This document shows, one piece after another, positions 1-64,000 of a stretch of DNA of 64,000 bases. Numbering within the stretch: the first letter of the stretch is position 1; each line of letters opens with the position of its first letter. The notes beneath the pieces are model-generated. The model was not told the DNA's origin. It searched no databases and saw only the letters and a list, made by a program, of their open reading frames with translations. Location: assembly GCA_025174535.1 (NCBI GenBank), contig JALBUN010000007.1:434001-498000 (forward strand), given 5' to 3'. The translations under genes and the position numbers were made by a program. Origin of the DNA: Cantharellus purpuraceus (Eukaryota; Basidiomycota; Agaricomycetes; Cantharellales; Hydnaceae).

Positions 1-194
1 CTGTCTCCATTCATACTATTTGGGGGATACGTTCGGACGGTAGGAGTTAGGCTCCGGTACTGCAAATCAAGGAACAATTGACGGCGTTGTGTTCCCCCTA
101 TTGCTGTAAACTTCCTTGGAGCAAGCCATTCCACGCAGTCGGACGATACTGCTTTTGAACTGCCTAGCATACACACCCTAGGGGTGCTACGTGT

Positions 195-210
195 CGCATT
201 TTTATAAAGT
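195..210 (+). promoter_or_regulatory. TATA-like box before the hydrolase gene
   Basis: A TTTTTATAAAG stretch lies near 199-209. It is followed by a pyrimidine-rich leader and the chosen ATG at 376. An in-frame ATG at 238 is only about 30 nt past the TATA box, close to where transcription would begin, so 376 is preferred. Confidence 0.4.
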
Positions 211-375
211 GAGAAACTAATAGGCTGCAGCGACAAGATGAGCCGTGCTACCGCGTCAGACACTGAACTGGAAAGTACCACGCTCCCTTCCCATGCTGGA
301 TCGATACACTCTCTCTTGAGGTGCTCCACCATTTCTCGTCCTCTGTCTCTCCACCTCGAACCCGCCGCTGCAAAG

Positions 376-2319
376 ATGGAGCCGACGATGGACTCGATAG
401 ACACGGCCAAATGCGACGCTTGTGATCATCACACCTCTCCCATTAACTTGCTTCGTATACGTCTTGCCACTGTCAGCGTATCGGTTATCATAGCATTTGG
501 GATCTGTAGCGTGCCTGTGCTCTTGGTGTTCTGTTTTGGTGAGAGACGTGGAAACCTGTATTGACGGGCCAATACTTCATCTCCTGAATTGTAGTTCCAA
601 TCGTCGTGATATTTGCACTTCCCGCTCTTTCCCTGCTCCTCCTCAGTACGCCCGACTCTCCATGCTACTTGATCTTGTCCATTGACCTTGTTGTAATTAT
701 ACGACTCAGCCCTCGCTCTGCTGATCCCTCAAGTCGCTTACCTTGTGCTTGCGCAAACGGACGCGCCGCCCCATGCGTCCTCGCCTTTTCTTGCATCCAG
801 CCTCACCCGATGTTTCAAGATCGACCGTGCTGTCCTCAGGTGGCTCAAAGAAGGCTCGAATCTTGGCTGGCGGGTTTTTCGTGATTGGACGAAAAGAAAG
901 TACTATGGTCAAATGAGCGAAGTGACGTACGCTGTCGCATTTGCCTTAATCGTGTGTAAGCTAATCCAGCTATCAACATATGTAGGGTCAATATCCCTTA
1001 CGGATCACCGAATCCCAACATGAAACTTGACATTTATGTGCCTTTTGACATGTCTCATCCAAATTCCAGCCACTGTGCCTCGGTCGCTCCATCAGCTCCT
1101 ACTATGTACCCCATCTTAGTCTTTATTCCATCCCAGACGCGTCCCTTCCCATCATCAAAGTGGCTGTTTTCTTCTTTGGGTTCGAACCTCGCAACGGTTC
1201 TTTCTGTTATGGTCGTCATTCCTGACTTGACACCATATCCCGAAGGTCGGTACGTATATAGAGTTTGGAGATTTTCCTCACCCATCTCATTCAGGACGCA
1301 TACACTCACAAATACATGATGCACGTCTTGTGTTGCGATACGTCGAGGATCACGCTGCGCGATATGGTGGTGACCCGACGCAGATTTACTTTGCGGGCCA
1401 TGGTCTTGGCGGGTTGATTTCTTTGCTCTTGCCCATACAACAAGCAGTTGCAGAGAGTCGGGATGACTACTTGAGAGATTACAGTGGTATTGACGCTGCA
1501 GATTTTCACCACATCCCCAACGGTGTCGCGAACCTCAAGGTATACGCTGGAGAGATTGCTGTGCCCAAGATAAAAGGCCTGATATTGCGAGTCATCGTCT
1601 CTTTAGCATCGTTGTCCCAAAGCCGGACCTGACTTGAACAATTAGGTTTGCCCCTATAACTGACGTAGATGCTCATATACTGCACGAGGGCGACCGTGGT
1701 ATTCATCACCTCAGCATTGTACGACGGGTGTGTGGACCTGGTCAAGTGGCTAGCTATTTTCACTCCGTGCGTGTCATCCGCAGTCTCACGCTGCGTATCG
1801 TATTAAATACATGCTGGTTCAATTCACGACACAGCCGGCGCATCTGTTGTACGCCTCTAGAAGTATCCTCGACGTGGACAAGCTACCTTCCAAGGTCCTC
1901 TTTGTGCACGGGTGAGTTTAGCACAATCGCGAAACTGCGCTTTGATTCAAAGTTGTTGGTTTCTAATTTATTTACTCGTTAGCGGTTTGGACGAAACCGT
2001 GTCCCATGAGCAGTCGGAATCGATGAAAGAGTTCTTTCGCGGGATTGGTGTCCGAGATGCAAAAGTACGACTATTCTCCGTTGGCCATTGGGGGATTGTC
2101 ACTTGTGAGTGAACACTGTCTGATATCTTTCGTGGCTACCTCGAGAACGTGGCGCCACTTCTAGCATTGATGTTTGGAATGGACGGACCGATTAGTAGGA
2201 CACTGACCGCGCAATGTCAGGACGTCTCTTTTAAAATTATGGAGATGCATCTGACAGGTGATCGACAGTGCAACAATTCATCTATGGTTCGACTGTCAAT
2301 GCAAACACGGAAGGAGTAG
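376..2319 (+). CDS. Membrane-anchored alpha/beta-hydrolase-fold protein
   Basis: Exons 376-538, 595-645, 710-926, 986-1245, 1295-1586, 1646-1766, 1835-1911, 1983-2104, 2165-2319 (485 aa). Two hydrophobic helices near the N-terminus suggest a membrane anchor. The body carries hydrolase hallmarks: VNIPYGSPNPNMKLDIYVP, then YGGDPTQIYFAGHGLGG as the nucleophile elbow, then HGGLDETVS (acid region) and GHWGIVT (His region). The fold resembles prenylcysteine methylesterase/acetyl-hydrolase types; the substrate is unknown. The elbow reads G-H-G-L-G, so the usual Ser is Gly267 (codon at 1402-1404). The intron at 1587-1645 starts GCGAGT and looks GC-AG. The last exon is least certain: without the 2105-2164 intron the protein stops at 2112. 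An upstream in-frame ATG at 238 is an alternative start. Confidence 0.72.
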
Positions 2320-3180
2320 ATGCTAGATAGGTCGAGTAGTGCTTTCTTGTCCCGCAGCTTGGTAGATTAGAGTGGGCTGAACTTTCTGAGAGCTCCTACA
2401 TCAACGACTCGCACTGTATGACACTCTTTGTAATTTGTGCAGCTGATAATAGATTATCATGTTCTCATTTCCAGAATAACACGATGGGACGCACACGAAG
2501 GTATATTTCTCGACATTTTAGGGATGGCATGGTCGACATGGGATCAGTGGCACCAGCGGCCTGCGGTTCTTGAGTGACGCCGTTTTCGCTGACGGGGCTA
2601 ACTAGGCTGGGTGGGTCTGGCCATCGTTACTGAATGACACTTGGAGGGTAGAACCCCAGGTAGAGCACAGAGACGTTCTACACAAGAGCGGAGTACTCAG
2701 GTAGGTGTGGTACAGGAGTGTTTGAGATCCGGCTGAGCAGTGGGAATGTGTGAAGCATGAGTTGTGTATATACGCTGTGTTCAATGGGGCCAAGCATTAA
2801 GGACACACTTGTATTGTCCAAGGTCATTGAGCGTGCTGCTCGCATGAGAGACCTTTGTCCATTGGTCTTCTCCAGGGTTGTTATTCGTAGAGTCTGGACT
2901 CAAGAAAGCAATAGACAAGGAGGAAGAAATAAAGTTTAGCTATTGTTCGTTAGCCGGGCCACAGGCGGAACGTGCCGGCGCCGATGGACCAATGAGGAGG
3001 TGCTTACATAATTAAATCCGGGGTCTGGGACGCAAAACATGGACCTACAGCGTGCACCAGTGGGAGGAAATAAAGACGAGCGAGTTTCTTTTCAACTTTC
3101 TCACACTGATTCGTGTAAAAGCCCCCAGCCTCTCTCTCTCTTCTACCACCACCACCATCTCATCCCTCTCTTCTCCACTC
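2320..3180. other. Intergenic region and HMG-gene leader
   Basis: No supportable gene. It holds the 3' flank of the hydrolase gene and the promoter of the HMG-box gene. The last 60 nt before 3181 are strongly CT-rich, as in many fungal leaders. Confidence 0.5.
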
Positions 3181-5054
3181 ATGTCTGCCGACTCCAACAC
3201 ATCCTCTTCGTCTAAACAATCCTCGTCTGGCAACGGGGGACATATCAAACGTCCTGCCAATGCCTGGATCCTATTTCGCTCAGCCGTGATCAAAACCTTC
3301 ACTGATCAGCCAGGCGTTCGCCAAGCGACCCTCTCGGGACTAGTTTCCGAGATGTGGAAGAACGCAGCTCCAAGCGTGAAGGCGTACTATAAGCATCTCG
3401 GTAGCATCTCGGTCGCCGAGCATCGCGCCAAATACCCCGACTATCGCTTCCACCCCGTGAAGAGGGAAGAGAAGTTGCGACTTAGGGCTGAGCGCGAGGC
3501 TGAGAGAAAGGCAAAATCCAAGCTGGCGCGTGGAAAGGCATCCAGGCCACGTCGCACCGTACGCAATGACCCCCCGCCCCCGTTGCTCACAACCACTCCG
3601 CTGTACGGTCCCGCTGGCCCTCCTCGTCCCGTGTCCGACGCGTCGTCCTCGTCCTCCCAGACCAATGCCGCCACCCAGCCTGCCGTTCTACCCCCCACCG
3701 TCCCATTCGTGTGGGTTCCCACCCTGCCTGTCGTGCAAGCGCCCATCCCTGCCGTCGTGCAGGCACCCGCTCAGCTTCAGGCACCTACCCCCCCCACGAA
3801 CGATTCGACTCCAACTGCATCGCCGTCTGCACAGGGGACGTTGAAGCCATCGCCATCCCCTCCCGTCGTGCAGGCACCTGCTCAGCTTCAGGCACCTATC
3901 CCCCCCACGAACTATTCGACTCCAATTGCATCGCCGTCTGCACAGGGGACGTTGAAGCTGTCGCCATACCCATACCCTGTCCCGCCGTTGGTTGCCCCTC
4001 AACCCAGCAGCATGCTACCGCCAGCGTCGACGTCGATGTGGCAGCAGCAGCCACAACAGCAGCACGTCCAACCGCAACAAGCAGACTGCGGCGTCTCTCC
4101 TTCCGCATTGCAGGCACCGCAGACCCCATCACTCGACCTTCCAGAGTACGGACTCGCATCTGTGGGTTTATTTCTTTAACTTTCGAACACTAGTTTAACT
4201 GACCTTGCATGCAGCATCAGCTCACAGTTCCGCTCCCTGCACAACCCTTGCAAGAGGGCGTGGAGTGGGATCATAATGGATTCCCCCTGTCGTACGCATC
4301 AATGGAGAATCCCAGCAATGACCCCATGATGTATATCTTCGGCACTGGTGATATCTTCAATAATGAGCAAGTTTTCGATGACGCCAATGGTATCAAAGTC
4401 GACAGCAGCGGCACGGACCCCAATTCGTTTGGCTTCTTCAACTCTTACGGCTCGACCGGTTCGTTCGATGGGTCGATGGCGGGTCCGAGCGGTACCAACC
4501 ACGGAATGATGCAGGGCAACTCCCAGGGCTTCTCCGAGTTGTTCAACTCTTTGATCGAAGAGGATCCTTTGAGCGTCGCGGGCCCCAGCCAGTTGGATGT
4601 GCCATCGGCCAACGTGGGTGAGACGTCGAACATGCACTCCGCTGAGCTTGACCAGATGATGGCGTCGCTCCTTCAGTCCACTGAGAGTGAGGAGATGTGG
4701 GGGAGCAACGGTGCGAGCGGGAGTGGGTCTGAGGAGGCTGGGTCTATGGAACAGGCTCAGTACGAGCTTACGGAGCAGCAGGTCCAGTATTTCCCTCAGC
4801 CTACGGCGCAGCAGGACCAGTATGTCGCTCAGCCTATGGAGCAGCAGGACCAGTATGTCGCTCAGCCTACAGAGCAGCAGGTCCAGAACGCCCCCCAGCC
4901 TATTGCGCAACAGGCTCAGTACTACCCCCAGCCTGCGTATGCCCCGCCCGCCTACGTTCCTCCTGCCGGTGCGACCTACGCTTCGACCCGACGTGTGGGT
5001 GCCGACTGGAAACATCGGAAGGTCTCTTTCGGGTCCGACACCATGTCTACATGA
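3181..5054 (+). CDS. HMG-box DNA-binding protein
   Basis: Two exons, 3181-4161 and 4215-5054, joined by a 53-nt phase-0 GT-AG intron (606 aa). An HMG box lies at about residues 21-95 (HIKRPANAWILFRS ... YYKHLGSISVAEHRAKYPDYRF), followed by a basic K/R-rich tail. It is of the fungal MATA-HMG/SOX-like type, which binds and bends DNA in the nucleus; mating or development roles are typical, but the target is unknown here. The rest is Pro/Gln/Ser-rich low complexity, including two 37-residue repeats and five 11-residue Q-rich repeats. The ATG at 3181 was chosen because a CT-rich leader precedes it. An in-frame ATG at 3052 would add 43 residues of leader-like sequence. Confidence 0.85.
3753..3974 (+). 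repeat. Two tandem 111-bp in-frame repeats in the HMG gene
   Basis: Units 3753-3863 and 3864-3974 are nearly identical and encode 37 residues each, rich in P, Q, A and S (VVQAPAQLQAP ... SAQGTLK). A partial VVQAP unit precedes them. The period is a multiple of three, so copy-number change would keep the frame. Confidence 0.9.
4785..4949 (+). repeat. Five 33-bp repeats encoding Q-rich 11-mers
   Basis: Five consecutive units of the type QYVAQPxEQQD lie in the C-terminal half of the HMG-box protein. The second and third units are almost identical at DNA level. This is likely a flexible activation-type region. Confidence 0.85.
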
Positions 5055-8000
5055 TTCAAACCCCGATCGGACGCAAGTGTATCAATCAGAACGGTATGTG
5101 CTTGTCAGACAAGCTTGTGCATATAAATGAGAGAGCAGTGTGGTACGCTGCATATATGCCCCTACCCCAGCCTGGCTCGTCCATGGCGAATCGCTGTACA
5201 TTCTTATTGGATTTTAACTGACTCCATTCTTGTACTCATATTATGACACCTTCATGACAGTTTCTGGTTACTCACACCATGTTCATACGATGTACACTAT
5301 TAATTGACTGACCCTTGAATAGTATTGTTTTTATCTTATGTCTGTTGTGTCATATGAAAAGAAAGGGATTCTTCTCTCATGACATCTTGGCCCATGTAAA
5401 TTAGAACAAAGCTAGTTCACCCTCCGACCTCCGTAGTGTGAGATGAAAATAGAATGAATATTTCTTGACCTGTGGGTATTATGATCTTACCGCCACTGAC
5501 ACGCATCTCATAACATTGCTCTCTCTCTTGTTCACGATGTATTGTTTTATGCCTGACAAACTCAAAATATTTAATCCTATTTATATTTTGTTCGTCCCAG
5601 CAGATTGGTGTACCACTGCCCCGGCGCTCGGCAGATAAGCGGAGTTTAGTGCTTCCATCAAGACCCCAGACACTTAATGAACCCGTGGGAGAAAGTTTAG
5701 GACACAAAGTTCATTGTGTCGAGAAGTGCGTTTTGATTGCCATTTGGGGATCACAATGCACCTCGTCAGGAAAATTAAACTTTTCTGGTTTGCTTTTGCG
5801 AATTCCGTTCCATGAGGGAAGTGCGTGCTGGGTCATATTGAACTCTCCACTGCGTGCGTGCTCCATTGTCTGCCCTACCTGTTCGCGTAATATCTCGGGA
5901 ATGGGACAAAGGGGTCGTTGGGATATTATGCTTTTTATATGCAACAATGCGGTTGTGGTCACTGCGGTGCATGCCTGTCATGTGGAGATTCGACATGTGC
6001 TCGGTCGTGTGTGTACATCACTAGTGTCTGCCCGGCATGACGAGGCGAGCAGGGAGAGATGTTGCGGTAAAGACTTTAGAGGGTCGTTCACCCGACCCAC
6101 ACCGATCAACAGCAGTCATCGTAGTTTTTGCGAGATGAACTGAAGGTAGAAACAATGCAGCTTCTGTAAAGTAACCTCTGCATGCGTAGCCATCTTTGAC
6201 GACGACTTTGGTTGGAACATCGACGTTGCTGGGCACTTCCCGCTGATGTTTTGATTTACATATCCGCTCTCCGAGGTTGCTCAAGTTCGTAAAACGACTT
6301 GGCCGGCACACAGCGGGGTCAACGACGAAACCAAACAGCCGTCTAGACACCTATGCTAGTCATACAAGCGATTAATCAACGGACGAGCAAGCCAAGCTGC
6401 CAGCGTTGGAGTATCACAACTCGACAACGTTGCCAAGGCACAACTCGAGCTTTAAAAAGCGGGAGTGGTATTGGCACTGGGCAGCGTGGCTTTGAAGCTC
6501 TGACTTTGGGTATTATTGCCCTTTGCGTCTGGTGTCGCATCCGAACCCCTCAGCCTATTGAGCAAGGAAGCAAGTACTTGGCTCCGAGACATACATCGTG
6601 CCTCCTGGCAGAGAGAATCGAGCTCACTAGCCCCTTGGCTGGGAATCGGATGTGACCTGGGACGCTGACTGGTAGCTACACCTGAGCCACGTGGCGCGCG
6701 CTTGTAGCAGCACATGACAAACGCACATCATGGAAGTCATGCCACCTAGCATAAAATCTAGTGACTTGGCTAGGCTCGCGTTCTGCTGTGAGGGAGGGAT
6801 GGCGCTGAAGTTCTTGCTAGTTTGAATCCTGCCTGTACTTATAGGTTTTCTATAACAATAGTCATGCAAAGAAACAATAATTATACAAGTACAAAGCTAT
6901 GGAAAACGCGTGGATGACTGTCTACCGCAGTGGGAACAATACGTATCAGTTACGTGTTGATTTTTGTGGATGAAGGTTCACACGTACAGCCAGTTGGCAA
7001 TGTGTCTGATGACTTGCTGCTATTGTTGACTCCTCTTGGCATGGACGAGTTTGTGGAAAAATGACTGCACAAGAACTGGGGAAATGCGCCAGGACCGTGC
7101 CAAGGTTGATCCAAAGAGAAGAGGTCCCTGGAGAAGTGCCAGTGAGCCCGTGTAAGGGGGCTATTTAGAGTTGTCGAATAAGCGGGCTCTTGAAGCCTTT
7201 CCCCCGCCGACCAAGGGATAGGCTCAGGATGCAGTCCCATGTGAAAGCATAGTTCGAATCCAAATTGCGCACCAAGTCCCAGTTCAAGCAGAGACAGTTG
7301 TAGAAGCAAGAGCATAGAAAGCTCTCAACGATGGCCTTTATTATCCCTGAATCATGTTATGCTGTGGCGTATTGTCCCTGATGCACCTAATGCAGGTGAT
7401 AGTGAACCGAACAGCCATTGATGGTATGATCGAGATAGGTCAGCGTCGGCGCCCATGTCTAACTCTTATGAAGGCGACCGTGTTCTTTACAAACAATCTA
7501 TGCTGGTCGGTAGCTTGGTGCTTTCGGCGTATTCTAGTAGTTTGACACGATTGCGGGACCAAATACAGTTCATCGACGTTGGGTTTGTCCCTGCAGCATT
7601 TGTCTAAGATATGGACGACCACTTACTTATATTACCAGCAACTCTTAATTTCCATCATGCATAATAGGCATTGTGGGTTTCTGGTGTCATGGGAAGTCAA
7701 CGTCTAAATGGCAACAGGTTATGTTAGCCTCCTGTTCATATCATGTCTCAGTGAAGCCGCTGCAAGGACAATCTGGAACGGGAAATATCCAGACTTGGGT
7801 AGAGATCATAGACTGCGCGATAATGCTTCGCGCAAGTGAAATCGCTGACCGTCCATGGGGATTATTGTCCTTAACTGCCGTAAAAGAGGGGAGGATGGTC
7901 CTGGGGATGTGAATAAGAAACCCGCTTTCCAAGAGGGCGGCATAAAATATTCGAATCGATGTTCTTTGGGATGGGTGCCACTTTAAGAACACGAGATATG

Positions 8001-8385
8001 TTAAAGTAAAATAATTAGAACAATGTGCATCGGCCATCATCATACCTTCATCACAACAACGGCATCCTACGGTGACGATCTTCCCATAACAGAACATCTT
8101 CCCATTCCTCGCGATACTTCGCATCAACCATTGCAAAGAGTACATTGCAGTATTATTTTGAAGGGTGTGGATAGTCTGTTCACATCGCTCACATCAACTC
8201 GATGAGAACGATGTAAACAGGATGAAAAGTTGTTGCACAAGCGCAAAACATGCACCCAGAGTCGCATGAGGTCCTTTAAGGTCTCAATGAAGGTTACTAT
8301 GATGGTGATCTTGAAGTTGAAAGACTCGGACAAGTGCTGACTAATACATCCGTGTCCCTTGCGTACCCTTGCCGTTCACGCTCTT
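5055..8385. other. 3.3-kb region without a supportable gene
   Basis: Short overlapping ORFs only, with no recognisable domains and no coherent exon chain. A 121-codon minus ORF at 6950-7315 begins with a leucine-rich stretch but has no further support. The last few hundred bases are presumably the promoter of the SIKE-type gene. Confidence 0.4.
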
Positions 8386-9675
8386 ATGGAAAACGATCTG
8401 TTTCAATTATGGCGCCTGGTCACAGAGTTCTGGGATCAGCTTGCTCAGAACAGAGCAATAACGGCGTCGCTACAGGCCCAAGCTGGTTCTGTCAAAGTAG
8501 GCACAGTGTCTACTTCTGTGACGATAGCTGACCGGCGAGTCGGTGGTGTAGTCTGCAGCGTCTCACCAGGTCACTGGGTTTGCGTTGAGAAGGTATGTGT
8601 ACTTCCTTAAAATGGCCTCCGTCCTCTTATTCAAATATAGGTTCAATATGCACATGACTCAAGGTAGGACAAAGTGTCAGACCCTGGGACTTAGCAAATA
8701 ATATGCATCTTACAGAGGCATATGAAGCTGAACTAGAACAATTGAATACTACATTTATTCAGCAGAACGCAGAACTTCAAAATGATAACAAACAACTTGC
8801 CACTTTGCTAAAGGAATATGAGCAGACACTCGAGACTGTCATGAGCAAGTTCCGTACTCACGCTGTTCGTGTCTTTCCTCAGATATTGGGTGCCATAATC
8901 TCACAAGGTCAATATATAGCATGACTCTCAACAACAGGAGCTCTCAATGACGCGCCACTATGAGTCCTTATTACTTTCCCGGGAAACATCTCTCTTATCC
9001 TCAGACCTCCTTGCCTCAACGGTGTACTCTCACTCTCTGGAGCGCATGGCTGACCTCCTGCGTGCTGCTCTTCGCGCATCTGGTGGCGAGCTCCCTGAAA
9101 ATGAGGTACGTCTCTCCCTCGTATACAGACTTGTACACTAACTCGCCGGTGTCCAGTTAAATGAAGCCTATGATGCAGAGTGCGAACAAGGCGGATATAC
9201 GGGAGGCTCAGAAACGGACGACTGGGCCCTCGAGCGTGAGTCTGAGCTCGTACGGCTGGAATACGAAAATTACGAGCTGCGGCGGATGCTCGGTGTTCCC
9301 CCGCCCCTGTCGCCGCAAGCGTATCCGCAGGACCTTACTACATATGCGCAGACGACCGTGGAAGGTGATCAACCACAGCCAGACAACTTGGGCATTTTCA
9401 GTGGACCGCCAAACCCGGAGCCAGGACACGAGCGCAACATCCTGCCTGAGGGCCATACAGAAACGTTTTTAGAGGGAGCGGTGCAGACCCTTTCACAAAC
9501 ACAGCCTCTGCACATTGCGTTCCCACCCAGCAACAACGGACCACTGCTTGCACGTGAGTCCCCTCCCGCTGGCAGAACGATGAACATATCTAAGACACAA
9601 TCAGCAGTGCAACAAAATATATATAGGACTGCCAGTGCGAGCTTAGAGGGCCCGGATCTTAGAAATATTGAGTAA
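8386..9675 (+). CDS. SIKE/FGFR1OP2-type coiled-coil protein (STRIPAK-associated)
   Basis: Exons 8386-8496, 8570-8592, 8641-8663, 8716-8864, 8920-9105, 9157-9675. The core QQNAELQNDNKQLATLL and YEQTLETVMSKFRTHA matches the SIKE/FGFR1OP2 family, whose fungal member SCI1 is a small coiled-coil partner of the STRIPAK phosphatase-kinase complex at the nuclear envelope. Splicing joins ...AGSVK to VTGFALRR to FNMHMTQ to EAYEAELEQLN, which restores a continuous coiled coil. Exons 2 and 3 are both 23 nt. The C-terminus after the SELVRLEYENYELRRMLG helix is disordered. A possible further 51-nt in-frame intron (9554-9604, GTGAGT...CAG) may be spliced or retained. STRIPAK controls hyphal fusion and fruiting, so that is the inferred context. 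Confidence 0.82.
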
Positions 9676-10258
9676 TTCTGCGAGTGCTACGATCAGATGA
9701 TGGGGTCAAAAATTCGCACAAGAAACCCAAGCAGTGCAGCCTCTCATTACACGTCGACACTATTGACTCGAACTGCACGGCTTCAAAGTGACTGGGGGAA
9801 TTGTGATTTCTGTCCCGGGACATGATAAGTAAAGGTCAACCGGTATATCAGCTATCCTACTCTAAAGATTAGAGTTCAAGGCTATATTATTATTATGTAG
9901 GAGACTAATAGTATGATATCCTTGAGCACTGGCAAGCTCTAGGACCGTCATTGTAGCCTAGGATTCGAAACCTACAAGTTTCCGCAGCCATGGCACGGTA
10001 CATCCACGCACCCCAAGAGTACATGCGCCTCTGAGCTGATGATGGCTATTTTGCATTTATACTGTTTGCATTGAGATACCACTGGCACTAGTGTCTGTCT
10101 TCTCAACATGATTAGTATGGCCCATGAATGTTCTGTCTGTCCCCCACGAAATCTAGTGCACAGGGGCAACTAACAGACACTAACATATCTTTTTCATAAG
10201 TTTCGGGTTGAGAAAACGAGGGACTTATACATACAACATAGCAGCCAAGCAGCATTGT
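9676..10258. other. Intergenic region between convergent genes
   Basis: Contains the 3' flanks of the SIKE-type gene (+) and the JMJD4-type gene (-). I see no RNA gene or repeat in it. Confidence 0.5.
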
Positions 10259-11929
10259 CTACTGAGAGGTACTAATTCTGCCAGCTTGCTGCTTAGGACT
10301 GCTGTGTTGACAAATGGATCGGAGGGTATCCAGGATTTCGGGGAGACCAGAGATATGTGTTACATCATTGCTTCGTGTCATAGTGAAATCATTAACAAGC
10401 CGTTGAACTACGTCCTTGGTCTCCGCGAAAGAAGGACGGAGTGTCTCGGGGGTGAGAGGCCAGACAGGATTAGGAATCTGCAACTTGATGTGTTGAGGGT
10501 GCATGTACAGAATGAGGTGACATACCAGCGGGGGGTCTTTAAGTTGACCCATATTCATACAAACCATCTTCCAAAACATAATCCAACTATGCATATGCAG
10601 CTACCTCAGAAAAACCAGGGGGCGATATTAATAACAGAAAGAACTCAACTCCCATCCGGAGTCGCTTCGCAACACATTTTGTACAACTTCGACCCATTCC
10701 TTCTCCCATTCTGGGTTACCAGACCGCGTGCGCAACAAATCGTGTACATCCGATAAGGCATCTTCGACATCGGATATGGCGGCGAGGAGCGACGCGTACA
10801 TAGATGGAAGATTGTTGATATTGCACCTGGTGAAAACATCAAACCATTGATTTAGCATGACTTAGATTGAACCGGCTGCACCAATTATGGTTGACACTTA
10901 TAGCATCCGTTACATTCTCAACTGAAAGCGATTTCTATAAGTCTCGCCAGTACAACCTCCGGTGTATTGATTTACCTTGATGATACCAACCACTTGGTCT
11001 ATGGCAGATGCCTTCAGCCTTGTCAGCATTACCTTACGATCTGGAATGCTCACACGAAGATTGTGGAGCCCGGAGGTTGTTCTACCACCCGCATCTCTCG
11101 CCGTGCCATATCAAACTCTTTAAATATACCTAGATCCACATCTCGCACATCGTACACGATGTCACTCGAGGTACGGCTAGGAAATCGGCGGAGATGGTGC
11201 GACACGCTTGGCGGAAAGAGATACCAAACCTTGGTGCCTGTAATATTGGTTGACCAGGAGTAGGATGTATCTGATTCAGTAGGTTTGTGAGGAACAATAT
11301 CTCACTATAAATGTTGAAAACTGACAGACGTCTCGATGCAGGGGGGTGAACGTTCCTGCCACTCCCATGTACTAAACTCCGTGTCAAGCATTGTCAAGAC
11401 TGCTAGAAATAGTGTAACGCACCACAAATCGAAAATCGTCTCTCCCTTCTTCCTCCCAGAATGCATTCATCCAATCATCCCGAAAAATCTGAGGTGTCTC
11501 GTAGAAAGGGGGACATCCTTTCTTGCGCACAGACTTGGCCAAATGCCAATCTTTCACATACAGCCCTTTTCCATTCCCAGATTTCCATAGACCAATGACT
11601 TCTCGTAATGGGCATTCTTGCCGTTCTTGATCGCTGAAGGATCGAGACGAGCACGTGGCCACAGGGACGACATCGTCGCCATAATGTGTGCAGAGATAAT
11701 CAAGGTTAGGCTGACTCGAGGAGTAGCTGGTGGCAATAGTTGACACCTCTTCTCTTGGTCTTGTAACCCAAAGGGTTAAAGCTGGCCATGACTTCACCAA
11801 ATCAGCGGTAATCAAACATGGTTGATTTTTTCTGAGGTGTTCTCTAAGAAAACAAGAATACGATGGCACTGTTTCCAGGTAAGTAATTGTTGGCTGCACT
11901 TCATTTGATTCTTGCAATCTTGAGTCCAT
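10259..11929 (-). CDS. JMJD4: JmjC-domain 2-oxoglutarate oxygenase, JMJD4-like
   Basis: Eight exons on the minus strand: 11929-11423, 11371-11326, 11270-11054, 10998-10976, 10921-10882, 10826-10650, 10586-10526, 10477-10259 (429 aa). The JmjC fold is clear: YMGVAGTFTPLHRDVYTSYSWS gives the Fe(II) ligands His181 and Asp183, IFVPSGWYHQV follows, and VNHNW supplies the distal His276. JMJD4 in animals hydroxylates a lysine of termination factor eRF1; a similar role here is inference. The 2OG site includes TGTKVWYLFPP. The C-terminal helical part (W-rich, VVQNVLRSDSGWDWIMFW) matches the usual JMJD4 tail. Exon 4 is only 23 nt. Intron 7 (48 nt) is free of stops, so its retention would insert 16 residues. 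Confidence 0.85.
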
Positions 11930-12065
11930 CGGTCATGTCGCTTGAACGTCTGGTCACTCGACGTCACAGAAATGTGACACAAGAATTAATGTAAAAAGTA
12001 ATTACTTGTATGCGCTCGGGGAAGAGAAGACCTATATTACTCTAAACTTGGGACAGATTAGTACA

Positions 12066-14648
12066 TTAAAACAACCCCAACAAGTCATCTTGGCCTTGTG
12101 CTGGCTGGGCTGGTTTTGTTGCTGGTGTATGTCCAGTAGCCATTGTTTGGGGAACAGCTGGTTGCGCGCCGAATGATAATCCCCCAGGACCACCCATCTG
12201 TGTACTCTGAGGCAACGATAACCCGCCGAGTCCTGTTCCACCAAATATTGATACGAGATCGTCCAATGGATTGCTGGAATTTTGCAATAGGTTGGCAGCA
12301 GCAGGAGTCGCCGAAATAGTAGTTGCTGCGAGGCCAGATGGCTGACCATCCTTTGTATCTTCGTCGCCAAAATCGAGTAGATTCTCAGCCTGTTGCCCAG
12401 CAGCAATGTTTTGCAGTGCCTTCTGAGTTGACGAAATCCCATCATCGAGCCTAATGTTATGCTAAGCGTTGATGACAACCACAGAAGTCAGACACGTACT
12501 GTGATGCTTGACGATGCACAGCGTCCGCGCCGTATTTGCCTTGACCGACAAACGTTTCTGATGGCTTGTGGTACACGCTTGCCAGCGAGGAAATCTCCCC
12601 TAGTAGCTCCTCAAGCAGTGCTGGGGAAACAGTCGTTCGTGGTAAGGATATTGGTGGACGGTGGGCCAAAACGACCGCCTGAATCGGACGATTGTTAGTG
12701 GGTATACAAGCGAACAAAAGTATAATAACCTTGGCTGCCCCAGGATCTGTTGATAGTAGTCTCCAGTATATGTAAGCTCGATCACGAACATCTGGAGAGT
12801 CACAGTCTTTCGTAGCCGTATCGAGCACACGTTGAACAACGCCCTGTGCGCTGTCAGGCTTCTTCAAGAATAGCTTGACCACCGCTGTGAGGGTTTGAAG
12901 TTGGACCTGCATCCCCAAATTCAATTCTGGACATGTGATTGATTAACAGAACACACTGCATAAGCCTCCTCGACAAATGAATCCACGAATATACCCAGTA
13001 ATTCGTCAGCATTGTCGATCTTGTCGGCATATTCTCCGATGATCCAAATTAGCGAAGCTTTAGCTTCCGGTTCATCTAATTCATCAAGATTGGCACATAA
13101 TGTGGGGATAACACCTTCGTAGGTCGATGGGTATTTTCGGAATATATCCTAAGAAAAAGTTATTAACTAGACATACAAGCATCAAATGATGTAGTACCTT
13201 CATCACCACGACGGCCTCCTGCACAACGTAGGTGACCTTCGTCTCGATAAGCTCTAACAAGACGTTTACACAACGCTCTGCAGACACGTCAATTTTTACG
13301 GCGCATTGCCCAATAGCTTTGATGCTTTTCCGTACGAAGTCGACGTCCACCTCTGATGCATACTCTTTTAGTTCGCTGAGTAGTGCATCAACATTGCTGT
13401 CACCCGCCAGGCGGATCATAATGTCGAGCTTCTCGACTTTGACATAAAGAGGGTCATTGTACTTGCAGAAGAACACCCGCATCTCGTTCTGGAGAATGTC
13501 AGGTCGTTTCTGGAGGAGAAGATTGATGTTCCGGAGCGCAACCCATTGAACCTCGGGAGGTGATGATAGGAGAGTTACAAGAGGTGGTGCCATTTTTCGG
13601 ATAAGTTGCTTTGTTAGCTCTTCTCGTCGCACGTGTCGCATGTGTATCATAATAACCTGGTATAAGATTGGATGATAATGAAAACGCTCTCAAGGCGAAT
13701 CTCACCTTGACAGCAGCTAGCACTACGCTTCCGTTGACATGCTGAAATTGCGGCACAACTCGCTCACAAATATGCTCACTCTCCTTCTCATCTACTGCAT
13801 CATATCGTGAAAGGGCAGTAAGAATAGCAACACGACCCCATTCAGAGCATTCGTTCAGGGCAATGAGAAGTTTGTTGAGGATGTGAGAATTGATAACAAA
13901 AACAGCTCTTTCGGAAGAAGATGAAGATGGAAGGGAGGTGGCGGAATTATGTATGTCCGTGAGAGCGAGGACAGCGTTTGCAACGACCTGTATAATTGGT
14001 AAGTACTATATTCCTTAATTCGATGGTGAACTAACCATTGGATTACTATCGGACACCATGTCCTGTAGCTGCTCAATGAACCCATTGTCGATCGCTAGTT
14101 CAGGTTTCAGATCATATAGTTTAGCAACGCATAATGCCGCGGTTTTCCGAACGTAAGGGTTGTCATCTCGTAAACACTTTTGCAATGGATCGCATAGATA
14201 ATCGATGATCTTCTCTGCCCGTAGGCAACCCATGGTTCGAATTGCAAGTGCACGAACAAGCGGATTTGAATCATCCGAATCCTATGGGAGAAGTAGTAAG
14301 TTCCCGGACTGGGAATATAATGATGAAGTTGGCACCTTCACAAATGTGTTCACGGCAAGAATGACCAACTCCGGCTGCGTCTTAGCATAGTTCATGAGGT
14401 ATAGGTATACCAGCTTCTTTTGTTCGATATCTTCAGTTTGCATGTTCTTCAACACGTCCGGAAACAGGCCGGAGACATCCTTGCCCACTGTCATGTTGGC
14501 AATGACTCGTTTGATTGCATCCTTCCGTTTATCCCGGTATTCGCTGTTGAGATCTGCCCGAAGCTCATAGTTTTCACCTGAGCTGATATCAGCATGCTTT
14601 CGGGTCTAGTCAGAGCAAATGCGAGCTACCTTTCTTCGGGGCGTTCAT
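12066..14648 (-). CDS. APL2: AP-1 complex subunit beta (beta-adaptin)
   Basis: Nine exons: 14648-14630, 14577-14336, 14281-14036, 13987-13706, 13656-13198, 13148-12957, 12906-12730, 12678-12500, 12450-12066 (726 aa). It begins [19 protein letters not shown] and carries the adaptin armadillo-like trunk ([78 protein letters not shown]). The C-terminus is a hinge ending DDLLGLF, which resembles a clathrin-box-like motif. The appendage domain of animal AP beta subunits is absent, as is usual for fungal AP-1 beta. AP-1 links clathrin to trans-Golgi/endosome membranes. The first exon is 19 nt and holds the start codon. Confidence 0.93.
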
Positions 14649-16005
14649 GTGAGAGACTTGTGAGCAGCTCACTTAATCATTGTACGTAATCGCCTTCCCA
14701 CGCTGTGGTAATACCAGCTACTCCGTGTTAACCACCCACCAAATTCTCACTCAAAATTTAGGACTTCGGTTCCAAAAGCAAAGTCCCACCGCATTGATGA
14801 TTGCCCTCGGTGGGACTGGCCTCTACTCTTGGTGGCTAGGCTATCAGATTAGATCTTGCCTCCAAGTCGAGTATTTGCGGACACCTTGGTATCAGAGTAT
14901 TATGGGATGCAAATTTTACCAGGGGAGTAGAAAAATCATGTACATGGCTCTTGCTTTGGAAGATAAATGAGATGTCCCCAATCGAGGCGTTCAAGGAAGG
15001 TGGGTCATAGAGGAGCTTGCCATTCAACCCGACATTCACTGAGGTTCGCCTACACTGATATTAGCGCCAGGCGCATTGCGACATCCAATGGAGTACACAT
15101 GCCGCAGATACGAGGGCGGGAACAGCCGCGGCAGAAGGGTAGCGAAAGGAGGCATTTCGAATAGTGGTCGTTACTGTGAGACGCAACAAGATGGGTATCG
15201 AACAAAAATTGACCTTCGCCTCTCTCTTTCCACACCTATATCGATGCAGTCCCTCCCTGGTATGTTTCTGCCCAGTACATTCATCTACTCGTTAGGGAAA
15301 TACCAATACCGCTGCTGCTGTATTTACTCGGCCTTACCCTACGTTTTGTACCCGCCGACGATATTGGTCAAAGGTGTAGAATATGAATAGTACCAAATTC
15401 ATCGATTCTGCCTTTTGGCATGGGAGGAGAATCTCACGAGTTTGGGTGAAGAAGTTTCATAAGAATGTCGCCTGTAAAAGGCATCCATACATAGACATCA
15501 GTGTGAGACAGCAACTCATTAATACACCCTTTGCCCCATTTGTAGCATTCATATCCGGACGCCGACGCTGTTCATCGTTTTTCAGGCAGGTAATGACAGC
15601 AGTGATAATTGGCAAAACTTGTTCTTTAGACAAGCCCAACCTTGGAGCTACCTCCCAATGGAGCCAGTGTGTCCCAATCAATCCTCGAGGTTTTAGTGCA
15701 AGGCGAAGGGCTTACTAACTGATTTTCATATCTCCTATCAATTCCAGAGCGACGCAATTGTCCACGACACTCCAATTGAAAGACAACATCTTCACCACGT
15801 CATGGTGGACTGGTTCTGAGAAGCTATTAAGTGGTTCTTAACTTTGCAAGAGCATGGAAGAATCCTGAGAAAGAGGTTGAGCAACGATGCAGAATCCAAT
15901 CGCTTGCTCTAAGTTTTTCCACGGTCAGAAACTTGTCACCAAGTACCTGGACAGTATTTCTTACTAAGCAGCCAAGTTTCATTTGTGACTTGAGCAACAC
16001 AAGAA
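14649..16005. other. Intergenic region with possible decayed minus-strand gene
   Basis: Minus-strand fragments around 15457-15800 (LSFNWSVVDNCVALELIGDM; THWLHWEVAPRLGLSKEQV) and 14836-15039 look protein-like. They cannot be joined into one frame with plausible introns, and I do not recognise the family. This may be a gene remnant, or simply the promoter space of the AP-1 beta and F-box genes, which diverge here. Confidence 0.3.
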
Positions 16006-17731
16006 ATGATTCTTCCACCCGAACTAATTGGTGATATAATTGTGTTTTTAGACAAGGACATAAATGCGCTGTACTCTTGTGCACTGGTCTGTCGCATTTT
16101 CCACAAAGCGGCGACCCCGATGCTATACAAGCGGATTCATGTTTCCCCTCCAAAGGTTGGTCTTGCGTGGCAGGTGGTCGAAGTGAGTGATATCATCTGC
16201 TTGTTAATTATTCGATTTCAGACGTATCTAAATATTCTAGGAAACGCTCGGTAGGAAGCCATTTGCTGCATCACGACTCCTCAGTCATAGGGGATATGTC
16301 GAGGAGTTCACCCTAGACGGTGGGTTTCAACGCGCGTTATCTTTAATTGTCAAAACTGATTTTTAATTCAGGATATATTACGAAAATCCGGCCGTCAAGG
16401 CAAACCCCTGTCCCGATAATCGACAGGGTTCCAGAGGCGTTGCAACTGTGGCGAAATCTTCAGACTGTAACTCTCGTACCCCAGAAGGCAACCGGACCTG
16501 CTTTGTTCAATATTGTCAGGGCGCTTCGCGCTTGCCCCTCCTTGCGAGCAGTTACTGTGAACGATCTCGCGATGGTTGATGACATCATGCCAGAACTTAC
16601 TGAACTCGTTGGTTTGCGGGAGTTGACACTTCTTCACCCTACAAGAGCATTGTTTATGGTGCTATGCTCTTGGATCAGTAGATTACAAGACACACTAGTG
16701 AAATTGCACCTCCTAGTAAGTTATTACGAGCAACACATGGTGCCTGGCCTTATTTGCTCGTTTGGTAGGGAAACTGCGGTTCACTGACCCCTGGAATTCT
16801 GCGTATGATCACACCACACCTGTCAAATATTCAAAGTCTGGCCCTGGGCCTTTCATATTCACTCGACGACATGGACATATTCACCTGCCTATCACGGCTG
16901 ACCAAGTTGAAGAGCCTGCGCCTCAGATATTATCGTGTGAGTCCCTTATTATTATTATTTGCATCTGCTGTCCCCTAACTTTGTTGGACAGCAACACAAG
17001 AGCCTTCCCTCTGCGCTAGTACTTCCTGCGTTACGTCATTTCACCGTGATGCACACGCCATTGTTCTGCAAGGAAGATGCCAGCGCACTTTCTACATGGA
17101 TTCGTCGAATATCGTCGGCATCTTCTCTGGAGACATTGCAGACGATCTCTTCCGATGACTCGGGTCCGAGCCTATGCTTCGACGGCCTTATCTCACACAT
17201 TGCCAACCAACACCGCCGTACTCTACTGATACTCCAGATGCCCAAAGCATATGCGAGGGGGCCTGCTCTCCAGACACTACTGAAGAAGTGTACGGCCCTG
17301 CGGAGTTTCTCACTGACAGTAGCCTTCTCCACTTTAGTCAGTTATACTAGTCTATAACAGGCAACCAGATCTAACATCAAGATTATCACCTTTCCCGCCT
17401 ATAGAAGACATTCCCCACCATGACAGAAGGGTGTTCGGAGCTAAAATCGGTTGCCTTAAACATTTGTGACCACCCAAAGCTGGTAATCGAGAAAAGGGAC
17501 GCGGAGAAGGTTCTTCAACGTGTGTCTCAATTGAGGTACGTCACGGTCAACGACATTTCATGGAAGGTGCGTATTTTCCTTGTATAATTGCGTGTATGGT
17601 TTAGCTGACTTTGTTTTATCTGAAAGAGAGACTGGGTTGTCCCAAAATCTGAACAGAGTGCCACATCTAGAGAGTTTGTTGCTAGCCTCGTGACAGATGT
17701 TGCACGAGATCCGCCTTTTGATGATGCATGA
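16006..17731 (+). CDS. F-box/LRR-like protein
   Basis: Exons 16006-16182, 16241-16319, 16372-16715, 16769-16936, 16992-17336, 17405-17566, 17627-17731 (459 aa), all GT-AG. The N-terminus MILPPELIGDIIVFLDKDI followed by LYSCALVCRIFHKAATPMLY is an F-box-like helix bundle of the kind that docks on Skp1 in SCF ubiquitin ligases. The rest shows irregular leucine-rich segments (LWRNLQTVTLVPQ, LVGLRELTLLHP, LSNIQSLALGLS, LTKLKSLRLRYY) typical of the large, poorly conserved F-box families in Agaricomycetes. The substrate cannot be inferred. All seven exons keep frame and the end DVARDPPFDDA is followed by TGA. Confidence 0.8.
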
Positions 17732-18381
17732 TTTCGAAACAAACTTCTGGTTGGATCATGCCACCTGTTTATTGCGTGGAAATGCATCTATCAATTCCTC
17801 GTGGTCTCCTGATTCTAGTTGTTCTGTTCGGACAATGCCTTATGAACTGCTGGAGACCTCGACTCATTGAAGAGGGCTTTTGGCATCAGAAGTTACCGAG
17901 TTCTCCTCGCACGATCCCATCTGGCTCATCTGGCTTCTAATCGATGTTGAGTCTTATCAGAATAATCTTATCATAGGTGATCGCCAGATTCTTCCCTATA
18001 CTATGTGTGGTCAAAATTATATTGCTCTTTCGGAACTCCATACTGGGTGCATTGCCTTTGCTATCGAGTCCTTTGATCACATCCAGTACATGAAGCCTCG
18101 ATGTGCTATATGATTGATGCAAAGTTTAACCGGTGCATCATAAGTTTTGTCGCTTGGAAAGGTGTCGACAGACACTAAAAGTTAGGGCAAGATAAGGAAG
18201 AAGCCAGAAGATTATAATTTACACATAAAGATAATACGGTGATTTTCTCTCTCCATTGTTTGTCAGTCTGTTCTATTCAGTCTGGGATATACATCATGTT
18301 TATACGTGAGAATGTGGAAGTCTGCAGGACTGATCAATGGTATCAAGCAGGCGAGGATAGCAGATATTCTCAAAAACTGGA
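17732..18381. other. Intergenic region between convergent genes
   Basis: 3' flanks of the F-box gene (+) and the small conserved gene (-). Only short uninformative ORFs are present. Confidence 0.5.
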
Positions 18382-18818
18382 CTACGGACCCGTGGATGTG
18401 TCCCCAACAGGTTTATCCCCTGCTACCTGTATCTTTGCCTCTTCGTTCGCGATACGAATCCTGAAAAACATGACTTGGTCAATCGGTTGCGAGGCCTTCA
18501 TTAGCAACTTGGCTTGCTTATTCCTAGCCCCGAGGACTCTCATCGTACGCTCTTGCTCCTGAGGAGTCATGCTTTTCCAGTTGGCTATTCGAGAAAGAGT
18601 CTGGCATGCGATTTTCGCATTAAATCCACTGCTGAAATTTGATGGATTGAACGCACGCCATCAGAGTTCACGACCATGGGTCCCAACTCCTCCATCTTGA
18701 TAGACTGGTCCATCGCAAGCATTTTGCTTGCAGAGACATCTGGGGCAGGAAGAGCAAGAGTAGGCGGACTTGTTGAGGTTGAAGAAGTTATTGGTGTCTC
18801 GTCAGAGACTGCAGACAT
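18382..18818 (-). CDS. Small conserved fungal protein of unknown function
   Basis: Two exons, 18818-18657 and 18600-18382, joined by a 56-nt phase-0 intron (126 aa). After a Ser/Thr/Pro-rich N-terminus comes the block GPMVVNSDGTLSRIANWKSM followed by TPQEQERTMRVLGARNKQAK. I recognise this as a short motif conserved in many small fungal proteins but cannot name a function. The tail after QPIDQ is less certain, because another short intron could change it. It faces the Mn-SOD gene with only 90 bp between start codons, so the two probably share regulation. Confidence 0.68.
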
Positions 18819-18908
18819 GTTTGGCGTTGATTCAGTTCGTTACGTCACACGCTCGTGTCACTTGTCCTTCGGTTCTATAGCTGGAGCGGAATCCTTTCTC
18901 CAACGACC
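18819..18908. promoter_or_regulatory. 90-bp divergent promoter with ATF/Yap-like site
   Basis: Lies between the start codons of the small conserved gene (-) and the Mn-SOD gene (+). It holds TTACGTCA at 18840-18847, a match to ATF/CREB or Yap-type bZIP sites that control oxidative-stress genes in fungi. The regulatory role is inferred. Confidence 0.45.
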
Positions 18909-19895
18909 ATGTACTGTCTTACTCGTCCTGCAATTACAAAGGCTTTCTCTCGCACTGCATCTCGTAGTATTCCTATTGTAGGCGCTGCCTCACTTCACAC
19001 CCTTCCCGATCTTCCGTATGCATATGATGTGAGATATATCACAGGCCAGGACACATCGAGCACTAACACGATGGACTAGGCATTGGAGCCTCATATATCA
19101 CAAGAGATCATGAAGCTTCATCACACCAAACACCACCAGGCCTATGTCCAAGGTCTTAACTCTGCCGAAGAGAAATACGCGTCAACCCCTGACGTGAAGG
19201 AGAGAATTATTTTGCAAGCTGCTCTCAAGTTCAATGGAGGAGGTGCGCCGTTTGGTTAGTCATTTCGATCTATCCACCTGGGTGACCATATTCTCAGGCC
19301 ACATCAACCACTCGCTTTTCTGGAAGAATCTCGCGCCTGAGGGGCCCAGCAATAAACCTTCCGGTGCACTTAAAGAGGCACTAGAGAAGGACTTTGGATC
19401 CATCGATGCTTTCAAGAAAGCAATGAGCGATAAAACGGCTGCTATCCAAGGAAGTGGTTGGGGCTGGCTTGCAAGTTATATTTTCTTCGCACGTCATAGG
19501 ATATTGAGGCTAATTTATCACCAGGGATATAATCAAGCAAGCAAGAAACTGGAGATTGCTACCACGGCTAATCAAGACCCCCTTTTGAGTTCGTTGGACT
19601 AGTTTTATCTTTCCCTACACAACATTTTATATCCTATGATTTTGTATAGCCCACACTCCAATTATTGGCATTGATATATGGGAGCATGTAAGAGAATTGC
19701 CATTTCTTATGCATGGTTTATTCACATCCCATCATTAGGCTTTCTATCTGCAGTACAAAAACGTCAAGCCGGATGTAAGTCTGTTCCAATGGTTCAATGT
19801 GAACTATGATTGAATTTGCGTAGTACCTCAAAGCTATTTGGAACGTTATTAATTTCGAAGAGGCGGGAAAGCGGTACTTGGCTGCTATTAATTAA
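18909..19895 (+). CDS. SOD2: Mitochondrial manganese superoxide dismutase
   Basis: Exons 18909-19028, 19080-19242, 19298-19470, 19525-19588, 19650-19687, 19739-19774, 19824-19895 (221 aa). An R/S-rich presequence ([20 protein letters not shown]) indicates mitochondrial import. The mature part has the Mn ligands in [12 protein letters not shown] (His54), NHSLFW, and DIWEHAFY (Asp and His), plus the family signature of Mn/Fe-SOD. It converts superoxide to hydrogen peroxide and oxygen in the matrix. Intron 3 (19471-19524) begins GCAAGT, so it is a GC-AG intron. Removing it gives the conserved WGWLGYN, while reading through would insert 18 residues at this invariant site without a stop. Confidence 0.95.
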
Positions 19896-20053
19896 GAGTA
19901 TGCACCGAAACCTAGAATGCAAGGACAATACTGTGACTAGAAAGCTAGTCGCCAATTCAAAAATCCATGTTACATGAAGCATGAGTCCCTCAGCATGTTA
20001 TTGGAATCTTACACAGGGGTATAGTTACAGGTGATGTCCATATCATTGTAGGA

Positions 20054-21949
20054 TTAGGTGTATGTGTACCGCTGCAGACGCTCAGGATCAGGAAATCTGC
20101 GTGTTGTGTGTTTAGGTGCCTTCAAATCTTGTAATTCGACATCCAAGTACGTATCGCCGAAAGCAGAAAACGCGCTGTTGGCCGCAATTGGCCCATGCAT
20201 ATTCTTCCGCAGGCTGAGGGTGATGCGACTCATCATGGTGACCTACATGATCATTCAACGTGCTAGACCTGACACCAAATCAAATCAAGTTACCGTCATT
20301 CTGCGCACAGGCGATGATTTGACGTGAGGATGTAAAGACAAGTGAACCTTTGATCTATACTTACAGCAGCTGCAATCTATGCGAGCAGTCGGTCTGAGTA
20401 TTGAATTGACACTATTGAGAGTTGAGGGACTCACTGGGCACATATATTCTTGATTCCGTCCTGGGGAATTAATAACAAGTTGAAGACGAGAATGAACATT
20501 GCACCAGGAGGTAAATGTACCGGTGCTTTGACGATCATCACTGCCAGAACGAGATTCACTACAACGATAACGCTACACACCATTCTGGGTGAGTCATGCG
20601 AAGTGAAAGAACACCATCAAAACATTACCTAAAATAGAGCAGACCATCCCGAATGAGGACAGCTACCACCTTTCCTGCAACTTTAGCGCGGATAATGTAT
20701 TGTGTACGCAACACAATCAGAACGATGACTGTGGTGTCATAAATAAGAGGAGTCCAGGCAGTGGCGGATACCCAGCCCCCTCTGAAGGTCAAAGTGTGAG
20801 CACTGATGTCGTAATGTTGATTACAGACTCACATATTGTGACCAGCTTGTCCAAATAACATACTACAACCTAGAAAGTGTGTTGCAAATTGATTTGTAGA
20901 GACAAGGTCCAGGAACATACCATGTATGCCAGGATGGATTACAGCTAAGATTTCACCCCATCAAGAGAAAGTGAAAACATTGTGGAAGAGAACTCACGAC
21001 CCGTCGTTGTCAACAACCATGTGTTGATACCAACCATAACTAGGAAGATAACTGATATGAGGCCCAGCACGAATCGATTCCCTTGGTACACAGCAGCTAC
21101 ACTAGTTGGTGAGTAAATAATCAGGTGCTAGAACTTGCGTCGAGTCCCAACATCGGTATCATACCGAAATGCCATCATCAACGAAGCAATGGCGACGCCG
21201 ACAAACCCCATTATCCCTTCATATACAACAAAATGCGTACAGCTGGATGTGTGCACCTATAGTGAGTCATTAATTTCTATGCGGGAATGCCACGGACGTC
21301 TGGAAGGTGGAGCACTGAGACTTCAGCAGACAACGAGGGAGAACAGACTTACGAAGTCACTCCAGGCATGTGATGTATACGCTGTAGATCTCTATTAAAG
21401 CTAGTAATACAAGAATCAGACAAGAACTTGTGTACCATTGATGTTAACAGCAAACGCCAGCGGGGTAAGGTAACGATTCTTGGGCCATTTCAACATGCAG
21501 AACACGCTAGTTTATCGAGCGACGTACAATCAAGAATAACCAGATCACTGGTAATTTAATGGTTCACAATTACAATAAGATGATGGGTCCAAAGATTCAC
21601 CTAGTCGTTTGCTGCCACGCCAGACGAATTTAATCTGGAAGGCAAGCACAGGGTCAACGTAGGAACACAAACAGCAGTAGATCCCACTACTTCATCATCC
21701 AATGTGAGGAGATGGTCATATAAAAGAATCGTGTATCCAGCCAAGCCAATATACTGAGTCAAAGGCGTCCCGATTTTAGGATCGTAAGTAACAAGCCAGG
21801 CTGCTCATTCCACGATACCTACATTAGTAGCGAAACTGTTTGATACATCAGTATCGTAAACCACGTATGTCAAGATGTCGACTGTCTCAAGAAACTTACA
21901 GTTCTTGAACTTCATCCTTCATGGAGACTCTGCCCGAGCTATTCGTCAT
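20054..21949 (-). CDS. DUF6533-type multi-pass membrane protein, copy 1
   Basis: Eighteen exons, all GT-AG: 21949-21900, 21835-21823, 21753-21691, 21634-21601, 21547-21528, 21478-21436, 21381-21353, 21299-21298, 21242-21165, 21101-20998, 20944-20921, 20869-20833, 20781-20629, 20584-20521, 20460-20435, 20376-20365, 20300-20294, 20242-20054 (315 aa). The N-terminus has the DUF6533 core NYIGLAGYTILLYDHLLTLDDE, then several hydrophobic helices (LVIWLFLINRYLTPLAFAV; FVLGLISVIFLVMVGI; CSVIVVVNLVLAVMIV) and the terminal block TVTMMSRITLSLRKN before a charged tail. The family is abundant and functionally uncharacterised in Agaricomycetes. Exon 8 is just two nucleotides. A paralog with the same exon plan lies 2 kb upstream. 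Confidence 0.85.
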
Positions 21950-24028
21950 GGTTGTTTTGAGATTGTGGAGCTGTGAATTATGTAAAGAGACCTCTGTATA
22001 TGAGACTTGTATGCTGGTATGAGTCTCGGATCTCTTTAAACCATCTGGGCAGTTACGGAACAGACTGGTTCTGTTATGGAGAGAATCAGACACACGTAGA
22101 AATGAAAATTGGCAACTCCTTCCTGCAGGTGGAAGCATGTACATGCTGTGTAATTGGCGCCGATATCCGCTCCACCTGACGGCTGCAGGAGTTCTTTGGA
22201 GCCGATGACTGCGCCGATATTTGTATCTCACTGGGCTGAGAATTTTCATTACTCACTATTTAACTCAGGAAGTAAAAAGTCCAACATCGCCATGTACAAT
22301 AGATCTGCAAATTTTGAGCTGCAAATTTTGAATTATTAGATGCTACTTATGAGCTCGGATGTATACACATACCGCTGGTGATGCGCCCAGCAAGACCCTG
22401 CATACTTAGTACCCCAGCCCGCATTACCACTGTCAACCAAGCATTGCCTTTGAATATGACCCCCGATTGATCTTATTATAAAAGGATAAGGCTAAGGCCC
22501 TAGTGCGTGGGCGGCTAAAATCATCATACGTATACTACCGGATTTGAACTTACAGCGGAGTTCTCGGGTGACAGATAGGATCTCCGCTCAAACCACAACA
22601 GGCCCCGTGGTCAATCAATTCTGATTCTTACTCCCGCAAACAATGGGTCCCTTCAAATTGCTTATACAATCCCAAAAGTCACCCTTGTTTTCTCGATAGA
22701 ATTAACACGCCAGTTCCATTGTAAATGGGAGTCGTGCCAGTCGACTACTACTAGTAGTACTTGAGCAGCGAGCTTGAATATCAAATGCATGGGTTCAAAA
22801 GTCGAAGACTGAGAGCTTCCGCTCCTGGCCACTATATGTGAATGGTATGTGTCTTTGGCATCATCGCAACTTCCCAAGCCAACAATTTTAATACTTTGTG
22901 TCAAGCTATATGACGCGCCTCAGGCTAGATCACTGAACCCGAGGCCATACGGTTCGGTATTGCCATACCTAGGAAAACTTTCAGTCTTAATCAAGAAGCT
23001 GGCACGAGTGAGAGGAATTTAAACCCATCAACATTTCAACATTTTAGCAGCTCTCCATTCAGTTGTTTTTTGCTGACGAAAAGGGGGTAGGGTGGTCGTG
23101 CATCGCATAGTCCATAACTTAGTGGTCATCTCACCTCGTATGTTAAAAAACAAAGTGGACCTGCAATATTCAGCACGTAATACAAAAAAGCATCAACTGT
23201 GCCACTACTTATTCGATATCTACACTAATGAGACAAAGTCGTACTAGCGAGGTTGATGTGATTATGACGATTAATTGGCTAAAATGCAGATGTCTCTTAT
23301 GTGCTCCTGGAAATGATGCAGTGAATGTTCCAAAAGGTCAGGGTCTCAATAAAATACCATGAGGAAAAGGTTCACGAAGGTACAGAATGGTGCCTCCAAA
23401 ATCTATGGAGGAAACCCTGGCGACAGGAAGATGTGACGTGGCCATCACACGGCACATCTGTGACGGTTTGGCGGGTTTTGATCCAACCGACCGTGGCTGA
23501 TTGGTATATGCTGGTCAGGGTCGGCGGCTATCAGCACTTCATTAATTAATTAAGACACCTACGTCGAGTATTGAAGGCCTTCGAGCCATTACCACCTCGC
23601 CGCTCTTCATAAAGCGTGATTATAAGAGCTAACCAGAACGTTTGTTGTCAAAATCGAGTTGTGTAAATCGTGTGACTGAGATGACTTTGGTACTGTTTCT
23701 TTGGCACTGTTCTGAAAGCCAAGGGCGCTGTGTTTCACTTGACAACTTCACGGGCGTATTATCGACTACCCGTGTTTGGTGAGATCGCCTGACGGTTAGA
23801 GGCGCTTGTGCTGTGATGTTCCACGTGTAGCTTCTCTTTGCCGGGCGTCCGCGTGTGGCATCAGCTGTGTCCCGTGACGAACACATTCGCACCTTTGACC
23901 TGCTTAAACTGGATGATGGATTCTGTTTCTTAGCTTTGAAAAAAATTCATTTACTACTATCACATGAAGTGCAGCACAAGATTATGTACCCATTGAATCG
24001 GTGGTGTACGCTGGATTTAGCCCGACCA
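21950..24028. other. 2-kb spacer between tandem DUF6533 genes
   Basis: No ORF longer than about 120 codons and no recognisable domain. The distal part is the promoter of copy 1 and the proximal part the 3' flank of copy 2. It is AT-rich with no clear repeat family. Confidence 0.45.
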
Positions 24029-25990
24029 CTATGATCTCAGCCCTGGATGTCGAGGGTCCCCTGGCTCGGATGAGATGTCAAGAACATGCTCTTCCAAATC
24101 CCTCGATGCGACCAGGCTATGGCCTCTGAGAGGCTCCATTGATGGATTCCTCGACTTTCTGTGGGTCTTTCGAAACTGTCGGCCATCTCTGCGAGTTACC
24201 AGCACATCCGTGAAACCTTCAGAGTCAATAGCTTCGAGGTATATGTTCTTGCGAAGGTTGAGCGTGATACGGCTCATCATTGTCACCTAAATATTGCTTA
24301 TGAATATGCTTTGACATCAAGAGTTCTGTAGACTTACAGTGATCCTGCATGCGAGCAAGCCATACTTAAGGTTCAAAACCAGACAAGCGCAGAATTGCGA
24401 GGACTCACAGCAGTTGAAATCTATTTGTATGTTAGAGATAGACTCGCAAAACATCATAGCTTGAGAAGTGACTTACTGAGCACAAATATTCTTAACACCG
24501 TCCTATGTAAACTTGTAAACATGATGGACAGCCTAGTTCTCGGAAGGACGTACGCTGCTTCGCACAATCATCGTGGCTAATACAAGATTTGCTGACAGAA
24601 TAACACTGAAGAGCCTGTTAGCCACTGCTCGGGCAGACGTTAAATCACTGACCTATAATACATTAACCCATCTTTCATGAGGGTCTCAATCACACGATAC
24701 TGCCCTACAATCCTGACCCGAAAGAGATCTCGAGTGCGAAACATTACAAGTCCGACTACGACTGTGTCATACAGAAGTGGAAGCCACGCTGAAGCAGAGC
24801 TCCATATACCACTGTCAATGAATTTGAATTTCATTCGAACTCCATTATTGAAGCTGGTTTTACACACATTTTGGGACCAAAAATCATGCTGCAGCCTGCA
24901 TGAACACACAGTGAGCCACCTTCAAGGTCTGTCTAGTACAGGACGAACCATGAATTCCAGTGGGATGATGTACGGCTGATTAGCATGGATTTCAGCTACG
25001 TCCATTGTGTGTGTGATCTTGTGGGCTATGTTACTCACGTTCTCCCGAAGTTAGCAACCAAGCATTAACGCCGACCATACTCAGAAACAGAAACGCTAAC
25101 ACAACAGGTATGATACGGTTTCCGCGGTATATAGCTGTCACCCTGAAAGTATGCGGTGAGGACTCTGAAGCGACGAAAGTGCAGTGGCATACCGAACTCC
25201 CATTATCAACGACGCGATAGAGATGCCTATTAAGGTCATGCTCCCCTCATATCTCACGAAATGTTGGCATCTGACAGAAAAGCACGTCAACGTTGTATAT
25301 TACAATCATGAGAGCTTTTGCTTAGACACACAGCTGACGAGGACGCAGTTCAACATGGTGACTTCAACTAGATATAGAGAACTTACCAAGGGAGTCCATA
25401 AAGGCGATGTGTACGCTGCAGCAAGGGGTCAGGCAGGTACAGTATAATGGGCCGGATTATGTACCGTTGATGTTAATGCTGAACCCAAGAGGAGTAATGT
25501 AGCGGTTCTAGCAAGATAGATTGGTTGGCATCGGAAGAGTACGAAGAGCGACAAAATAATACAAGAAGGAAGAGCCATATGACTGTGGACATGACTGAGC
25601 ACAATATGATATCACAAATACGATTAACCTCACCGACAGATTTTTTGCCATGCCAAATATATCGAACCTAGAGCCAAAACGTCAAAAACAATGTAAACAT
25701 CCCCCAGGGCAATCCGATGCCTCAACATACCTCATCATCAAAGGTTAACAAATGATCATACAACAGAACTATGAAACTGGCGAGCCCAAAATACTGGCAA
25801 GGAAGGAAGATGTGTGAGTTGAAGTTATGGCTTGAGTCAGAATCGTGGGTCCTGACATTAGTTGCAATACTGCATGAAGAGCAATACGATCAATGCTATA
25901 ATTGGAAAGGACAGAACAAGCTACCTACAGCTCTTCATATTGCAAAGTGTAGTCTCCCTGTGTAATGTTTGTGCTATTCGCAACATTCAT
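24029..25990 (-). CDS. DUF6533-type multi-pass membrane protein, copy 2
   Basis: Eighteen exons, all GT-AG: 25990-25929, 25869-25857, 25793-25731, 25667-25634, 25582-25563, 25507-25465, 25415-25387, 25333-25332, 25270-25193, 25142-25039, 24975-24949, 24895-24868, 24811-24653, 24614-24554, 24502-24477, 24420-24409, 24344-24338, 24286-24029 (341 aa). It contains NYFGLASFIVLLYDHLLTFDDE, VIWLFLLNRYITPL, HFVRYEGSMTLIGI, SASAWLPLLYDTVVVGLVMF and TVTMMSRITLNLRKN, with a longer, charged C-terminal tail than copy 1. Most internal exon lengths equal those of copy 1, including exons of 13, 20, 2, 12 and 7 nt. This indicates tandem duplication after the exon plan was set. The function of DUF6533 proteins is unknown; the topology predicts several transmembrane helices. 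Confidence 0.85.
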
Positions 25991-26777
25991 TACAATTTTC
26001 CAATTGATATGGTGTAGAAGTATGTCTGTGTCTGCTTTGGCCAAGAGAGGGAGTCCTCAACTCTCACGAGGATCCAAGGTGGAAGGACTGGGAGAAAAAA
26101 GTACGTCGTCTAGACCAAAACTTCAGCGCCCATGAAACAATCCTCGTTGAACCGGTAGTAGCGGAAGAGTTGCCACAAGGCATTACCGCCTTAAATATAT
26201 GGCAGCTAGACGCTGGGTACCTGGGTGATCAGGCACTCCTGAGTGAAACGAGGCCCGCTAAGTTTACGTCACGTTAACCTATCATTGAAGCAAATCGGGA
26301 TTACTTACCGGTAACAACACAGCAGGGAGGCTGTCCACTGGTATGGTAGGCATGATTTCCATCGCCCACCCCAGCAAGTACAATATCAACTTAACATGAA
26401 CCTTATAGCACCCGAGCGGTACCTGCAAACGCTAACCAAAGGAGGGACACTTCATATCTCTTGATAGCGGCACTCACAGGGGCAAGCGAATAGTTGGCCA
26501 AAATGTGCCACCAGATGTTGTAGCGACGGCTCGCTAGAACAAGGGCCCCGGCTCACCGCACAACGTAACTGCAAATCATCTCAGTTACACCTACACCGGT
26601 CATCATCGGAAGTAGGAGTTCAAACTTAAAAGGTCACATGCAGACCCATTAATGTCGGGCGATACGATTACGACGATGAGCTGCGAGTAATGGTGAAATA
26701 CAGTCTCTCAAAACGAACGTCAGGATCAATCATGTCCAAAGAAAGTCCTTCCAAACAACATCACTGATCATTTTACC
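25991..26777. other. Intergenic region
   Basis: Promoter side of DUF6533 copy 2 and 3' flank of the GH79 gene. I see no gene or repeat. Confidence 0.5.
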
Positions 26778-29222
26778 TCACCGCACCATATGTCTACCAA
26801 TTACAGCCGCACCCGCTGCCATACATGCTAACGCCAATGCGCCCGGGAGAGCATGCATCATGCCCACGGCCCCGCTGCTCCCGAAACTTGTGCTTCCTAG
26901 CTGCTGGTTGGCACCACCACGACCGTTGGACGTAGCAAGCAGCGAGGGGTCAATGGTCGCCGTATTCTTCAAGGTGGCCGTTGCTGCCGTGGTCGCAAAT
27001 GTCAGTTGCTGGTCTGCGTTTGGCGACGAGGCTTGGAGTGCCTGGGATGTTAAAAAGACAAGGGCGAAGCCCGGTGCTGGAACAGGGACAGAGCAGGTGT
27101 TGGCACCCGTGTCACACGTAATAGTTACTGTCTGCTCTGTGCCTTGTAGGGTACCGTCCGACGAAAACACGCCTCCAAACGTCTGCAAGGCAATTCGCGT
27201 CAAATGCAGATTCTCTGTAAACTCTCCAGTTGACCCACCTGACCCGCCCACTGGAAATTGCCCTTTGAGGAAACTGAGGGTGCGGTGAAATATCGCACGG
27301 AAACCTGAGAAGGTGACGCGTTCGGTTGATTAGCACCACTACCGCCGATTGCAATGGCAGCGGTGTAGTTGCTTGCGCCCGAGGGATCCGTTAGGAAGTT
27401 GAAAAGCGCGACTCTCGTTGGACTTCCATTCTCATAGATAGCGTAGCCCGGCGTAAATCCGTTGTTGGAGTTCATGAACAAGTCAACAACTTGTGATTGG
27501 TTGGAGGAGCCCAAGACTTCGGCCATGATCAGTGACACGTAATACATTGGGCCAATAGTCCATTGCTTCGAGCGAGCGAGGGAGCCCGGGGGTGGGGTGA
27601 ACGGCTGAACTTTTTGTTAACACCCTTCACAGCGTATATCTCGTAAATCACGCACGTTGTAGTACACATTTTGACCACCGACATGCATCATCGCCCCACT
27701 GAAATTAGCATATGCCATTTGAAGAGCAAAATCAAGGCCCCACAAAGCGGCTCCAAAACTGTCCGATAAGCCAGGGAAACCTCCACATGACGCGGTGTTA
27801 GTTTCCATCATGATGAACGGTTTTTTGTTCGCAATCGCCAACTGTGAAGTGTTAAGATATGGCTGGACCAAACTTGTCGCAGAGGTATGATTGAGGTAAT
27901 TGGGGAATACAGTCTGCGAGCTTACTACAGCGCCGTTAATCTGCGGTAACCGTTGGCAACTTTGGGACATGAAGAGAAAAACAAGAACGTACGGCGCAGT
28001 TGTTATCGGGGTCTTGAGAAAGCTCGTAAGTCTAGTTCATACCGAAAGATGTATCCAATCTACTCACAACTTGGGGAGAGTCAGTAACAGAATGCCTCGA
28101 TACAAATGCCACTCACTGTTCAACGGCAATATACGCAAGGCTATTGCCATAATTGGTCAGAAATCCAGCATCGAAGACCTGCTCCGGTGTCCAGTTGCAG
28201 CACACGCTGGGTCCAATGAGATTGGTCTTGTTTTGAATATTGGTGTTGTTCTGGATTGCCTGGATCACCTGACCAAACTCCCCCACGAAATCTGCAGGTG
28301 CATAGGTGCTCGGCCGCGCGCCATGCTGAAGGAAAGCTTGCGAATCAATGTTGCTGCCAGCCACAAGTAGAATACGACTCACATCCCCATAAAGATCAGG
28401 TTCGTTGCCAGCCTGAACACCAATAAGAGCTTGACCAAGAATTTGTTCTCCAGATTCTACTATGCCCAGCCGTAGGTTGTTCGTGTCGTTGAAAGGCATA
28501 CCGAGGTACCATTGTGTGTTAACGAGAGAGGTAATATTTGCCATTGCATATAACAGATCGACTCCAACTTGAATGGTTGGTGTATCGGTCTAGACCAAAT
28601 TCCAGTAACGGAATCGATGAGAAACTATGTGTCACGTACTGGGTTGTGCACATTCGACTTGTCTTTCAGAATAGTTGCGCCTCCGGACAAGCCCTGGGCG
28701 AAAAACACGGCTTTCTCTTGTGTATTGCCTCCCACACGAACTACAGCACGACCAGCTCGAGCTTTGATATTGGCGAGCAAGTTGAGAAAAGGAGGATTGA
28801 TATGTGTTCTGGCAAAATCGTCAGGAGCGTCCCCCTGGTGCACCAGCAGGAAGTCAAATTTCACCCGTTCTTTCCAACTGACGACAAGGAAATGAGACTC
28901 AAATGAGACCGAGCGTAACACGAGACTTACAAATCTGGTCTGCAACAGACAACTCCACGCTGAAGCCAACAAAAGCACCGCTCTGGGGAAGACCTAGTCC
29001 CTGCATACCCCCACTGAACAGCTGGACAGTGAACTGGGTTGCCGGTGGTGGCGAAGGTACAGGAGGTGCTGAGAGGGACGTCGGGTCATATGCCGCTGCT
29101 GCGGTGTATGTAGAAGTCGCGGAAACTGTCGCATTGCCCGCCCCAAAGGTAACCTGGGTGTAGATAGTGACCGACGCATAGGCTTGCCAACTCAGCAGCA
29201 ATAGGGAGAGGATGATCCTCAT
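26778..29222 (-). CDS. Glycoside hydrolase family 79 (beta-glucuronidase-like), secreted
   Basis: Nine exons: 29222-28931, 28877-28865, 28808-28640, 28589-28117, 28069-28068, 28012-27993, 27940-27656, 27604-27239, 27182-26778 (674 aa). A signal peptide (MRIILSLLLLSWQAYASV) leads a GH79-type (beta/alpha)8 domain. The acid/base Glu is in ALIGVQAGNEPDLYG and the nucleophile Glu in PFIMMETNTASCGGF. Intermediate motifs are AVVRVGGNTQE and AVEHYPDNNC. A C-terminal beta domain (GNFQWAGQTFGGVFSSDG) ends in a hydrophobic stretch, so GPI or membrane attachment is possible. GH79 enzymes remove glucuronic acid from proteoglycans or arabinogalactan, extracellularly. Exon 5 is two nucleotides; without it the frame hits a stop. 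Several Asn-X-Ser/Thr sites fit secretion. Confidence 0.87.
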
Positions 29223-29816
29223 TCTAAATAACAAGGTAAGACTGCAGCGAAAGAGAGGGATGCCAACTTAGGGCGAGAGACGATGAAGGATATTAGCGTT
29301 TCGGAGCCCCCTCGAATTACATCAACTGGACCCATAAACGCCTATATGACGCCCACTCTTAGATAAGCTCCAGAAATAACCACTTTATATTTAACAGCAT
29401 CGGCCCCACTACTGCTCCACGTTGCGTAAGACCATATGCACACTTTATAGCTACATCTCTACTCCCATGGGCTAATTGCAGAACTCAGTGTTGTATTTTG
29501 GTCCAGATGGCTTCAAGAATGTGACAGATGACTGCGGTCTGCGGAACAATGAAAGTGAATCGATATTTGGGTTTGTACAACCAACTGGACAGAGAAACGA
29601 ATTATATTAGGTTAGGATGAGGTGAGAGAAAAGAGGTCGTATTGAATCAACTAATGGATAATACAGATGGGTAAATGGATATGTGCTAAAGGAGGAAATG
29701 GACGGTCACTAGTAAGTTGGTCAGAGTGAAGCAGGAATGCGACGACATGGAGCTAATACAACACAGAAAACAATCTAGCCAAAAAGCAAGTAACGCATCA
29801 CATCCCGCCATCTCCA
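29223..29816. other. Intergenic region (GH79 promoter)
   Basis: Upstream of GH79 and downstream of the phosphopantetheinyl transferase. No gene is seen. Confidence 0.5.
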
Positions 29817-30914
29817 CTATGAAATCATCTGTCCTGATGTAGAAGCTGATGACGAGGACGAGGAAGAGGATGATGGTTGTAGATCATTCAAGACCATATC
29901 GGTGCTGATGAAACGAAGCCACTTTGCCATCTCCTGCGTGTCCTCCTCCCAAATGAAGCGAGTTTCCTCCCGACCACGATAGATGGCGCAGGAGCATTGA
30001 TATGTCTCCTCGAGAAGAAGCCCCTTGCGCACGACACCGAGATTCGCCTTGAAGAGACGAAACTCCCATCCCTTGAGTGGCTTGCCGTCCACCAAGATGG
30101 TCTCTTCCGGAATGTTGCAATCTACGCGACTAAAATCGAAGCCTGCAGGCTGGCCCAGCGCTTTTGTGTACGCCGATTTGAGTGTGAGAAGAATACATAA
30201 ACGGCGGAGGATAACTTCGTCCTTTAGCTTACTGTCCAGCAGTGCCTCTTCATTTTGCGTCAGCTAAATTTGCCACATGAACCAACGGTGCCCTGCATAT
30301 TGAAAGAGCAATACTCACCTTGTGCGCAAATGCTTCAACGTATTTACGCGCTGAAACACCTCTAGGGAGAACGAGCTGCATAACATCAATGCCAATGTTG
30401 ACCACTTGCGACTTGAGACCATGTGCATAAGCCATCGCAACGAGCGATTCACCCCACGCGGTATCATAGCCAAGTACCTTATTTGCATTCGGGGAGTCCT
30501 GAGGGGCGCGTCACTCGATGGGGTGTGCACCTGCAGCGAGCAAACAGTTGCTCACTATGTAATCCTTGCCTGATTTGGTGACGCTATAATGCCACTGGGA
30601 TGGTGGAATATTCGGATGCCTTTTCCACATGACGAATGACGGTATTAGTTTAGCCAGTACATAGCCTACACATTGATGAGAAACCAAAGAGACCTATAAC
30701 TCAACACGGCTTACGGAATGCATCGTTCCGATCTGCTACTTTCTCTGCCTTCTCCTTGGCTCTGGGATCAATGCACTTGGCACACAATGCATATTCCTGT
30801 GGCACGATGAGATACACATCGGAAGGACGTGTTCTCACATACCTCTCTCGTAACCTTGCGATTTATGGTGATAGCCCAGACGGTGAGAGGGGGTTCTTGG
30901 GAAGACTGCTCCAT
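29817..30914 (-). CDS. 4'-phosphopantetheinyl transferase-like protein
   Basis: Exons 30914-30843, 30796-30715, 30665-30556, 30498-30319, 30263-29817 (296 aa). The family (Sfp/AASDHPPT type) moves 4'-phosphopantetheine from CoA to a carrier-protein Ser; fungal targets include alpha-aminoadipate reductase and PKS/NRPS carriers. Visible motifs are WAITI at the start, SQWHYSVTKSGKDYI, VVNIGIDVM (metal-binding Asp126) and LLTLKSAYTKALGQPAGFDF. In the last motif the family normally has W-x-x-K-E, where Glu binds Mg. Here it reads L174-T-L-K177-S178, so both W and E are replaced. That may weaken or abolish activity, or mark a divergent subfamily. The C-terminus ends in a Ser run. Confidence 0.78.
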
Positions 30915-33900
30915 GATTGACCAGACCTGGAGGGAAATTCGCTTTTAAGCGTGCCTGCTGTTGGAGATTCTTTGGAGACGTAACTTCGCATGACGCCTTC
31001 CCTGAAATGCATGAGCGTCAACACGTGTATCGATTGGCATTTTGGACTCCGTTCTGATTCTTTTAATTCTCTATAGCACAGCACTGGTAAGAGATCTCAC
31101 CCCTTGTTAGGAAAATCTATACAAACAATTCGCTTTGGTCTTTAGCAAGTATACTATGAGTCCCAGAACTTTTGTGCCAAGCTGTGAATGGAAGCAGTCA
31201 CAGCCTCACACTCTCATGCTCAGGCGGGCAATCAATGGCTTGATACAATCATCACGTGTGCACAAAAAACGAAGTTCTGCAGCATGGTAGATGCGAATCA
31301 TGCGCTTGAGATGCTGGCAATCTGCCAAACAGTTCATCTTCATCACGACGACAATCGGAAGACGATGATTGGTCTTCGTTGACGAATACCATTGCCGTCA
31401 ACAGAGGTAAGACCTCCCCTGCAACTTCTCTGTTCTAGCGTGGAATTTTCACCGGAGAATAACGCACCAACACAAGTGACAACCTCATAGAATGAACACC
31501 GGAAGATTCACTGGAGAATAAACGCTGACACAAAGATCAATATCATGACCGCCGCTAGGGCTATTGGACCCTCATGACTCGGTGGGACCGAATTCCAGGT
31601 ATTGCGTAAAATGCTGCCCTTTGATTCAGATATGACATGTCTCACGCGACCACAATAAAATCAGCTTGTGGTCTGGTAAGAAGCAGCAATAGATCCAGCC
31701 ATATTTATCGTTGCACTTTCTGATTGGCCTATCGATTGTTGGGAGGAAAATGTCCTTATCTTATGCCACGATTCATCACAGTGAAAACACGAGGCCAAGG
31801 AACACTGGCAGATATGACCATCCGAGTCTACATTCATTTCGAACACTCGGAGACAGTGCGTCGACTTCGAGCTAATATTCCCATGTATTCAATCAGTTAT
31901 ATCTGAATCTGCCAAATCCACAGCTGTCATACATGTATTTCAAATTATCATGTTAGCGATAGTTCAAAGCTGAGCGTGGTTAGTTCTCATCCGAGCGGTT
32001 CGTCCAGATTGGTAGTATTTCTCACGAATGGCAGGCATGGGAGGTAAGACCTCCCTAGCAAGGACTGGATATTGACATAGTTTGACGCTGAGTGCTTCAA
32101 ACGTCGAAGAGGAAACAGGGCTCTGGCATCTCTCAAGAAATCCGCCTTCTTTGACATCAAATTGGAAACCAGTCCCGTCATCCGGGTGCACGTTTATCTC
32201 CGAGAAACACGCCTCAGCCATGATATCTGATATGGAATGATCCAATCAGACCCATTAATCTCATTGGGAAGATCAGCTTTGCCTCGCGGCTTGGGCTGAA
32301 CACAGCATTGTAAAGAAACATCTGCGCTGCTGTTACAATGCTGCATCTCAATGCAAGATCGCGAGGCAGATTGATTAAATGCATATGGTGCTTGCTGATG
32401 ACGACCATGTACTTGACGTCTCTCCTGCGTTAAATATCTAAACTCCATCCAAGTCATCACTCCAACTGTTAAACTCAGGGATGCGCATCCTGTTTTTGGC
32501 GTTTCTGAGTAATAGCCTTCAGTTTGATCACCGAGACATCAAAACAGCCGGGCGATGGCTCTAGTTGAGGTGAGATGAGCCTCTAGTAGCATGTCATACC
32601 ACGCTTACTGTCAAGAGGGTTTTCAGAATCTTCGTATTGCACGGAAACTGATGATATACCTCATGCACCACAACTACCAACAGACGAATGGAGGCCCACA
32701 TCCATGAAGCATGAGGGCAAATGTATAGTCCCGAGACGTTGAGAATAAGAGCAAGCCACCGAAACGCATAGTCCTGCATCAGCACATAAGTAATGGGTGG
32801 ATATTTGGCCGGACCATCAGAGACTCCACATTGCCGTTGGAGTGGGTATATTACTTTTATCCTGCAAGCCGAGAGTTAATTGAGAACGCCGTTGGAAAGC
32901 CGTGTCTGTCTTATATTTAGACCTGGATATATTAACAAAGAAATAGGTTAAAGTGCCGATGTTTGTTATTCTGTTGAATGGCGCACCGTCTTTTCAGATG
33001 ATCACCTTCGGGTGCTCGAGTCTGTGCTAAGGAAGAGCTTGAAGGTTTCAAATCAAAGAGAGTGGACTCCAGTCTGTGCGGGAATTCGGTAAATGATGCA
33101 TTCCAAGGCACGAAAGGCTACGGGATGACATTGCAAGTAGTTGAAATGCGCGTAAATCGCGTGATGTCACTTGTCACGCACGACTCCAGCGTTGTTAGAT
33201 ACGGATCACCATCTTCTCAAACGCAACTGTTCGACACCCATCTTTACTGAAAGCATATGAACCCTAATCTGACTTCCGATTGAAAAATCTGCTTGGCGAA
33301 GTGTCTCCGAAGGCAAGTTATAGACTGACAGTGACTGTGAACTTCAAAGATTGTCACAGGTTGGTTTCACACTCACAATATTCGTAGATGACACAATTAT
33401 GGTCGAGTCTAGTGGTCCAATACATCGGAAGTAAGTATCCAACCGGCCCAATGGCGCTACATCCATGCAACTGCCACAGGCTTCCCTGACCAAGCCTTTA
33501 AAGCCAAGCTTTCGTCATCATTGACCCCAGCACTCGAGGTCGCATTCCAACCGTAAATAGTGCTATCAGGATCGAGACAATTAGTCGACTGGCATGTCCC
33601 ATATTAACATCAATGTCCCACATTCCCCAGTGGAGCGGCCGTATCAGCTGACACTGTACTCTGCTCGATATTTAGTTCCCGGCAGCTCCTGGGTTTATCT
33701 CGATGGACCTCGACACAGGCGCTGGTCCTAACGGCCGCCAATTATAACTTCTCTGTTATGGCTCAACGTCACCAACTCGCCAAAACATCGCCAATCGCCG
33801 ATTGTATATTAAAATCTCACCGACGCACTGGATCACAATGGCAGCTATTAGCATTCGAGGTTTCTGTTTTAGGCATGAGTGGCTGTTGATATGGCGTGGG

Positions 33901-34312
33901 AATCCGTGTGAAGAACGGAGTATCCCTCCTTCCCTCATGACACTTGGAGCTGATTCATGTGGTTCGTGCGCATCGGAGGACCCTCCGCTCCAATCTCTTA
34001 AGTATGAACCGCATGTTCTGAGAACTGCTAATACATAAACCTATGACGCGACACTGTATAAGGCTATTTAGAGCTCAATCTAAGATAAACATTCACAGCA
34101 GTAAACCGAGAAGATATTACAAGGGTATGCGCACCGCAGTTCTATCGTAATCGAACAACTCGTGAATTGAAGTCCGCTGCATGGAGTTCTGCATGTGGAA
34201 GAGAAGAAGGTAAGGTGCAATCAAGAAATGTGATTTCAATCAACCACATCCGTCCGCCCATTCGTCCGAGCATTATCGGTGTCGCCAATCACCACAGCAC
34301 TACACGGATCCC
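30915..34312. other. 3.4-kb region without a supportable gene
   Basis: Minus-strand fragments look protein-like at 33430-33600 (STIYGWNATSSAGVNDDES), 32594-32785 (hydrophobic) and 31964-32400, but I could not connect them by consistent introns. They may be remnants of one or more decayed genes. No RNA gene is seen. Confidence 0.35.
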
Positions 34313-35384
34313 TCAACAAATGACACAGCATCTTCCCTTCTCCTCATCCTCATGCGACTCACGCCTGTCATGCGACTTGGTACCTTCACGCATAAGCATA
34401 CTTGCTCGCGTTGCGGCCTCAAAGACGTCATCTACACCTTCACTCTTGAGCGCACTACACTCCTTGTAGGCACGGGCTCCAATCTCAGCAGCGACGCGCT
34501 GCGCCCGCTCCTTGCTCACAAATTGGTTGAAGTTGGGAGAGCCAGGAGGGGGGCGAAGGTCGGCCTTGCAGCCTACGAGAAGTACGGGGACGGTCTGTCC
34601 ACAGATCGACCTCACTTCTTCGATCCACTGTACGGTATTAGAGTATTAGAGAGAGACTGGTAGGGTAAAGAGCTAGACGTACCTTGACTGTCACGTTGTC
34701 CAATGAGTCAGGAGTGTCGATGGAGAATGCGATGAGGATGACATGTGATTTTGAGTACGACAGCGGCCTAAGACGCTACGAGTGTTAATGATAAGAAAGA
34801 TGTATGTTTCGAGAAGGCTCCTGTGCAAACCTCATACTCTTCCTGTCCACTGTGAATACGCTTGATGAGCAGAGACTGCAACTCAGCGATCCTCATGCCA
34901 CGCACGCTGTATCCCATAATGCTAATTGTACAGGCTTCCCATCAAGACGAATTTCCGCAACATAATTGTCGAATATAGCTGAACAATGAAGTGCGTCAAC
35001 ATCAACGGCCGATACATGAAGCAAGGAGGGACTATTCACTTGGTTGCTGCGTTTACCGCCCGCAAGGCCCAGGAGACAGCTCAGCCCCATACTCGACATA
35101 AAAGTGCTGTCTCTGCTGCAGGAGGAGACTTACATATTCCTTTGGGAACTCTCCTAAAGCAAAGCAACACAAAAGACTGGTCTAATGAAGTGACATACAA
35201 AGCCCCTCCGTCAATGACCTCAGGGAAAATAAAAACGATACACGTACTTTACCACACGCTCCATCACCGACAATAACAAGTTTGCGACGAAGCTGAAAGG
35301 TAGAGAGTCGTGTCAGACAGCTCAAGCCAGTATTGTGACCCGCCTAGAGAACAATGCAGCGATACGCACAGGAGTTTGGGACAT
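34313..35384 (-). CDS. Rho-family small GTPase
   Basis: Exons 35384-35370, 35292-35248, 35181-35134, 35046-35040, 34978-34906, 34849-34831, 34775-34683, 34627-34313 (204 aa). The P-loop is GDGACGKTS (residues 14-22), switch I EYQPTIFDNYV, switch II WDTAGQEEYERLRPLSY, the NKxD-equivalent is LVGCKADL, and the ECSAL motif is present. The C-terminus is basic and ends CCVIC, a CaaX-type prenylation signal. Rho GTPases cycle between GDP and GTP at the plasma membrane and steer polarity and actin. The subclass is uncertain (Rho3-like possible). A 7-nt exon (35040-35046) supplies QP and the first base of the effector Thr codon; most Rho proteins have Val where this one has Gln37. Confidence 0.9.
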
Positions 35385-35848
35385 GGCGCAAGGGCGAATC
35401 CCAGGTGGAGAAAGTGAAAGGGGGTGAAAACAACCGGCGTAAGATAAAGAAATAGAACAGAAACGGGAAGAGAGTGGTCAGGCTGTGTGGCAAGGGGACG
35501 CTCGGCTTGAGGTTTTAGCGCTGACCAGGCTTGCTATCCGAATTGCCAAATCACACATGTAATAGCATCACTGTAATAGCCTAATGTAAAGCCTGCATAA
35601 CCCTTCGTAAACTTTGTATTCACTGAAGCTTCCTTCAAGCGTCTTGTAAGCGATTCCTAATAGTATTAGGGACCAATGATACACTTGGGCAAGTGGGTCT
35701 TCCACCCCTTTTCACAATCGTCTCCGGCTTCGGGGGTCCAGACTGCATGTCATGATGCTGTCAACAGATAATAATAGCCAAGGTTATTGGCTCTCATTCG
35801 ACCCATTCTGAACGAGCCTCGGAGGCTACTCTATTCTTCGACCAAACC
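35385..35848. other. Intergenic region (Rho promoter)
   Basis: Between the Rho gene start and the 3' end of the membrane protein gene. No gene is seen. Confidence 0.5.
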
Positions 35849-36395
35849 TCAAGGCGACACTATTCGGACATGACGATGCCGTCTCCAACACATTAGCAGG
35901 GCTATAAGCCCGCCCACCAAGATGAAACCTCCGGCGACGAGACCTCCGGTGACGAGGGCGGTACCCTTAGGAGGGCCAGTAATCCGGCTGGGGTTCTCCG
36001 AGGGAGTAGGTGAGGCAGAAATGGAGGCCAATGAGGACGAAGAGAGAGCCGCCGATTGGCCCTGCAGGTTTGAAACGCTGGTGAATATCGCACCGGAAGA
36101 ATGTATAAGCGGGGCACTGGTCGCAGTCACGGAGGAAATGGGTATACTATGTGAAAATGTCATCACTTGGCGTTAGAATATCGAGTAAAGCACACACACT
36201 GTCTCGAAGGACCCTGTAAATTGACCCTGTGCAATAGACCCACTCCCATTGAACTCATTCGAGTGCAAGCGGGAGTCATACACCCGGGCCCCTACAGATC
36301 TCGACATGCAAGGTCGAGAACAACCACAGGTTAGAAAATACCAGTGTATGTCCGGTGTAGCCCTTGTCCTGAGCTGAGAACAGGATTAGCCACGT
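35849..36395 (-). CDS. Single-pass membrane protein, C-terminal part
   Basis: The last exon is 36146-35849, preceded by 36291-36198 and an exon ending at 36342; the 5' end is not resolved, so the start given is approximate. Visible are an extracellular-type segment (VYDSRLHSNEFNGSGSIAQG then QFTGSFETV), a long Ser/Thr-rich stalk, one transmembrane helix (GLVAGGFILVGGLIALLMCW) and a short basic tail (RRHRHVRIVSP). This layout is common in fungal cell-surface proteins of unknown role. If only the last exon is used, an ATG at 36163 gives about 104 aa without a signal peptide. I recognise no named family. Confidence 0.5.
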
Positions 36396-36994
36396 AGGAA
36401 AGGGTACTCAGGCTAGGGACCGTCGACAGGGTATAAATGAATATGTGACAACGCAGTCAGGTGTTATAAACTGAAGCAATCCGATTGCGTGTCCCGTCAC
36501 ATTTGTTGAATCCGCGACGGTTATGAAAGGCTACAGATGTCCAGCCACGTCCTGACGATGAAAGCCATTAAGTACAAGGCAACATGAACGCACAAATGAA
36601 AATCATCATTGCACAATAGACCTGTCATTGGTGCTTCTCGTCAAACATGTCAACCAGGCACGCACGACAGGAGGAAAAATATTACGTAAAGAGACATATC
36701 AAGTGTCCAATGCCTCGAAGCTTGAAGCTTAGATCCTTAAACCATGTTGCGATACACGTAAGAAGCAAGCACTCGCTGGAAACTGTGACATTGCATCTAT
36801 CCGTCACGTTAACTTTGACAAGAAGTGGAGGTCAACTATGGCATACCGGCATGCCATTTGAAAACTTTATAGAAGGACAGATTGCTACATGATGTGTGTG
36901 CGTGAGGCTAGTAGTGGGTAACTAATACGGTGTAGGAAACGATCAGGAACCATTGTACCGCAGCCATAAGAAGACACCCACTATTGAAAAGATA
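36396..36994. other. Intergenic or unresolved 5' part of the membrane protein gene
   Basis: Upstream exons of the membrane protein may lie here, but I could not define them. Otherwise only short ORFs. Confidence 0.35.
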
Positions 36995-37332
36995 TCAGCC
37001 CGTCACATTCTCGTTTGCCAAGTCATTGTTCACTCCTTCCATAGTGCCACCGTTGCTCTGGGTACGCTCAAGAATTTCGCGATGCTTCTGAGACCGCTCA
37101 TAGTCCACTTGGCGTTGGCGTTGTTTCTCGCGCCGTCGCTCATCGTCACGAAGCACACCTTGATACATTCTCTAGACAGATGGAAGCAGATCAGCTGGAG
37201 ATAACATCTAACACCACGATTTACAAAGGAACGTACACTTCTTTCCCATTCCTGTAAAAAGTGCACACCCCACACAGTGAGGCCGGAGAGAATGATGGAG
37301 CCTACCAGCGTGACTTTGGCTGCCCGACTCAT
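36995..37332 (-). CDS. PET117: PET117-like cytochrome c oxidase assembly factor
   Basis: Two exons, 37332-37237 and 37171-36995, with a 65-nt phase-0 intron (90 aa). It begins MSRAAKVTLVGSIILSGLTV and GVHFLQEWERS, the typical PET117 N-terminal membrane helix, followed by RMYQGVLRDDERRREKQRQR and a charged helical tail. PET117 is a small inner-mitochondrial-membrane protein needed for complex IV assembly, where it acts with the heme A synthase machinery. Length and order match the family. Its start is 134 bp from that of the divergent ZNHIT2 gene, which suggests a shared promoter. Confidence 0.85.
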
Positions 37333-37466
37333 TCATGAAAAGCACGGTAAACTCGACTGAACAATTGATACGTAAGTAGGGCAAGTTTGAAGTTGCAGCC
37401 TGAGGTTGGAAGTAAAGACTTGTAACAGCTGGAAGCCCACAGGAACCCATAGTGATCATCGAGAAA
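37333..37466. promoter_or_regulatory. 134-bp divergent promoter PET117/ZNHIT2
   Basis: Lies between the start codons of the two divergent genes and must hold promoter elements for both. I see no strong TATA box. Confidence 0.45.
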
Positions 37467-38887
37467 ATGAATCGACTTAAATTTGACCTAAAGACCCGTC
37501 CAGCAGTCGTGGAACGTCCCAACAAGGAGCCATGCGGGATGTACGTTTGTGAAATATATTCTTTCAGGGCCTGCGCATAGCTGAGACATTGTGCAGCTGC
37601 AGACGACAGATATCGCATTATGCATGTCCAAAGTGCAACATTCCCTACTGCTCCCTAACGTGCTTCAGATCAGAGGTACCCTTGGCTTCCGGTCCTTTGG
37701 AAATGTGCTGAAATCGTATATGAAGGCGCACTCTGATTGTTCAGAGACTTTCTACCGCAAGGAGATCGAGACGGATATCCGGACTGCCCCATCGACGTCC
37801 GCTGATGAGAGAAACAAGATGTTGGCGTTGCTGCGCAAATTCGAGGATGAATATGCGGAAGAGCCAGACGTATTAGCAGAGGATAGCGGTGATCTTGCCC
37901 AGAAACTAGAAGCAGTCAACTTGGGTGCGTTTACCAAGTTGCTGACGACACCTCGCAGTCACTTGAATTAATAGTACAGACGAGGCGGACCCCGATGTGA
38001 TCTGGTCCATGCTATCACCTTCTCAACGGGATTCTTTCCTTAAAATTATCCGAGACCCATCAAGTGAACGTGCACAGGAATTACTATCCAGCGTAGAGCT
38101 TCAGCAAGAGCGTCGGAAGCCGTGGTGGGAATCCCCCCTGCTGGAAGGCGATAAGACCCCTACGGAATTCAGTGTTCCGCCCAAGATGATGTCGATTCCA
38201 CAAAGCTTGATTGCTCCTGGAGCAGGATCCGAATCAAATCGCTTCCTCGTGTATAACATTTTGGCTTTATGGTGAGAGACGTGCCATACGATTATCTGTT
38301 CTCCTTTTGAACGGTATCCAGCCTGGCGTATGCTTATGCAACCCGAAGGATCTCAATGTCACCATTGTCCACTCTCAAACCAACCGATCCTGATCACACC
38401 GTCGCGCGGGACATGATATCTCAAATTGCGCCTTTCTTAACGGATCGCAAGTCGACGGTTTTGTTCAAGAGTGTCGACGGTGTGGTGACGCACGTATGGT
38501 CGAGCCTGGAAGCTGTAGGTCGCAATGGTAGACCCCGGGGCTGCATATTGACACCGTATCTCTCGTGCACAGTTGTCAGACTCACCTTCAGCCGAGTCCT
38601 TCTCTATTCTCTTGACAGATGTATCGACTCTATTCCAACCCCAGCGCGTGGTGGTTGTATCAGAAAACGACGTCGACTCTACCGTTTCGCGATCGGCCCT
38701 CTTGGCCATCTCGGACATTGCTGCGCTGTTCACACGTGGATCTGTCAAGCTCAACAAGCATGTCATGCATAAATTAAACTTTTATGCGGCGCACCTTTAC
38801 GCTCAAAATGTCGACTCGGTGAGCCTCGTTGCGGAGGAGATTCGGATTGCGCGCTTGAGCATGCAGTCACCACGGCCGTTGGCTTGA
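37467..38887 (+). CDS. ZNHIT2: HIT-type zinc-finger protein, ZNHIT2-like
   Basis: Exons 37467-37540, 37597-37675, 37726-37924, 37980-38271, 38322-38514, 38573-38887 (383 aa). The zf-HIT motif is complete once exon 1 is joined: CGICRRQISHYACPKCNIPY then CSLTCFRSEAHSDC gives the paired Cys/His ligands. Downstream come an acidic helical stretch (DPDVIWSMLSPSQRDSFLK) and a C-terminal helical domain (YNILALCLAYAY ... DIAALFTRG), as in ZNHIT2 proteins. ZNHIT2 works with R2TP/HSP90-type chaperones and, in animals, in U5 snRNP assembly; that role here is inferred. The first exon was recognised because CG-I-C spans the intron, and it starts at the only suitable ATG. Confidence 0.86.
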
Positions 38888-40641
38888 GCTGGGAGTTGAA
38901 TGTGAGACGGTCCCATTTGTTTCTGAACGCTGCGCTTTTCCCGGCTTTTGGGAGCTTGACAAGTGTAGAGTGTGCACTCGGCGCAGTCCAACGAGGATCG
39001 ATTCTGTTCCTCAGCCAGCAAAGACACTGACACCGGACTAGATCTGGTACGTACCTTGTCGAGTGAATTACACATACCTGACGCAACATTGCAAGGCTCA
39101 TTTGTGAGGAACATGGAGTTGAAATACCGTGTTGGCACAAGCCTCTGTTCTTCCGACATATATATGCTCATTTCCGTTATCGAATGAATTATGACTCTCG
39201 ACTTTATTTCAACACGAATGTTGCTGGTGATAGGTGCCATTTTGGGTGTCCCTAAATGGCAAGAGCAATGTCACGGAACCCAGAGACAAGAGTTATCAAT
39301 GAAATCTATATTGGTGATCTATTCTCCAGCGCCAATGGAAAGCTTGTACAGGTCATTGGTAACAGGTACCCGCATTTACACAAGTCGGTTCGACACGGTC
39401 GCCGATGATTCCATTCCAATCCAACATTGCATCACGCAAAATAGGCATGAAAATTAGATGTTTGTTGTGGGTGTATCTGTGATCTACGAGCTTGGTCTAG
39501 TCATTCATGTGCTTGCCTAGGGCAGGTTCCAGCTCTGTGGATATTAGGTGGCCAATTCGAATCCATGCCAGCTGTTGGCTGTTGGCTCTCGTCGTTTTGG
39601 GCAGAGCAATTAAACCGCTTCTTTTACCTCACCTGTCGTGCCCATATGTGATGAGGATCAGTCAGGGCAGCAGCGAGTTCCAATGCATCCAATTGTGATG
39701 CGTGCTTCGGGATTGTCACCGCAATTCCTGACGAGTGTTACGTTCAGATTCTACAGGTGCACTTTTGCACTGAGCTGCCCGCGAGTGGGCTTCCGCGTCT
39801 GCCTCGTCTGGCGAGCCCTGCGCACCAAAGTCGTGCGACATTGGACAAGGGCTGCCAACGAGACTCGGAACAGAAGACAGAAGCACACATTGCCAAATTG
39901 GCATTGCAGCCCATCGCAATGGGACGTTGGTCTGCGAACAACGTGTGTGGACTGATGTGGGATGTGACCGTGGCGGGCCGGGGAAGAGTATATACATTGT
40001 GATACGGACATCGGGCGTTGGGACCAAAGAACGGCCGGAAGCGTTTTGGCACGGGAGCGGGAGCGATCGGGAGCGCCGAGGAGCGTCTCGCGTGAGAGGG
40101 TGTCCGGAGATGAGTCAGTGGTCGCGGATCAAGACGGCGGCGCGCGACCCACAACGACACACAGGCGCTGCCCCAGCATGCATAGCTCCGCCTCCACCTC
40201 GACTCCTTTGACGTGTGCGCGCCAGCCAGCCCCCGGTTTTATTGTTCCGCTCATTGGGATCTACAACGAGAAGCGGCAGTGTTCATTCATTTCGCCCGGT
40301 TCATTTAATATCCCCAGTCTGTGCAACAAAAGCAACTGGAATGGGTCAAGCTACGCAGCTTCGGCGTCTTACGGCACAGCCCATACACTTGTGATTTTCC
40401 CTTCATAGATAAAACACTTGATTGATATTGTTTTGTTGTACAGTATACATCTCCCTGAATGCTAATCGGACTGCAAGGAAGAAAATGCATAATGATAACC
40501 GATCCTGATGGACGAGACGCAGGCGACGACGTAACGCTGGGGAATACGAAAGCGATGTCAGAGACGAGGGGCGTGCAGGTTTGGTTGCCGAGGTTGCGAG
40601 GAGTTGCGGTATGAGGCGAGACAGGGAGAGCCGGGTCGTAG

Positions 40642-40658
40642 AAAAAAAAAAAAAAAAA
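40642..40658 (+). repeat. A17 homopolymer tract
   Basis: Seventeen consecutive A on the plus strand, that is T17 on the strand of the GATA gene, about 250 nt past its stop codon. Confidence 0.9.
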
Positions 40659-40832
40659 GGAAAAAAGAACATGCCAAAAACTGCAGGGGATTTAAGAGAG
40701 ACAACATATTCCGAATTGATTTCTTCCAATTTCACTTGTGCGGGTGTGCGGTGGTGTGACAGGTATGACAGCGTGTGAGGTAAAACCGATTGAACAGCAA
40801 ATGACGAGAGTAATGTCGGAAAGCAGGATTCC

Positions 40833-40850
40833 AAAAAAAAAAAAAAAAAA
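40833..40850 (+). repeat. A18 homopolymer tract
   Basis: Eighteen consecutive A, that is T18 on the GATA-gene strand, about 60 nt past its stop and probably in the 3' UTR. Confidence 0.9.
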
Positions 40851-40908
40851 GAGATGGAAAAATGGGCAGGAAAAATCGACGGAATACAATGATCTCGTGC
40901 CATTCGTT

Positions 40909-43900
40909 TCACTCCATGGGGTTCATCATGGCATCGAACATGTCCATGTGCGAGTTGTCGTTGGAATTGTTCGACTGCTGGTCGTTGAATGGAAAGCTCG
41001 GGTCGTTGCTGTTCCAGTAGCTCGGCAGCATGGGCGGATGAGAATATCCCACAATCGGCGAGTTTCCTCGTTGCAGGAAATCGACGGGCAACATGGGCGG
41101 ATGCAGGAAGGAAGGCTGGGACGAAGAGGACGAGGAAGAGGACGTCTCGTTGGAAAGCGCCATCGGGGGATGAAGGTATTCCATAGGGGCATCGTCGGGG
41201 AGAACCATCGGAGGGTGGATCTTCTGGGTCGACGAGGAGGAGGAGGAGGATTCTCCGCCTGTCATCCACGACGAAGAGGCATCAAATCCCTGATACGCAT
41301 ACACCGAATAAGGTAAACCATATGAAGAAAACGGAGGCGAAGAGGTGGGAGACTTGTCCTTGCTCTTATTATCGTTGGCGCTGGCCTTGTTGCTAGTGTT
41401 GCTATGGTTACCGGTGCCGCTGCGTACGGACGTGGCTGACGGGGGAGGCTCCGTCGGAGTAGACGAACTCTCATATGAAGAGGACGACAGACGGCGACGT
41501 TTACTCCCTCTGTCCTCCATACCATACTCCGAGGATTCGCCGCTGAAAGACGTCTGGATTGGCTGAAGGTCGGAGCCGGACGTGTACTGATACAAATAGT
41601 CGGGATGGTACGGCCCGGGAAACCTTGAAAACGACGCTGCACTTGATTCGCCGGAACTGTCGTTCTGGTCGCGGGCCGAGACCGAACTCAGCATATCATT
41701 GGAGGGCGAGCTCTTCGATGCGTGTCCGACATTGGAGGACGTGTAGTCGTAGGAAAACTGCGGCGTCGTCTGTTGTTCGTCTTGGCGTTGTTCGTCCTCA
41801 GCCGACGGCTGAGGGGTCGCGGCGCGCGCAGGTGATGCGCGTCGGCTTGTACCCGGGCTAGCAGAGGGGGTCTCAGAACAAGAACCAGCCAAGCCAGCGC
41901 GTCTTATCTCGTGCCTTGAGCGTTTCCTTATCACATCTGACTTCATGGACAACGGACGATTGGTTCCGTGAAGCTTGTAACTATAGAAAGCAACATATCA
42001 ACATGTGATTTCTGGACCTCGCAACAGAAAGTACTCACTAGAGTCCGCAGCTATGAAGAAGAAGCGCATTTGAAGATGAGCGAGAGTCCAGGTCGCGATA
42101 GATCATATGCACTTACGCATTGCAAACCGTCTTGCCTTCATCGTCCTTACGCCACAGGGGCGTTGCGGTCGTGTTGCAATTAAAACATTTGGCTATGGGA
42201 AAGTTTACGGTAAAGCGACGAGAACGAGGACTGAGGGGCGCACCGCCAATGATCTCGGTATCGATGGCTCTGGCTTGATTATGAGTACTGCGTGCGTTAT
42301 CGCCTTGCTGCGCGCGCATGCTCTTCGGCCTAGGTCGCTTGTGCTGCACTTTTACGTTAGCATCTGATTTGAAACCAGAGGAAAGCTTTCTAATGGCGCA
42401 CTAATTTGCAATACAGCCCGCATGCGTTGCAGTTGAGTTCGTCGTTGAGACCACGTCGCCACAATGGGGTGTGGGTGGCGCCGCAGTTTGAGCATTCCGT
42501 CTTGACTCCCGCCGGCGTAGACGTGGGCGCCACAGTGGCACCCGGTGCGGTTCTGGCGATGGTGGGACTGGTGTTGCTGCTGGTGCTGCTGGTGCTGTTG
42601 CCGGACGCAGAGGATGCGTTCTTGTGGAGGGCCATCGGATTCAACGTCGTGGCCGCGGCGGGGGCGGGGGGTGGGCGAGCGCGCTGTACACTGGAGGGAC
42701 GGTTAGGAAAGAAAGGGGCAGACACGGGATAGCTGGATTGCGGCTGCTGCTGTGCAGAGTTGGAAGAAGCAGAGGCGGTAACGGCTGCCTGTAACAACTG
42801 CGCCATTTCGTATTCCAAATCAAATGGTTTGTGATTATCCTCTTGCCCGCCGGTGTCGTTGATCTTCTTGTCGGTGGTGCGTCGCGCGTCGCCTTCCCTT
42901 GATTTTTCGTCGGTGAGCTGGGAAGTATCAATGGAAGCCAGGATATCGCCCCAGCTGTCGGGGCTGTCTCCGTCGACATCTAAGAGCTCGTCCAGCGGTA
43001 ACTCTATAGTTGGTCTAGAAACGCCCATCCCTCCATCCGGTGAGCCGTCCGTTCCAGCGTATGACATGGTGACATCTTCGCCGTAAGTGTGAGAAGAAGA
43101 AAAAGATGGGGAAGGATACAAAAGAGCAGTAGGACCAAAGTTGTTGGAAAAAAGGCCGGGAAGTCGTACAGTAGGTTGTATGTTAGACGAGGGAGAGCTA
43201 CTGGAATTAGGGCTGGTAGGGTCAGTGACAGAAGTGATAACATGGGGGATAGTAATGAGCTGGTCTGCCATTGCGCGCGACTGTTGACCGTTGGTTTGGA
43301 GGTCATCGGTCGTCGGGGGCCGGGCAGGGGATCGTTTCATTTCGTGTTCTTTCTGGGTGGCGGGGCCAGTTTTGGAGTTGTCGACTTTCGGTGCTGGCTC
43401 CTTGAAGGTCGACTGTTTCTTGACGGGGACTGCAGACATGGTGAGCTTGGTGGCGTGGGGGCTGACTTGGGAAGGAGAGGGGGTGTCGAGAGAAAACGTG
43501 AACTGCATCCTCTTCATGCCACCCGACTGAGCGCCTTCACGAAGCCGTTCGATCTCCTCTGCGCGACGCCGCATCTTGTCGGAAGACTGGGTACGCTTGT
43601 AACCAGGAGCACGGAGTTCTTCAATGTTCCTGAGAGGGTGTGTGAGCACCAACAGGCCGGTGGCGGGGGGGGTGATATGGACGAAAACGCACTTTCCCTT
43701 CTCCCGATCGAGCTTGTCGCCCATTGTGCGGGAGAGTTTCTTGAACTCGCGCTTGGACTTTGCGTTATCGCTTTCGACCATGATGTTGTGAAGATGCCAG
43801 AGCCGCCAACTGAGGTTCTCGAGACGCTGGCCTTGCTCGAGATGAGCGGCGACTTTGGTGCAGACCTTCCAGGTTTTGGTCAAGGACTCGCCGTCGTTCA

Positions 43901-44014
43901 TGTTATGGAAGGCGACGAAGGACTTGTTGCCCTGTGAGGGCGATGAGCGAACGGGAGACTTTAACTGGCGACAACAACGGGACTTGCCTTGAACTTGAGA
44001 ATGAAAGGCGCCAT
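40909..44014 (-). CDS. GATA-type transcription factor with DUF1752 and two zinc fingers
   Basis: Exons 44014-43988, 43931-43693, 43629-42402, 42343-42117, 42050-42039, 41980-40909 (934 aa). The N-terminus MAPFILKFK joined to GNKSFVAFHNMNDGESLTKT and WKVCTKVAAHLEQGQRLENL is the DUF1752/AreA-type nitrogen-regulator domain. Two GATA fingers follow: CSNCGATHTPLWRRG...CNACGLYC (about 467-498) and CFNCNTTATPLWRK...CNACGLYYKLHG (about 551-588). They are split by a short K/R-rich linker without the Cys-rich block of siderophore regulators. The C-terminal third is Ser/Pro-rich. It likely binds HGATAR sites in nitrogen-regulated promoters; this role is inferred from domains. Intron 1 begins GCAAGT (GC-AG). 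A 12-nt exon encodes CGL and most of the following Tyr codon in the second finger. Confidence 0.88.
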
Positions 44015-45777
44015 GGGCAACGTCTGGAGAATCAGTCAACAAGCTCTGGAGGAAGAAGAGGGGATCGATGGCAGAGCAAGGGCTGGAAAGAGGAAAGACG
44101 TGAGGCGTAAAGAGGAAAGACGATGGCTCAAGCCCAAGTTCCGGGGGGGGAGAAGAAGCGTTAAGATAGTTGGATGAGAGAATGAGTGCGCACTGCCCGA
44201 AGACGTGGAAAGTCTGCACGTTGCGGTCAGGCTCGAGCAAATATAGACAGTCCGCAATAAGCTCGTGCATCGGGACGAAAAGAATGCCCAGGTACATATT
44301 GCAGCGCAATGCCTTGTGCTTTTTCCCCTGCTTTCTGATGAAATCTCGCCACTGGACGTGCACCCGTGACCATGCAGCATGCATCCGCACCGAGTCCCGT
44401 GTATTTCCCTGCCCCTTCCCTCGGACCGCCGTATCTTCTGCCTTCGCACGCTCATATTCACCCTGACAATAGGGGAGGGAACAGATGAAACTTTGTGTCC
44501 ATACCTTGCTCTCCACACACACACAGGCGCAAGCCAGCTCGGCGTTCATCTCCATCCAGCTGTCAGAACACCGGCCCACCAGACTGTTCTGTTCCCTCCC
44601 AAGCGGCTCCACGATGGCCTGTGCTTCTTTCTCGTAGTCACTGCCCCTGTCCCGGCAACTCGCCGTAGCATGACAGCCCAACCCACCATTCGAACGTTTG
44701 CTGATGTTTCAGTGCCGCGCACAATCCTCGTGTCCATCGTAGCGCCGGAGCGAGACATGTCAAGTCGTGGACGTGCGGGGTAAGGGATCAAGGATAAATG
44801 CCGATCATCGCTTCTTTCCATTTGCTCTGATGCTACTGTACAGGCTGTAGGGTGGATGTACAACAAGCTCACTACGAGGACCGTTCCAAACAGCGCAGTG
44901 CACATTAGCCCATGACAGGTGATCTCAGTGCACATTCTCGTCACATCCGGCGCCACCTGTGCAGGATGTGTCAGATGGCAGAATCACACCTCAGATCCTC
45001 ATCTTGGAATCATCAGCGAGCGAAAGAAAGACAGTATGTAGTTGCAAAACCCTGCAGAACCTGGGGAACGCAAGGTGATCGCTTCGAAGCCCCCCAGAAG
45101 TGCGGGGGGGCAGGATCGATCGATGCTACCACGATGCGGGGTGTAGTTCGTCACTCGAGTCATAAGCAAGTGCCTAGACAGCGGAGCTTTCCGATAGCAT
45201 GGTCCGGGAAAGAACATACAATGTACAGGATCCTGGCCTCGCTTGCATTGCCGTCACTACGCGCTGCAGCGCCCCAGCGACCCTTGAAAGCCAAATTGCC
45301 AGTTTCCTCAACAAAGAGCAGCTGCTCCGTAGACCACACAAACGCCCCTGATAAGAGCCTGAGGAGTTGCTTCATTCGGTATCCTTCTCTGAGGCTTCGT
45401 CAGGAACCATTAAACATCAATTCATGTCGATATGCGATATGGGTTGTGGCAGGTTGTAGCATGGTGTTTTCAAATCTGACCCTAATCCAGTGCTGAAAAT
45501 TGCACAGGGTCTCCAGGATGACAGTAGCTTGGAAGCACAGTCCATCACGGGGAGGTGAATTGCTGAAAAAAAAGTGATTCTCAGTGGAGCCTCCCTGATA
45601 GGAAATAGGATCCAAATGTAGTTTTGCGAGCAAAGCACACGGACAAGTAGTAGAGCAATAAAAAACAAACAAGTCGTGATGTGGACGCGTTATGATTACT
45701 TGTGGATGATCTGACGTAAGCAGATCACACCCGTAGACCTACACTGCGCAACTCCCTATGTTTTATATCCAACTTTT
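44015..45777. other. Divergent intergenic region, GATA factor/NEO1
   Basis: A 1.8-kb spacer between two divergent starts. It holds several HGATAR-type sites (for example TGATAA near 45348 and TGATAG near 45596), which would fit autoregulation by the adjacent GATA factor, but such sites are common by chance. A long open frame (42390-44681, minus) runs upstream of the chosen start but is out of frame with the ATG at 44014. Confidence 0.4.
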
Positions 45778-48700
45778 ATGTCGGATATCCCCTTGCATGT
45801 TTTAAAAGGTCGCAAATATCGCAAATTACAGGCTGGAGGCTACGCGTCATTGAACAGGGAAGACGACCGCGACGGCAGCCAACACAACACGCCATCTGGA
45901 AGCGCTATGCCAACTGCACTCGCTGCTGCATCGGCTGCGGCAACTCATAACATACAGAAGAAGGGGAAGGGGAAGCAGCAGCGGTACAGAGACGATGATC
46001 TGGAAGAGGAGGAAAACCTTATGAGTAGAGCCGAATACGGGGATGATGGCGATGGTGAAGAAGCGGCGCTGCTACGGCGTGACCCTTCTGGAGGATCTGT
46101 GAGCTGCACAGACGATCTTCTATACGGCTTTCTGAAGATGGTTTGACACAGCGAGGCAAGAGCCTGACAGTCCAATCACTTAACAGAGACAACTCTCGTA
46201 CTATACCATTCCATCCTCCAGGCAAGGCTTGATCTGCTTACATGCCATTTCTGCACCTAATGTTGGTTTGTATCATAGAGAAATTGCGGAGTCGCTTTCC
46301 CGCCAACGTCGTTCGCAATCAAAAGTACAATGTTTTCACTTTCCTCCCACTGGTATTCTACGAACAGTTCAAATTTTTCTTCAACATGTATTTTCTTTTG
46401 GTGGCTCTCTCGCAGTTCATTCCTGCTTTGAAAACTGGTATGAATGGTCTTGGCCCCTTGGAGGTATCAAGCTAACTCGTCCTTGCTTAGGTTTTCTTAT
46501 CACTTATATTGCACCTTTGGCATTTGTCCTTACTGTAACTATGGGGAAAGAAGCATATGACGACTGGAAGAGAAATCAACGAGACCACGAAGCTAATTCC
46601 GCGAAATACCTCATACTGGAGCCGTTACCTTCAGGAGGTCACCGTGATCTATTGCCTCCAACGCACGCCGTCCCGAGTTCAAAGCTTAGAGTCGGTGACC
46701 TGGTACTTTTAGAGAAGAATCAGAGAGTGCCCGCGGATCTCATTCTGTTAAGGACATCGGACGCCACGGGGACATGTTTTATCCGCACTGACCAGCTTGA
46801 TGGAGAAACGGACTGGAAGTTGAGGGTCGCCGTGCCGTCAACTCAACAGCTACATGAGGACAGCGATCTGTTGGAGCTGGATGCAGAGATTTATGGTAGG
46901 TCATTCTAAGCGAACATTGTTTCAGAATCTGGGTGCTCACTTTCGTCTCTTCCCTAAGCCGACGCACCTATCAAAGATATTCACACCTTTATAGGGACTT
47001 TCTCCATGCACACTACGCCGCCGTCGCTCAGTGAACATCCAAGAGACGTCCCTCTGCAACCCAAAGTGGAACCTCTCACCGCTGAAAACGTCCTATGGTC
47101 AAATACCGTTTTGGCTGCCGGTTCAGCCGTGGGTTTCGTGATATACACAGGCTCCGAAACGCGTGCAGTGATGAACACCAGCCACCCCGGAACTAAAGTC
47201 GGCTTGCTGGATCTAGAAATCAACCGGCTTGCTAAGGTGCGTGGTTCTCGCTACAAAAAGTTCAAACCCGTCAGTGACAATTTCCCCAGATCCTTTGTGC
47301 GGTCACATTCGCCTTGTCCATAGTCCTAGTGGCACTCAATGGTTTCCGTGGTTCGTGGCACATATACGTGTTCCGATTTTTGATCTTGTTTTCTTCGATA
47401 ATTCCTATCAGGTTGGTTCCGGCACTTTCCTTCTTTTTTCTCATAGTGTTCTTAACTCTACTGCATGGTAGTCTACGCGTCAATCTTGATATGGGAAAAA
47501 CGGTCTACGCCTCGCAAATCATGAATGACCTCGAGATTCCAAACACTATCGTGCGTACGAGCACGCTACCCGAGGAACTTGGTCGTATCGAGTATCTGCT
47601 CAGCGACAAGACCGGAACCCTGACCCAGAATGGTGAATTTACCACTTATCCTCGCGAGTATTTCATAACGAATCCCTTACCGTAGAGATGGAGATGAAGA
47701 AGTTACATATGGGTACAATATCGTATGGGTATGACTCCATGGATGAGGTCGCGCATCAGTTGTCCATGGCTTTCAATGCAGCCACTGATCAACGTGAGTT
47801 TTTGATCGGAGGTTATCGGGTGGTCGTTCACGTTCCGTCAGTAACTAACAAAACGCCGACCGGCATTCAAATGGCAACCCGGGGGCGCCGCGACATGTCC
47901 TCCAGGGTCAGGGATGCGGTTCTTTGCCTTGCCTTGTGCCATAATGTGAGTCATTCCGTCTCTAGGGCGTGCAGTGTGCGTTTATGATCTGCGAGATGTT
48001 AGGTCACACCTGTGACGAACGATGATGGAACAGTGACGTACCAAGCTTCTTCTCCCGATGAAGTTGCCATCGTTAAATGGACCGAATCTGTGGGATTATC
48101 CTTGGTTTTCCGCGACCGGCAGAGAATGGAGCTTCAAATACCCGACGGCGCACGATTTGTCTTTGAAATTCTTGAGATATTTCCCTTTACATCGGAGTCT
48201 AAACGTATGGGCATTATCGTGCGTGATATGACGACCAAAGAAATCACGTTCCTCCAGAAGGGAGCCGATGCAGTGATGGCCAAGATCGTTCAAAGCAACG
48301 ACTGGCTGGAAGAGGAGTGTGCCAATATGGCTCGCGAGGGACTCCGTACTCTGGTGGTAGCCAGAAAACGACTGACCGAAGAGTCTTATCAGACCTTTAA
48401 AGCCAGGTACCACGAGGCAAGCGTCAGCCTCGAAAATCGAAACGAAATGATGACAGAGGTGGTTGAACATCACCTCGAGCGTAACCTGGAGCTTTTGGGC
48501 CTTACTGGAGTGGAGGACAAACTGCAGGACGATGTGAAATCGACTCTCGAGCTATTGCGGAATGCTGGGATCAAGATTTGGATGTTGACCGGTGATAAAA
48601 TCGAGACTGCGACTTGTATTGCTATATCAACGAAACTGGTGGCGCGGAACCAGTACATACATCAGGTCGCGAAACGTGAGGCCATTTGTTTATATAATTG

Positions 48701-50076
48701 ACGGATTGATGTTTATGTAGGCAATTCTTCACAGTAAAAACATCAGATGCAGCACGTGATCAATTAGAGTTTCTCCAGTCAAAACCTGATTGCTGTCTGG
48801 TTATCGATGGGGATTCTTTGCAGGTAAGCGGAGTAATGATTATAAGATCTTGTCACAATAACAATGACTTGTGTGAAGCTTTGCCTTGACCTTTTCAAGT
48901 CTGAGTTTATTGAGATTGCCACCAAACTTTCAGCGGTTGTCGCCTGTCGATGTTCACCCACACAGAAAGCTGATGTTGCCCGGTTAATTCGTCACCACAC
49001 CAAGAAGCGAGTATGTTGCATTGGTGATGGTGGGAACGATGTCAGCATGATCCAGGCTGCGGATGTTGGTCAGTGTTTTGATTTTCATATGAAATTCTTT
49101 TAACGCCTCAAGGCAGGTCTTGGTATCGTCGGAAAAGAAGGCAAGCAGGCTTCCCTCGCCGCCGACTTCTCCGTAACCCAGTTCAGCTATCTCACCAAGC
49201 TTCTAATGTGGCATGGTCGAAATTCATACAAGCGCTCCGCCAAATTGGCCCAGTTTGTGATTCACCGAGGATTGATTATCTCGATCATGCAGGCCGTGTT
49301 TTCGGCGATATTCTATTTTGCCCCGATCCCCTTGTATCAGAATTGGCTGATGGTGGGATACGCTACTGTGTATACTATGGCGCCCGTGTTCTCCCTCGTT
49401 CTGGATCAGGATGTTAACGAGGATCTGGCGCTTTTGTATCCCGAGCTATACAAGGAGCTGACCAAGGTGCTTTTCGTGTTATGTCCATGTGCATGTTGGC
49501 ATTGACCCAAGCTTCCTAGGGACGCGCGTTGTCGTACAAGACATTCTTTATGTGGCTCATGATTAGTGTTTATCAAGGTATGCGATTGTCTTCCGGTATG
49601 AATGGCATCTGACTCAAGACGGTGGTGGATAGGGGGAGCCATCATGATCATGTCCCTTCTCTTATTTGAAAACGAATTCCTGAACATAGTCTCTATTTCT
49701 TTCACGGCGCTCATTCTGAACGAATTAATTATGGTCGCTTTAGAAATCACAACTTGGTATGCGTCGCACCTGCCCCTAACCATTACTTATCGCTCATGTC
49801 CCTACGTCAGGCATATTTACATGATCATATCTGAAGTCGTGACCCTCTTATTCTATGCTGTTAGTATGGTCTTTTTGCCAGAATATTTCGGTCAGTGCCC
49901 ACTGAAGTGCACGCCACTATCACCGAACTAATAAAACTGTAGATCTTACCTTTGTAGTTTCCGTTCGTTTCGCGTGGAAGGTGGCTGTTATTGTCGCTGT
50001 TAGTTCACTCCCGCTGTACATAATCAAGCTCATTCGGAGCCGAGTCGCTCCAGCGGCTTCAAGCAAACTAGTGTAA
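45778..50076 (+). CDS. NEO1: P4-type ATPase (phospholipid flippase), NEO1 class
   Basis: Sixteen exons: 45778-46098, 46152-46221, 46279-46437, 46491-46895, 46959-47236, 47290-47411, 47472-47632, 47686-47945, 48003-48675, 48735-48823, 48879-49068, 49117-49466, 49520-49577, 49633-49756, 49811-49890, 49943-50076 (1157 aa, close to yeast Neo1). P4 hallmarks: [19 protein letters not shown] at the first helix, [12 protein letters not shown] in the actuator, the phosphorylation site [10 protein letters not shown] (about residue 497), KGAD in the nucleotide domain, and [18 protein letters not shown] in the hinge. It flips phospholipids from the lumenal to the cytosolic leaflet in Golgi/endosomes. The NEO1 class works without a CDC50 partner. 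Intron 2 (46222-46278) begins GCAAGG and looks GC-AG. Confidence 0.94.
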
Positions 50077-50218
50077 TGCTCTCGATAACTCTGCATGACT
50101 GCGCTTTAGAAATTTTCATTGTATTCAATGCATGCGTGACTTGAGGAATGGTGAATAAAAGCATGGTAAGTCAGATGCCACAGGATATGAAGCAGGGAAA
50201 GAGGAAGGCAAGTCCAAT

Positions 50219-53200
50219 TTAACTGCTGCTACTGCCAGGCGGTGGAGAAGGAGCGGCAAATGCGGTGCCAAAGGGAGAAGGATGTTGTGGAAAGCCGCCT
50301 TGCCATTGCTCAGGAGCTGTGCTGCCGCCCCACAAGCCGTTTGGGGTTCGAGCAGGTGTAGCGAAAGGCATACTTTGATTCCCTGCCCACCCTGATCTCG
50401 CAGAAGACGGCTCTGTTTGGGGAGTACCCCACGCTTGCCCCACAGCGCCAGCAACCACTCTCCGGCCGTGCGGCAAGATGGGCTCGTCGTCGTCCGCCAC
50501 CAACGCTGAGCTGCCTAGCACCGTTTCAGGAGCTGGCGTCGAACTCGATGACTTGAGCTGCGGCGAGCCGGACGGCCTATCGTCTTCCTTTGACGCATTT
50601 GGCCGCGCGATCGGCGCGATAGGACGCTGAACAGCACCAAAGGAGCTGGCGGGGGTCGGACGGTCTTGAACAGACCCTCGCCGCAGGTGGCCTGTGCTCG
50701 GCCCCGGTGCAGGGCTGAACATACTAATAGGCGATCCTGGAGTGTTGGGGTGTCCTTTGGAAGGGGGAGCAATTGCTGCAGGTGGTCCCAGCGGTCTTGA
50801 AAACCCATCGAAGCCTCCTGGCCCAACGGGGTATCCACGTGGTAACGCAGAGGGTCCGAGAGGGGGTGGAGGAATACCTTGCCCTGAGGCAATGGAATTT
50901 CCGGGGCCGTAAGACATATAAGGACCAGGAGGACCGTTAAGGAAAGGCGCGGTCGTTCGAGGCGACATGGACGACGGCACAGGGGCGCTTGGGGAGGGGA
51001 ATTGTCCGTGAAATCCTGCACCTACAGAGATTGGAGTCGTTGATGGCGCAGGAGATTGCAAATGCGATGTCGACGCGACGGACACGGGATGCTGCGGTTG
51101 CGGCACCGCCGTGTTCTGGATTTGCGTGATGATCGCCGGCCTTGGGTGCGGCTGTCGTAGAGCAGATTGCGCAGGAGTACTGGACGAACTGGATGTAGCA
51201 GAGGCCGGTGGCTTGGTGAGGATCTTCTTAGGGGCCACTGCAGGAACATTGCGCGAAGGACCGCCAGTGGCATTTCTTGGCGAGGTGGGCATACCACGAC
51301 CCTTGGATGCATTGACACGTTCCCGCTGGAGCCGCTCCCTGGCCTCGCGCTCCTTGCGTTCCTCTGCTTCTTTCTGCAGACGCTTTTCCCGATCCTCCTT
51401 CTCTTGCTGCTCACGTTTCGCCGCTGCCGCCGCCTTGTCCGCAGCAACCCTGGCTTCTTTCTCCTCCCTTGCTTTGCGCTCCTTTTCTTCCCTGTCTCGA
51501 CGCTCAGCTTTGAGCCTCTCTTCTCGCTCTTTCCGCTTGCGTTCTTGCTCAGCTTGACGCTCTTTCTCCTCTGCGACTCTTTTCCGCCGCTCCTCCTCCC
51601 TTCTCGCACGCTCCTCTTCTTGGGCTTTTCGAAGAGTCTCCCTGCGAGCACGCTCCTCCTCCCGCTTCTTGCGCAATTCCTCTTCGTGGGCTTCCTGTTT
51701 CGCCTTCAGCGCAGCCTCCTCTGCAGCCTTATCCGCCTCGCGCTGTTTCCTCTCCTCCTCCTTTGCCTGCTTTTGTAGTCTGTCGAATGATTTGAATGAT
51801 TCCCCAATGTTAATCAAAAAACATGAACTGACTGCTTCTTGGCCTTCTTTTTCTGGTTCTCCTTCTGTTTCTTTGCCTCCTTCTCCTGTGCCGCTTTATC
51901 CTCATCTTCGAGCTCGCGGAGTAGCTGCAGCTGCCTCTCCTGCGCGACCTTTTCACGGTAAGCTTGTAGGACACGTTGCTCAAACATGCGGGCTGCGAAA
52001 ATGGAGAACATTCGCTTGCCCTCCTCCATTTTCTGCTCCTCCGTCAGGGCCTTGGCAATAAAATCTCAGTTTTGTAGCCACGCGAAATAGACGCGAAACT
52101 GGACGTACCTCCTCCTCCTCTTCATCATCGTCTTCATCCTCATCATCGTCCTCATCCTCATCGTCGCCGTCCTCATCGTCTTCCTCGTCTTCACTGTCCA
52201 AACCTACCTCAGCTGCGGCCTCTTCCTCCCGCTGCATCCGTCGCTCAGCCAGTTGCTCCATCATCTCCAAGAATTTTTGCCCATCATTCTTTAGCAGATC
52301 ATCCGCGACAGTCAAAATATTGCCTGGGCCTCCACGATACCGATGTTATTAGCTTTCACATGGCAAAAAAAAACCCTCACCAGTAACAGTGAGATTATTT
52401 CCAAAATTGAAAAAATCGTCTCGATTGTTCGGCTTAGCTCCATTAACTGCGGGAGGTTGTCTACCTTTCGGTAACGGTGCAGGAGCAGCGGCTCTCCTCG
52501 GAGGACGCTTCTCGTCTGGTTCCTCCTCCTCCTCCTCCGGCTCCGGCTCCTCATCCTCCTCCTCATCCTCCTCCTCTTCTTCTTCGTAATCCTCATCCTC
52601 CTCGTACTCCTCCTCGTCCACATCCTCGTCGTCGAACTCACTTTCCTGCTTCTTCCGTACACCGTTGACAGCGCCCTTACCTGGCGGCACAGCAGCTCGC
52701 GGAGGGTGGCCGGAAGGATGGTGAGTCTTGCCGTGATGATGCGGCCCGCCTACGACAGCGCCGTTCTTGTCGAGCTCGACGCTGCCCGGAAATGGGCCGG
52801 GTCCCGGGGGCGGGGGAATTGTTCCGCCCGAGGAGGCATATTGCTGCTGATGGTTTGCGTACTGTTCGAGCTCTTCGTAATAGGCATCGTACAGTACCTC
52901 GAGCTCTTCTTCGATCGCATTACTATATCATCCCACCGCATCGATTGATTCGAATATACAACAAACGCATGCACAAACGTCAGCGCACGCAAAATACACA
53001 TGGACAGACTGAAGGCAGAAAAAAAGGAAGAAGACACTACGCACCGCTTTCGACCGCAAACAGCGCAGGAACAACTATGTTTCTGTTGTTCCTTCATTTT
53101 CTTTAGCACTGCCTCCTTCTCTACCTTGACTAGAGCACGACGCTCTTCCTCGCTAAGTCCCAGCCAAAATTCCTTGATCCGCTCACGCTCCTCAGTTGAG

Positions 53201-54579
53201 TTGGTACTCCAAAGTTTATTGCTCTTTGGAGGTGCAGCAGGGGGGCGTGTCTTATTTGACGTTTGGGATGACGGTGGTGATGGATGATGGTGCGTGTGCG
53301 AGTAGGCATGTGCAGGAAGTGGTGCTTTGGAAGCAGAGCGGGATGTTCGCGTTTGTGGAGGAGGAGCAGCAGCAGCAGCAGGCGCCGGAGCTGTATAGGA
53401 CATGGGCTGCTTCCCTGCAGCGCGGGAGCTCGTGAGAGGAGCAGAATGTGTTGTTGCCGGCGGTGGGCGAGATGCGGGCATGGGAACAGTCGGAGCAGGA
53501 AGTGGCGTTGGTGGAGTTGGATTTGGTGTAGGAGCAGGCGGCTGCACAGCAGTGAGAGGGACTGGAGCAGGAGCGATCTGCATACTGCCTTTCTTCTTCT
53601 TCTTTTTACTTTTCTTCTTCCCACCTTCGCCTTCAACGCCACCATGACTTTGCGGTGCCGCAGGACCGAACATGCCATTGTCATACCCAACGAACGTGGC
53701 CGAGTTGGTAACGTCACCTTCCATTTCGGGTTCATCTACGTTCTCATCAACCTCGTCCTCACTGTAATAGTCATCTTCCATAGCCTGCCCGTCTTCGCCA
53801 CCACCAAACTCATTGAGCAAAACGACATTGGTGGGGGGTAGCGGACCTCGAGGCGGTTGGCCAGGCGCAGGAGGTAATGGACCAGTAGCTGTTGCAAGAG
53901 TCTGCTCCATGGCGTGGTTGAACGCAGGATCTGAGAATATAGACGGATCAAAAGGAAGTGACGATGGGTATGCGCCAGGTGGTTGAGTTTGACCACTTTT
54001 GGGGCTCATGCGACTTGCACCCGAGTCAATCATCTGTTGAGCAATAGCGAACATAGACTGCGCCTTTGCCCGTTCGTTCTGGTTGACATTGGGATTGGTA
54101 CTTTGGTTATATGTCATCTTGACGAAATTCTTGATGTGAGACGGCATGGATGCCCAGTAGTCATCTTCATCAGGAGTATCCATTCGACGGTACAGATCGT
54201 TCGCAGTAGCTATTAACTCTGCTTGCGCTGCCGCAGTCGCATTGAGACGAGCCGTTGCCGCTGCTGATGCTGACAATGATGCCGTAGTAGATAGATGAAC
54301 TGACTCGAGCTCAGGTGAGAGACCCGTCCTGTGTATAGAACGCGGACTTCCGGGGTTAGGCGGAGGAGATGTGACGGCCTCGAGCTGAGGTAAATCATCG
54401 TCGTCATCGGCGAAAGATGGGTTTGCAGGCAAGTTCGGGTCAGCACCCTTTGCCTTTCCCTTCTTCTTTTTCTTCTTCTTTCCGTTGACGGCGGGCTCTG
54501 GAGGCGGCGATCGAGGAGTTGGCTGCAAGGGGACACTCGTTTGTCGATTTGGTGTCTTTTGTGCTTTGGTGGCTGCCAT
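50219..54579 (-). CDS. NST1: Stress response protein NST1
   Basis: Exons 54579-53045, 52922-52381, 52323-52109, 52050-51833, 51779-50219 (1356 aa). The order of segments fits NST1: a Lys-rich block ([12 protein letters not shown]), a central region with [20 protein letters not shown], a second acidic stretch of Glu/Asp runs, the conserved [20 protein letters not shown] and [10 protein letters not shown], and a very long Glu/Arg/Lys-rich coiled coil (about 51.3-51.8 kb), then a Pro/Ser/Gly-rich tail. NST1 is linked to salt tolerance and to P-bodies and mRNA decay in yeast. Intron 1 (122 nt) is longer than usual. The stop lies 142 bp from that of the convergent NEO1 gene. Confidence 0.88.
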
Positions 54580-55133
54580 TGAAATGAAGGTAAAGACTGT
54601 CGTGGGATCCGAGGCAGCCTGAGGAACAGTTTACTGTCAGATGACTGGTTCAATAAGGAGCAAACACATGGCGGGTATTGAAAGAACGCAAGCATAGAAA
54701 CCGTACAGAGCAACTCGGATAGTGGCAAGCATGAGAAAACGGGAAGAAAAAAAACATACCTATCGAAAGCTCTGCGTCAGTGTCAGCGCGCAAAGTCCTA
54801 ATTGTGTGTGGGTCGTTGTTTGGCCCTGCAGGTGCTCGTTTTTTTTACTCTCCATATGTGGCCGCTCAATTGATCACAAATTGTCTTGAAACACGTAGCT
54901 TGTCTCAAGATCGGAAATTCCCTCTTTTTTTGCAAGAGTCATCTCAAATATATTTCAGCAATCGCCACCCAAATTTGTATGTAAAACACTCTGAGGACTC
55001 TGGGAGAGTTCAAGACATTGCACAGCTCAAAATAGCTTGTTATCACCATCAAGTAGCAAAACAAAAACAGCCACTGGAAGAAGGGACATTTGAAATTGTT
55101 GGAATTGACAGTCCGCTTTAGCTTTGTGACCAG
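54580..55133. promoter_or_regulatory. Divergent promoter region NST1/METTL16
   Basis: 554 bp between two divergent start codons; no gene within. Polypyrimidine and A-rich stretches are present but I see no specific site. Confidence 0.4.
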
Positions 55134-57238
55134 ATGCATCCACGAAATCCTTATAAGATCTCTCCGGATTTTGGAAACCTCGCAGAGTCCTTCCCTGCCC
55201 TAAAACCATTGTATGTTGTATAATTTTATCATGCTTGTTTCGACTGTACATCTCCCACCCTGTAGCCTCTCCCTTTCCCCCTCGGGAAAATACTCTCTCG
55301 ACTTTAGAGACCCAAACGCCCAAACGCGAGCACATTTAAATTAGCTTTATTTTGCCTAACAGGTCACTCTGAAATAGAGCCCTCACTCAAGCTCTCCTCA
55401 AGCGTGACTTCAACATAACCCTGTCACTTTCGGAACACCGTCTTTGTCCTCCTGTGATCTGAGCATTTTATCTCTATCTCACATCATATTCATGTTTCCT
55501 CTTTAGGTTCCAAACAGGTATACATTATATGGTGTAATAAACATAAGTTAACGAGGACTCTATGCCAGGCTTAATTATGTTCTCTGGATCCAGGATATTC
55601 AATTTCCGTACAATGACATTGCTCCCGACAGGAAAATTAAAGGACTCGATATGTGAGCACCATTTAGGCGCTCTTAGGCCTGGTGCTCAGTGTGACTCTG
55701 CCTTTTGCCTCATTCAGTGGCACTGGCGCTTCTGCTATATACCCCCTGCTAGCATGTTCCCTTCCAAAGGCAGGAAACTGGAGTTTCGTTGGGACAGGTA
55801 GATCCCCTTCACTTGTGACACGAAATTTGCCACACCTAATGAATTCCAGAGATCGATCCCCTTTCAGCTAGCTTTGCTTCCCGCAACGTGGAGACAAACA
55901 ACCTTCAATCAAGAATCACTATTTGGCCTGTTCAAGTTTCGAAAGCTGACCCTCTCATAACCCAAGAAAATCATCGGCCGACGCCAATCTTGGCCCCTTT
56001 AATAGATGATCCAGAATCCAAGTGATGTTCGACATGTATCTGCTGCTACCTTGCTTCTCATGTCTTTGATTCAGGTTTGACTTTACAATGTGTAATCCCC
56101 CCTTTTATGGGTCAGCTCTAGAAATAGAAAATTCTGCAGAAGCAAAGGAACTCCCACCAGTCGCGGTTCGCACCTTGCGACGATTCGAGCATTATGAATC
56201 GTTATTAACTATTGTGCTCAGGTGTGCACTGGTGCTGAAACAGAGATGATTACTCCGGGGGGAGAGACAGCGTTTGTTTTGCAGATGCTTCATGAAAGTG
56301 CTCGGGGAGACGTGCTCGGGCGATGTCGGTACGTATCACTCTCTCCTTGTGCCATGGGCGTACGGTTGAATCTGATTTTTCAGGTGGTTCACGTCAATGC
56401 TTGGAAAACTTGGGTCGGTTAGCGAAGTAGTTGGAGAGCTACGCCGTCGCGATGTATGACATCGGCAGCTTTACAATACATGCGACTGACTTGCGGTGTT
56501 ATAGATTGACAATTATGCACTAACACAATTCATACAGGGGACAACTCGACGGTGGGCGGTCGCTTGGTCCTTTGGGGACGAGCGATTACCTGATGTAGGT
56601 CTCGTTAGTTATGTCTCCTCACGGGGGGGCATCTAATATCGTGAAACCAGGCAGTCGCGCGGCCATCCTCGTCTTCCCTTTCTTCATGTCTCCCCGCTCC
56701 TACAACACTACGTAAATCCTTCACTATCATCCACCAGACCAGCGGTCCATCTTCCCCCGGCTCACCTCACCTCAAAACCGCTCTGTTTCACGTATTAAAT
56801 TCTATCCCAGATCTCATCTTCGAAGCTACTCATAGAGATCCCGCCGATGACGAGCTGTGGAAATTGGATATACAAGCCAACGAAAACACATGGTCTCGTG
56901 CGGCTCGACGGCGCAAACGTAAACGCTCAGTTACCCCGTCGCAACGCCGTGCCGAAAAGGCTCCTCGACTCAGTCGAGGAGCCTCCCCCGATGCCATGAT
57001 GCCTCCGAGAGAAGAGAATACTGGTACACTCGCACTCAATCGAGCGCACAGTCCTGCACTACATTGCCGGGTTTATGCATTACCTAGTACCTCCCCCGAG
57101 CATTCGTCGCACGCTAGTCAGACGTCGATGGAAGTGACGTTGGAGATACAGTGGGTGAGAGGGAAGGATCGTGCGATGTTCGAGGGGTTTTGGAACCATG
57201 TGTGTCGCAAAGTTACTGAAAGACTTGGCGCATCGTAG
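55134..57238 (+). CDS. METTL16: METTL16-like U6 snRNA N6-adenosine methyltransferase
   Basis: Twelve exons: 55134-55210, 55266-55325, 55378-55453, 55507-55517, 55569-55652, 55718-55797, 55850-56021, 56075-56165, 56222-56328, 56384-56453, 56505-56594, 56651-57238 (501 aa). The N-terminus [20 protein letters not shown] is typical of METTL16. The SAM site is [15 protein letters not shown], the catalytic motif is [11 protein letters not shown], and [12 protein letters not shown] and [18 protein letters not shown] follow. METTL16 methylates U6 snRNA in the 5' splice-site-recognition loop. Exon 4 is 11 nt. Intron 2 (55326-55377) begins GCGAGC and would be GC-AG. With it, DPNAQT joins [11 protein letters not shown]; no GT donor in the exon gives an open frame. 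A 27-nt perfect palindrome lies in the last exon. Confidence 0.88.
56958..56984. repeat. Perfect 13-bp inverted repeat inside coding exon
   Basis: Arms 56958-56970 and 56972-56984 are exact reverse complements around a single C, encoding APRLSRGA within the METTL16-like protein. GC-rich, so a stable DNA or RNA hairpin is possible. Confidence 0.9.
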
Positions 57239-58505
57239 CGGGATGGTCAAGCCTGGGTCCAGCCTTGAAAGGGTTCGCGACTGGGGAAATACCTCGTCGC
57301 TCTACGCGCATTTAGCGTGAGGTCTGGACTTGTGTGTGACATTGGTCAAAAGGTATGCTTGGTGGGATCGCTTGACATACCTGTGATATTAACAAGACCA
57401 GACAACCAGACCACTTCGCTGTCCTTTGATAATGTCACCGCTGGACTACGCATTGAAGATTTGTGTATACCCGGATCCCCAGATCGCTACCTGCTGGCAC
57501 GTACAATACAGCAATAACATTCGGCGTATGTCTGAAAGGCTATCACATTGTAACTTAACGGTAGTACGTGAGCCATTGTCAAGAGAACAGATGCGTAACT
57601 TCTCGGAGCATAGTCGGGATCCAGGAACCCGGCCTCCGAGGAACTATGCATCGTGTACATTATCTAAAGCTCACCACGAACCTATCTCACACTTTCACTT
57701 GGTGCCACAAATTGGCATGGAAGCCAAGAGCTTTACAAGTCAATTATTGTAATTTTTTGAATACTGGCCGGCGGAGTTGTTGTTCGTTTAATAACACGAG
57801 GTGCCCAACTAGTGTATATCATCATTGTGCAGTCAAACCTCTAGTGAGCATATGCTAATTGGCCTTTTAGCTATATTGGATGTTGAGGCAACGGCGCTAG
57901 TAAGCTAGAACGCACGTGACCCGCGCCAGCTATACAGGCGTGACCGGCTCATGTGACACTCAGTGGTCTTAACAGACACTGAGGTGAGCGTCCGTTCTGG
58001 ATTCGTTTCGCATTTACTTACAGTAGCGCAGTAACTCTATAGGTACTGCACAATATTATTCTGCAGTGGTCTTAACAGATACGGAGTAACTCCATAGCCA
58101 TGTGATAGCATTTACATTGTATCCTATACATGATATTTAGGACTAGGTCTAAACATCTCTGCTTCAGGCTTTGGAGGCACATATATAGAGCCCAACATCT
58201 CATCAACATCAGTTGATAAGTTTGCACACATTTTAACGGAAGGAATGTCAGGGTGGGGGAGGTGAGCATGATATACCTAAGGAGCTGATGCACACACGGC
58301 TGCCGAGTGGACGATTGCATCTAGATCAACTCATGGACAAAACTGATGTTATAATTAATATTCGGTAACCTAATACTCTGCATTCTAAGGCCTCTATGGT
58401 ATTGAGGCACGTACTTGCTATATATATGAATAAAGAGGTGAACCATCAATACTGCGCAGTCCTGACGCCCTGACTTACCAGCACGACATTATCTTCATTG
58501 TTTCA
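57239..58505. other. Intergenic region between convergent genes
   Basis: 3' flanks of METTL16 (+) and of the carbonic anhydrase (-). Short ORFs only. Confidence 0.45.
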
Positions 58506-59507
58506 TTATATAACAGGTGGCAGGTCATCGATCAGTGTATGCGAGCCTTGCGAGATCTGTAGATCTTTGAGCCTCCCTTCCTCGACCAGGTAAACCCACC
58601 CATGCACATGCACGGATTTCCCGGCTGCCCAGGCATTTGTGATTGTATTCGTTTGTATTATATTTGCAACCTTCTCCTGATCAGGTTACATTCATGGCAT
58701 GCGTGATAGGAGCGTACCTGTACTTTTACACTCGCCTCAACGATCAAGGGGACAGCCTCTGAGAGCGGTTTTGAGCAGATATCAAGGGAAACGGCCATTT
58801 CTGTGAGTGGTGCGAGCCATCTATCGTGAATGAGAAAAAATGAGAAAAAAGCAGATATAAATGAAAGTTCTGTTGGCTGACCGTTCGAGCGGTGTTGTCC
58901 GGGGGGCCATTACGCTGTCCGTGCTTCTCAACTGCTGGGCGCCACTGAAGCAGGCAGCGGCACCACCACAACAGGTGTGACCCACGACGATAACTGTTCG
59001 TGTATTTCATGAAATGTTCATTATGTGGCGGGTTTAAAGCGCGCACCATGTTCAACGCCGAGGGTGTCAACCGCATAAGTAAGGACGGAAAGCGCAGAGT
59101 CATCGTCGAGATGGAACTGGTTTGCAATATTCCGGTGTACAAAGACCTCTCCGGGCTTGCAGGCCAGGAGAACACTTTCCGGGACACGAGAGTCGGCACA
59201 CCCTATCCAGAGCACCTGGTCCACCAATGACACATCCGCACACGGCGATAGGCTCAGAACACACCTTGGGAGCCTGACCTACTGCGCTGTTTTGGAAAAA
59301 GTGTGGTTCAACACTGACGACATCTCTAGACCACTGAGCATTAGAAGATAGGAGTCTGGAGAGAACTGGGTGGTCTGTGGCTGAATCAGGCATTGTTCTC
59401 AAAAAAGATGCTAGCGGGATATTTCGATGTAAATTAGACCCAGAAATATACCTGCATACGCGGGGCTTCACGGATGCATAAATAGTCCGTAGGATCATCC
59501 CATACAC
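58506..59507 (-). CDS. Beta-class carbonic anhydrase
   Basis: Exons 59507-59265, 59215-59047, 58993-58882, 58820-58718, 58676-58506 (265 aa). It interconverts CO2 and bicarbonate. Zinc ligands are visible in GCADSRVPE (Cys87, Asp89) and [11 protein letters not shown] (His143, Cys146), and the fold continues with [14 protein letters not shown] and [20 protein letters not shown]. The C-terminus IDDLPPVI is followed by TAA. The first 38 residues are Arg-rich with few acidic residues and could be a mitochondrial presequence. A second in-frame ATG (59393, [11 protein letters not shown]) would give a cytosolic form, so dual starts are possible. Confidence 0.92.
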
Positions 59508-62462
59508 AGTGTCACGGTAACGCGGTGCTCCTACTGGTTACTAACGCGCGTTATCGCCAGCCATCATCGATCACCCTGTGTCCTGGTCGACTGGGGTCGC
59601 CCTTGGCAGTCGGTAGTCGCTTTAGCATTTACCGACAGTACCCGGGCTAATCATCTATCTTCCTACCTGTCAACGTTTCCACATCGGCACAGACAGCAAC
59701 GCGGACAAGTGCCACAACGAACTGGATCGACTTTCTACACGGCTCTGTGCTGCAAGTCCTGTCTAGAAAGGCGTCTACTGCTCGCCTTCAATTTCTCGTG
59801 GTTACTGTCGACTCACATCATGTGATCCTTTCGACAGATTTGTACTAGCTGCCTCCAGGTCCTACCCCATCTTCAAAATAGGACCATGTCACCAGGCATG
59901 GGTGTAACAATTCGCTCTCTAACCCACCCAAAGGGACGCTCACGTAGACTAGTAGTCTGCGGATAATCTTGCCATAAGTAACTGTCTTTGGAAAAGACAG
60001 TTCGACATCCTTGTTCCTACGGTGAATCAAGCAAGACCGGGGATTGTGGGCCTTATACCACACTGTTTCTATTGTTCGAATTCACTCGTCAATGGCGCCA
60101 AGTTCTAGCACATCAACGATAGCACAGTCCGTTTTAACTCTAAAGAACACTGCTATTGCGGATCATGACATGTGAAATACCCAAACCAGAAAGCGTGTTA
60201 CCAACGGAGCTCCACATACTTTAGATCCGTCCAGGCTTAGGATCAAATAGTGCACGGCCAGAGGAACCATGTCATATCTAGTAGACGAAGTGCTGGTCAA
60301 TCGCGTCAATTTTCGGGCTGAACTCCCCATAGGCAGATAGGCAACTCTCCTAAATTCTCCGAAGGTGACTCCTGTCTCTCACTATCTGATATGACGACAT
60401 ATTTGAGTTTGTCAGCTAAATGTTAGGTGGACATGATCATTGAACATCTCTACGGCCTAGGGACCAAAATATAGTTTCTGTGCCATCTGGGGAAGAAAGC
60501 CGTGGTTAAAATGATTTACCCTGATCCTGCATGGAATCCCGGTGGCGGCATCACTCATGCATACGCTGGTGGGAGACATGGTGGGAGCTGGTGGGTTTGC
60601 ATCATGAAGGATGGCTTCTTTTCCATGAGCACACCTACCACCCGCTGGAATTGTGCCCGCCCTCACCGGAATCACACTTATTGAAACACGAGCTAGTGAT
60701 GGGTGGCATTTGCTGATTATGTCTACGTGGACGATGCTTCTCTGGCTGCCGTTTCCAATGTGACACGTGGACAACTACATTGAGCCATGCATCCGGTGCA
60801 GGATTGGTCCTTCCCCACTCTTGGTATTTATAGGCTACAAAAGAAGGCTGTGTCCATTCTGTCGGGCGATTCATTCATTCCAAATTCTTTGTCACACGGA
60901 TAAACTGACCATTGTGATCCCTATAGGATGTGTAGAATGAGTAAGACGTTCTCTTAAGGCACCCACGATCAGACAATATAATGTGCTTCCAATTTATTTG
61001 GAGCCGGATGGTTTCGGTTATCGACACGGATTGTTCAGTAGTGGAGCGCACTCCTGACAACTAACTCCTGGCTTGGGAATTTAAAGGAGAAAGCGGGGTT
61101 GAGGCAGGTAATGTAGAGCCTACTGAGCATTAGATTGTCCGGATAGATGTAAGTGTTGCGCTTACTCAGTAGTCTCTAGACGGATTGATCTGGGAATCTT
61201 AGTCTATACCATGGTTTTGCTCGTTGACTTGGCTATGACGGGCTAGCTTCTCGTTCCTTCAAGACCGATATTCATCGCTGGTCACACACCATAATCCTAA
61301 GGTCGGGACGTTTCAGCAGCTGGCTCGAATCCCAATAGGAGCTCCGGGCGTCCCTGGCTGCTTCGTTGGGAGCGCCTCTTCTCGATAAACCGTTACCTCC
61401 TCGGTAGAGCGCTCCAAGCTGGTTCCTGGCAGCTACTCTTTATATAAAGACTCATATGGATCAACCGCCCACGTCCACATGAATTCACCATTGATCTTGA
61501 CGCTGGAAATAACTGTATCCCATGACCCTCGCTTTCCGTATGCCCCCCCACAATAATTTCCCATCCAGGCCAGCCTCTGGATTCGAGAGAATTTGTAGAC
61601 TATCCCCGAAATCACCCCTCCTATACTCCACCATATCGGAAGTACTTTCAGTCGCGAAGGAAAAGTCGATCAAAACGCAGTGGAAGAGAGGTAGTATCGG
61701 GCTAGAAGGCATCAACACATTACATTGAATCTGCCCCAAATGTCAATCATGCTGCAGGACATCTCCGGACTCCAGTGAAGGAACAATATGGTTTCTCGAT
61801 CTGAACATAAAGAAGCATCAATCAAAGGGGTGACGACACATGGCACGCATCAGCTGCAACTGCTGTGAACGTGAGAGTTCGCGGGCAATACCGTTGCTGA
61901 GTGGAGGCGCAGGAATATGTTCCATAAGGATGCCATAGACTTCATGCTAATTGGGGAGAGTGAACTGGATAAAATTTAAGGTGGCTTTGAGCTGACAAAC
62001 TGACAATGGACCACACTGCTCACCAAGTGAGAGCCATGAATCTGTGACTGCACATCAGTGGATCTGGATCTTATTCCCACATAGATCCAGATTCACTGAT
62101 GTGCAGTCGTATAGAGATTCGGCATCTCGGCCAGTGATCCTTAGCATCGCATCTCCGTCCATCGCAAGCAGTCTGTTGGAGGTTACTCCGAGGTATCTGG
62201 GCCATCAGTTGAAGTCTCGAAAGGCGAGGATCTTTTCGTCGACCAGTTCGGAATGGATGAACTACCTACAGAGAAGGTAGAGCTACATGTTGGTCGAAGA
62301 ATCGTGGTATCTCCATCAGCCACGATCCCAGATGATAGTGACGAGGGAGGCAATAAGACTCCTTCTGCAGTTGTAGTTAACGTTGTCATAAAGGGCGATA
62401 AGAAGGTCGGCGTACATCTGGGCCTTCCTCTAAGCCACTCGCGAGGATCAGCCACAGTCTCC
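59508..62462. other. Low-density region with one unassigned ORF fragment
   Basis: A minus-strand ORF at 59845-60063 reads protein-like (ELSFPKTVTYGKIIRRLLVY) but has no stable upstream exons and no recognised family. The rest shows only short ORFs. A strong inverted repeat lies at 62046-62108. Confidence 0.35.
62046..62108. repeat. 26-bp inverted repeat with 11-nt loop
   Basis: Arms 62046-62071 and 62083-62108 match at 25 of 26 positions; the loop is 62072-62082. It lies in a non-coding stretch. It could form a hairpin or be a fold-back element or relic. Confidence 0.9.
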
Positions 62463-62960
62463 TCAGCGGCTCAAAGCTGGCGCTAAGAAGCCACTGAAGA
62501 TGCGTATCAGTAAGGAGTGATGGATCCACGCCGTGTTCTCCCTGCGAACCAGATCCGCCGCGAAATATAACTGTGAAAACCATTGGTATTCGACTTCTTT
62601 ACTTCTCGCATCGCTCGAGGGCTCCATGGGAAAGAATCTGCGGTCAAAATGTTTAATGCATAGAATCGGCGAGCCACCTCTGACCGGTCGCTCGTCTATG
62701 GTTAGGAGCCAATACTTGGTTTTACAAGTTCTTGCATGACTGGATGGAGTCAAGTCTTCGAGTAGCCCCAGCGAGAAAGCTTCGGAAGACATCAATGCAT
62801 CAATGAGGGATTTCAAAGGGTATAGTCTTGGAACAGAGCGAATGCAGTCCACTGTGTCCGATGGCAGGTCTTCGCCTTGGCGGAAGGGTACAAACTCAGC
62901 ATGTCGCACGAAAGCGTTGGTGAGGCCGTGAAGTATGTCTCCCGAGGAAGCGAATTGCAA
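62463..62960 (-). CDS. Hypothetical protein fragment
   Basis: An open frame of about 165 codons (ILHGLTNAFVRHAEFVPFRQ ... VEYQWFSQLYFAADLVRREN) has balanced composition and no low complexity, so it may be part of a real gene. A second protein-like segment upstream at 63011-63292 (VAYEGLTLTNDLSALRISYL) might belong to the same gene, but stops intervene and I could not fit the introns. I do not recognise the family. It could also be a decaying gene. Confidence 0.35.
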   Translation of the reverse strand: MQFASSGDILHGLTNAFVRHAEFVPFRQGEDLPSDTVDCIRSVPRLYPLKSLIDALMSSEAFSLGLLEDLTPSSHARTCKTKYWLLTIDERPVRGGSPILCIKHFDRRFFPMEPSSDARSKEVEYQWFSQLYFAADLVRRENTAWIHHSLLIRIFSGFLAPALSR

Positions 62961-64000
62961 GGAAAAGTTGTCTCATTATGTGTTTTCCAGTGCTCTCTGG
63001 CGGCTTCGCGTCAGAATATAGATAATGAAATCTGAATTACGATGATGAGTGGCAAGAACATCCTTGTCGAATTGTAGGGGCGCCTTGGAAATGACAGGAG
63101 ATACCGTCGGCCAAAGGAGGTCGCGCATGTCATGAATACCTGTATGAAAACTGTGTCTAGAGGAGAGTGGTTAAGATATGAGATGCGGAGGGCAGAAAGG
63201 TCGTTTGTGAGCGTGAGACCCTCGTATGCAACTTGACGAGAGTTGGCTTGATAAAAGCGAGTCATTATGAATGATACGTGCTCTATAATCATGATTCCGA
63301 GCGCGACCCAGGAGTCCAGAGAAAGAGGATGACGTATCAGACGAGGCGTCTAACTGAGCCAACGATCCTAGGTCGCGGCTGAAAGGCAGTGGATGCGAAG
63401 TGTCGAATGGGGCTCAGGTTGTAAGTCCAATCTTGAAAGAAATAGGGATTACCTTCTGTGGCGCGGTTTGTATACCTAGAACCCTACAAACGCGGACGCG
63501 TTTCCCCTGGACACGCCTTCCTGTTCACGTGATTATGTCCGGAGTGCTATGCCTCTCGTGTGACCAGAAAATCGAGCCGTGCTCAAGCCGGTGGAAGAAA
63601 ATAAAGAGCTGAAACCAGAAGAACAGGAAATAATGGGAGTGAGGAAAGGGTGGGTTCGAAAAAAGCTATTCGAAGTAAGAGCATCGAGTGCCGATGTAAG
63701 AATCTGCGAGGTGAGGAAACAGAGCTACCCTACATATATATACTAAAGCGAGATGTATGTGGGCCGTGCCACTGGTGGATATGAAAGAAACAATTACATG
63801 GTCGGACAAAGGATTTGTTCGAACCAGTTATGCCGCCAGACATGTCTGAAGCGTGCAGATGACTAGGGCACAGACGAGCTCACCGGCATGTCTCGGAGAA
63901 TATTCGCCAAAATGAGCATGCATACCTATTCGCAAGAATTTATATAAGAAGGCTGGAGCGAAATCATGAAAAGTGGGATTCATCATCATGCGAGTGTTCA
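62961..64000. other. Window end without resolved gene
   Basis: Minus-strand fragments at 63011-63362 may be upstream exons of the hypothetical gene at 62463-62960. The last 600 bases hold nothing I can support. Confidence 0.35.

Follow-up and report, generated by a model that had tools for sequence, protein, structure and literature searches.

The mRNA of a DUF6533 gene of Cantharellus purpuraceus very probably includes an exon of only two nucleotides, CT, situated between two short introns that are removed separately. The gene, here called copy 2, is an intron-rich DUF6533 gene for a seven-helix, receptor-like membrane protein. It occupies the minus strand of contig C7 within the window, the stretch of 64,000 nucleotides (C7:434001-498000 of a 40-Mb assembly) that was analysed, and its DUF6533 domain (PF20151) gives a Pfam match at C7:459680-459793 of 31.2 bits against a cut-off of 24.1. 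Each of the two introns would be defined by its own GT and AG, CT would make up positions 1 and 2 of the codon before a conserved Cys near the start of helix 3, and the junction between the introns would set the reading frame. On direct reading all the lengths and bases that the initial annotation had given for copy 2 (29 nt, 53 nt, CT, 61 nt and 78 nt) are right. Its proposal of a real, selected 2-nt exon gains support from the enumeration of splice solutions, a third copy, the W-x4-C spacing of cDNA-like homologues and nine more paralogs, some of which allow alternative readings.

Table 1. Features of the DUF6533 genes; positions are those of the window unless a contig is named
Feature	Position	Strand	Basis
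Copy 2 exon YFGLASFIVLLYDHLLTFDDE, DUF6533 start	25731..25793	-	sequence reading and Pfam match
Copy 2 exon VRYIWHGKKSV	25634..25667	-	sequence reading and homologue alignment
Copy 2 20-nt exon (V)IWLFLL, acceptor GTCCACAG	25563..25582	-	sequence reading and homologue alignment
Copy 2 exon NRYITPLGFSININ	25465..25507	-	sequence reading and homologue alignment
Copy 2 29-nt exon (A)YTSPLWTPL, phase 1 to 0	25387..25415	-	sequence reading and paralog pattern scan
Copy 2 intron 1, 53 nt, GTAAGT...TCAG	25334..25386	-	sequence reading and splice enumeration
Copy 2 predicted 2-nt exon CT, positions 1 and 2 of the Leu codon preceding the conserved Cys	25332..25333	-	splice enumeration
Copy 2 intron 2, 61 nt, GTGTGT...TCAG	25271..25331	-	sequence reading and splice enumeration
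Copy 2 78-nt exon (L)CQHFVRYEGSMT...	25193..25270	-	sequence reading and homologue alignment
Copy 1 29-nt exon (A)YTSHAWSDF	21353..21381	-	sequence reading and paralog pattern scan
Copy 1 predicted 2-nt exon AC (Thr), 53 nt past the donor	21298..21299	-	sequence reading and splice enumeration
Copy 1 78-nt exon (T)CTHFVVYEGIMG...	21165..21242	-	sequence reading and splice enumeration
Predicted TT 2-nt-exon genes	C10 (three), C9 (two), C19:233885, C21:111069		pattern scan and enumeration

The acceptor GTCCACAG of the 20-nt exon of copy 2 was chosen from the homologue alignment, the other acceptor giving an excess of four residues. The exon upstream of the paired introns ends in phase 0 and the exon downstream starts in phase 2, so that two nucleotides (modulo 3) must stay between them. 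CT is flanked by the AG of one intron and the GT of the other as an internal exon, and is needed for the frame of the conserved protein: with CT kept the product reads W T P L L C Q H F V R Y E G, and direct joining of the outer exons leads, as had been stated for the skipping of CT, to a TGA stop, computed here to come after seven codons, upon which the rest of the protein would be lost.

Splice solutions between the conserved exons were enumerated for single introns (GT-AG and GC-AG) and for pairs of GT-AG introns. For the pairs the outer sites were fixed, no intron shorter than 40 nt was allowed, and the inner exon could not exceed 30 nt. Within these limits each of copies 1-3 has exactly one open two-intron solution, the 2-nt exon at offset 53; lowering the intron limit to 38 nt adds one further solution, with a 17-nt exon, in copy 1. 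Open single-intron solutions that hold the frame with odd inserts or deletions also exist (8, 25 and 26 in copies 1, 2 and 3), and genome annotations of homologues often pick insert-bearing models at this place. A single intron with a shifted donor or acceptor, for which the AGCTGT of copy 2 would be a chance occurrence, is nevertheless very improbable, since none of the listed solutions of this kind yields the W-x4-C spacing that, among the solutions listed, is kept only with the 2 nt and that is seen in every alignable cDNA-like homologue (below), and since offset 53 is common to three copies.

The same geometry is found in copy 1 and in a third close C7 paralog, copy 3, that was located by genome search. 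The introns of copy 1 are 53 nt and 55 nt long; copy 3 has the exon GT 53 nt past the donor, followed by a second intron of 52 nt. The second donor is weak in both (GTCCGT in copy 1 and GTTTGT in copy 3), and joining the outer exons without the 2 nt leads to a stop after 7 codons in copy 1 and after 1 codon in copy 3. Direct reading bears out that the flanking exons of copy 1 have the lengths of those in copy 2 (29 and 78 nt) and that the intron sequences have diverged: among copies 1-3 only 8, 13 and 17 of 44 positions of the intron-1 interiors are identical, and the copies have no DNA repeat of at least 40 nt in common. An AGNNGT at one common offset in the three copies appeared in just 1 of 200,000 Markov shuffles of the intervening sequences. 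This test and the third copy uphold the conservation of the exon in a paralog; the initial annotation had also called that conservation independent, a point that does not stand, as shared ancestry rather than independent origin accounts most simply for the likeness among the copies.

Protein searches with copies 2, 1 and 3 gave 201 (best 120 listed), 33 and 23 matches, with 151 distinct homologues among those listed; the copy-2 query, which also served as reference for the spacing profile, carried four extra residues from the wrong acceptor. The homologues divide into 87 from NCBI genome annotations and 64 from short unnamed contigs. The latter have uninterrupted open reading frames, in most cases of 300-390 codons, and most of the contigs are 0.9-3 kb long; these sequences are thus very probably cDNA. 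For each copy the cDNA-like homologue nearest to it shows the spacing predicted: WTPLIC for copy 2 (P0001, 76%), WSDAAC for copy 1 (P0008, 83%) and WTPDIC for copy 3 (P0010, 66%). Ramaria rubella and Gautieria morchelliformis, both Gomphales, supply some of the nearest named proteins, at 69% to copy 2 and 82% to copy 1 respectively. All 62 short-contig proteins that could be aligned keep the W-x4-C spacing exactly (2 others could not be), as against 49 of 73 alignable genome-annotated proteins (14 not alignable; p=7e-8); the measurement used a profile built from the short-contig set itself and so favouring that set.

The cDNA-like proteins bear as well on the idea that the 2-nt exon is real but regulated, an on/off switch in which inclusion gives the receptor and skipping gives a frame-shifted message for decay. 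The early stops that follow skipping in copies 1-3 and the weak second donors of copies 1 and 3 would suit such regulation, and skipped transcripts, giving no full-length protein, could be missed among the homologues; however, early stops attend any frame-breaking exon, and with all 62 alignable cDNA-like homologues displaying the spacing of inclusion a switch of this kind appears improbable. In the cells of C. purpuraceus, we infer, CT would be spliced in constitutively. A translational frameshift was rejected because the cDNA-like homologues carry the codon within one continuous open reading frame.

All 24 departures from the spacing among the genome-annotated proteins are inserts, of 1 to 16 residues. 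A valine at W+4, the product expected of read-through at the donor, is enriched in the broken annotations (7 of 24 against 8 of 111; p=0.006), but the R or S predicted before the Cys from read-through at the acceptor is not (13 of 24 against 50 of 111; p=0.50). In eight control segments, several of them containing copy-2 introns, the annotated set is 95-100% exact. Three further segments were left out of the controls. Two of these vary in length in both sets, the A-to-W segment immediately upstream (70 of 78 annotated and 55 of 62 short-contig proteins exact) and the H-to-C segment further down (42 of 80 and 39 of 63); the third, which holds the four extra residues of the query, has the common length in 69 of 79 annotated and 56 of 62 short-contig proteins. 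A cruder regular-expression count of the NRY-to-C distance, superseded by the profile count, found the value 25 in 40 of 48 short-contig proteins (of the others 7 gave 24 and 1 lacked the motif) and in 35 of 72 genome-annotated ones. Annotation thus errs preferentially at this site, as a hidden 2-nt exon would cause it to do, which suggests a predictable error, at a single place, in many public mushroom models of the DUF6533 family. The species with broken annotations belong, we presume, to the Gomphales, Boletales, Polyporales, Agaricales and Gloeophyllales.

DUF6533 matches number at least 148 in the 40-Mb genome (150 of 216 candidates were scored), many of them clustered, which amounts to a large receptor-like expansion. 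Three of these matches, C16:359147, C22:35096 and C41:12113, have identical scores on three contigs and perhaps represent duplicated segments or uncollapsed haplotypes. For comparison of gene structures 53 loci were used, namely 52 of the at least 148 listed profile matches together with copy 1, and were scanned for a 29-nt open exon, an intron, k nt, a second intron and N-TG[CT]. With k=2 the pattern occurs in 14 of the 53 loci, as against 2-6 loci for each other k from 0 to 11; for k=2 the reverse strand has none, and 20 shuffled sets average 1.45 with a maximum of 3. The control with other exon lengths is not clean: 23, 26, 28, 30, 32 and 35 nt gave 8, 2, 4, 0, 3 and 3 matches, six of the eight at 23 nt being TT genes again. 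Sorting by eye left 10 of the 14 loci as genuine and 4 as chance, the former comprising the three C7 copies (AC, CT and GT) and seven genes of another subfamily with the exon TT. A GT exon also occurs, in layouts of a different kind, in two more paralogs, C4:145910 and C10:198491. In the second the Cys is preceded by two extra residues and the same frame soon afterwards meets a stop, so that this gene may be damaged or hold another intron.

A candidate 2-nt exon is therefore present, at or beside the site, in 12 of the 53 paralog loci of this genome, and the readings are not equally restrictive in all of them. C21:111069 has the 2-nt solution only; C9:788650 could also be read with a 5-nt exon and C9:804166 with a 26-nt exon; and five of the seven TT genes as well as C4:145910 also allow a net loss of one nucleotide (k=-1), which in the TT genes would use the poor donor GTTGTA. 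The recurrence bears on whether the copy-2 site is an assembly error or a pseudogene frameshift. One base lost or gained would create the same phase conflict; yet 12 paralogs, spread over six contigs (C4, C7, C9, C10, C19 and C21), show both the conflict and its solution, and the remainder of copy 2 reads as conserved protein, which leaves such an error hardly credible. The initial annotation had set orthologs with an uninterrupted exon or another intron phase, together with transcripts lacking CT, against the 2-nt exon, and this combination did not turn up. The divergent paralog L056 (C19:65482-65658), intronless at the site, reads W-S-T-A-M-C with unchanged spacing, which is what one would predict for coding 2 nt. 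A search with a hand-made family peptide returned only the three C7 genes and a gene on C19 (6 matches), and scans of bacterial and archaeal genome contigs and of viral contigs confirmed no relatives.

At the homologous site another solution predominates in an expanded DUF6533 subfamily of 25 genes (class 3), whose exon ends in ...SLQ or similar. In these genes 92-109 nt separate the phase-0 donor from the phase-2 acceptor, with AG|TAAGT or a near variant of it in the middle. Removal of the inner intron would bring the exon-final G up to TAAGT and create a new GTAAGT donor, from which the outer intron would then be removed to give, for example, ...SLQACNG... in frame. The class-3 genes fit, as far as their sequences go, the definition of a [D1,2] stwintron: a donor is rebuilt in this way in 22 of the 25, cases that are not independent since the genes resemble one another, and it is GTAAGT in 17 of the 22. 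Other junction offsets from 0 to 8 occur in two genes only. The stwintron genes lie on C3, C8, C16, C17, C18 and others (e.g. L054, L085, L086 and L101), and C8:197202 is one more candidate outside the 25. In at least one gene, C17:241590, judged by eye, the frame would likewise survive removal of one intron ending at an upstream acceptor, with an insert. The net effect of the stwintron, -1 nt, equals +2 modulo 3, and since the acceptor lies one codon farther from the Cys the length of the protein at the site is equal.

The prevalence of stwintrons in class 3, together with the TT genes that formally permit both readings, might be taken to favor a stwintron in copy 2 itself instead of a 2-nt exon. 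In copy 2, however, the exon-final G and the CTGTG that follows the internal AG rebuild no GT donor of the kind that a [D1,2] stwintron needs, and the enumeration gave no k=-1 solution for any of copies 1-3, so that splicing of copy 2 as a stwintron is exceedingly improbable. The 2-nt exon of copy 2 would instead depend upon two short introns that are recognised by intron definition and taken out one after the other. Exon definition is described as very unlikely for a 1-nt exon in the excerpted text of PMC4674806, and this should hold for 2 nt too.

Over the 53 loci the tally is 12 with the 2-nt exon, 22 with the stwintron, 3 of the stwintron class without it and 16 others; a compound intron thus appears to be kept in 34 of 53 relatives, with a net +2 nt in 12 and -1 nt in 22, and the compound-intron site is by this comparison old in the DUF6533 family. 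A broader reading, for which the chances seem about even, is that an ancient compound intron before the helix-3 Cys of the mushroom DUF6533 family has had its inner junction slide by one codon, yielding either a 2-nt exon (+2) or a [D1,2] stwintron (-1). These forms would be interchangeable because +2 and -1 agree modulo 3, and the 2-nt exon would then be conserved, and often misannotated, across the Agaricomycetes. One genome and one family would thus offer three solutions of the same intron site (a 2-nt exon, a nested intron and no intron), a natural series that makes the origin and conversion of tiny exons and stwintrons directly testable.

Ultra-short exons are known as a kind. The excerpts of PMC12940212 describe a single-nucleotide exon in Fusarium CYP621A, confined to one P450 subfamily in one genus and confirmed by SRA reads. 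It resembles the copy-2 exon in belonging to a fungal nuclear gene, in being too short for annotation tools, in having been found through a phase conflict and homologue alignment, and in its conservation among relatives; it differs in that the DUF6533 exon has two bases, occurs in several subfamilies of a paralog family and is predicted from DNA sequence. Plant APC11 and VPS55 have RNA-verified 1-nt exons that, in excerpts of PMC4674806 and PMC8831610, are likewise ultra-short, conserved and usually absent from annotation, and APC11 copies without the introns keep the base, much as in the DUF6533 case. Unlike the latter they are plant exons of 1 nt, and the excerpts describe no stwintron at a homologous site. 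Among the Ascomycota, the [D1,2] stwintrons of Hypoxylaceae and Xylariaceae, as excerpted from PMC12403724 and PMC9024468, similarly have two introns removed in sequence and a junction that fixes the reading frame, whereas copy 2 keeps 2 nt rather than losing 1; excerpts of PMC5639578 and PMC6616335 mention the absence of the stwintron or of the gene from the Basidiomycota. Basidiomycete micro-exons of P450 and bglA genes, given in excerpts of PMC1184071 and PMC9142197 as 6 bp and 5 bp at the shortest, are comparable small exons amid introns of ~50-60 nt. Excerpts of the open-licence literature on ultra-short exons, fungal microexons, DUF6533 and stwintrons mention no 2-nt exon in the DUF6533 family, and those on stwintrons and micro-exons describe no conversion between the two; within that literature the new features here would be the deep conservation and the alternation of stwintron and 2-nt exon.

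The product can be considered through the AlphaFold model of the homologue P0001 (mean pLDDT 80.6), which has seven long helices and whose 50 listed PDB matches are all G-protein-coupled receptors, the best of those listed with E=2.7e-5, TM 0.48/0.55 (query/target) and rmsd 6.3. The residue that corresponds to the 2-nt exon is I86, directly before C87 and near the start of helix 3 (84-116) in the model, and W82 is the conserved W. C157 lies between two short predicted strands joining helices 4 and 5, and C87 and C157 may, we presume, pair as in class-A receptors. According to excerpts of PMC10949477, mushroom fruiting bodies need snb1, whose product has a DUF6533 domain, for their patterning. 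Within the window, Rfam gave no match over gathering scores between 20000 and 26000, and Pfam found HMG box, GATA/AreA zinc-finger and NST1 domains in the open reading frames at 3052-4179 (+), 42390-44681 (-) and 52750-54579 (-).
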